Source: Alphaproteobacteria bacterium (GTDB taxonomy: Bacteria; Pseudomonadota; Alphaproteobacteria; Acetobacterales; Acetobacteraceae). Taken from it: a DNA stretch of 32,773 bases. The translations under genes and the position numbers were made by a program. The number at the start of each line of letters is the position of its first letter. Positions within the stretch are counted from its first letter, which is position 1. Where the stretch lies: the NCBI GenBank assembly GCA_026400815.1, contig JAPLOI010000023.1, positions 1 to 32,773 on the forward strand. Reading direction: 5' to 3'. The notes under the pieces are model-generated. The model worked only from the letters and a program-made list of their open reading frames with translations. It searched no databases and was not told the DNA's origin. This document shows positions 1 to 32,773 of the stretch, one piece after another.

Positions 1-120
1 GCCTGGATCGGACGCAACCGCCGCTTCGCCCGCGATGTCGAACGCTTGGTCGCGTCCGTCGAGGCATTCATCTACGCCGCCGCAAGCGTCATACTGCTAC
101 GCCGACTGGCGCGTTGCTGA
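1..120 (+). CDS. IS5-family transposase, C-terminal fragment
   Basis: An open frame runs from base 1 to the TGA at 118-120 and gives 39 residues starting AWIGRNRRFARDVERLV and ending LLRRLARC. The W-GRNRR-A-D-E pattern followed by a hydrophobic helix and RRLA is typical of the extreme C-terminus of IS5-family DDE transposases, after the catalytic glutamate. The start and all catalytic residues lie upstream of the window. Subgroup assignment is inferred from the last residues and the terminal repeat only. Confidence 0.8.
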   Translation, partial: AWIGRNRRFARDVERLVASVEAFIYAAASVILLRRLARC

Positions 121-139
121 GGCGATTCGAAATGGCCTC
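1..139 (+). mobile_element. Right end of an IS5-type insertion sequence (partial)
   Basis: The window opens inside an insertion sequence. It holds the 3' end of a transposase gene (stop at 118-120) and about 20 bp of terminal sequence. Read from the outside in, the end is GAGGCCATTTCGAATCGCC (121-139), which has the look of an IS5-family terminal inverted repeat. The 3 bp next to it (TCA, 140-142) would fit the TNA target duplication of the IS1031 subgroup, but the other end is outside the window, so the boundary is uncertain by a few bases. The element lies inside an amidohydrolase gene, which it truncates. Confidence 0.75.
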
Positions 140-732
140 TCAGTGGAATACCCCGGCGCCCCGGTCGCCTTGATCGCCACATTGGGCAGCTTGGCCAATG
201 CCAGCAACGCGTCCAGATGCTCGAACGCGGCTTCGTCCTGCCGAAGCCGCACCAGCCCGCAATGGTCGATGATCAGCCGCAGCCCAGGATGCCGCTCCGC
301 CACCTCGCGGAACTTCCCCAGCACCGGCCCGGCCAGCAGCGCCACCGGCACGTTGTGCGCCTCCGCCTCAGCCCAGATCCAGTCCATCGCGCCGGATTCG
401 AACAGCGTCCGCGCCGCGGGATGCAACGGCGCCCAGCGCAGCCCGAGCATCCCCGGCTGCTCCAGCCAGGTGGCAATGCGCGCCTTGTTGCCCTGGTCCC
501 CAGCCGGAAAGCTGCCCAGGATGGCAAACCGATCCGGCCACCGCCGCACCGCATCTGCGGCGACGGCATCGCAATCGGGGTCCCACCCCGGCGGATGGAT
601 GATCGCGGCCGAAACGCCGGCCTGGTCCATGCCGGCGATCATCTCCTCGGCGGTGACAACCGGCACCGCCCGATGATCCTGGCTCGGCGTGCCCTGGGAC
701 CAGATATGGATCTGCGCATCAACAATCTGCAT
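97..732 (-). pseudogene. Amidohydrolase (AH2-type metal-dependent hydrolase), 3'-truncated by IS5 insertion
   Basis: The N-terminus reads MQIVDAQIHIW, the metal-binding strand of the amidohydrolase-2 (TIM-barrel) family that includes lactone and dicarboxylate hydrolases. Other family signs are GLRW, an IIDHCG strand and VAIKATGAPGYS. These proteins are normally about 270-300 aa. Here only about 196 native residues remain. After GYS the frame runs into the IS5 end and adds about 16 foreign residues before a TAG at 97-99. The lost part would hold the last barrel strands and the conserved Asp of the GTD motif, so the product is probably inactive. The ATG at 732 overlaps the stop of the upstream DUF3445 gene by one base (TGATG), so it is the last gene of a translationally coupled operon. 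The substrate is unknown. The rest of the gene should lie beyond the IS. Confidence 0.8.
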
Positions 733-1643
733 CACGCAGCCTCCGCCTTCCCGTCCAGATACGCCAGCAACGCCTCCTTGAACGGCGGCAGGCTTTTGTA
801 GAGCGCCATCTCCGCCGGCAGCCCGCGCAGCGCAGCGGCAAGATCGGCCGCCACCCTGGGATCGCCGGCCAACAGGCCCACGGGATACAGATGCGTCCGA
901 ATGCCGAACAGCACCGCCCCGCTGCGCTCCAGCAGCCGCAACGTCTGCCGCTCCACCCGCAGCCAGATCCGCTCCCCGGCATTGGCGGCGGTCACTTCGG
1001 CATTGTGCTCACGGCGGAATTTGCGGCTTTCGGCATACAGCGCGGGATCATCGGTGATGCCCCAGTTGAGCCGCACCACCATCTTGCCCGGCCGCAAATT
1101 CGGCATCAGCCGATCCACCGGCTTGGCCAGCTTCTCGCCATAGAACGGCACGCGGGTATGAATGGTCGCCAAGGGCTGGCCCAACTTCTCCGCCAGGCTC
1201 CACCGGCTCGGGAAGCACAGCACCGCGGCATCCAGCACCGGCCCCAATTCAGTCAGCCGCAGCAGGCAAAGATCCTCCTGCACCAGCCGTCCCGCCACCT
1301 CCAACGGGTCATGCGGCAGTGCATCAAGATCCCAGCTCTCACCGGTCAGCCGGTTGTGCAGCACCCGCCCATCCCGGCCGAACCAGGCCGGAAAACGCCG
1401 CGGCAGCAGTTCCGCCAGAACGTCCAGCGTCTCCTGCCGGGCGTCCTCGCTGCCGGGCAGCGCCGCAAAGACATCGCCATGCCGTACCGCCAGCAGCCGC
1501 CGACGCTCCGCCATCTCCTCGGGGTAGCGCTCATCCAGCTCGATAAGCTCTTCGGGATCGGTCGCCACCAGCCCCATCGCCATCCGATAGGGCCCGGGAT
1601 CGAAGCTGAGATAAACGGTCTGCCGGGGAAGAAATGCGTCCAT
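732..1643 (-). CDS. DUF3445 family protein (heme-dependent oxidative N-demethylase-like)
   Basis: The 303-aa protein fits the DUF3445 family. Characterised relatives are heme-dependent oxidative N-demethylases, including a subunit of dimethylamine monooxygenase. Family features are an N-terminal Y-SFDPGPYRMAMGL segment, a central VLCFPSRWSLAEKLG block, then IHTRVPFY, a VDR segment and the VVRLNWG strand, with a Leu/Arg-rich C-terminal helical region (LRVERQTLRLLE). No partner genes of the multisubunit dimethylamine enzyme (ferredoxin reductase or other small subunits) are adjacent, so it may be one of the stand-alone members. It starts 3 bp after the ureohydrolase stop and its stop overlaps the amidohydrolase start. 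This implies one transcript and possibly one pathway acting on an N-methylated or guanidino compound. The family call is firm; the substrate is not known. Confidence 0.8.
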   Translation of the reverse strand: MDAFLPRQTVYLSFDPGPYRMAMGLVATDPEELIELDERYPEEMAERRRLLAVRHGDVFAALPGSEDARQETLDVLAELLPRRFPAWFGRDGRVLHNRLTGESWDLDALPHDPLEVAGRLVQEDLCLLRLTELGPVLDAAVLCFPSRWSLAEKLGQPLATIHTRVPFYGEKLAKPVDRLMPNLRPGKMVVRLNWGITDDPALYAESRKFRREHNAEVTAANAGERIWLRVERQTLRLLERSGAVLFGIRTHLYPVGLLAGDPRVAADLAAALRGLPAEMALYKSLPPFKEALLAYLDGKAEAA

Positions 1644-1646
1644 CGC

Positions 1647-2684
1647 CTATGCCTTCGCCACCGCCATCAAGGAAAGGATCTCGAACGCCATCATCGCCCC
1701 GATCTGCGCCGTGACGGTATTGGCATCATACTGCGGCGCCACCTCCACCACGTCGCCACCGATCACGTCGAGCCCCTTGAGCCCGCGCAAAATCGCCTGC
1801 GCCTCCCGCGGCGAAAGCCCACCCACCTCCGGCGTCCCGGTCCCCGGGGTAAACGCGGGATCGAGCCCATCCACGTCGAACGTAATGTAGAACGGTCCCC
1901 CACCCACCACCTCACGCGCGCGGGCGATCACCGCCGGCAGGCCCATCGCGTCCACCTCTTCCGCGTGGATCACCGTCATGCCGGACTCATAGCTGAACTC
2001 GTACAGCAACTCCGCCGACCCGCGAATGCCGATCTGGATGCAGCGCTCAGGGTCCAGCACCCCATCCAGCACCGCCTGGCGGAACGGCCCGCCGTGATGA
2101 AACCGGCTGCCCTCGGCGGGCCCGGAGGTATCGCAATGCGCATCGATATGCACCATGCCCACCGGCCTGTTGCGCCCCAGCGCCCGCAGGATCGGATAGC
2201 TGATCGAATGGTCACCACCGATGGCGATCGGCTTCACCCCCGCCGCTGCCACGCGGGTGAAGAACGCCTCGATATCGGCAATCGACTCCGGCAGCGAATA
2301 CCGGCTGCGGAACGGCACATCGCCCACATCGGCAAAGTTCAGCGTACCCTTCGGCGTCACGCGCAAGGCATGGTGGTACGGCCCGATCCGCTCGATCGCC
2401 CGCACCGCCCGCGGCCCCAACCGGCTGCCCGCCCGGTTGGTCACGGCGAGGTCCATCGGCACGCCGATCAGCGCCACATCAAGCCCGCCGAAATCCGGCA
2501 GGTCCGGCGCATCGGGCCGATAGGGCGCATCGAGGAAGGTGGAAACGCCGGCATAGGGCAACGGCCGCCGGCCCTGGCTGTTGAACGCGGCATCGGCACC
2601 GCGCTTCAGATCAGGGTCGCGGATCTCGTCGCGCTTGTCGTTCGGATAGCGGGCGCGCAGGGCGGCAAGCTTCTGGGGGTCCAT
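1647..2684 (-). CDS. Ureohydrolase (agmatinase / guanidinobutyrase-like)
   Basis: 345 aa, binuclear Mn-dependent ureohydrolase of the arginase/agmatinase superfamily, which hydrolyses guanidino groups to urea. All metal motifs are visible: GGDHS (156-160), DAHCD (181-185) and FDVDGLDP (269-276), with the GTGTPEVGGL loop after them. The roughly 60-residue N-terminal extension with YAGVSTFLDAPY resembles guanidinobutyrase, guanidinopropionase and other longer members more than short agmatinases. A second, shorter agmatinase lies at 25676-26569 in a polyamine context, so this copy may serve catabolism. The ATG at 2684 was chosen because upstream in-frame codons translate the intergenic repeat (a Phe/Lys-rich run). 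It is the first gene of a tight operon with the DUF3445 gene 3 bp downstream. The exact substrate cannot be read from the sequence. Confidence 0.85.
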   Translation of the reverse strand: MDPQKLAALRARYPNDKRDEIRDPDLKRGADAAFNSQGRRPLPYAGVSTFLDAPYRPDAPDLPDFGGLDVALIGVPMDLAVTNRAGSRLGPRAVRAIERIGPYHHALRVTPKGTLNFADVGDVPFRSRYSLPESIADIEAFFTRVAAAGVKPIAIGGDHSISYPILRALGRNRPVGMVHIDAHCDTSGPAEGSRFHHGGPFRQAVLDGVLDPERCIQIGIRGSAELLYEFSYESGMTVIHAEEVDAMGLPAVIARAREVVGGGPFYITFDVDGLDPAFTPGTGTPEVGGLSPREAQAILRGLKGLDVIGGDVVEVAPQYDANTVTAQIGAMMAFEILSLMAVAKA

Positions 2685-2726
2685 GGCGACGGAGTGTGCC
2701 AAGGGGGAAGGAAGGAAGGCAAGAAC

Positions 2727-2875
2727 GTTCTTTTTTGAAAAAAAGAACCAAAAAACTTTCATTCGTTTGGTGCGGGAAGAACGCACCTTTCCGCATCAAA
2801 CGATCAAAAGTCTTTTTGCTTCTTTTTCTTCAGAAAAATTTGCTTCTTTTTCTTCAGAAAAAGAAGACTCTTACC
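2727..2875. repeat. Composite hairpin repeat, copy 1 (terminator-like)
   Basis: Module 1 is the A/T hairpin GTTCTTTTTT-GA-AAAAAAGAAC type stem at 2727-2748. A central imperfect hairpin follows, with arms 2763-2776 (TCGTTTGGTGCGGG) and 2791-2803 (CCGCATCAAACGA). Module 2 at 2807-2870 is of the AGTCTTTTTGCTTC type, and within it a 24-bp unit is duplicated in tandem (about 2816-2839 and 2840-2863). The element sits between the end of the gnd-rpiA-gntK operon and the start of the ureohydrolase operon, all on the minus strand. The gntK stop codon (2854-2856) lies inside module 2. The central stem differs in sequence from copies 2 and 4 but still pairs. Confidence 0.8.
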
Positions 2876-3357
2876 TTCTCTTCAAGCGCTTGAACGATCG
2901 TCTCCGCCTCCGCCCCGATATCGACCACGATAGGGTTCTCATCCGCCCCCGGCGGTTCCAGCGTGGCAAACTGGCTGTCCAGCAGCGCCGTCGGCATGAA
3001 GTGCCCCTTCCGCGCCGCCATGCGCGCGGCGATCAGCGCCTTCTCGCCAGCGAGATGCACAATGGGTACATCCGGGTGGCCACCGACCAGGATATCCCGA
3101 TAGGCCCGCTTGAGCGCGGAGCAGGTCACGATCCCGCTCGCCCCCTCGGCCCGCCAGCCGTCCATCACCCTGGCGATGGTGTGCAGCCAGGGCCAGCGAT
3201 CGTCATCGGTCAGCGGCGTGCCGGCGGACATCTTGGCGACGTTGGCCGGCGGGTGCAGCGCATCGCCTTCCTGGAAGCGCCAGCCCAGGCGTTCGGCAAG
3301 CATCCGGGCAATGGTGGTCTTGCCGCTGCCGGCCACGCCCATGACGACCAGTATCAC
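2854..3357 (-). CDS. gntK: Gluconokinase
   Basis: 167 aa, the usual size for gluconokinase, which phosphorylates D-gluconate with ATP to 6-phosphogluconate, the substrate of the Gnd encoded two genes upstream. The protein begins MILVVMGVAGSGKTT, with the Walker A loop at about residues 7-14. The family block EGDALHPPANVAKMSAGTPLTDDDRWPWL is present, followed by CSALKRAYRD and KGHFMP. The GTG start at 3357 gives a 4-bp GTGA overlap with the rpiA stop; an ATG five codons later would cut off the first beta strand. The last residues (KVRVFFF) and the TGA are encoded by a composite hairpin repeat, so the C-terminus has been reshaped by that element. It is the last gene of the gnd-rpiA-gntK operon. 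Confidence 0.93.
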   Translation of the reverse strand: MILVVMGVAGSGKTTIARMLAERLGWRFQEGDALHPPANVAKMSAGTPLTDDDRWPWLHTIARVMDGWRAEGASGIVTCSALKRAYRDILVGGHPDVPIVHLAGEKALIAARMAARKGHFMPTALLDSQFATLEPPGADENPIVVDIGAEAETIVQALEEKVRVFFF

Positions 3358-4031
3358 CGCAGCTCCTCCACCCGCCCGTCCTCGTGGCCGACCAGGGCAC
3401 GCTCCACGGGCAGCAGGAACAGCCCGGTGCACACCACACCGGCGATGCCGCGCAGCACGCGCTCCAGCGTGAACGGGTCGCGGATCGGCGCGAAGCCGGG
3501 GCAGTCGAGAATGAGGTTGCCGTTATCGCTGCGGAACGGCGCCCCCGCCCGCATCCGCAGCACGGGCGCCCCGCCCAGCCCCGCGATCCGCCGGGCAGTG
3601 GCCTCGTGGCCAAACGGCACGATCTCCACCGGCAGCGGGAAGCCGATGCCCAGCCGGTCCACCAGCTTGCCGGCATCGGCCACCACCACGAAGCGCGCGG
3701 CCGATTCGGCGACGATCTTCTCGCGCAGCAGCGCCCCGCCACCGCCCTTGATCAACCGCAGCGTGCCGCGCTCAATCTGGTCGGCGCCGTCGATCGCGAG
3801 GTCGCAGGGCGCATCGGCGGCGGCGATCAGAAGGCCGAGCGCGCGGGCACGGGCCGCCGTGGCCTCCGATGTGGGAACGCCGGCAAACGCCAACCCCTCG
3901 TCCCGCACGCGGCGGGCCAGGGCGCGCAGCACCGCCTCCATCGTCCGCCCGGTGCCGAGGCCCAAGCGCATGCCCGGCTCCACCAGGCGGGCGGCGGCCT
4001 CGGCGGCGGCGATGCGGCCCAGTTCGCTCAC
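3354..4031 (-). CDS. rpiA: Ribose-5-phosphate isomerase A
   Basis: 225 aa, matching the RpiA family (about 220-235). It interconverts ribose 5-phosphate and ribulose 5-phosphate, the product of the adjacent Gnd. Visible signatures are GLGTGRTMEAVL near the N-terminus (phosphate loop), DLAIDGADQIE (conserved Asp pair) and LIKGGGGALLREKIV, which carries the catalytic Glu and Lys. The GTG at 4031 (MSELGRIAAAEAAARL) was taken as the start, 13 bp after the gnd stop. No strong Shine-Dalgarno sequence precedes it, and upstream in-frame codons would overlap gnd. The 3' end overlaps gntK by 4 bp, indicating coupling. Confidence 0.93.
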   Translation of the reverse strand: MSELGRIAAAEAAARLVEPGMRLGLGTGRTMEAVLRALARRVRDEGLAFAGVPTSEATAARARALGLLIAAADAPCDLAIDGADQIERGTLRLIKGGGGALLREKIVAESAARFVVVADAGKLVDRLGIGFPLPVEIVPFGHEATARRIAGLGGAPVLRMRAGAPFRSDNGNLILDCPGFAPIRDPFTLERVLRGIAGVVCTGLFLLPVERALVGHEDGRVEELR

Positions 4032-4044
4032 GAGGGCTCGGACA

Positions 4045-5031
4045 TTACTTCTTGGGGGCCTCCACGTGCCCGCCGAAGCCCAGGCGCATGGCGGACAGCA
4101 TCTTCTCGGCGAAGGTGTGGTCTTGGCGGGAGCGGAAGCGCACGAACAGCGAGGCAGCAAGCACCTCGGCCGGCGTGGCCTGTTCCACCGCGGTGTCGAT
4201 CGTCCAGCGGCCTTCGCCGGAATCCTCCACATGGCCGCTGAAGGTCTCCAGCGTGCCGTCCCGCGTGAGCGCCTGGGCGGAGAGATCAAGCAGCCAGGAG
4301 ACGATCACGCTGCCGCGGCGCCAGACCTCGGCGATGTCGGCCATGTTGAAGTCATAGCGCTGGTCGGCCTGGAGCTTGCCGGAGGCACGGCCCTGCAGGA
4401 TGTCGAAGCCCTCGGCCATCGCCTGCATCATGCCATATTCGATGCCGTTGTGGATCATCTTCACGAAGTGGCCGGCGCCGGAGGGGCCGCAATGCAGATA
4501 GCCCTGCTCGGCACGCGGGTCATGGCCTTCGCCGCGATCTTCGGTGCGCGGAATGTCGCCGATGCCCGGGGCGAGGGCGGAGAAGATGGGATCAAGGAAC
4601 TCGAAGGCCGCCTTGTCGCCGCCGATCATCAGGCAGTAGCCACGCTCCAGCCCCCAAACGCCGCCGGAGGTGCCGACATCGAGGTAACGCACGCCCTTCT
4701 GGCCAAGCTCGGCCGCACGGCGCACATCGTCCTTGAAGTTGGAGTTGCCGCCGTCGATCAGGATATCCCCGGGGCCGAAATGCCCGCCGAGCTCGGCGAT
4801 GGCCTTTTCGGTGATCTCGCCGGCCGGCAGCATCACCCAGGCCGCCTTGGGCGACTGGGTCAGCTTGGCGGCGAGGTCGGCCAGCGAGGTGGCGGGCGTG
4901 GCACCGATGGCGGCGAGATCCGCTACCGCCTTGGGGTTGGCGTCGTACACCACGCAGTGATGCCCCGCGCGATGCAGGCGCCGCACGATATTGCCGCCCA
5001 TACGGCCCAGGCCGATGACACCGAGTTCCAT
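4045..5031 (-). CDS. gnd: 6-phosphogluconate dehydrogenase, decarboxylating (short form)
   Basis: 328 aa, the short GntZ/YqeC-type 6-phosphogluconate dehydrogenase rather than the 470-aa enterobacterial form. The reaction is oxidative decarboxylation of 6-phosphogluconate to ribulose 5-phosphate. Visible motifs are the N-terminal Rossmann loop GLGRMGGN, the family block [31 protein letters not shown], and the catalytic segment [20 protein letters not shown]. Short forms often prefer NAD; that is family knowledge and not proven here. The ATG at 5031 has a strong GGGAGGG Shine-Dalgarno sequence. It heads the operon with rpiA (13-bp gap) and gntK. Together these genes take gluconate to ribose 5-phosphate. 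zwf and pgl are not in the window. Confidence 0.94.
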
Positions 5032-5163
5032 GGATCCCTCCCCGCGCTGGTCCTCCGGCTCTAGCCGGTTGGCGCAGGGAAGGCCAGGGGTGCGCCTATA
5101 TCTTCAGCGGCCTGCTGGTCCGCTACGTCCGTCCGAAGTCGGACGAACTTCGCGGGCAGGACG

Positions 5164-5388
5164 CTAGGCGTGCCCGGCGACGGGCATGGCGGTGGGATTC
5201 AGCGCGCGCACCACGGCGGCAAGCAGGCGCAGCGCCTCCGGTCCGCCGCGATCGTCCAGCGCGCCGGTTTCCATCTCCTCGGCCAGGGTCTCGGCCTGGT
5301 CGGCGATGGTGTCCGCGGCCTGCGCCAAGGCAGCGCGGGAGAGGGCGAGCTGGTCGTCCTCGGGCAGGTGATTCCAGTCGAAGTCCAT
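5164..5388 (-). CDS. Small acidic hypothetical protein
   Basis: A 74-aa product starting MDFDWNHLPEDDQLAL with a long predicted helix rich in Ala, Glu and Asp (residues about 11-45). No recognised domain. The minus frame is preferred over the overlapping plus frame because its composition is protein-like and the codon bias fits. A purine-rich stretch (GTAGAGA) precedes the ATG. It lies upstream of gnd on the same strand, 132 bp away. That gap holds a small hairpin (CGTCCG/CGGACG at 5130-5145) without a T run, and no other gene was seen there. The function is unknown. It could be a regulatory or house-keeping small protein of this bacterial group. Confidence 0.55.
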   Translation of the reverse strand: MDFDWNHLPEDDQLALSRAALAQAADTIADQAETLAEEMETGALDDRGGPEALRLLAAVVRALNPTAMPVAGHA

Positions 5389-5605
5389 TGATCTCTACTC
5401 GCACGCGCCATACTGGCGGGTTGCTGCCGCGGCAGGAATGTCGCGCGGTCTGGAGCGCTGGTATCGCGGGGAACGGTTAAGCAGGGGTTGCCGCGGCGGG
5501 ATCGCAGCGCGCCCGGCATCACCGAACCATAACACGCGCGAGGCGAACAAGCTGGCATGGATTGGCCAAACGATCCGACAACGCCGAAACGAGGAGGCTC
5601 CGTAG

Positions 5606-7549
5606 ATGACCGACCCCCGAATCCCGCTGGAAGATGCCCACAAGATCGATGCCGGGGAGCATATCGGCTCCAACCCCTCCACCGAGCCCTCGATCGGCGA
5701 GATCATCGCGCGCCGCTTCTCCCGCCGCGACGCGATGCGCGGGCTGTTCGCCGTCGGCGCGGCAACCGCGCTGAGCGGCGTGGCGGCAGGCGAGGCCGAG
5801 GCGGCCGGGCCGTCGAGCTTCACCTTCAAGGAGATCAGCCACACCTACGACGGCACCCATCACGTGCCGGAGGGCTACGAGGTGCAGGTGCTGGTGCGCT
5901 GGGGCGACCCGATCATGGCCGGCGCGCCGGCGTTCGACGTGAACAACCAGACCGCCGCCGCCCAGGCGATGCAGTTCGGCTACAACTGCGACTACACCGA
6001 CTACAAGCCGCTGCCGCAGGGCTCGAACAATTCCGAGCACGGGCTGCTGGTGGTGAACCAGGAATACACCAACACCAACCTGATGTTCGCCGGCATCGGC
6101 GAGGGCCGCGGCGCGGCGATGCGCTCCACCAAGGCGCAGGTCGAGATCGAGATGGCCGCGCACGGCGTGGCGGTGGTCGAGATCCGCAAGACCGCCGGCC
6201 AATGGGCGGTGGTGGCCGACAGCAAGCTCGGCCGGCGCCTGCACCTGGGCACGCCGATGACGGTGAGCGGGCCTGCCGCCGGGCACGACCTGCTGAAGAC
6301 CAGCGCGGACGCCACCGGCCGTGCCGTTCTCGGCACCATCAACAACTGCGCCGGCGGCAACACGCCCTGGGGCACGGTGCTGACCGCCGAGGAGAATTTC
6401 AACATGTATTTCAGCGGCGACACCACCAAGTCGCCGCATGCCGAAATGTACAAGCGCTACGGTATCGGGCCGGCCTCGGGCTATGGCTGGTCGAAGTTCA
6501 TCGACCGGTTCGACATGGACAAGGAGCCGAACGAGCCGCACCGCTTCGGCTGGATCGTCGAGTTCGACCCGTACGACCCCAGCTCGGTGCCGGTGAAGCG
6601 CACCGCGCTCGGCCGCTTCAAGCACGAGGGCTGCCACCACGCCGTGGCGCGCGACGGCCGCGTGGTGATCTACATGGGCGACGACGAGCGCTTCGACTAT
6701 GTCTACAAGTTCGTCACCGCGCTGGCCTGGAACCCAACCGACCGCGCCGCCAACCGCGACCTGCTGGACACCGGCACCCTGTACGTCGCCCGCTTCGCCG
6801 AGGACGGCAAGGTGGTGTGGATGCCGCTGGTGCATGGCGAGGGGCCGCTGACCGAAGCCAACGGCTTCAAGAACCAGGCCGACATCGCAATCTTCACCCG
6901 CAAGGCCGCCGACCTGCTGAAGGCGACGCCAATGGATCGGCCGGAGGACGTGGAGGCCAACCCGGTCAACGGCCGCGTCTATGTGATCCTGACCAACAAC
7001 ACCAACCGCACCGCCCAGCAGGTGGACCGCGCCAACCCGCGCGCGCGCAACGCGCACGGCCACATCATCGAGATCACCAACGCGGGCAGCGATCACGCGG
7101 CGCTGGAAGGCACCTGGGGCATCTTCCTGGCCGCCGGCAAGCCGGGCATGGACGCCGGCTCGATCTACCATCGGGCGACCTCGTCCGAGGGCTGGCTGTC
7201 GTGCCCGGACAACGTGGCGTTCGACAGCAAGGGGCGGATGTACATCGCCACCGACGGCGCGCCGACCGCCGCCGGCATTGCCGACGGCGTCTATACCGCC
7301 GACGTGTCGGGCACCGGCCGGGCGCTGACCAAGCTGTTCTTCCAGGCCCCCACCGGCGCCGAAGTGTGCGGCCCGCTGCTGACGCCGGACGACCAGACCA
7401 TGTTCCTGGCCATCCAGCACCCGGGCGAAGACCCCGGCTCGACCTTCGAGAAGCCGTCCACCCGCTGGCCGGACTTCAAGGACGCCATGCCGCCGCGCCC
7501 GTCGGTGATCGCTGTGGTGAAGAAGGGCGGCGGGGTGATCGGGAGCTAG
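5606..7549 (+). CDS. phoX: PhoX-family alkaline phosphatase (DUF839), Tat-exported
   Basis: 647 aa. PhoX enzymes are periplasmic Ca/Fe-dependent phosphatases that release phosphate from organic esters. The N-terminus has a long pre-region, then a twin-arginine signal, SRRDAMRGLFAVGAA (about residues 39-53), with a likely cleavage site after AGEAEA (about 67). The rest fits the DUF839 beta-propeller: NNCAGGNTPWGTVLTAEEN, KHEGCHHAVARDGRVVIYMGDDERFDYVYKF (seen in parts), DRPEDVEANP and CPDNVAFDSKGRMYIATDG. A strong GAGGAGG site lies about 10 bp before the ATG. The gene is monocistronic and faces thiC across a composite hairpin repeat that begins just after its TAG. I could not identify a convincing Pho box in 5389-5605. 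Subfamily function is inferred from the family. Confidence 0.88.
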   Translation: MTDPRIPLEDAHKIDAGEHIGSNPSTEPSIGEIIARRFSRRDAMRGLFAVGAATALSGVAAGEAEAAGPSSFTFKEISHTYDGTHHVPEGYEVQVLVRWGDPIMAGAPAFDVNNQTAAAQAMQFGYNCDYTDYKPLPQGSNNSEHGLLVVNQEYTNTNLMFAGIGEGRGAAMRSTKAQVEIEMAAHGVAVVEIRKTAGQWAVVADSKLGRRLHLGTPMTVSGPAAGHDLLKTSADATGRAVLGTINNCAGGNTPWGTVLTAEENFNMYFSGDTTKSPHAEMYKRYGIGPASGYGWSKFIDRFDMDKEPNEPHRFGWIVEFDPYDPSSVPVKRTALGRFKHEGCHHAVARDGRVVIYMGDDERFDYVYKFVTALAWNPTDRAANRDLLDTGTLYVARFAEDGKVVWMPLVHGEGPLTEANGFKNQADIAIFTRKAADLLKATPMDRPEDVEANPVNGRVYVILTNNTNRTAQQVDRANPRARNAHGHIIEITNAGSDHAALEGTWGIFLAAGKPGMDAGSIYHRATSSEGWLSCPDNVAFDSKGRMYIATDGAPTAAGIADGVYTADVSGTGRALTKLFFQAPTGAEVCGPLLTPDDQTMFLAIQHPGEDPGSTFEKPSTRWPDFKDAMPPRPSVIAVVKKGGGVIGS

Positions 7550-7556
7550 AAAGAGT

Positions 7557-7668
7557 CTTCTTTTTTCTGAAGAAAAAAGAAGCAAAAAAGACTTCATCCC
7601 CTTTGCGCCGTGGCTAGCCACGGCGCAAAGGGGAAAAGTTTTTTGGTTCTTTTTTTCAAAAAAGAACC
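7557..7668. repeat. Composite hairpin repeat, copy 2 (bidirectional terminator-like)
   Basis: This is the most symmetric copy. Module 2 is at 7557-7582 (CTTCTTTTTTCT / AGAAAAAAGAAG, perfect 12-bp stem). The centre is a perfect 36-bp palindrome at 7598-7633, built on TTTGCGCCGTGGCTAGCC. Module 1 is at 7645-7668 (GGTTCTTTTTT / AAAAAAGAACC, perfect 11-bp stem). T runs lie in and beside both outer stems, so each can end transcription, one per strand. The element fills the space between the convergent phoX (stop 7547-7549) and thiC (stop 7676-7678) genes almost exactly. Confidence 0.85.
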
Positions 7669-7675
7669 GCTTCGC

Positions 7676-9649
<1,974 letters not shown>

Positions 9650-9681
9650 GCGTCGAGGCTGCGCCCGTCGGGCCCTGCTTG

Positions 9682-10878
9682 TCAAACCGGCTGGGTGGCC
9701 GGGCGGGGAAGGCGCGGCAGGCGGATCGGCAGGTTGAAGGCGGCGGCGACCACGCCGGAGGCGGCGGTGGCAATGAAGGCGGCGTCGTAGGTGCCGGTCC
9801 AGGCAAACACCAGCCCGCCGGCCCAGGCGCCCAGGAAGCCGCCGGCCTGGTGGCTGATGAAGCACACGCCGAACAGCGCGCCGAGGTCGCGGATGCCGAA
9901 CAGCCGGGCGATCACGCCGTTGGTCAGCGGCACGGTGCCGAGCCAGGCCAGGCCCATCACGATGGCGAACAGCGCGGTGGTCAGCGTGTCCTTCGGGGCA
10001 AGCCAGTAGAGCAGGATGGCGGCACCGCGCAGCAGATAGAGCCCGGCCAGCGCCAGTTGCGGCGGCATGATCATGCCGGCCCGGCCGCACAGCCAGGTGC
10101 CCAGGATGTTGGCGGCACCCACCAGCATCAGCGCCCAGGCACCGGTGGCGGCGGGCATGCCGCACAACGTGAGGTAGCCGGGCAGGTGGGTGCCGAGGAA
10201 GGCAAGCTGGAAGCCGCAGGTGAAGAAGCCGAGGCTGAGCAGAACGAAGCCGCGCTCGCCCAGGGCGGTGCGGATGGCGGCCATGGAGCTGCGCGGCGTG
10301 GGCTTTTCCAGCGCGGCGCGGTCCAGCGGGCGGCCCAGCGGGATCGCCAACAACATGGCGAGGCCGAGCACGAGCAGCCCTGCCGTGGCGCCGCCCCAGG
10401 CGATGGCGCCCGCGGTGATCGGCAGGAACAGCATCTGCCCCACGGAGCCGCCGGCACTCACCAGCCCCATGGCAGCGCTGCGCCGCTCCGGCGGGAAGGC
10501 ACGGGCCACGCCGGCGAAGGACACGCCCCAGCCGAGCAGCGCCATACCGGTGCCGGTCATCAGCCCCATGCCGAGTGTCACGGTCAGGCTATGCGGCCAG
10601 ATCGCCGGCAGGGCGTAGCCCAGCGCGTAGAGCAGGCCACCGGCCACCTGGGCTGCGGTGGCGCCGTGGCGGTCGGCCCAGGCGCCGGCCAGCGGCTGCA
10701 CCACGCCCCAGGCGAGGTTGTGCAGCGCGATGGCCAGGGCCACGGTTTCGATCGGCACGCCCACCCCGGCCAGCGGCACCAGCAACAGGCCGAAGGCGGA
10801 GCGGGTGCCGAGCGCCAGCGACAGGGTGGTGGAGCCGGCGAGCATGGCCGAATTCTGGGCTTGGGTGTTCTGGCTCAT
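9682..10878 (-). CDS. MFS transporter
   Basis: 398 aa with alternating hydrophobic segments throughout, consistent with 12 membrane helices. The loop between the second and third segments reads GAWADRHGA, a variant of the MFS signature (G-x-L-aD-r-x-G-r/k). The centre (about 190-225) is a hydrophilic loop containing RAALEKPTPRSSM. The substrate is not evident. The ATG at 10878 (MSQNTQAQN) was chosen because the upstream frame is Arg-rich and overlaps the next gene; an AAAGGA sits unusually close to it, so a later Met (MLAGSTTLS) is an alternative. It is followed after 33 bp by the thiC TPP riboswitch, which raises the possibility that it shares a transcript with thiC. Confidence 0.85.
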   Translation of the reverse strand: MSQNTQAQNSAMLAGSTTLSLALGTRSAFGLLLVPLAGVGVPIETVALAIALHNLAWGVVQPLAGAWADRHGATAAQVAGGLLYALGYALPAIWPHSLTVTLGMGLMTGTGMALLGWGVSFAGVARAFPPERRSAAMGLVSAGGSVGQMLFLPITAGAIAWGGATAGLLVLGLAMLLAIPLGRPLDRAALEKPTPRSSMAAIRTALGERGFVLLSLGFFTCGFQLAFLGTHLPGYLTLCGMPAATGAWALMLVGAANILGTWLCGRAGMIMPPQLALAGLYLLRGAAILLYWLAPKDTLTTALFAIVMGLAWLGTVPLTNGVIARLFGIRDLGALFGVCFISHQAGGFLGAWAGGLVFAWTGTYDAAFIATAASGVVAAAFNLPIRLPRLPRPATQPV

Positions 10879-10921
10879 TCCTTTGGTTTGGCGAAACGGC
10901 GGCGACGCCACAAGGGGGGCC

Positions 10922-12055
10922 CTACCGCGGCAGCCGCCCAAGTGCCGCGGCCAGCGGCAGGGCGGTGGTGGCCAGTGCAGCCATCACGAGGAAGATCAGG
11001 CCGGTGCCGTCGTAGCTGCTTCCAGCCAGCCAGGTGATCACGCCCAGGGAGACGGTGCCGCCCAGCGTGGCGTGCAGGGTTTGCGCACTGCCGGCGCGTT
11101 CGGCCGGCACGGTGCGGCCCAGCATCTGCATCGCCGAGAGGTGCTGGAAGCCGTAGGTCAGCGCATGCAGCGCCTGGATCGCCACCAGCGCCGGCAGCCA
11201 GGTGGTAAGGCCCAGCACGGTCCAGCGCAGGGCGCAGGCGCTGGCGGCGATGGCGGTGAGCCATCCCGGCGAGACCCGCGTCAGCAGTGGCCGGGCGAGC
11301 AGGAAAAGCAGCGTCTCCGCCAGCAGGGAGGCGGCCCAGAGCAGGCCGATCACGGTTTCCGAATGCCCCGCCGCGCGCCAGTGCAGAGCCCCGAGCGTGT
11401 AGTAGGCGGCGTGCGAGCCCTGGATGATCGCGCTGGCCAGCACCGTCAGCAGGAAGCCGCGCCGGCGCAGCAAAGACAGGCTGGCGAAGAACCCGGCCTG
11501 GCGCGCAGGGGGCGCACCGGTATGCGGCAGGGCGGGGCCCATGGCGGTGGCCAGCGCATGGGCGCCGGCCATCAGCAGCGGCACCAGGAACAACCCCGCC
11601 GCGCCGACGGCCACGCCACCGAGGGCGTTGGCTGCCATGAAAGCGGCGGAGGCCGCGGCCCGCACACGGCCGTAATCCAGCCGCCCCTGCTGGGCCAGGG
11701 CGAGCGAGACGGCGTCGGCCAGCGGCATCAGGGCGGAGGCGCCGGCGGATTGCAGCATGACGGCCAGCAGCACCGGCCAGAACCCGGCAGCGGGGGCAAG
11801 CACCAGGTTGCCCACCAACGCCGTGGCGGCCCCCGCGGTGAGGGCCACGCGCAGCGGCAGCGCATCGGCCAGCCTTCCCCAGAGCGGTGCGGCCAGCGCC
11901 CGCGCGGCGGCGGCGAGCGACAGCACGGTGCCGATCTCGGCAGCGCTCAGCCCACGATCGGCCATCCACAGGGCGAGGAAGGCGCTGGAGACGCCGCCGG
12001 CCGCGAACACCGCGCACAGAAAGATGCCGAGCCGCAGCGCGGGGGAGGCCGGCAC
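10922..12055 (-). CDS. MFS transporter, HcaT (3-phenylpropionate permease)-like
   Basis: 377 aa, about 12 hydrophobic segments. The pattern matches the MFS_1-like/HcaT group: an N-terminal GGVSSAFLALWMADRGLSAAEIG block, the loop PLWGRLADAL, and in the second half QGSHAAYYTLGALHWRAAGH followed by IGLLWA. HcaT-type proteins are named for phenylpropionate uptake but most members have unknown substrates. No aromatic catabolism genes lie nearby, so the substrate stays open. The start is GTG at 12055, 13 bp after the sufE stop, with GAGGG upstream. It is 43 bp from the next MFS gene, and all are on the minus strand. Confidence 0.82.
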   Translation of the reverse strand: MPASPALRLGIFLCAVFAAGGVSSAFLALWMADRGLSAAEIGTVLSLAAAARALAAPLWGRLADALPLRVALTAGAATALVGNLVLAPAAGFWPVLLAVMLQSAGASALMPLADAVSLALAQQGRLDYGRVRAAASAAFMAANALGGVAVGAAGLFLVPLLMAGAHALATAMGPALPHTGAPPARQAGFFASLSLLRRRGFLLTVLASAIIQGSHAAYYTLGALHWRAAGHSETVIGLLWAASLLAETLLFLLARPLLTRVSPGWLTAIAASACALRWTVLGLTTWLPALVAIQALHALTYGFQHLSAMQMLGRTVPAERAGSAQTLHATLGGTVSLGVITWLAGSSYDGTGLIFLVMAALATTALPLAAALGRLPR

Positions 12056-12068
12056 GCCCCGCGGGCCC

Positions 12069-12512
12069 TCAGGCGGCTTCGGCGGCGGCGCGCTCGCGCA
12101 GCTTGCGGGCCATGGCGGCGATGCCGTTGCCGCGGTTGCTCGAAAGCGCCTCCAGCAGGCCCAGCTCCTTCAGGAACACCGGGTCGGTGGCCAGGATCTC
12201 GGCCGGCGTGCGGCCGGTGTAGACGCGCAGCAGCAGGGCGACGAGGCCGGAGACGATGGCGGCATCGGAAGCACCAGCGAAGAACAGCTTGCCGTCGCGG
12301 CGGGTGGCTTCCATCCAGACCTTGGATTGGCAGCCGGGCACGCGATGGTCGTCATTGGCCCAGTCATCGGGGAAGGGCGGCAGCTTGCGGCCCAGCTCGA
12401 TGATGAACTGGTAGCGGTCCATCCAGTCGTCGAACACCTCCAGCTCCTCGGCGATGGCGGCGATGGCCTCGGCGGCGGTGGGTTCTTCGGGGGCGAGGAA
12501 GGGATCAGTCAT
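12069..12512 (-). CDS. sufE: SufE family cysteine desulfurase sulfur acceptor
   Basis: 147 aa. SufE takes persulfide sulfur from the SufS cysteine desulfurase and passes it on for Fe-S cluster assembly in the cytosol. The catalytic block HRVPGCQSKVW is present, with the acceptor Cys at residue 61. The preceding DWMDRYQFIIELGRKLPP and the later YTGRTPAEIL and LSSNRGNGI blocks are family hallmarks. The ATG at 12512 gives MTDPFLAPEEP, a normal length for the family. It is sandwiched between MFS genes rather than in a suf operon. The neighbours do not explain its role, though ThiC, further downstream on the same strand, is an Fe-S enzyme. Confidence 0.93.
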   Translation of the reverse strand: MTDPFLAPEEPTAAEAIAAIAEELEVFDDWMDRYQFIIELGRKLPPFPDDWANDDHRVPGCQSKVWMEATRRDGKLFFAGASDAAIVSGLVALLLRVYTGRTPAEILATDPVFLKELGLLEALSSNRGNGIAAMARKLRERAAAEAA

Positions 12513-12543
12513 GGCCCGGATGTGCGGGCGAGGCGGCGGAACG

Positions 12544-13749
12544 TCAAGCCGGCGGGGTCCTCGCGCGGTCGATGGCGAGCATGGCGGCGGCGGTGACGGC
12601 GGAGCCAGCGGCCATCGCCAGGATCGCGGCCTGCCAGGCGGTGGCCGATTCCGCGCCGCCGGCGGCGTGGAGTACGAAGCCCACGACGACCACGCCCAGG
12701 AAGGCCGCGGAATTGGTTGCCGCCGACAGCAGAGCCAGGGCCGCCCCGCGATCCGCCTGGGCCACCCGCGCCAGCAGGGCCGGCGGCATCGCGCCGGCAT
12801 CAGCGAAGATGGCGCAGAGATAGGCCACCGTCAGCAGGAACACCGCCGCGAACGGGGCGTGCAGCATCAGCGCCAGCACCGCACCCACCAGCACCGAGGA
12901 TCCGGCGGCGAGCGCGATCACCCGGTGGCGCCGCCCGGCTTCCGCACGCCGCGCCACGAAGGCGCTGAGCGGCATGGCAAGCAGGCCGACGAAGGCGGTG
13001 GCCAGCGCGAAGTTCACGCCGGAGAATGCCGCGTTGCCCGGTAGGGCGGCGGCAAAGCCCAGCAGTGCGATCCACCAGGTGCGGAAGGCCATGCCCTCCC
13101 AGCTGTTGCCGGCGGCGGCCAGCAGGAGGAGCGGGACATGCCGCCCGCGCACCACGCTGGCCAGGCGGCGCCACAGGCTGCGCGGGGCCGGGGCCAGGCG
13201 GGGTGCGGGCATGGTGGCGCGCACCAGGGCCAGCGCCACCGCCGCGGTGGCCGCCGCCCCCAGGAACGCCGCAGGCCAGCCGAAGGCCCATTGCAACGTG
13301 CCCGACAGCGCGAAGGAGGAGGACAGGCCCAGGGTGAGGGTGGAGGCGTAGTCGCCGGCCGCGCGCTGCTGGCGGTCTGGCGGCAGCGCCTCGATCAGCA
13401 GGCGCAGGCCCGGCATGTAGGTGCCGGCCATGCCGAGGCCGGTCAGCGCGCGGCTGGCGACCAGGGCGGCAAAACCGTCATCCACCAGCGGGAACAGCAG
13501 CCCCCCAGCGATGCCGAGCGCGCCGCCGATCATGTACAGCCGGCGCGCATCACGCGTGTCGGTCAGGCCCGCGAAGAGCGGTGCCCCGATGGCGTAGGCC
13601 AGAAAGAACACGCCGCCGGCGATGCCGGCCTCGGCCTCCGAGAGGCCGGTGCCTTCGCGCAGCTGCGGCAGCACGGCGGCATAGTTGGCGAAGCCGATCA
13701 GGTTCAGCACCAGGGCGGTGATCATCACGGGCCGGGCAGGGAACGGCAT
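12544..13749 (-). CDS. MFS transporter
   Basis: 401 aa, about 12 hydrophobic segments. It starts MPFPARPVMITALVLNLIG at the ATG at 13749, with a GAGGT Shine-Dalgarno about 9 bp upstream. MFS features include the loop AGLTDTRDARRLYMIGG, the GLGMAGTYMPGLR helix and a central Arg-rich loop (SLWRRLASVVRGRHVP). The substrate is unknown. It is transcribed divergently from a LysR-type regulator gene 75 bp away, the usual layout for a transporter controlled by its neighbouring LysR protein. sufE follows 31 bp downstream on the same strand. Confidence 0.86.
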   Translation of the reverse strand: MPFPARPVMITALVLNLIGFANYAAVLPQLREGTGLSEAEAGIAGGVFFLAYAIGAPLFAGLTDTRDARRLYMIGGALGIAGGLLFPLVDDGFAALVASRALTGLGMAGTYMPGLRLLIEALPPDRQQRAAGDYASTLTLGLSSSFALSGTLQWAFGWPAAFLGAAATAAVALALVRATMPAPRLAPAPRSLWRRLASVVRGRHVPLLLLAAAGNSWEGMAFRTWWIALLGFAAALPGNAAFSGVNFALATAFVGLLAMPLSAFVARRAEAGRRHRVIALAAGSSVLVGAVLALMLHAPFAAVFLLTVAYLCAIFADAGAMPPALLARVAQADRGAALALLSAATNSAAFLGVVVVGFVLHAAGGAESATAWQAAILAMAAGSAVTAAAMLAIDRARTPPA

Positions 13750-13785
13750 GGCGGCGGACCTCGATGCAGACCCGTAGCAGGCCGG

Positions 13786-13804
13786 TTGCCGCGCCGGGCG
13801 ACAA
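13786..13804. promoter_or_regulatory. Candidate LysR-type operator between divergent genes
   Basis: In the 75-bp gap between the MFS gene and the LysR gene lies an imperfect dyad TTGCCGC-GCCGG-GCGACAA with one mismatch. Size and end bases (T-N-A type dyad, conserved TTG/CAA ends) fit a LysR recognition site. This is pattern matching on one site only. Confidence 0.35.
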
Positions 13805-13824
13805 ACGAATAGTCTCGGCTTCGC

Positions 13825-14727
13825 ATGAATCAGGCTCATCCGAACCTCGGGGCGCTGCCGTTGATCGCGCTGCGTGCCTTCGAGGCCGCGGCCCGGTTGG
13901 GCAGTTTTCGCGATGGCGCGGCCAAGGTCGGCCTCACGCCCTCGGCGGTGAGCCATCACGTGCGCGGGCTCGAGGCGACGCTGGGCGTGGTGCTGTTCGA
14001 GCGCCGGCATCGCGCCGTGGTGCCGACGGAAACGGGGCGCGACCTGGCCGTGGCGCTGGGGGCCGGGTTCGCGACCATCGCCGCCGCCTATGCCGCCGCC
14101 AGGGCGCCGCGCGGCAGGCTGCTTGTCTCCGCCGCGCCGAATTTCGCCGGGCGCTGGCTGCTGCGCGCAGTGGCGCCGCTGCGGGCGGAGGGGATCGAGC
14201 TGGTGGTGGAGGGCACCGCCTCCGTGGTGGATGTGGCCGGCGGTGCCTGCGACGTGGCGATCCGCCTGGCCCCGCGGCCGCCGCCGCGCCTGGCTGCGGA
14301 ACGGCTGGCCACCTCGCCGGTGGTGCTGGTGGCAGCCCCCGCCCGGTTGGGCCGCCGGGCATCGCTGGAGCCGGCGGAGATCGCAGCGGGGCCCCTGCTG
14401 GGGCTTTCGGTGCGGCCCAGCTTCTGGGCCGAGGCGCTGCACGCGCTGGGGGCACCAGCCGGCATCGGCGCCCAGGTGCGCTTCGATTCCTTCGACGCCG
14501 CGTTGCAGGCCGCCGAGGCCGGGCACGGGTTCGCCTTCGCGCCGGAGATGGTGGTGGCAGACCGGCTGGCCTCCAGCGCGCTGGCCGTGGTGCACCCGCG
14601 GCGGCTGGGGCACCGCACGGCCTGGAGCTACTGGTTCCTCACCCGGCAGGAATCGGCCGACCGCCCGGCAGTGCGCCGGCTGCGCGACTGCCTGGCGGCG
14701 ATGCTGGCCGCCCCCGCTACAGGATGA
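13825..14727 (+). CDS. LysR family transcriptional regulator (GcvA-like)
   Basis: 300 aa. The N-terminal winged helix-turn-helix is clear: [20 protein letters not shown] followed by [18 protein letters not shown] and LFERRHR (residues about 14-65). The rest fits the LysR substrate-binding domain. The wording of the HTH ([13 protein letters not shown]) and a C-terminal region with [22 protein letters not shown] resemble the GcvA subgroup. It probably controls the divergent MFS gene. No glycine-cleavage genes are present, so GcvA function is not claimed. Its 3' end overlaps the 3' end of hslU by 11 bp on the opposite strand. Confidence 0.88.
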
Positions 14728-16033
14728 ACCGGCTCAGATCGCCCTTCTGCGCCAGCGGCGCCACGCGCTCGTTTACGTAGGCCGCGTCCACAGTGGCGGT
14801 CTGGCCGCTGCGGTCGCTGGCGGTGAAGCTGATGTCTTCCAGCAGCTTTTCCAGCACGGTGTGCAGGCGGCGGGCGCCGATGTTCTCCACGCGGTCGTTG
14901 ATGTCGGCGGCGAGGTCGGCCAGGGCGTCGATGGAATCCTCGGTGAAGTCGAGCGTCATGCCCTCGGTGCCGATCAGGGCCTGGTATTGCTTGATCAGGC
15001 TGGCTTCCGGCTCCGTGAGGATGCGGCGCAGATCCTCGCGCGACAGCGGCTGCAGCTCCACGCGGATGGGCAGGCGGCCCTGCAGTTCCGGCAGCAGGTC
15101 GGCGGGCTTGGAGAGGTGGAAGGCGCCGCTGGCGATGAACAGGATGTGGTCGGTCTTCACCGGGCCGTGCTTGGTGGAAACCGTGGTGCCCTCGATCAGC
15201 GGCAGCAGGTCGCGCTGCACGCCTTCGCGGGAAACGTCGCCGCCGCGCACGCCGCCTTCGCTGCTGCGGGCGATCTTGTCGATCTCGTCGAGGAAGACGA
15301 TGCCGTTGGCTTCCGCGTGGGCGACGGCATCGCGGGTGAGGCGCTCGTTGTCGAGCAGCTTGTCGGCTTCCTCGCGCTGCAGGGCCTCGCGGGCGGCGTC
15401 CACGCGCAGCTTGCGGGCGGTGGGGCGGCCGCCGAACATGCCCTTCATCATGTCGCCGAGATTGATCATCTGGCCCGGCGGCATGCCGGGCATGTCGAAC
15501 TGGCCGATCGGGCTGGGGCCGGCCTCGGTGAGGCTGATCTCGATTTCCTTGTCCTCGAAATCGCCGTTGCGGAGCATGCGGCGGAACTTGGAGCGGGTGT
15601 CGGCACTCGCCTGCTCGCCGCACAGCGCGGTGATGATGCGGTCCTCTGCGGCCAGCTCGGCCTTGGCCTGCACATCTTTGCGGCGGCTGTCGCGCAGCAT
15701 GGTGATGCTGGCTTCCACCAGGTCGCGCACGATGCTTTCCACATCGCGGCCCACATAGCCCACCTCGGTGAACTTGGTGGCTTCCACCTTCAGGAACGGG
15801 GCCTGCGCCAGCTTGGCCAGGCGGCGGGCGATCTCGGTCTTGCCGCAGCCGGTGGGGCCGATCATCAGGATGTTCTTCGGCACCACCTCCTCGCGCAGCC
15901 CTTCCGGCAGGCGCTGGCGGCGCCAGCGGTTGCGCAGCGCGATGGCCACGGCGCGCTTGGCATCGCCCTGGCCGACGATGAAGCGGTCCAGCTCGGAGAC
16001 GATCTCACGCGGGGAGTAGGTCGGAACGTCCAT
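14717..16033 (-). CDS. hslU: HslU, ATPase subunit of the HslVU protease
   Basis: 438 aa, AAA+ unfoldase that feeds proteins into the HslV chamber. Visible parts are the N-terminal [16 protein letters not shown], Walker A GPTGCGKT (59-66), the pore loop GYVG (92-95), the inserted I domain (about 105-235), Walker B IVFLDEID (245-252), the arginine-bearing [11 protein letters not shown], and the C-terminal tail LSRFIL that docks into HslV. The ATG at 16033 shares its A with the hslV stop (TGATG); a GTG one codon earlier is possible. The gene is directly coupled to hslV. The last 11 bp overlap the convergent LysR gene. Confidence 0.97.
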
Positions 16034-16596
16034 CACAGGGTTTCCACGGTCAGCGAGTGGTTCGTGTACACGCAGATGTCACCGGCGATCTTCATCGCCT
16101 TGCGGGCGACCTCCTCGGCGGAGAGGCCGGGCATTTCCATCAGCGCGCGGGCGGCGGCGAGCGCGAAATTGCCGCCGGAGCCGATGGCGATCACGCCGTC
16201 CTCCGGCTCCAGCACGTCGCCATTGCCGGTGAGGGTAAACTGGCGGTCGCGGTCGGCCACCGCCATCATGGCTTCCAGGCGGCGCAGGTAGCGATCCGTG
16301 CGCCAATCCTTGGCCAGTTCCACGCAGGCGCGTTCGAGCTGGTTCGGGAAGCGCTCCAGCTTCGCCTCCAGCCGTTCCAGCAGGGTGAAGGCATCGGCGG
16401 TGGCGCCGGCGAAGCCCGCCAGCACGGCGCCGCCGCCGATGCGGCGCACCTTGCGGGCGTTGCCCTTGATGACGGTGTTGCCGAGGCTCACCTGGCCGTC
16501 GCCGGCCATGGCCACGTGTCCGTCGCGGCGGATGCACAGGATGGTGGTGCCGTGCCAGCCCACGGGGTCGTGGGGGGCGGAAGAAGGATGCTGCAT
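16033..16596 (-). CDS. hslV: HslV, peptidase subunit of the HslVU protease
   Basis: 187 aa, proteasome-beta-like threonine peptidase. The chain begins [16 protein letters not shown]; processing before TTIL exposes the catalytic Thr (residue 17). The family block [25 protein letters not shown] (in parts) and [19 protein letters not shown] are present. The propeptide is slightly long, and a GTG five codons before Thr17 is an alternative start. No Shine-Dalgarno precedes the ATG. A candidate heat-shock promoter ends only about 8 bp upstream of the ATG, so the mRNA may have a very short leader. It is co-transcribed with hslU and divergent from hisB. Confidence 0.96.
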
Positions 16597-16604
16597 AGTC
16601 GGGC

Positions 16605-16634
16605 TAGATGGGCCAGCGGGGGCGGCGCGGCAAG
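16605..16634 (-). promoter_or_regulatory. Candidate RpoH (heat-shock) promoter of hslVU
   Basis: On the minus strand CTTG (16631-16634) is followed after 18 bp by CCCATCTA (16605-16612), close to the alphaproteobacterial RpoH pattern CTTG-N17-18-CYTATNT. hslVU is a classic heat-shock operon, which supports the reading. The -10 box lies so near the ATG (16596) that the transcript would be almost leaderless. The rest of the 234-bp divergent region 16597-16830 shows no other gene. Confidence 0.4.
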
Positions 16635-16830
16635 GCGGCTGCACTGTGCCCGCTTCAGGTCAGGCCCGCTTGTGGTGCTTTTTGGGCGGCTTGGCCTGCG
16701 CCGTTTTCCAGGCCGCTTCCAGTCATGCGGCCCTCCGGCGGAACCAGGCACGGCAGGATCGCTGGCGCCGTGCCCATTTCGCAACGTTGAAGTTTGCGGC
16801 TGGGGCGGCTTTTCGGCTACTGAGCGCGCC

Positions 16831-17421
16831 ATGCCGCGCACCGCCAGCCTTACCCGCACCACCTCGGAAACCGACATCTCGCTGAGCCTGGACCTGGATG
16901 GGTCTGGCCGGGCGCAGGTGGCCACCGGCATCGGCTTCCTGGACCATATGCTGACGGCGCTCGCGCGCCACGCGCTGTTCGACCTGACGGTGGCGGCGAA
17001 GGGCGACCTGCATATCGATTTCCACCACACCGCCGAGGATGTCGGCATCGTGCTGGGCAAGGCGCTCAATCAAGCGCTGGGCGACAAGCGCGGCATCCGG
17101 CGCTTCGGCCATGCGGTGGTGCCGATGGACGAGGCGCTGGCCGAGGCCGCGATCGACATCTCCGGCCGCCCCTTCCTCGCCTGGTCCGTCACGTTCACGC
17201 GCGACAAGGTGGGCGAGATGGACACCGAGCTGTTCGAGGAGTTCTTCCGCGCCTTCGCCATGAACGCGCTGATCACCCTGCACGTGACCCAGAAGGCCGG
17301 CACCAACGCCCACCACATCGCCGAGGGCTGCTTCAAGGCGCTGGCCCGGGCGCTGCGCATGGCGGTGGAGCCCGATCCGCGGGTGGGGGATGCCATTCCC
17401 TCCACCAAGGGATCGCTGTGA
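16831..17421 (+). CDS. hisB: Imidazoleglycerol-phosphate dehydratase HisB
   Basis: 196 aa, monofunctional HisB, which dehydrates imidazole glycerol phosphate in histidine synthesis. The metal-binding signatures are visible: [33 protein letters not shown], and near the C-terminus [20 protein letters not shown] (in part). The ATG at 16831 yields [16 protein letters not shown], the standard N-terminus. It is the first gene of the plus-strand his operon, and its stop overlaps the next gene's GTG by 4 bp (GTGA). No phosphatase domain is fused, so histidinol phosphatase must be elsewhere. Confidence 0.97.
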
Positions 17422-17792
17422 CGAGCTGGACCGTCCATGTGAAGGACGGCGCGCCGGTGCTTCTGGTGCCGGAGCGGTTCAGCCTGGGCGCGCTGCTGCT
17501 GGGGCCGGTGTGGCTGCTGTTCGCCGGTGCCTGGATCCCGGCCATCCTGCTCGCCTGCGCCTGGGCCGCCGCCGTGATGCTGGTGCCCGAGGCGATGCTG
17601 GTGCCGGTGGCGATAGGGCTCGCCTGGTTTACCGGGCTGTGCGGGCGGGACCTGCGGCGCTGGTCGCTCGCCCGGCGTGGCTGGCGCGCACCGCATGTGG
17701 TGGTGGCGCACTCGGAGGAGGAAGCGCTGGAACGCCTGCTGCGCTTCCACCCCTACCTTGGCGTGGGCGATCTGAAGCGGAGCGCCGCATGA
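17418..17792 (+). CDS. DUF2628 family membrane protein in the his operon
   Basis: 124 aa. A short soluble start ([22 protein letters not shown]) is followed by hydrophobic segments at about 24-50 and 50-75 with a Trp-rich first helix ([11 protein letters not shown]), then a soluble tail with [11 protein letters not shown]. This fits the DUF2628 family of small inner-membrane proteins. It overlaps hisB by 4 bp (GTGA) and hisH by 4 bp (ATGA), so it is translationally coupled to both. DUF2628 genes are found at this place in his operons of many alphaproteobacteria (family knowledge). The function is unknown. Confidence 0.8.
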
Positions 17793-18433
17793 AGGTCGCG
17801 GTGGTCGATTACAACAGCGGCAACCTCGCCTCCGCCTCGCGCGGGCTGCAGCTTGCCGCATCCCGCCTTGGGCTGGCCGCGGAGGTGACCATCACGGCCG
17901 ATCCGGCGGCGGTGGCGGCGGCGGACCGGATCGTGCTGCCGGGCCAGGGCGCCTTCGCCGATTGCGCCCGTGGGCTTTCGGCCATCGACGGCCTGCGCGC
18001 GGCGGTGGAGCGGGCGACCGATGCCGGCACGCCGTTCCTGGGCATCTGCGTGGGTATGCAGCTGATGGCCGAGCGCGGGCTGGAGCATGAGGTCACGCCT
18101 GGCTTCGGCTGGATCCGCGGCGAGATTGCCGCGATGCAGGTGCCGCAGCCGTTGCGCCTGCCGCAGATGGGCTGGAACGAGCTGGAATTCACGCCCGGCG
18201 CCCACCCGCTGCTCGAAGGGCTTCGACCCGGGGACCACGCCTATTTCGTGCACAGCTATGCGCTTGCCGGCGGCGACACCGCCGAGTGCATCGCCACCAC
18301 CGACTATCCCGGCCCCGTGGTGGCCATGGTGGCGCGCGGCAACCGCGCCGGCACGCAATTCCACGTTGAGAAAAGCCAGGAGGTCGGGCTGCGCATCCTG
18401 GCCAATTTCCTGCGCTGGAGTCCTGGCCGATGA
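17789..18433 (+). CDS. hisH: Imidazole glycerol phosphate synthase, glutaminase subunit HisH
   Basis: 214 aa, class I glutamine amidotransferase that supplies ammonia to HisF. The nucleophile is Cys87 in GICVGMQL; the other triad residues are His192 and Glu194 in FHVEKSQ. The oxyanion region LPGQGAF and the VDYNSGNL N-terminus are standard. Most HisH proteins have FHPEKS; here Val replaces Pro between the triad residues. The start ATG overlaps the DUF2628 stop (ATGA), and the stop overlaps the GNAT gene start (ATGA). Confidence 0.97.
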   Translation: MKVAVVDYNSGNLASASRGLQLAASRLGLAAEVTITADPAAVAAADRIVLPGQGAFADCARGLSAIDGLRAAVERATDAGTPFLGICVGMQLMAERGLEHEVTPGFGWIRGEIAAMQVPQPLRLPQMGWNELEFTPGAHPLLEGLRPGDHAYFVHSYALAGGDTAECIATTDYPGPVVAMVARGNRAGTQFHVEKSQEVGLRILANFLRWSPGR

Positions 18434-18993
18434 GCTTGAGCGATCCCGGGGAACGCGACGCCGTGATCACGGTGGAACGCGTGACCGACCTCTCGGAAGA
18501 CGACCTCTCCGCCCTGTGCGAGGCCGCCGATGCCGCCATCATCGAGGGCGGCGGCTTCGGCTGGGTGCATCCGCCGGGCCGGCAGGCGATGGAGCGCTAC
18601 TTCCGCGGCCTGATGCTGGTGCCGGAGCGCGAATTGTATGGCGCGCGCATGGATGGGCTGCTGGTCGGCTCCGCCCAGCTGGTGCGCCCGCCGCGCAACA
18701 ACGAGGCGCAGGCTTTCGCCGCCCAGGTGATGCACGGCTTCGTCGCCCCCTATGCCCGCGGCCACGGCGTTGCCCGCCTGCTGATGCAGCGGGTGGAGGA
18801 AGGTGCGCGGGCACTGGGCTACCACGTGCTGAACCTCGATGTGCGGGCCACCCAGGCAGTGGCGATCGCGCTGTATGAGAGCATGGGCTACACGCGCTGG
18901 GGTGAGCATCCGATCTATGCCCGGGTGAACGGCCAAACCGTGCCCGGCTACTTCTACTACAAGGTGCTGCAGGCCGGCGGGCGGATCGCCTGA
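18430..18993 (+). CDS. GNAT family N-acetyltransferase in the his operon
   Basis: 187 aa, GCN5-related acetyltransferase fold. The acetyl-CoA pyrophosphate loop is [16 protein letters not shown] (about 105-120), followed by the [22 protein letters not shown] strand-helix (in parts) and a Tyr-rich C-terminus (GYFYYKVL). The N-terminal half contains [11 protein letters not shown] and PERELYGAR. The acceptor is unknown. It is locked in the operon by 4-bp overlap with hisH (ATGA) and 1-bp overlap with hisA (TGATG), so it is made together with histidine enzymes. Whether it acts on a histidine-pathway compound is open. Confidence 0.85.
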
Positions 18994-19736
18994 TGGCCCT
19001 CACGCTCTACCCCGCCATCGACCTGAAGGACGGCGCCTGCGTGCGGTTGCGCCGCGGCGAGATGGACGATGCCACCGTCTATTCCGCCGATCCCGGCGCG
19101 CAGGCGCGGGCCTGGCAGGCCTCCGGCTGCGCCTGGCTGCATGTGGTGGACCTCAACGGCGCCTTCGCCGGGCGCTCGATGAACGGCGATGCGGTGCGGG
19201 CCATCCTGGCGAACGTGACCGTGCCGGTGCAGCTCGGCGGCGGCATCCGCGACATGGCGGGCATTGCCGCCTGGTTGGAGGCGGGCATCAGCCGCGTGAT
19301 CCTCGGCAGCGCCGCAGCCAAGAACCCGGCCCTGGTGCGCGAAGCCTGCGCCGCCTTCCCCGGCCGCATCGCGGTGGGCATCGATGCGCGCGACGGGTTC
19401 GTGGCCACGGAAGGCTGGGCCGAGACCTCCAGCCTGCCGGCGGTGGAGCTTGCGCTGAAGTTCGAGGATGCCGGTGTGGCGGCCATCATCTTCACCGATA
19501 TCGGCCGCGACGGGATGCTGGGCGGGCTGAACCTGGACCAGACGATGGACCTCGCCGCGCGCATCTCGACCCCGGTGATCGCCTCGGGCGGGGTGGGGTC
19601 GATGGACGATATCCTGGCCCTGCGCGACCGTGCCGCCGGGCTGGCATCCGGGCGAATCGATGGCGTGATCGTCGGCCGTGCTTTGTACGACGGGCGGGTC
19701 GATCCCGCCGAAATCCTGCGCAGCCTCGCCACCTAA
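18993..19736 (+). CDS. hisA: ProFAR isomerase HisA
   Basis: 247 aa, (beta-alpha)8 barrel isomerase of histidine synthesis. Catalytic Asp10 is in YPAIDLKDG and the second acid lies in [10 protein letters not shown] (about 169). Other barrel marks are [23 protein letters not shown] and VIASGGVGS. The start overlaps the GNAT stop by one base. Downstream, a 114-bp gap separates it from hisF, the only real gap in the his operon, and it contains a hairpin. Confidence 0.97.
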
Positions 19737-19761
19737 CCGGATCACTCCCAGACTTGTCGAG

Positions 19762-19791
19762 GTGCGGAATCATGGCCGCGCCATGTCGCAC
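19762..19791 (+). other. Hairpin in the hisA-hisF gap
   Basis: Outer stem GTGCG/CGCAC encloses inner stem CATGGC/GCCATG around a CGC loop, with a 4-nt internal asymmetry (GAAT). It is followed by GTTCTTCGCTTG, not a full T run. It may be a weak attenuator or RNA processing/stability site, or mark a secondary promoter region for hisF-hisE-HIT. Confidence 0.35.
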
Positions 19792-19850
19792 GTTCTTCGC
19801 TTGCACAGCCGGACGCTTCCGCGCAAACACACTTGTCTAGAGGTGTTCCA

Positions 19851-20618
19851 GTGCTGAAACTACGCGTCATCCCCTGCCTGGATGTGAAGGACGGTCGCGT
19901 CGTGAAGGGCGTGAACTTCGTTTCGTTGCGCGACGCCGGCGACCCGGTGGAGCAGGCGGCGCTGTACGACGCCGCCGGGGCCGATGAGCTCACCTTCCTC
20001 GACATCACCGCCAGCCACGAGAATCGCGACACCATCCTGGATGTGGTCAGCCGGACCGCCGCGCGCGTGTTCCTGCCGCTGACCGTGGGCGGCGGCATCC
20101 GCGCGGTGGAAGACATGCGCCGCCTGCTGCTGGCCGGGGCGGACAAGTGCAGCATCAACTCCGCCGCCGTCGCCCGGCCGGAACTGGTGGCGGAGGCCGC
20201 GACCAAGTTCGGCAGCCAATGCGTGGTGGTCGCCGTCGATGCCAAGCGCACGGGCGATGGCTGGCACGTCTTCACCCATGGCGGCCGGCGCGACACCGGC
20301 ATCGATGCCGTGGAATGGTGCCGCCGCGTGGTGGCCCTCGGCGCGGGCGAGATCCTGCTGACCAGCATGGATCGCGACGGCACCGGGCAGGGTTTCGACC
20401 TCGAGCTGCTCCGCCAGGTCTGCGGCGCGGTGCGCGTGCCGGTGGTTGCCTCTGGCGGCGTTGGCACGCTGGAGCATTTCGTGGAGGGCGCGCAGGCCGG
20501 AGCCACCGGGCTGCTGGCCGCCAGTGTTTTCCATTTCGGCACCTTCACCATCGCGCAGGTGAAGAACACGCTGCACCAAGCCGGGTTGCCCGTGCGCCTG
20601 CCGCGCGCCGCAGCCTAG
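19851..20618 (+). CDS. hisF: Imidazole glycerol phosphate synthase, cyclase subunit HisF
   Basis: 255 aa, (beta-alpha)8 barrel partner of HisH that makes imidazole glycerol phosphate and AICAR. Visible are [19 protein letters not shown] with catalytic Asp11, [35 protein letters not shown] with the second Asp, [13 protein letters not shown] and [11 protein letters not shown]. The GTG at 19851 is taken as start because [11 protein letters not shown] matches the family N-terminus and AGAGG lies 8 bp upstream. An in-frame TTG at 19833 is less likely. hisE follows after 16 bp. Confidence 0.97.
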
Positions 20619-20634
20619 GGGAATCCGAGCCGCC

Positions 20635-21213
20635 ATGGGCAAGTCCGCCAAGAAGCGCATTCCCGCTGCTGCCCCTGCCGAGGGCGATGCCACAGCCGCG
20701 CCCGCCCGGAAGCCCGGCGCCAAGAAGGCCACTGCCAAGAAAGCCGCCACCAAGAAAGCCACGGCCAAGAAGACCGCCGGGCAGAAGGCCGCCCGCCGCC
20801 TCGCCGCCCTGGCCGCCCCCGCCGCATTGTCGCCGCCGATGGCCGTCGGCGCCTCGTCCGCCGTGCTCGACCGGCTGTGGGCCGTGGTGCACGACCGCCG
20901 CACCGCCGACCCGGAGGTCTCCCACTCCGCCCGCCTGCTGCGCCGCGGCACCGCAAAGGTGGCGCAGAAATTCGGCGAGGAAGCCGTGGAATGCCTGATC
21001 GAGGCCGTCAGCGGCAACCGAGATGCCCTGATCGCTGAAAGTGCCGATGTACTCTACCACCTCATGGTCATGTGGGTGAACGCCGGCGTCCGCCCGGAGG
21101 AAGTCTGGGCCGAGCTGCAGCGCCGGGAAGGCGTCTCCGGCGTGGCCGAGAAGGCCTCCCGCGCCCGCACCCTGCCCCTGGAACTCGGCCTGGGCACCAC
21201 CAAGATCCCCTGA
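20635..21213 (+). CDS. hisE: Phosphoribosyl-ATP pyrophosphatase HisE with histone-H1-like N-terminal tail
   Basis: 192 aa, much longer than ordinary HisE (about 105-110). Residues about 75-178 form the HisE domain: [38 protein letters not shown] and [13 protein letters not shown], with the metal-binding acidic residues. It hydrolyses phosphoribosyl-ATP. Residues 1-70 are a low-complexity, basic tail made of Lys, Ala, Thr and Pro, with [17 protein letters not shown] at 30-46 and 13 lysines in the first 51 residues, like histone H1 or bacterial H1-like proteins. The ATG at 20635 has an AGGGGAA site upstream, and the later Met69 has none, so the tail is probably translated. Possible roles are nucleic-acid binding or solubility; none is shown. 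Confidence 0.92.
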
Positions 21214-21235
21214 TCCCCCTGCAGGAGACACGACC

Positions 21236-21613
21236 ATGCCGGTGAAGGGCACAGGCGAGTACGACGACACCAACATCTTCGCGCGCATCCTGCGCGGTGA
21301 GATCCCGTGCCGGAAAGTGCATGAGGATGCGTGGTCGCTCGCCTTCCACGACATCAACCCGCAGGCGCCCACCCATGTGCTGGTGATCCCGCGCGGCCGC
21401 TACATCTCCTGGGCCGATTTCTCCGCGCGCGCGAGCGAGGCGGAGATCGCGGGCTTTGTCCGCGCCGTGGGCCAGGTGGCGCGCGACCTCGGCCTGGAAG
21501 CGCCAGGCTACCGGCTGCTGGCCAATATCGGCGAACACGCCGGGCAGGAGGTGCCGCATTTGCATGTGCACCTGTTCGCCGGGCACGCCCTGGGGCCAAT
21601 GCTGGCGCGGTAA
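21236..21613 (+). CDS. HIT family protein (HinT-like nucleotide hydrolase)
   Basis: 125 aa. The HIT motif HLHVHLF gives His108, His110 and His112, and NIFARILRGEIPCRKVHED is the typical N-terminus of the HinT/PKCI branch. These enzymes hydrolyse AMP-linked amines and similar nucleotides. Cys at position 25 matches the zinc-type remnant in some members. A clear AGGAGA lies 9 bp before the ATG. It is the last gene of the his operon, 22 bp after hisE. HIT genes next to hisE are a recurring arrangement in alphaproteobacteria. Tandem hairpins follow the stop. Confidence 0.92.
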   Translation: MPVKGTGEYDDTNIFARILRGEIPCRKVHEDAWSLAFHDINPQAPTHVLVIPRGRYISWADFSARASEAEIAGFVRAVGQVARDLGLEAPGYRLLANIGEHAGQEVPHLHVHLFAGHALGPMLAR

Positions 21614-21615
21614 GG

Positions 21616-21670
21616 CCAGGGCTCTGCCCTGGACCCGCAAAGGGCCGGCGGCCCTTTGATCCCTATTTTT
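21616..21670 (+). terminator. Tandem hairpins ending the his operon
   Basis: Two perfect hairpins follow the HIT stop: CCAGGGC-TCT-GCCCTGG (21616-21632) and AAAGGGCC-GGC-GGCCCTTT (21639-21657), then GATCCCTATTTTT. The wording CAGGGCTCTGCCCTGGACCC recurs, from memory, between genes in many alphaproteobacterial genomes, so it may be both terminator and repeat. Confidence 0.65.
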
Positions 21671-21778
21671 AAGTATGATCGCTTGGTCTTGGGATGGTGG
21701 TGCGCTCTGGGCGTGAGTCGTCGCCGCGGGACGCGGGGTTTTTGCGACGGATTCGGGGTGATTTTGGGCGTGCGGCGG

Positions 21779-22144
21779 CTATGGGGGGGCGCGGGCGGCC
21801 TGGGTGGGGCGGAGTTTGGGCGCGCGGTGGCCGGACAGGGCCATGCCCTCGGCGCGGTCGCAGCGCATCAGCCAGCCGAGCCGGGCGCGGCGGCGGAACA
21901 GCCGGCGCAGGACATAGGGATCCCAATCGGAGTCCGGGTCTTCGGTGGGGTCGGTGGTGAGGGAGAGGAGCCAGTCCTTGTGCGGGCGGCGCATGGCGCG
22001 GCGCGTGGCTGAAGCGGCCGAGAAGGCGGCGAACAGGGCCAGCAGAAGGAGCTTGAGGGCGGCCGGAATCTGGGCGTGCATGATCGCCCGCGCCCGGGGG
22101 CGCGGTGCGTCGGCGTCGCTCGGTGCGGCGGCATTCTGTGGCAT
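21779..22144 (-). CDS. Hypothetical protein with one hydrophobic helix
   Basis: 121 aa from the ATG at 22144. An Ala/Pro/Arg-rich start is followed by a hydrophobic stretch AALKLLLLALFAAFSAASA, then a hydrophilic part with DWLLSLTTDPTEDPDSDWDPY and Arg-rich LRRLFRRRARLGWLM. An internal ATG at 22081 (MHAQIPAALKLL) would put the hydrophobic stretch at the N-terminus like a signal anchor and is a reasonable alternative start. No strong ribosome site is seen at either. No family was recognised. It lies alone between the his operon terminator (convergent) and a repeat island. Confidence 0.5.
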   Translation of the reverse strand: MPQNAAAPSDADAPRPRARAIMHAQIPAALKLLLLALFAAFSAASATRRAMRRPHKDWLLSLTTDPTEDPDSDWDPYVLRRLFRRRARLGWLMRCDRAEGMALSGHRAPKLRPTQAARAPP

Positions 22145-22250
22145 CACTGATAACTATCGCACAGGCAAGGCCGGAGGAGAAAGGAATTTTTTACGTACGT
22201 ACTCTGGATGTGCGAGTCTTGCTCACCTTGGCATGGCGCGGAGAAGCGTG

Positions 22251-22277
22251 GGTCCTTCGCCTTCGGCTCAGAATGAC
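22251..22277 (-). repeat. REP-like short repeat
   Basis: The reverse strand reads GTCATTCTGAGCCGAAGGCG then AAGGACC. This is the GTCATT-(C/G)-GAGC...GAAGG-A-CC type of short interspersed repeat known from many proteobacterial intergenic regions (from memory). It shares its head and overall plan with the repeat at 22420-22454. Confidence 0.6.
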
Positions 22278-22288
22278 AGAAATGCAGA

Positions 22289-22375
22289 AACGCCCCGCTC
22301 TCCGTTCGGAGAAGCGAGGCGTTAACGTGCGGACGAATAACAGTCTTTTTGCTTCTTTTTCTTCAGAAAAAGAAG
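22289..22375. repeat. Composite hairpin repeat, copy 3 (partial)
   Basis: A central-type hairpin at 22289-22323 (AACGCC...GGCGTT outer stem, CTCCG-TT-CGGAG tip, one bulge and one mismatch) is followed by module 2 at 22352-22375 (CTTCTTTTTCT / AGAAAAAGAAG, perfect 11-bp stem), preceded by AGTCTTTTTG as in the other copies. Module 1 is missing or reduced to TTTTGGTTCTC at 22383-22393. Short REP-like repeats flank it on both sides. Confidence 0.65.
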
Positions 22376-22419
22376 AGTCTTGTTTTGGTTCTCATGACCG
22401 ATGCTACGGCGGCGAGAAA

Positions 22420-22454
22420 GGCCTGGATTGCTTCGCTTCGCTCGCAATGACGGG
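22420..22454 (-). repeat. REP-like short repeat
   Basis: The reverse strand reads CCCGTCATTGCGAGCGAAGC then GAAGCAATCCAGGCC, a form of the widespread intergenic repeat GTCATTGCGAGCGAAGCGAAGCAATC-type (split here; recognised from memory). Together with 22251-22277 and the composite hairpin it makes the 380-bp gap 22145-22524 a repeat island with no convincing gene. Confidence 0.7.
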
Positions 22455-22490
22455 GGCGTGATGGGGCGGTGGTTGGTATCAGGCTGATCG

Positions 22491-22518
22491 AGGGCGGCGG
22501 GGGTAGTCCCGCCGCCCT
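22491..22518 (-). terminator. Stem-loop downstream of homospermidine synthase
   Basis: Perfect 11-bp inverted repeat AGGGCGGCGGG / CCCGCCGCCCT with a 6-nt loop, 7 bp beyond the homospermidine synthase stop. There is no T run on the minus strand, so it may act as a strong-stem terminator or 3'-end stabiliser. Confidence 0.6.
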
Positions 22519-22524
22519 GTTTCG

Positions 22525-23946
22525 TCAGGCCACCCGGAAGTTGGCGAACTGCCACGGGCAGGCGCTGTCCAGCTGCTCCGCGAACAGGCCGCCGCGGTCT
22601 TCCAGCGGCGTCCAGTTGCTGTAGGCGCCGACCACGTCGCCGAGGTAGGGCCCGGCGATTTCCAGCACTCGGGCATGGTCGAGCTGGTCTGCTTCCACCA
22701 CGCCGGCCTGCGGGTTCTCGATCGCCCAGATCATGCCGCCCAGCACGGCGGCCGTGACCTGCAGGGAGGTGGCGTTGTTGTGTGGCGCCAGCGCGCGGGC
22801 CTGTTCGATCGACAGGCGCGAGCCGTACCAGTAGGCGCCGCGGGCATGGCCCATCAGCAGCACGCCCAGCTCATCGATGCCGCTGGTGATTTCGCGCATC
22901 ATGAGGCGCTGCTGGGCCTGCATGCTCCAGTTCTTGCCCGCCAGCTCGTGCAGCGACAGCACCGCGTCGTCGCAGGGGTGGTAGGCGTAGTGGACGGTCG
23001 GCCGGTAGCGGACCTTTGCCCCCTCTGGGCCGCCATCCTGCAGCGTGTAGTAGTCGGCGATCGAGATTGCTTCGTTGTGGGTGATCAGGAAGCCGTGGAA
23101 GGGGCCTTCCAGCGGCGTCCAGCTGCGCACGCGCGTGGCCGCGCCGCGGCGGTTGAGCCAGATCGCCGCACCGCAGCCGAAGACGTGCTCGCGCCCGTCT
23201 TCCGGCAGCGCCTTTTCATGCGTGCCCCAGCCCAGCTCGGCCGGCTGGTTGCCTTCGCCGACGAAGCCGTCGATCGACCAGGTGTTGACGAACTCGCCGG
23301 GCTTCTTGGCGATGTCGGCCGTTTGCGTGTCGCGCTCGGCGATGTGGATCACCTTCACGCCCAGCGTATCGGCCAGCTTCGCCCAGCCCTCGCGGGTGGT
23401 GGGGGCGGTGGCGTTCTGCCCGCTATCCGCGGCCAGGTTCAGCAGGGCCTGCTTGACGAAATGCGAGACCAGGCCGGGGTTGGCGCCATGCGTCATCACC
23501 GCGGTGGGGTCCGCCGCGCCCGGGCGCACCAGGGCGAGCGCGCTTTCGCGCAGCGCGTAGTTGCTGCGCAGCGCCGGCGGCAGGGTGGGGTCGGTGTAGC
23601 CGCCGGCCCAGGGCTCCACGCAGGTATCGAGGTACAGCGCGCCGAGCTCGCGGCACAGCTCCACCAGCGCGACGGACGAGACGTCCACCGACAGGTTGAG
23701 CAGGAAGTCGCCGCGGCCGAGGCGGGCCGAGAGCACGGCGCGGTAGTTCTCGCGCGTGATCGGCTGCACCGCGTGGGCGATGCCATGGGCGGCCGCCACC
23801 TCGGCGCCGCGGTCGTCGGCGCTGAGGATGGTGATCCGCTCGCGCGGCATGTCGATGTGGCGCAGGATCAGCGGCAGCACGCCCTGGCCGATGCTGCCGA
23901 AGCCGAGCATCACCAGGCGGCCCTGGAAGGTCGCGTGAACAGTCAT
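22525..23946 (-). CDS. hss: Homospermidine synthase
   Basis: 473 aa, typical for bacterial homospermidine synthase, which joins aminobutyl groups from putrescine (or spermidine) in an NAD-dependent reaction to make sym-homospermidine. The Rossmann loop is GFGSIGQG (15-22). Family blocks include LNLSVDVSSVALVELCRELG, YLDTCVEPWAGGY, MTHGANPGLVSHFVKQAL and YHPCDDAVLSLHEL (some in parts). The ATG at 23946 has a perfect AAAGGAG upstream. It lies 33 bp downstream of the ornithine decarboxylase gene on the same strand, so the enzyme's putrescine supply is made from the same transcript. A stem-loop ends the unit. Confidence 0.95.
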   Translation of the reverse strand: MTVHATFQGRLVMLGFGSIGQGVLPLILRHIDMPRERITILSADDRGAEVAAAHGIAHAVQPITRENYRAVLSARLGRGDFLLNLSVDVSSVALVELCRELGALYLDTCVEPWAGGYTDPTLPPALRSNYALRESALALVRPGAADPTAVMTHGANPGLVSHFVKQALLNLAADSGQNATAPTTREGWAKLADTLGVKVIHIAERDTQTADIAKKPGEFVNTWSIDGFVGEGNQPAELGWGTHEKALPEDGREHVFGCGAAIWLNRRGAATRVRSWTPLEGPFHGFLITHNEAISIADYYTLQDGGPEGAKVRYRPTVHYAYHPCDDAVLSLHELAGKNWSMQAQQRLMMREITSGIDELGVLLMGHARGAYWYGSRLSIEQARALAPHNNATSLQVTAAVLGGMIWAIENPQAGVVEADQLDHARVLEIAGPYLGDVVGAYSNWTPLEDRGGLFAEQLDSACPWQFANFRVA

Positions 23947-23979
23947 GGCAAGCTCCTTTCGGGAGTGGGTGTGCGGAGG

Positions 23980-25227
23980 TTAGGCCGCGTCGAAGAGGGC
24001 CGCGTCGAAGGGTACCGCGTCGAAGGCGGGGTCGCAGACTTCGGCCACGCGGGCGCGGTCGAAGCCGTTGAAGGCGGTGCGCAGGCAGGCGCCGTAGGCG
24101 CCGAGCTGGCCGATCTCGATCCAGTCGCCCTCGGCGATGTCCTCGGGCAGCCAGAACGGGCCGCGCATCACGTCGGCGCTGTCGCAGGTGGGGCCGAAGA
24201 AGCTGAACCCACGCACCACGCCCGACGGCGCGGCGCCGGCGGGGCGGAGGCAGCGCACGGGGTAGCGGAAGCCCAGCGCCCCGGCATCGGCGAGGCTGCC
24301 GTAGACGCCATCGTTGATGTAGAGCGCATCATCGCGGCGCGCCTGCACCTGCACGACGACGGAGGCGCCGCCGGCGACCAGCGCGCGGCCGGGCTCGGCC
24401 CACAGCTTCGCCCCGGGCAGGCCCAGCGCATCGAACGCCTCCTCGATCTCGGCCATGAAGGCGCCGAGCGGCGGCAGCTCGACATCGGGATAGACGACGG
24501 GGAAGCCGCCGCCGACATCCACGATCTCCACCGCCACGCCGGCCTCGGCGATCGCCGCGCCGGCCAGCGCCATCGCCAGCCGCCATGCGACGGGGTCCAG
24601 GCATTGCGAGCCGACATGGAAGGCGATGCCGAGGCGGGACGCCACCGGGCGGGCGGCGCGCAGCAGCGCCACCGCTTCCTCGTGCTCCGCGCCGAACTTG
24701 CCGGAGAGGTCCAGCACCGCGCCGCCCTTGGGCAGGGCGAGGCGCACGACCAGGCCGAGCGCGCCTTCCACCCCGGTGGCCGCGGTTTCGCGCAGGATCT
24801 TCTCCAGCTCATCGCGGGAATCGAGCACGAAGTCGCGCACGCCATGGCGCGCCCAGGCCTCACGGATCGCGCCGCGCGCCTTCACCGGGTGCATGAAGTG
24901 GATCTCGGCATCGGCGAACATGGTGCGCACCAGCGCGACCTCGGCCGGGGAGGCGCAGTCGAAATGGCGCACGCCGCCCTCCCACAGGGCGCGCAGCACC
25001 GCCGGGTCTGGGTTGCACTTCACGGCATAGAGCACGTCGCCCGGGAAGGCCTGCACGAAGGTCTCGGCGGTGGCGGACAGCACGGCCGGGCGCAGGCAGT
25101 GGACAGGCTCCTCCGGGCGCAGCGCGGCCACCAGGTCGGCGACGGTGGGCAGCGCTTCGGGGAGCTCGGCCGACAGCACCGGACGGCGGAGGGGGGAGAC
25201 GGCGGAACGGGCACGGAGGCTCGACAT
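23980..25227 (-). CDS. Ornithine decarboxylase, fold type III PLP enzyme
   Basis: 415 aa; converts ornithine to putrescine. The PLP lysine is Lys70 in YAVKCNPDP; other landmarks are HVGSQ (204-208), GGGFP (239-243, phosphate loop), AEPGRALV, YINDGVYGS and the catalytic FFGPTCDSAD with Cys348 and Asp349. This C-terminal set marks the eukaryotic-type ODC group rather than diaminopimelate decarboxylase; some members also use lysine. The ATG at 25227 (MSSLRARSAV) has GAGGA 9 bp upstream. The extreme C-terminus is built from an in-frame 15-bp triplicate (FDAV-PFDAA-LFDAA). A long structured leader precedes the gene, and homospermidine synthase follows 33 bp downstream. Confidence 0.93.
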   Translation of the reverse strand: MSSLRARSAVSPLRRPVLSAELPEALPTVADLVAALRPEEPVHCLRPAVLSATAETFVQAFPGDVLYAVKCNPDPAVLRALWEGGVRHFDCASPAEVALVRTMFADAEIHFMHPVKARGAIREAWARHGVRDFVLDSRDELEKILRETAATGVEGALGLVVRLALPKGGAVLDLSGKFGAEHEEAVALLRAARPVASRLGIAFHVGSQCLDPVAWRLAMALAGAAIAEAGVAVEIVDVGGGFPVVYPDVELPPLGAFMAEIEEAFDALGLPGAKLWAEPGRALVAGGASVVVQVQARRDDALYINDGVYGSLADAGALGFRYPVRCLRPAGAAPSGVVRGFSFFGPTCDSADVMRGPFWLPEDIAEGDWIEIGQLGAYGACLRTAFNGFDRARVAEVCDPAFDAVPFDAALFDAA

Positions 25228-25252
25228 CGCAACAATCCTCGCGACAGTGCGC

Positions 25253-25636
25253 TTGCGCATCGGGGATGCGCAAACTGCCTGCACATCTTCGATGTGCAAG
25301 CGGGACCATGGGGAATGAAACAGGCTTGGCGCGGCGCCCACAGGGAAAACCCATGTGGCGCCGGCGGCAGGCTCAGGCGATGCGAGGTCTTCGCATGGCC
25401 AACGACCCTTCAACAGACATTCGGCACTTCCCTTGCGACCCCGGCCCCACGATGGGCCGGACCGGACGAAAAGGACGCGTTCGTCGTTGCTGTGCCCTGG
25501 AGACAATCCTCCCAGGCGGGCTCGCGGCACGTGCGGGTGCGTCGGCGATCCGCCGTGGCACCCTTCAGGGGAGCGCCTCGGCGGACGAGGTTTTTATGCG
25601 ATGGGGGCCCAAAGGTGCATTGCGATTTTGGGACCC
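25253..25636 (-). promoter_or_regulatory. Structured leader of ornithine decarboxylase (candidate speF-type RNA)
   Basis: The 448-bp gap between agmatinase and ornithine decarboxylase holds many hairpins. Positions in transcript order on the minus strand: 25605-25636 (GGGCCCAAA/TTTGGG-A-CCC), 25576-25590 (CCTCG/CGAGG), 25496-25516 (CCTGGAG/CTCCCAGG), 25465-25485 (GACGAA/TTCGTC), 25441-25460 (CCGGCCC/GGGCCGG), 25380-25396 (ATGCGA/TCGCAT), 25333-25362 (GGCGCC-ACA-GGG tip AAAA), 25280-25298 (TGCACATC/GATGTGCA) and 25253-25273 (TTGCGCATC/GATGCGCAA). The last two are similar, adjacent and just before the ribosome site. A cis-regulatory RNA called speF is known upstream of ornithine decarboxylase genes in alphaproteobacteria. 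The location fits, but I cannot compare the consensus here. It should regulate the gene in response to a polyamine-pathway signal. Confidence 0.65.
25373..25420 (-). CDS. Possible leader peptide in the ornithine decarboxylase leader
   Basis: A 15-codon frame, MSVEGSLAMRRPRIA then TGA, begins at the ATG at 25420 with AAGGGAAG about 6 bp upstream. It lies about 145 nt before the ornithine decarboxylase start. The last residues are Arg-rich (RRPRIA) and a small hairpin (25380-25396) overlaps them. In E. coli, speF is controlled by a leader peptide that senses ornithine; a similar logic is imaginable here, but sequence similarity is not claimed. An internal ATG (MRRPRIA) is an alternative start. 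Confidence 0.35.
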   Translation of the reverse strand: MSVEGSLAMRRPRIA

Positions 25637-25675
25637 GAGGCAGGACCCCTCTGCATGGTTACGTTTGGGACAGGT

Positions 25676-26569
25676 TCACGCCTTCCCGACCAGCGCCAGG
25701 TACTCCCACACCATCGTCGCCCCGGCCAGCGCGGTGATCTCCGCCACGTCGTAGGCCGGCGCCACTTCCACGATGTCCATGCCGACAAAGCCCAGCCCGC
25801 CGAGCCGCCGCAGGATCGCCAGCGCCTGCCAGGAGGCGAGCCCGCCAATCTCCGGCGTGCCGGTGCCGGGCGCGTGGGCGGGATCGAGCGCATCGATGTC
25901 GAAGCTGAGGTAGCATGGCTGCGCGCCCACTACGGCGCGGATGCGGGCGGCGACCTCGATGGGGCCCATTTCCTGGACGTCCTGCCCGGACAGGATCGTC
26001 ACGCCCTGCCCCACGGTCCAGTCCCACACCTCGCGCTGCACCGGGGAGCGGATGCCCACTTGGATCATGCGGCTTGGGTCCACCAGGCCTTCGCGGATGG
26101 CGTGCCAGAAGACCGAGCCATGGCCGAACACCTGGCCGAAATTGTCTTCCCAGGTATCGACATGCGCATCGAAATGCACCAGCCCCACGGGGTGGCCCAG
26201 CCGGGTCCGCAACGCGCGCAGCAGCGGCAGGGTGATGCCGTGTTCGCCGCCGAGTGCAATCAGGTGCCGCAGCCCGGCGGCCTGGGCCTCGATCGCCGCC
26301 AGCGAGGCGGGAATGTCGCCCAGCGCGATGGCGAAGTCGCCGAGATCGGCGAGATCGAGTGCTGCGGGCTCCACCCAGGAATGCGGGTGGGCGCCATCTA
26401 CCAGCATCCGGCTGGCGCGGCGGATCGCGGCTGGCCCGTCGCGCGTGCCGGCGCGGTTGGTGGTGCCGATATCCAGTGGAATCCCCGCCACGGCGAAGGC
26501 GGCATCGCGATGCGCGCGGGTGACGCCCAGGAAACCGGGCGACGTGGCGAAGGTGGGCGGGCCGGCCAT
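25676..26569 (-). CDS. speB: Agmatinase
   Basis: 297 aa, the usual agmatinase size; hydrolyses agmatine to putrescine and urea using two Mn ions. Metal motifs are GGEHG (107-111), DAHVDTW (134-140), FGHGSVFWHA with His150, and SFDIDALDPAHAPGTGTPE. GTTNRAGTRDGPAAIRRAS near residue 35 is characteristic of agmatinases. The ATG at 26569 has AGGAG 8 bp upstream. It is upstream of ornithine decarboxylase and homospermidine synthase on the same strand, so two routes to putrescine feed one polyamine product. No arginine decarboxylase is in the window. It is divergent from waaA (94-bp gap). Confidence 0.9.
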   Translation of the reverse strand: MAGPPTFATSPGFLGVTRAHRDAAFAVAGIPLDIGTTNRAGTRDGPAAIRRASRMLVDGAHPHSWVEPAALDLADLGDFAIALGDIPASLAAIEAQAAGLRHLIALGGEHGITLPLLRALRTRLGHPVGLVHFDAHVDTWEDNFGQVFGHGSVFWHAIREGLVDPSRMIQVGIRSPVQREVWDWTVGQGVTILSGQDVQEMGPIEVAARIRAVVGAQPCYLSFDIDALDPAHAPGTGTPEIGGLASWQALAILRRLGGLGFVGMDIVEVAPAYDVAEITALAGATMVWEYLALVGKA

Positions 26570-26663
26570 GGCGGGGCTCCTGTTGCCGCCGGTTCGCTAT
26601 CACGCGCCGGCCCTGGATGAACAGGACCTGGATGAAGTGGCGGGGCCATGCTACCGCCCCCGC

Positions 26664-27944
26664 ATGTCCCGCCATCCGATCTGGCGCCTCTATGCCGCGC
26701 TGGCCACGCTTGCGGCCCCGGTGCTGCGGCCGTGGCTGCGCCGGCGCGCGCGGCGTGGCAAGGAGATCGCTGCGCGCCTGCCGGAGCGCGAGGGGATAGA
26801 CCCCACGCCGCGCCCGCCTGGCACGCTGGTGTGGCTGCATGCGGCCAGCGTGGGCGAATCCGTCTCCATCCTGCCGGTGCTGGCTGCCCTGCCGCCCGGG
26901 GTGCAGGTGCTGCTGACCACCGGGACCGTCACCTCCGCGGCACTCATGGCCCGGCGCCTGCCGGAGTTGGGCCTGCAGGACCGGGTGCGGCACCGCTTCG
27001 CCCCGCTGGACGTGCCGCGCTGGGCGGCCCGGTTCCTGGACCACTGGAAGCCGGATGTGGCCGGCTTCGTGGAAAGCGAGGTCTGGCCCAACCAGCTCGC
27101 CGCCTGCCGCGCCCGGGGCATTCCGGTGATGCTGGTGAATGCCCGCATCTCGCCGCGCAGTTTCGCCCGCTGGGTGCGCCGCCCGGCGCTGGCGCGCGAG
27201 TTGTTCGGGGGGTTCGCGTTGGCCCAGGCGCAGTCGCCGGCGGTGGCGGTGCGCCTGCGCGCCCTGGGCGCCCCTGAAGTGCTCGACCAAGGCAACCTGA
27301 AATTCGCCGCCCCGCCGCTGCCGTGCGACGACGCGGAGGTGGCCCGCCTGCGTACCCTGCTCGCCGGTCGCCCGGTCTGGCTGGCCGCCAGCACCAATGC
27401 CGGGGAGGAGGCACTGTTGCTGCCGGTGCATGATGCGCTGGCGGCGCGCTTCCCCGGCCTGCTGACCATCATCGTGCCGCGCCATCCGGAACGGGCGCCG
27501 GAGATCGCGGCGCTGGCGGCCCCGCGCCCTGTTGCCAGGCGCTCCCAGGGCGAGGACCCGCCCACGGAGGCCGGCCTCTGGCTGGCGGATACGCTGGGCG
27601 AACTCGGCCTGTTCTATCGCCTGGTGGGCCATGCCTTCGTTGGCCGCTCCCTGGTGCCGCTGGGCGGCCAGAACCCGATCGAGCCGGCCCTGCTGGGCTG
27701 CGCGGTGGCCGTGGGCCCGCATGTCTTCAACTTCCCGGAAGCGGTGGAGGTGCTGGAGCAGGCCGGCGGGCTGGTTCGCCTGCCGGATGCCGCTGCGCTG
27801 GAAACCTGGATTGCCGGCATGATCGCCGATCCCGACCGGGCGCGGGCCATGGGCGCGGCCGGGCAGGCGGCGATGCGCGGCTTCGAATCCCTGCCCGCCC
27901 GCACCGCGCGCCTGCTGCTGGACCTGGCACATGCGCGCGCCTGA
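26664..27944 (+). CDS. waaA: Kdo transferase WaaA
   Basis: 426 aa, CMP-Kdo:lipid A transferase that adds Kdo to lipid IVA at the inner face of the cytoplasmic membrane. The N-terminus (WRLYAALATLAAPVLRPWL) is a membrane-associating helix. The active-site motif HAASVGE has Glu65; ESEVWPN, the GQGNLKFA-like DQGNLKFA, VPRHPER and GGQNPIEPA follow in the usual GT-B order. The ATG at 26664 (MSRHPIWRL) gives the standard length, though no good ribosome site is seen. lpxK begins inside its last 14 bp, so the lipid A genes are coupled. Confidence 0.94.
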   Translation: MSRHPIWRLYAALATLAAPVLRPWLRRRARRGKEIAARLPEREGIDPTPRPPGTLVWLHAASVGESVSILPVLAALPPGVQVLLTTGTVTSAALMARRLPELGLQDRVRHRFAPLDVPRWAARFLDHWKPDVAGFVESEVWPNQLAACRARGIPVMLVNARISPRSFARWVRRPALARELFGGFALAQAQSPAVAVRLRALGAPEVLDQGNLKFAAPPLPCDDAEVARLRTLLAGRPVWLAASTNAGEEALLLPVHDALAARFPGLLTIIVPRHPERAPEIAALAAPRPVARRSQGEDPPTEAGLWLADTLGELGLFYRLVGHAFVGRSLVPLGGQNPIEPALLGCAVAVGPHVFNFPEAVEVLEQAGGLVRLPDAAALETWIAGMIADPDRARAMGAAGQAAMRGFESLPARTARLLLDLAHARA

Positions 27945-28863
27945 ATTCTGGCAGCGCGACGGGTGGTTGCCCCGCCTGCTCTCCCCGCTGGGTGCGCTCT
28001 ACGCCGCCGCCACGGCCCGGCGTGTCGCCCAGCCCGGCTGGCGCGCACCCGTTCCGGTGCTGTGCATCGGCAACCCCGGCGCCGGCGGCACCGGCAAGAC
28101 CACCGTGGCGCTCGATCTCGCCGCCCGCCTCCAGGCCCGAGGCCACCGCCCCGCCTTCCTCACCCGCGGCTACGGCGCCCGCCTGCCCGGCCCGCTCCAG
28201 GTGGACCCCGCCCGCCACACCGCCGCCGAGGTGGGCGACGAACCCCTGCTCCTGGCCGCCGTCGCCCCCACCTTCCTCGGGGCAGACCGCGCCGCCACAG
28301 CCCGCCTCGCCCTTGCCCAGGACACCACCATCCTGCTGATGGATGATGGGCTGCAGAACCCCACCCTGGAGAAAACCCTCTCCCTGATGCTGATCGACGG
28401 CGCCGCCGGCTTCGGCAACGGCCGCGTGATCCCCGCTGGCCCGCTGCGCGAGCCCGCCGCCGCCGCCGCCGCGCGCTGTGCCGCCGCCATCCTGATTGGG
28501 CCAGACACCACCCTCGCCCTCGCCAGGCTTCCGCCCGGCCTGCCCGTTCTGCGCGCCCGGCTGGTATCCGCCCCGCCGCCGCCCGGCCCCCTGCTCGCCT
28601 TCGCCGGGATCGGCCGGCCGGAGAAATTTCGCGAGACGCTGGAAGCCGCCGGCGGAAATGTCGTTCGCCTCATCCCGTTTCCGGATCACCATCCCTACAC
28701 CGAGGCCGACCTCATCCCCCTGCTGGCCACCGGCGCCACGCTCGTGACCACGCCGAAGGACATGGTTCGCATTCCGCCCGCCCTGCGCCCGCGCATCACC
28801 GCGGTCGGGGTGCGTCTCGCCTGGCTGGACTCGCCCCACCCCTTGCTGGATCGCCTCGCATGA
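27931..28863 (+). CDS. lpxK: Tetraacyldisaccharide 4'-kinase LpxK
   Basis: 310 aa; phosphorylates the 4' position of the lipid A disaccharide precursor, the step before Kdo transfer by WaaA. The P-loop is GNPGAGGTGKTT (47-58), with FLTRGYGAR, VGDEPLLLA and the catalytic pair in MDDGLQNP (138-139) following. Near the C-terminus FAGIGRPEKF and FPDHHPYTEADL are standard. The N-terminal amphipathic segment APEFWQRDGWLPRLLSPLGALY is the membrane contact. It overlaps waaA by 14 bp and the HAD gene by 4 bp (ATGA). Confidence 0.95.
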   Translation: MRAPEFWQRDGWLPRLLSPLGALYAAATARRVAQPGWRAPVPVLCIGNPGAGGTGKTTVALDLAARLQARGHRPAFLTRGYGARLPGPLQVDPARHTAAEVGDEPLLLAAVAPTFLGADRAATARLALAQDTTILLMDDGLQNPTLEKTLSLMLIDGAAGFGNGRVIPAGPLREPAAAAAARCAAAILIGPDTTLALARLPPGLPVLRARLVSAPPPPGPLLAFAGIGRPEKFRETLEAAGGNVVRLIPFPDHHPYTEADLIPLLATGATLVTTPKDMVRIPPALRPRITAVGVRLAWLDSPHPLLDRLA

Positions 28864-29513
28864 CCCGCCCTGCCCTTCTCCTCGACCTCGACGGCACGCT
28901 GATCGATTCCCGCCCTGGCATCGTGGCCAGTATCCGTGCCGCCCTGCAGGATCTCGGCCACGCGCCGGACCCCGCGGAAGACTTCACCTGGATGATCGGA
29001 CCGCCGATGGAGCAGGTGATCGGCGGGGTGCTGGCACGCTGGAACGACGACCGCACCCAGCTCGCGGTGGACCGGTACCGCGCCAACTACACCCGCTTCG
29101 GCCTGACCGGGAACGCGATGTACCCCGGCATCGAGGACGCGGTGCGCAGCCTGGCCGAAACCCACGACCTGTTCCTGTGCACCGCCAAGCGCACCCGCTT
29201 CGCCGTGCCGATCCTGGAGAACCTTGGCCTGGCGCCGCTCTTCCGCGGCATCCACGGCACGGAGGATGACGGCCGGTTCGACGACAAGGCCGTGCTGGCG
29301 CGCTGGATCATCGAAGCCAATTCCCTCACCCGCGCCGCCCTGGCCGGTGACCGACTGCATGATATCGAGGCCGCCCACGCCAACCACATCCCCGCCATCG
29401 GGGCCGGCTGGGGATATGGTGGGCGTGAGGAACTGGAACGGTGCGGGGCGACCGTGGTGCTGGATCATGCGTCGCAGTTGCCTGACGCAGTCAAGCGAGC
29501 GGTTCTTTTTTGA
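28860..29513 (+). CDS. HAD family hydrolase (phosphoglycolate phosphatase-like)
   Basis: 217 aa. Motif I is LDLDGTLIDS with nucleophile Asp9 and acid Asp11; motif II is FLCTAKR; motif III/IV is in DDKAVL and LAGDRLHDIEAAHAN. This is a Gph/PGP-like HAD subfamily I enzyme with a helical cap. The substrate is not certain. It starts on the lpxK stop (ATGA), so it belongs to the waaA-lpxK transcript. The stop codon TGA (29511-29513) and the last residues (AVLF) are supplied by a composite hairpin repeat, suggesting that the original 3' end was replaced or extended by the element. Confidence 0.88.
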   Translation: MTRPALLLDLDGTLIDSRPGIVASIRAALQDLGHAPDPAEDFTWMIGPPMEQVIGGVLARWNDDRTQLAVDRYRANYTRFGLTGNAMYPGIEDAVRSLAETHDLFLCTAKRTRFAVPILENLGLAPLFRGIHGTEDDGRFDDKAVLARWIIEANSLTRAALAGDRLHDIEAAHANHIPAIGAGWGYGGREELERCGATVVLDHASQLPDAVKRAVLF

Positions 29514-29612
29514 AAAAAAGAACCAAAAAACTTTTCTCACTTTGCGCCGGGGCTAGCCTCGGCGCAAATTTATGAAGTCTTTTTTGCTTCTTTTTTCTTC
29601 AGAAAAAAGAAG
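29501..29612. repeat. Composite hairpin repeat, copy 4 (bidirectional terminator-like)
   Basis: Module 1 is at 29501-29524 (GGTTCTTTTTT-GA-AAAAAAAGAACC type), central hairpin at 29541-29568 (TTTGCGCCGGGGCTAGCC / CGGCGCAAA, one G-T pair), module 2 at 29587-29612 (perfect 12-bp CTTCTTTTTTCT / AGAAAAAAGAAG). Order is inverted relative to copy 2 but the parts are the same. It fills the gap between the convergent HAD gene and xseA; the HAD stop is inside module 1 and the xseA stop is 8 bp beyond module 2. Confidence 0.85.
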
Positions 29613-29620
29613 ATGCTTCC

Positions 29621-31147
29621 TTACAGCAGCAGAGACCCCTGCCGGGTGCCGGCTTTCCCCCCATCCGCCGTCGCCCGCACTTCCCCATCCGCCAACCGCA
29701 GCCGCAGCCGGTCGCCGGGCTTGATCGCGCTGGCCGTGGTGATCGGGTGCCCTGCCGCATCGCTCACCAGCGCGAAGCCGCGTTCCAGCACCCTTGTGTA
29801 GGAGAGCGCTTCCAACCCCGCGGAGGCGCCGGCCAGCCGGGCCCGCGCCTCGCGCAGCCCGGCGCGGATCGGCGCGTCGGACAAGCGGGGCAGCACCCGC
29901 GCGGCAGCGGCGGCGCGGCCGGCGACGGCGTGGCGGATCGCGGCCCGGAGCTTCTCGCCGGACAAGAGCAGGGCGGAGCGGCGTTGCGCGAGCAGGCCGG
30001 GGAGGGCCTGGAGCAAGCGGCCACCGCGGTCCTGCAGGGTTTGGCGCGCGCGGGCCAGCAGGCCGGGCAGGTCGGGCATGCCGCGTTCCGCGCGCGCCAG
30101 GGCGGCGCGGCGGGCGGCCAGCAGGTTGGGGAGCGCGAGGAGCAGGCGCTGATGGCGGTCGTCCAGCCGTTGGCGGGCGGTACCCAGGAGGCTGGGCAGG
30201 TCCGGCAGGCCGCGTTCGGCGCGTTGCAGGCGCAGGCGGCGTTCCTGCATCACGCGGTTCAGCGCGCCGGAGAGCCGCGCGCCCTTCTGCTGCAGGTCGG
30301 CGGCGATTTCCACGCGACTGGGCACGGCGAGTTCGGCCGCCGCCGTGGGGGTGGGGGCGCGGCGGTCGGAGGCGAAGTCGATCAGCGTGGTGTCGGTTTC
30401 GTGGCCGACGGCGGAGATCAGCGGGATGGTGCTGGCGGCGGCGGCGCGCACCACGGCTTCGTCGTTGAAGGCCATCAGGTCTTCGAGGCTGCCACCGCCG
30501 CGGGCGACGATGATCACATCTGGCCGCGGGACGGGGCCGCCGGGCTTGAGGCGGGAGAAGCCTTCGATGGCTTCGGCGATGCGCTGGGCGGCGCCCTCCC
30601 CCTGGACCGGGACGGGCCAGAGGATGAGATGGCGCGGGAAGCGGCGGGCCAGGGTGGTCTTGATGTCCTGGATGACGGCGCCCTGGGCGGAGGTGATCAC
30701 GCCGATCACGGTGGGCAGCAGCGGCAGGGGGCGCTTGCGGGCGGGGTCGAACAGGCCTTCCTCGGCCAGGCGCAGGCGCAGCGCCTCGATGCGGGCCAGC
30801 AGGGCGCCGGCGCCGGCGTATTCCATGCGGTCGACGATGAGCTGGTAGGAGGAGCGTTCGCCATAGGAGCTGATCTTGCCTTGGGCGATCACCTCCACCC
30901 CGTTCTCCGGCACCAGGCCGAGGCGCGGGACGGAGAATTTCCAGACCACGCCGGCGATCTTGCCGCCCTCATCCTTCAGCGAGAAGTAGATGTGCCCGCT
31001 GGGATAGCGCTTCAGCTCCGTGATCTCGCCGCGCACGCGGATGCGGCCGAAGGCGCCCTCCAGCGTGCGCTTCACCGCGCCGGAGATCTCCGAGACGCTG
31101 TACTCGGGAACGTTTGAGGTGGTGGGGGGAGCGGCCTGTTCGTCCAT
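29621..31147 (-). CDS. xseA: Exodeoxyribonuclease VII large subunit XseA
   Basis: 508 aa, catalytic subunit of exonuclease VII, which degrades single-stranded DNA. The N-terminal OB-fold (about 12-115) contains VRGEITELKRYPSGHIYFSLKD (in parts). The catalytic domain has LPLLPTVIGVITSAQGAVIQDI, DVIIVARGGGSLEDLMAFNDE and ISAVGHETDTTLIDFASDRRAPTPTAAAE (seen as separate blocks). The long helical region carries two tandem 43-residue repeats (309-350 and 352-393, each starting RAERG(L/M)PDLP), and the C-terminus has the YTRVLERGFALV motif. The family is usually about 400-460 aa, so the extra length lies in the repeats and helices. The ATG at 31147 faces purD divergently with a 48-bp gap. xseB is not in the window. 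Confidence 0.95.
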   Translation of the reverse strand: MDEQAAPPTTSNVPEYSVSEISGAVKRTLEGAFGRIRVRGEITELKRYPSGHIYFSLKDEGGKIAGVVWKFSVPRLGLVPENGVEVIAQGKISSYGERSSYQLIVDRMEYAGAGALLARIEALRLRLAEEGLFDPARKRPLPLLPTVIGVITSAQGAVIQDIKTTLARRFPRHLILWPVPVQGEGAAQRIAEAIEGFSRLKPGGPVPRPDVIIVARGGGSLEDLMAFNDEAVVRAAAASTIPLISAVGHETDTTLIDFASDRRAPTPTAAAELAVPSRVEIAADLQQKGARLSGALNRVMQERRLRLQRAERGLPDLPSLLGTARQRLDDRHQRLLLALPNLLAARRAALARAERGMPDLPGLLARARQTLQDRGGRLLQALPGLLAQRRSALLLSGEKLRAAIRHAVAGRAAAAARVLPRLSDAPIRAGLREARARLAGASAGLEALSYTRVLERGFALVSDAAGHPITTASAIKPGDRLRLRLADGEVRATADGGKAGTRQGSLLL

Positions 31148-31195
31148 CCGCCCACCCTATGCTAGACGGCGCGCGCATTGAAGGAGTCGCGGCCA

Positions 31196-32467
31196 ATGCG
31201 CGTTCTGGTAATCGGTTCCGGCGGGCGTGAGCACGCGTTGTGCTGGAAGCTCGCGGCCTCGCCGCTGCTGACCAGGCTGTGGTGCGCCCCTGGCAACCCC
31301 GGCACCGCCGAACACGCCGAGAACGTGCCGATCGGCGTGCTCGACATCGCCGATCTCGTCCGCTTCGCGCAGGACAACGCTGTTGATCTCGTCGTGCCCG
31401 GCCCGGAGGCGCCGCTGGTGGCGGGCCTTGCCGATGCGATGGGCCTGGCGGGCATCGCCTGCTGCGGCCCCTCCGCTGCCGCCGCGCGGCTGGAAGGCAG
31501 CAAGACCTTCACCAAGGAGGTGGCCGACGCCGCCGGTATCCCGACCGCGCTGTGGGAACGCTTCACCGACGCCGCCGCCGCCCGCGATTTCGTCCGCCGC
31601 CGCGGCGCGCCGATCGTGGTGAAGGCCGATGGCCTGGCCGCCGGCAAGGGCGTGGTGGTGGCCGCCAGCGTGGAGGAAGCCGAAGCCGCGATCACCGAGT
31701 TCATGGAACAGGGCACGCTGGGCGAATCCGGCCACACCCTGGTGATCGAGGAATGCCTGATGGGCGAGGAAGTGAGTGTCTTCGCGCTGTGCGACGGCAC
31801 CACCGCCATTTCGCTGGGCAGCGCGCAGGACCACAAGCGGGTGGGCGATGGCGATACCGGCCCCAACACCGGCGGCATGGGCGCCTATTCCCCGCCGCCG
31901 GCCCTTTCGCCCGCGCTGGAACAGGCGGTGATGCACCGCGTGATCCAGCCGGCGCTCGACGAGATGGCCCGCCAGGGCACCCCCTTCCGCGGCATCCTGT
32001 TCGCCGGCCTGATGCTCACCGCCGATGGCCCCAAGCTGATCGAGTTCAACGTTCGCTTCGGCGACCCGGAATGCCAGGTGATCCTCGCCCGGCTGATGGA
32101 CGACCTGCTGCCCGCCCTGATGGCGGTGTGCGATGGCGAGTTGCGCACCATCTCCCTGCGCTTCCGGCCCGTTGCCGCCCTCGGCGTGGTGATGGCCGCG
32201 CGCGGCTACCCTGGCAGCTATGCCAGGCACACGCCCATCGGCGGCCTGGACCGCGCCGCCGCGCTGCCGGGCGTGACCGTGTTTCAAGCCGGCACGGATA
32301 TGCGCGATGGCCAGCTGGTCAGCGCCGGTGGCCGCGTGCTGACCCTGGTGGGCACCGCGCCGAGCCTGCAGGAGGCGCGCGATGCCGCCTATGCCGCCGT
32401 GGCGGCGGTTGATTGGCCGGAAGGGTTCTGCCGCCAGGATATCGGCTGGCGGGCGCTGAAAGCCTAG
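31196..32467 (+). CDS. purD: Phosphoribosylamine-glycine ligase PurD
   Basis: 423 aa, ATP-grasp ligase making glycinamide ribonucleotide in purine synthesis. The N-terminus is MRVLVIGSGGREHAL; ATP-grasp landmarks are FTKEVADAAGIPT, APIVVKADGLAAGKGVVVA (in parts), EEVSVFALCDG, DHKRVGDGDTGPNTGGMGAY (in parts) and LIEFNVRFGDPE. The ATG at 31196 was chosen over an in-frame ATG 6 codons upstream because AAGGAG lies 9 bp before it and it matches the family start. It is monocistronic here, with a perfect stem-loop over its stop codon and an IS630 element directly behind. Confidence 0.97.
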   Translation: MRVLVIGSGGREHALCWKLAASPLLTRLWCAPGNPGTAEHAENVPIGVLDIADLVRFAQDNAVDLVVPGPEAPLVAGLADAMGLAGIACCGPSAAAARLEGSKTFTKEVADAAGIPTALWERFTDAAAARDFVRRRGAPIVVKADGLAAGKGVVVAASVEEAEAAITEFMEQGTLGESGHTLVIEECLMGEEVSVFALCDGTTAISLGSAQDHKRVGDGDTGPNTGGMGAYSPPPALSPALEQAVMHRVIQPALDEMARQGTPFRGILFAGLMLTADGPKLIEFNVRFGDPECQVILARLMDDLLPALMAVCDGELRTISLRFRPVAALGVVMAARGYPGSYARHTPIGGLDRAAALPGVTVFQAGTDMRDGQLVSAGGRVLTLVGTAPSLQEARDAAYAAVAAVDWPEGFCRQDIGWRALKA

Positions 32468-32507
32468 AGGGATGGCCGACCTGATAGACGGTCGGCCATC
32501 CCTCTAG
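32464..32507 (+). terminator. Stem-loop terminator of purD
   Basis: Perfect 17-bp inverted repeat CTAGAGGGATGGCCGAC / GTCGGCCATCCCTCTAG with a 10-nt loop. The left arm includes the purD stop codon (32465-32467). No T run follows, because the IS630-like element seems to begin at the end of the right arm. Confidence 0.65.
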
Positions 32508-32773
32508 AGCAAAAGCCGTCCGATATGAATCAGATTGGATTCCCCGACGCGGTTGAGATGTGATTCACCGTGCAGGCTGGTCAGGGGGCCAGTATGCATG
32601 GGCAAGCCACTCTCCAATGACCTTCGATCCAGCCTGGTGGCTGCCGTCGCGGGCGGGCTGTCACGCCGAGCCGCCGCTGAGCGCTTCGGTGTGTCGGTAG
32701 CGAGCGCCGTCCGCTGGATGCAAGCCGTCACCACGACGGGTAGCGTCGAGGCGAAGCCGCAAGGTGGCGACAC
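32507..32773 (+). mobile_element. Left part of an IS630-type insertion sequence (partial)
   Basis: An IS630-type transposase gene begins about 90 bp in. IS630 elements insert at TA; a TA lies at 32505-32506 in the last bases of the purD stem-loop, and the following GAGCAAAAGCCGTCCGAT could be the terminal repeat. The other end is outside the window, so the border is inferred. Confidence 0.55.
32598..32773 (+). CDS. IS630-family transposase, N-terminal fragment
   Basis: 58 codons to the window edge, beginning MGKPLSNDLRSSLVAAVAGG and containing a helix-turn-helix SRRAAAERFGVSVASAVRWM (about 22-41), then GSVEAKPQGGD. This is the N-terminal DNA-binding part of the IS630 (Tc1/mariner-like) transposases common in alphaproteobacteria. 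The DDE domain, often made by a frameshifted second frame, lies beyond the window. An alternative ATG is at 32594 in another frame and gives no similarity. Confidence 0.85.
   Translation, partial: MGKPLSNDLRSSLVAAVAGGLSRRAAAERFGVSVASAVRWMQAVTTTGSVEAKPQGGD

Follow-up and report, generated by a model that had tools for sequence, protein, structure and literature searches.

The closest precedents for the repeat described here, judged from the accessible parts of the sources, are the pneumococcal SPRITE and the uptake-sequence terminators of Neisseria. As described, SPRITE provides a real precedent for terminator-like repeats that are mobile, and the present repeat resembles it in being short, interspersed and terminator-like, in lying near 3′ ends and between convergent genes, and in being probably mobile with no mover identified. 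SPRITE itself is AT-rich, has an 18-bp duplex with a long U-rich tract, and is present in 30 copies in the strain studied. Compared with this description, the present repeat is apparently two-way, is made of three hairpins, combines conserved ends with a variable core, and has a tail that supplies a stop codon; moreover, against the 30 copies of SPRITE stand hundreds to more than 1,000 module matches per genome. In the uptake-sequence terminators of Neisseria and Pasteurellaceae (Kingsford 2007, PMC1852404), inverted word pairs likewise form terminators at many gene ends. In the portion of that paper available, the repeated word is the stem, whereas here the T-tract and its flanking hairpin are repeated and the stem is variable.

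Other repeat families share single traits with it, again as far as the accessible text of each source goes. REP, BIME and REPIN elements with their RAYT (PMC3733652, PMC2817692) are hairpin units in inverted pairs, extragenic and patchy among relatives. REP hairpins carry a GTAG or CGTC tag (PMC3733652), which is absent from the conserved module columns here; the conserved flanks are AAGT(C)TTTTT and (NCTT)n. MITEs (review PMC10969869) also are smaller than 200 bp, with inverted ends, high copy number and presence/absence polymorphism. Unlike them, the present repeat has no target-site duplication that we recognised, and its core varies and gets exchanged. Intrastrand triplex repeats (Holder 2015, PMC4666352) resemble it in having a conserved intergenic tract, triplex potential and loci that are unstable between strains, but their TM pattern is GC-rich, whereas here the tract is of A/T pyrimidine type, lies at gene ends and would form a putative triplex. 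Five module words had no occurrence in the literature searched. RepRanger (PMC12306157) counts generic "REPs" in Lichenicola cladoniae, a member of the Acetobacteraceae, and the accessible part of its text contains neither GTTC nor TTCTT; the accessible part of PMC2267715 makes no mention of Gluconobacter or Acetobacter.

Anatomy of the copies in the window

The window is the whole stretch of 32,773 nucleotides that was analysed, from an Acetobacteraceae contig (JAPLOI010000023.1). Each outer module of the repeat consists of a AAAGTTTTTT tract, an A/T hairpin and a degenerate (NCTT)n tail, and forms a unit of about 45 nt. Two conserved outer modules in inverted orientation flank a fast-evolving and often self-complementary core, so that a transcript from either side meets an A/T hairpin, the core, and then a T-tract. 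Comparison of the repeats within the window bore out the sequence-only reading that the outer modules are diverged, inverted copies of each other. That reading had also assigned one modular plan to four places; the plan holds for 2727–2875 (copy 1), 7557–7668 (copy 2) and 29501–29612 (copy 4), but not for 22289–22375 (copy 3), which has a GC hairpin and a B module without a GGTTCTTTTTT module and is thus a half-element.

Copy 2: The TAG stop codon of the PhoX gene (5606–7549) lies at 7547–7549 on the plus strand, immediately 5′ of the element, as seen in the sequence, in the gene calls and by comparison of the same codon across relatives. The element starts on the plus strand with the B-type outer hairpin at 7557–7582 (CTTCTTTTTTC, loop, GAAAAAAGAAG; sequence, RNA fold and terminator scan). 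The A-tract CAAAAAAGACTT at 7583–7597 (plus strand; sequence and fold) is the complement of the T-tract for minus-strand transcripts. The core at 7598–7633 is a GC stem, in which the perfect 36-bp palindrome noted earlier was located (sequence, fold and terminator scan). Behind it, AAAAGTTTTTT at 7634–7644 is the plus-strand T-tract (sequence and terminator scan), followed by the A-type outer hairpin GGTTCTTTTTT...AAAAAAGAACC at 7645–7668 (plus strand; sequence and fold). The convergent thiC gene (7676–9490) ends with a TAA stop at 7676–7678 on the minus strand (sequence and gene calls).

Copies 4, 1 and 3: In copy 4, the A-type hairpin at 29501–29524 (plus strand) contains in its loop the TGA stop (29511–29513) of a HAD-family gene (28860–29513), according to the sequence and gene calls. 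The A-tract, a core with a GCGCCGGGGCTAGCCTCGGCGC stem, and the T-tract occupy 29525–29586 (sequence and fold), and the B-type hairpin lies at 29587–29612 (plus strand), facing the TAA stop of an xseA-like gene at 29621–29623 on the minus strand (sequence, fold and gene calls). Copy 1 has its A-type hairpin at 2727–2748 (plus strand; sequence and comparison within the repeat family), and the A-tract, core (TCGTTTGGTGCGG...CCGCATCAAACGA) and B-type T-tract at 2749–2818, where the entire arm is one long hairpin (sequence and fold). Its B hairpin at 2819–2866 (plus strand; sequence and repeat comparison) is a tandem duplicate with a 24-bp step and a shortened first unit, and the loop of the second unit contains a minus-strand TGA stop (2854–2856) of a gene called at 2854–3357 by our own gene caller. 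Copy 3 comprises a GC hairpin of a different core type at 22289–22323 and a T-tract with a B-type hairpin at 22343–22375, both on the plus strand (sequence and fold); it is without an A module, and the next facing stop is about 150 bp away.

RNA folding of the window elements gave z values from −4.7 to −9.6. Copies 2 and 4 fold into three hairpins on both strands (z −5.0 to −9.6), with a GC-rich stem followed by a T-tract in either direction, which is not so in every copy; copy 1 folds into a single long arm on either strand. In a generic terminator scan, whose totals barely exceed those of shuffled sequence (13 versus 7.6 and 9 versus 6.1), the plus strand of copy 2 was the only window core listed, and none of the other terminator-like sites, 22 in all with this one, was listed with a stem as long. 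The scan, whose rule allows a T-rich tail at most 2 bases from the stem, missed the minus strand of this copy as well as copies 1 and 4; the T-run of copy 2 begins 5 nt past the GC stem. A comparison of the window with Rfam gave no match for the repeat at the gathering score. It returned a TPP riboswitch only (RF00059, 79.6 bits), at 9547–9654 on the minus strand upstream of the thiC gene.

Copy number and position at gene ends

The assembly from which the window comes (GCA_026400815.1) has 5,111,241 bases in 89 contigs. Module A was found at 278 places and module B at 252 with at most 2 mismatches, and the reversed-pattern controls gave 0 and 0; the A count varies with the pattern, being 248 with a longer one. 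The repeat is far from chance and is genome-wide, and the further genomic copies that had been expected from the window are present in hundreds. A BLAST search of the same genome with the 112-bp copy gave at least 71 places on both strands among the 40 of 368 candidates that were scored. A sample of 60 stretches and the window covers 1,222,858 bases, or 23.9% of the genome, at 69% G+C. The stretches are a non-random choice, mainly long contigs present in the hit lists, and are slightly module-rich (82 of the 278 A modules, 29%). Our own codon-pair model called 1,093 genes in it, with 90% coding.

The revised list for the sample holds 96 elements. Of these, 72 are full composites, with the core between a module and an inverted module, and 24 are half-elements, a few of which (e.g., C15:32907 and C31:137599) resemble degenerate full copies. 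The earlier strict pattern gave 56 inverted pairs (54 A/B, one AA and one BB), with terminal inverted repeats and an element length below 200 bp, and 40 "single" modules, many of which are composites whose partner is a variant. Extrapolated to the whole genome, the full composites number at most about 300. Elements occupy 11,812 of 109,376 bases, about 11% of the sampled non-coding DNA. The opposite array, with tails abutting and cores outside, was seen in none of these 96 elements; it was seen in two other genomes, in 6 of 29 elements of G178 and 2 of 4 of G055 (stretches L114–L119 and L126).

Elements lie mostly downstream of genes. Among gaps of at least 80 bp in the sample, an element is present in 31 of 73 between convergent genes, in 50 of 236 between tandem genes and in 4 of 122 between divergent genes. 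Enrichment between convergent genes, which the sequence-only reading had set as a test, is thus evident against divergent gaps (Fisher p = 7e-12). Gaps shorter than 80 bp are rarely occupied (convergent 1/75, tandem 5/546, divergent 1/24). By the first criterion the 96 clusters divide into 32 convergent, 55 tandem, 5 divergent, 3 overlapping a called gene and 1 at an edge; by the revised list the 72 full composites divide into 26 convergent, 40 tandem, 5 divergent and 1 at an edge, with none inside genes. Full composites have 92 edges that face a stop codon; 76 of these lie no more than 10 bp from it, and 86 no more than 30 bp. A check free of the gene model, using facing ORFs of at least 100 aa, found modules adjoining an ORF stop in 115 of 143 cases in the sample against 10.0% of random positions. 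The same check in other genomes gave 11 of 19 in G080 (random 8.2%), 26 of 48 in G178 (7.6%) and 7 of 18 in four others together (9.2%).

The stop codons themselves are unusual. TAA is used at 63 of 103 element-adjacent stops (61%) versus 43 of 288 stops that have no element and are followed by a gap of 80 bp or more (15%; p = 3e-18), and at 57 of 687 stops with smaller downstream gaps. This excess arises because the element tail supplies the stop: the (NCTT)n tail reads AAGNAAG from the gene side, and a T before AAG gives TAA. In a few cases, including copies 1 and 4 of the window, a TGA in the hairpin loop is used instead. Of the 1,078 stops classed, 103 adjoin an element, or roughly one sampled gene end in ten. 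In tandem pairs, the module at the stop is A in 26 cases, B in 24 and neither in 5, as expected of a symmetric device. Half-elements in tandem pairs retained the stop-adjacent module in 14 of 16 cases (binomial p = 0.004); one or more of these 14 may be full copies that have degenerated. Such retention leaves that gene without a T-tract, and so counts against a terminator reading and calls for care; the half-elements may retain this module for its stop codon.

Conservation, exchange and distribution

Most module positions are at least 87% conserved among 82 A and 70 B modules of the sample, which were selected by pattern. The T-run positions are 98–100% T in the A modules and 100% T in the B modules, with the T-run itself included in the search patterns. 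The cores behave differently. Of the 55 composites then listed, 53 had cores that could be scored, the two others being too short (6 and 17 nt). Scored cores fold with z below −2 in 27 of 53 cases (median z −2.06), against 1 of 53 random segments, and 26 of 53 have z of −2 or above. Pairing within cores, taken position by position, shows a small excess (64.9% versus at most 59.3% in shuffles), which is small because core lengths vary.

Core words are nearly confined to elements, so that cores belong to the repeat family and fall into types. In the sample, TTGCGCCG.GGCTAGCC lies inside elements in 8 of 8 occurrences, TTTGATGCGG in 10 of 11, GCACGCGTGC in 10 of 12, and the shorter word TTCGTTTG in 24 of 31. 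A core that is a native terminator, with modules having jumped alongside, was ruled out for the main core types, which are common to unrelated sites and almost element-only. For the copy 3 word GAAGCGAGGCGTT, 2 of 3 exact matches lie outside elements, and a native-terminator origin may hold for half-elements such as this one. Two oddities of length were observed: a composite at L022:15582 with a core of about 6–8 nt, kept in G000, G171, G244 and G297, and a module tail at L109 (~11927) that has grown to about seven CTTN units and resembles a tetranucleotide microsatellite.

Compensatory changes, which the sequence-only reading proposed to look for, were sought in the outer hairpins of host genomes and viral contigs. 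From 74 distinct hairpins pre-filtered for at least 8 of 10 pairs, 52 were aligned and 22 dropped as out of register or near-duplicate. Pairing is found in 95.7% of cells, a share inflated by this pre-filtering and selection. Changes on both sides occur in 31 cells versus 11.1 in shuffles and 1–4 in slid controls; 22 of the 31 are the outermost pair (G-C 27, C-G 20, U-A 2, G-U 1). Pair and type counts are weaker: 4 pairs, reached in 53 of 500 shuffles, and 14 types, reached in 24 of 500. The suggestion that structure is conserved as sequence changes is upheld in part: 27 cores fold beyond shuffles and 26 do not, and the outer hairpins have changes on both sides.

Orthologous sites show how the parts evolve. 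Comparing 15 sites with as many as seven relatives gave 56 site-by-relative pairs, 32 of which could be parsed as full; the module split failed on our own copy at 2 of 15 sites and missed some full relatives, and the 24 non-full pairs include these. Mean identities of flanks, modules and core were 95%, 98/99% and 86% in G297 (n=9), 95%, 98/100% and 77% in G244 (n=6), 93%, 96/100% and 78% in G171 (n=7), 89%, 98/97% and 70% in G212 (n=6), 78%, 98/88% and 64% in G119 (n=3), and 81%, 89/100% and 35% in G274 (n=1). Modules are nearly constant between relatives and cores diverge or are replaced, with module identity biased upward since detection requires module likeness. At L064:12840, the core in G297 is of a different type between flanks that are 95–97% identical, and at the copy 2 site our own core type differs from that of G171, G244 and G297.

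The copy 2 site is empty in G119, with a 39-bp gap and both flanks aligned. The PhoX stop codon there is TAA in G171 and G244 and TAG in G297; it is TGA in the element-free G119 and G212. Other empty sites are L027:3876 in G033, G119 and G274 (4–7 bp, with an overlapping stop-start in G119 and G274) and L027:16331 in G171 (41 bp). Module-free but longer gaps occur at L027:13227 in G244 (106 bp) and at L064:12840 in G119 (245 bp), and at the copy 4 site G171 and G033 have no element and a different short C-terminus, as judged from the left flank only. Deletion scars, with two hairpins fused or one left, were found at L027:15052 in G244 and at L064:518 in G244 and G033. No target-site duplication was recognised by eye at empty and filled sites, and the empty sites differ by replacement of the gap.

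The A pattern is present in 114 of 299 family genomes and 45 of 102 genera, many of the positives having one or two matches, a level that the reversed control also reaches in some genomes. Among the 299, module matches range from 0 to 1,364 (G080), with 1,287 in G178 and large differences within genera. Of 385 genomes from the class, 2 contain a stricter 33-base pattern; both belong to the family, and the 380 genomes outside it have none. Named matches (25 stretches) are metagenome assemblies labelled Asaia bogorensis, Acetobacteraceae, Rhodospirillales or Alphaproteobacteria, and two Pseudoroseomonas cervicalis plasmids match at 78–79%; these names point to Acetobacteraceae as the family. In IMG/VR, the exact 33-base pattern was found in 19 stretches from 13 predicted viral contigs, several with full composites and some with single modules only. 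In these, 31 of 51 distinct modules adjoin a facing ORF stop versus 7.2% of random positions. Seven of nine proteins from two viral loci matched PHROGs, mostly tail, fibre or baseplate families. Composites lie about 2–8 kb apart in L152, L156, L159 and L161–L163, with the tail and baseplate matches in L161 and L162. We infer Acetobacteraceae as the hosts, and some of the predicted viral contigs may contain host DNA. A small phage record, L070 (MG945182.1, Microviridae sp., 5908–5944), carries a lone A module behind a long GC hairpin; this stretch has 37% G+C, is labelled as from cattle blood, and suggests either that the module is used in one direction here or that the assembly is mixed.

A possible mover was sought among Y1_Tnp genes. 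Of the 30 genomes with 100 or more module matches, 7 gave a match (E ≤ 0.001), compared with 29 of the 269 others (p = 0.07); in total 36 of the 299 have a match, 33 of them over the cut-off. The three module-richest genomes (G080, G178 and G128) gave no match. The genome of the window has one Y1_Tnp gene (on L069, 3,336 bases), beside which there was no module A match at 3 mismatches. From this distribution, and with no module A beside our own Y1_Tnp, RAYT was rejected as a requirement for the repeat; a past role is possible.

Terminator reading and its alternatives

With a probability of roughly 0.6, the repeat, an interspersed family of the Acetobacteraceae, acts as an intrinsic terminator of transcription in both directions. 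Its anatomy is that of a two-way intrinsic terminator, with which position and conservation agree; the termination is putative and read from sequence. On either strand, RNA polymerase would stop once past the core stem, in the T-tract, and convergent or neighbouring genes would thereby be insulated. The repeat appears to have spread through the genome, as presence and absence among relatives and the copy number suggest. From empty and filled orthologous sites, whole composites would have been inserted at the gap beside stop codons, or have replaced it. The tail would then often become a new stop codon (T+AAG to TAA, or the loop TGA), the cores would later change by substitution and by swapping with other cores, and deletions would leave half-elements and scars. 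The term "mobile" in the sequence-only reading is supported by presence and absence at orthologous sites, although no transposase, target duplication or movement was found.

A bias towards gene ends is also expected of a tolerated parasite. A MITE- or REP-like element with no terminator role, which lies after stop codons since insertion harms least there, is a less likely alternative. The SPRITE paper, in its accessible part, proposes such least-harm siting for the convergent-gene enrichment of pneumococcal repeats, and the patchy copy number in the family (0 to 1,364 in 299 genomes, uneven within genera), the empty sites and decay among relatives, and the mere 27 of 53 cores that fold clearly beyond shuffles agree with it. 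However, the 76 of 92 edges within 10 bp of a stop are closer than tolerance alone predicts, full copies retain a T-tract in both directions, and T-tracts and hairpins vary little between species as cores drift, even if detection biases this upward. Furthermore, 23 of the 30 genomes with at least 100 module matches are without a match to Y1_Tnp, the sole mover type sought. The retention of the stop-adjacent module in 14 of 16 half-elements in tandem pairs, together with the covariation of the outer hairpins, would fit an mRNA 3′-end stabiliser or processing site, in which the stop-adjacent A/T hairpin protects the message against 3′ exonucleases or serves as a target of an RNase or of Hfq and termination occurs further downstream. 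We consider this improbable, given that the retained module may simply supply the stop codon and that A/T hairpins are weak exonuclease blocks. REPs have been hypothesised to stabilise mRNA (PMC3733652, accessible part), which is a further point in its favour.

A signal at the DNA level, such as a cruciform, an intrastrand triplex or a protein-binding site, is highly improbable. The T-tract resembles a mirror image of the pyrimidine arm in each outer hairpin, and the run lengths match, which is what a T.A-T triplex requires. In addition, of 169 modules with a C in the T-tract (among 447 parsed), 155 have it at the same distance from the link as the first C in the pyrimidine arm. However, such a match is equally what one would expect if the tract formed alternative Watson-Crick pairs with the 3′ arm, or if sequence were copied from one near-direct repeat to the other. 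Most of the count comes from one inherited subtype, the 155 modules having four distances with 118 in that subtype; the A/T motif is also unlike the GC-rich pattern of Holder et al. (PMC4666352, accessible part). Least probable by far is a DNA uptake sequence co-opted into terminators, for which Neisseria, where inverted pairs serve in this way, is the model (Kingsford 2007, PMC1852404). Known uptake signals are about 9–11 nt long and generally occur at least 1,000 times, according to the accessible text, against a unit of about 45 nt here, and none of the 72 full composites lies inside a gene.

If the bidirectional terminator reading holds, a single repeat family would punctuate about one in ten of the gene ends sampled here, and transcription punctuation could spread as a repeat, perhaps via phages too, beyond gene-by-gene evolution. 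A broader and more doubtful version, to which we give some tentative credence, is a selfish, mobile terminator common to Acetobacteraceae and their phages, which would spread as a good two-way terminator, insert at and donate stop codons, keep its ends fixed (possibly as triplex-forming ends), and swap its central stem as a cassette. Close relatives carry one and the same site filled, empty, with a swapped core or with a scar, a natural experiment on the effect of inserted terminators on neighbouring genes, and the elements, if terminating, are a potential engineering set of two-way terminators with swappable cores.

Other intergenic repeats are present in the same genome. A second one, of GGATTGCTTCGCTTCGCTCGCAATGACG type, occurs at 22420–22460 of the window and elsewhere, and its word GGATTGCTTCGCT is found without mismatch at 6 places of the 1.22-Mb sample, each of them intergenic. 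A third is the palindrome GGCGGAACCGCTTCGCGTTCCGCC, with 4 exact intergenic copies in the sample (e.g., in C18 and C42), which sometimes adjoins a half-element.
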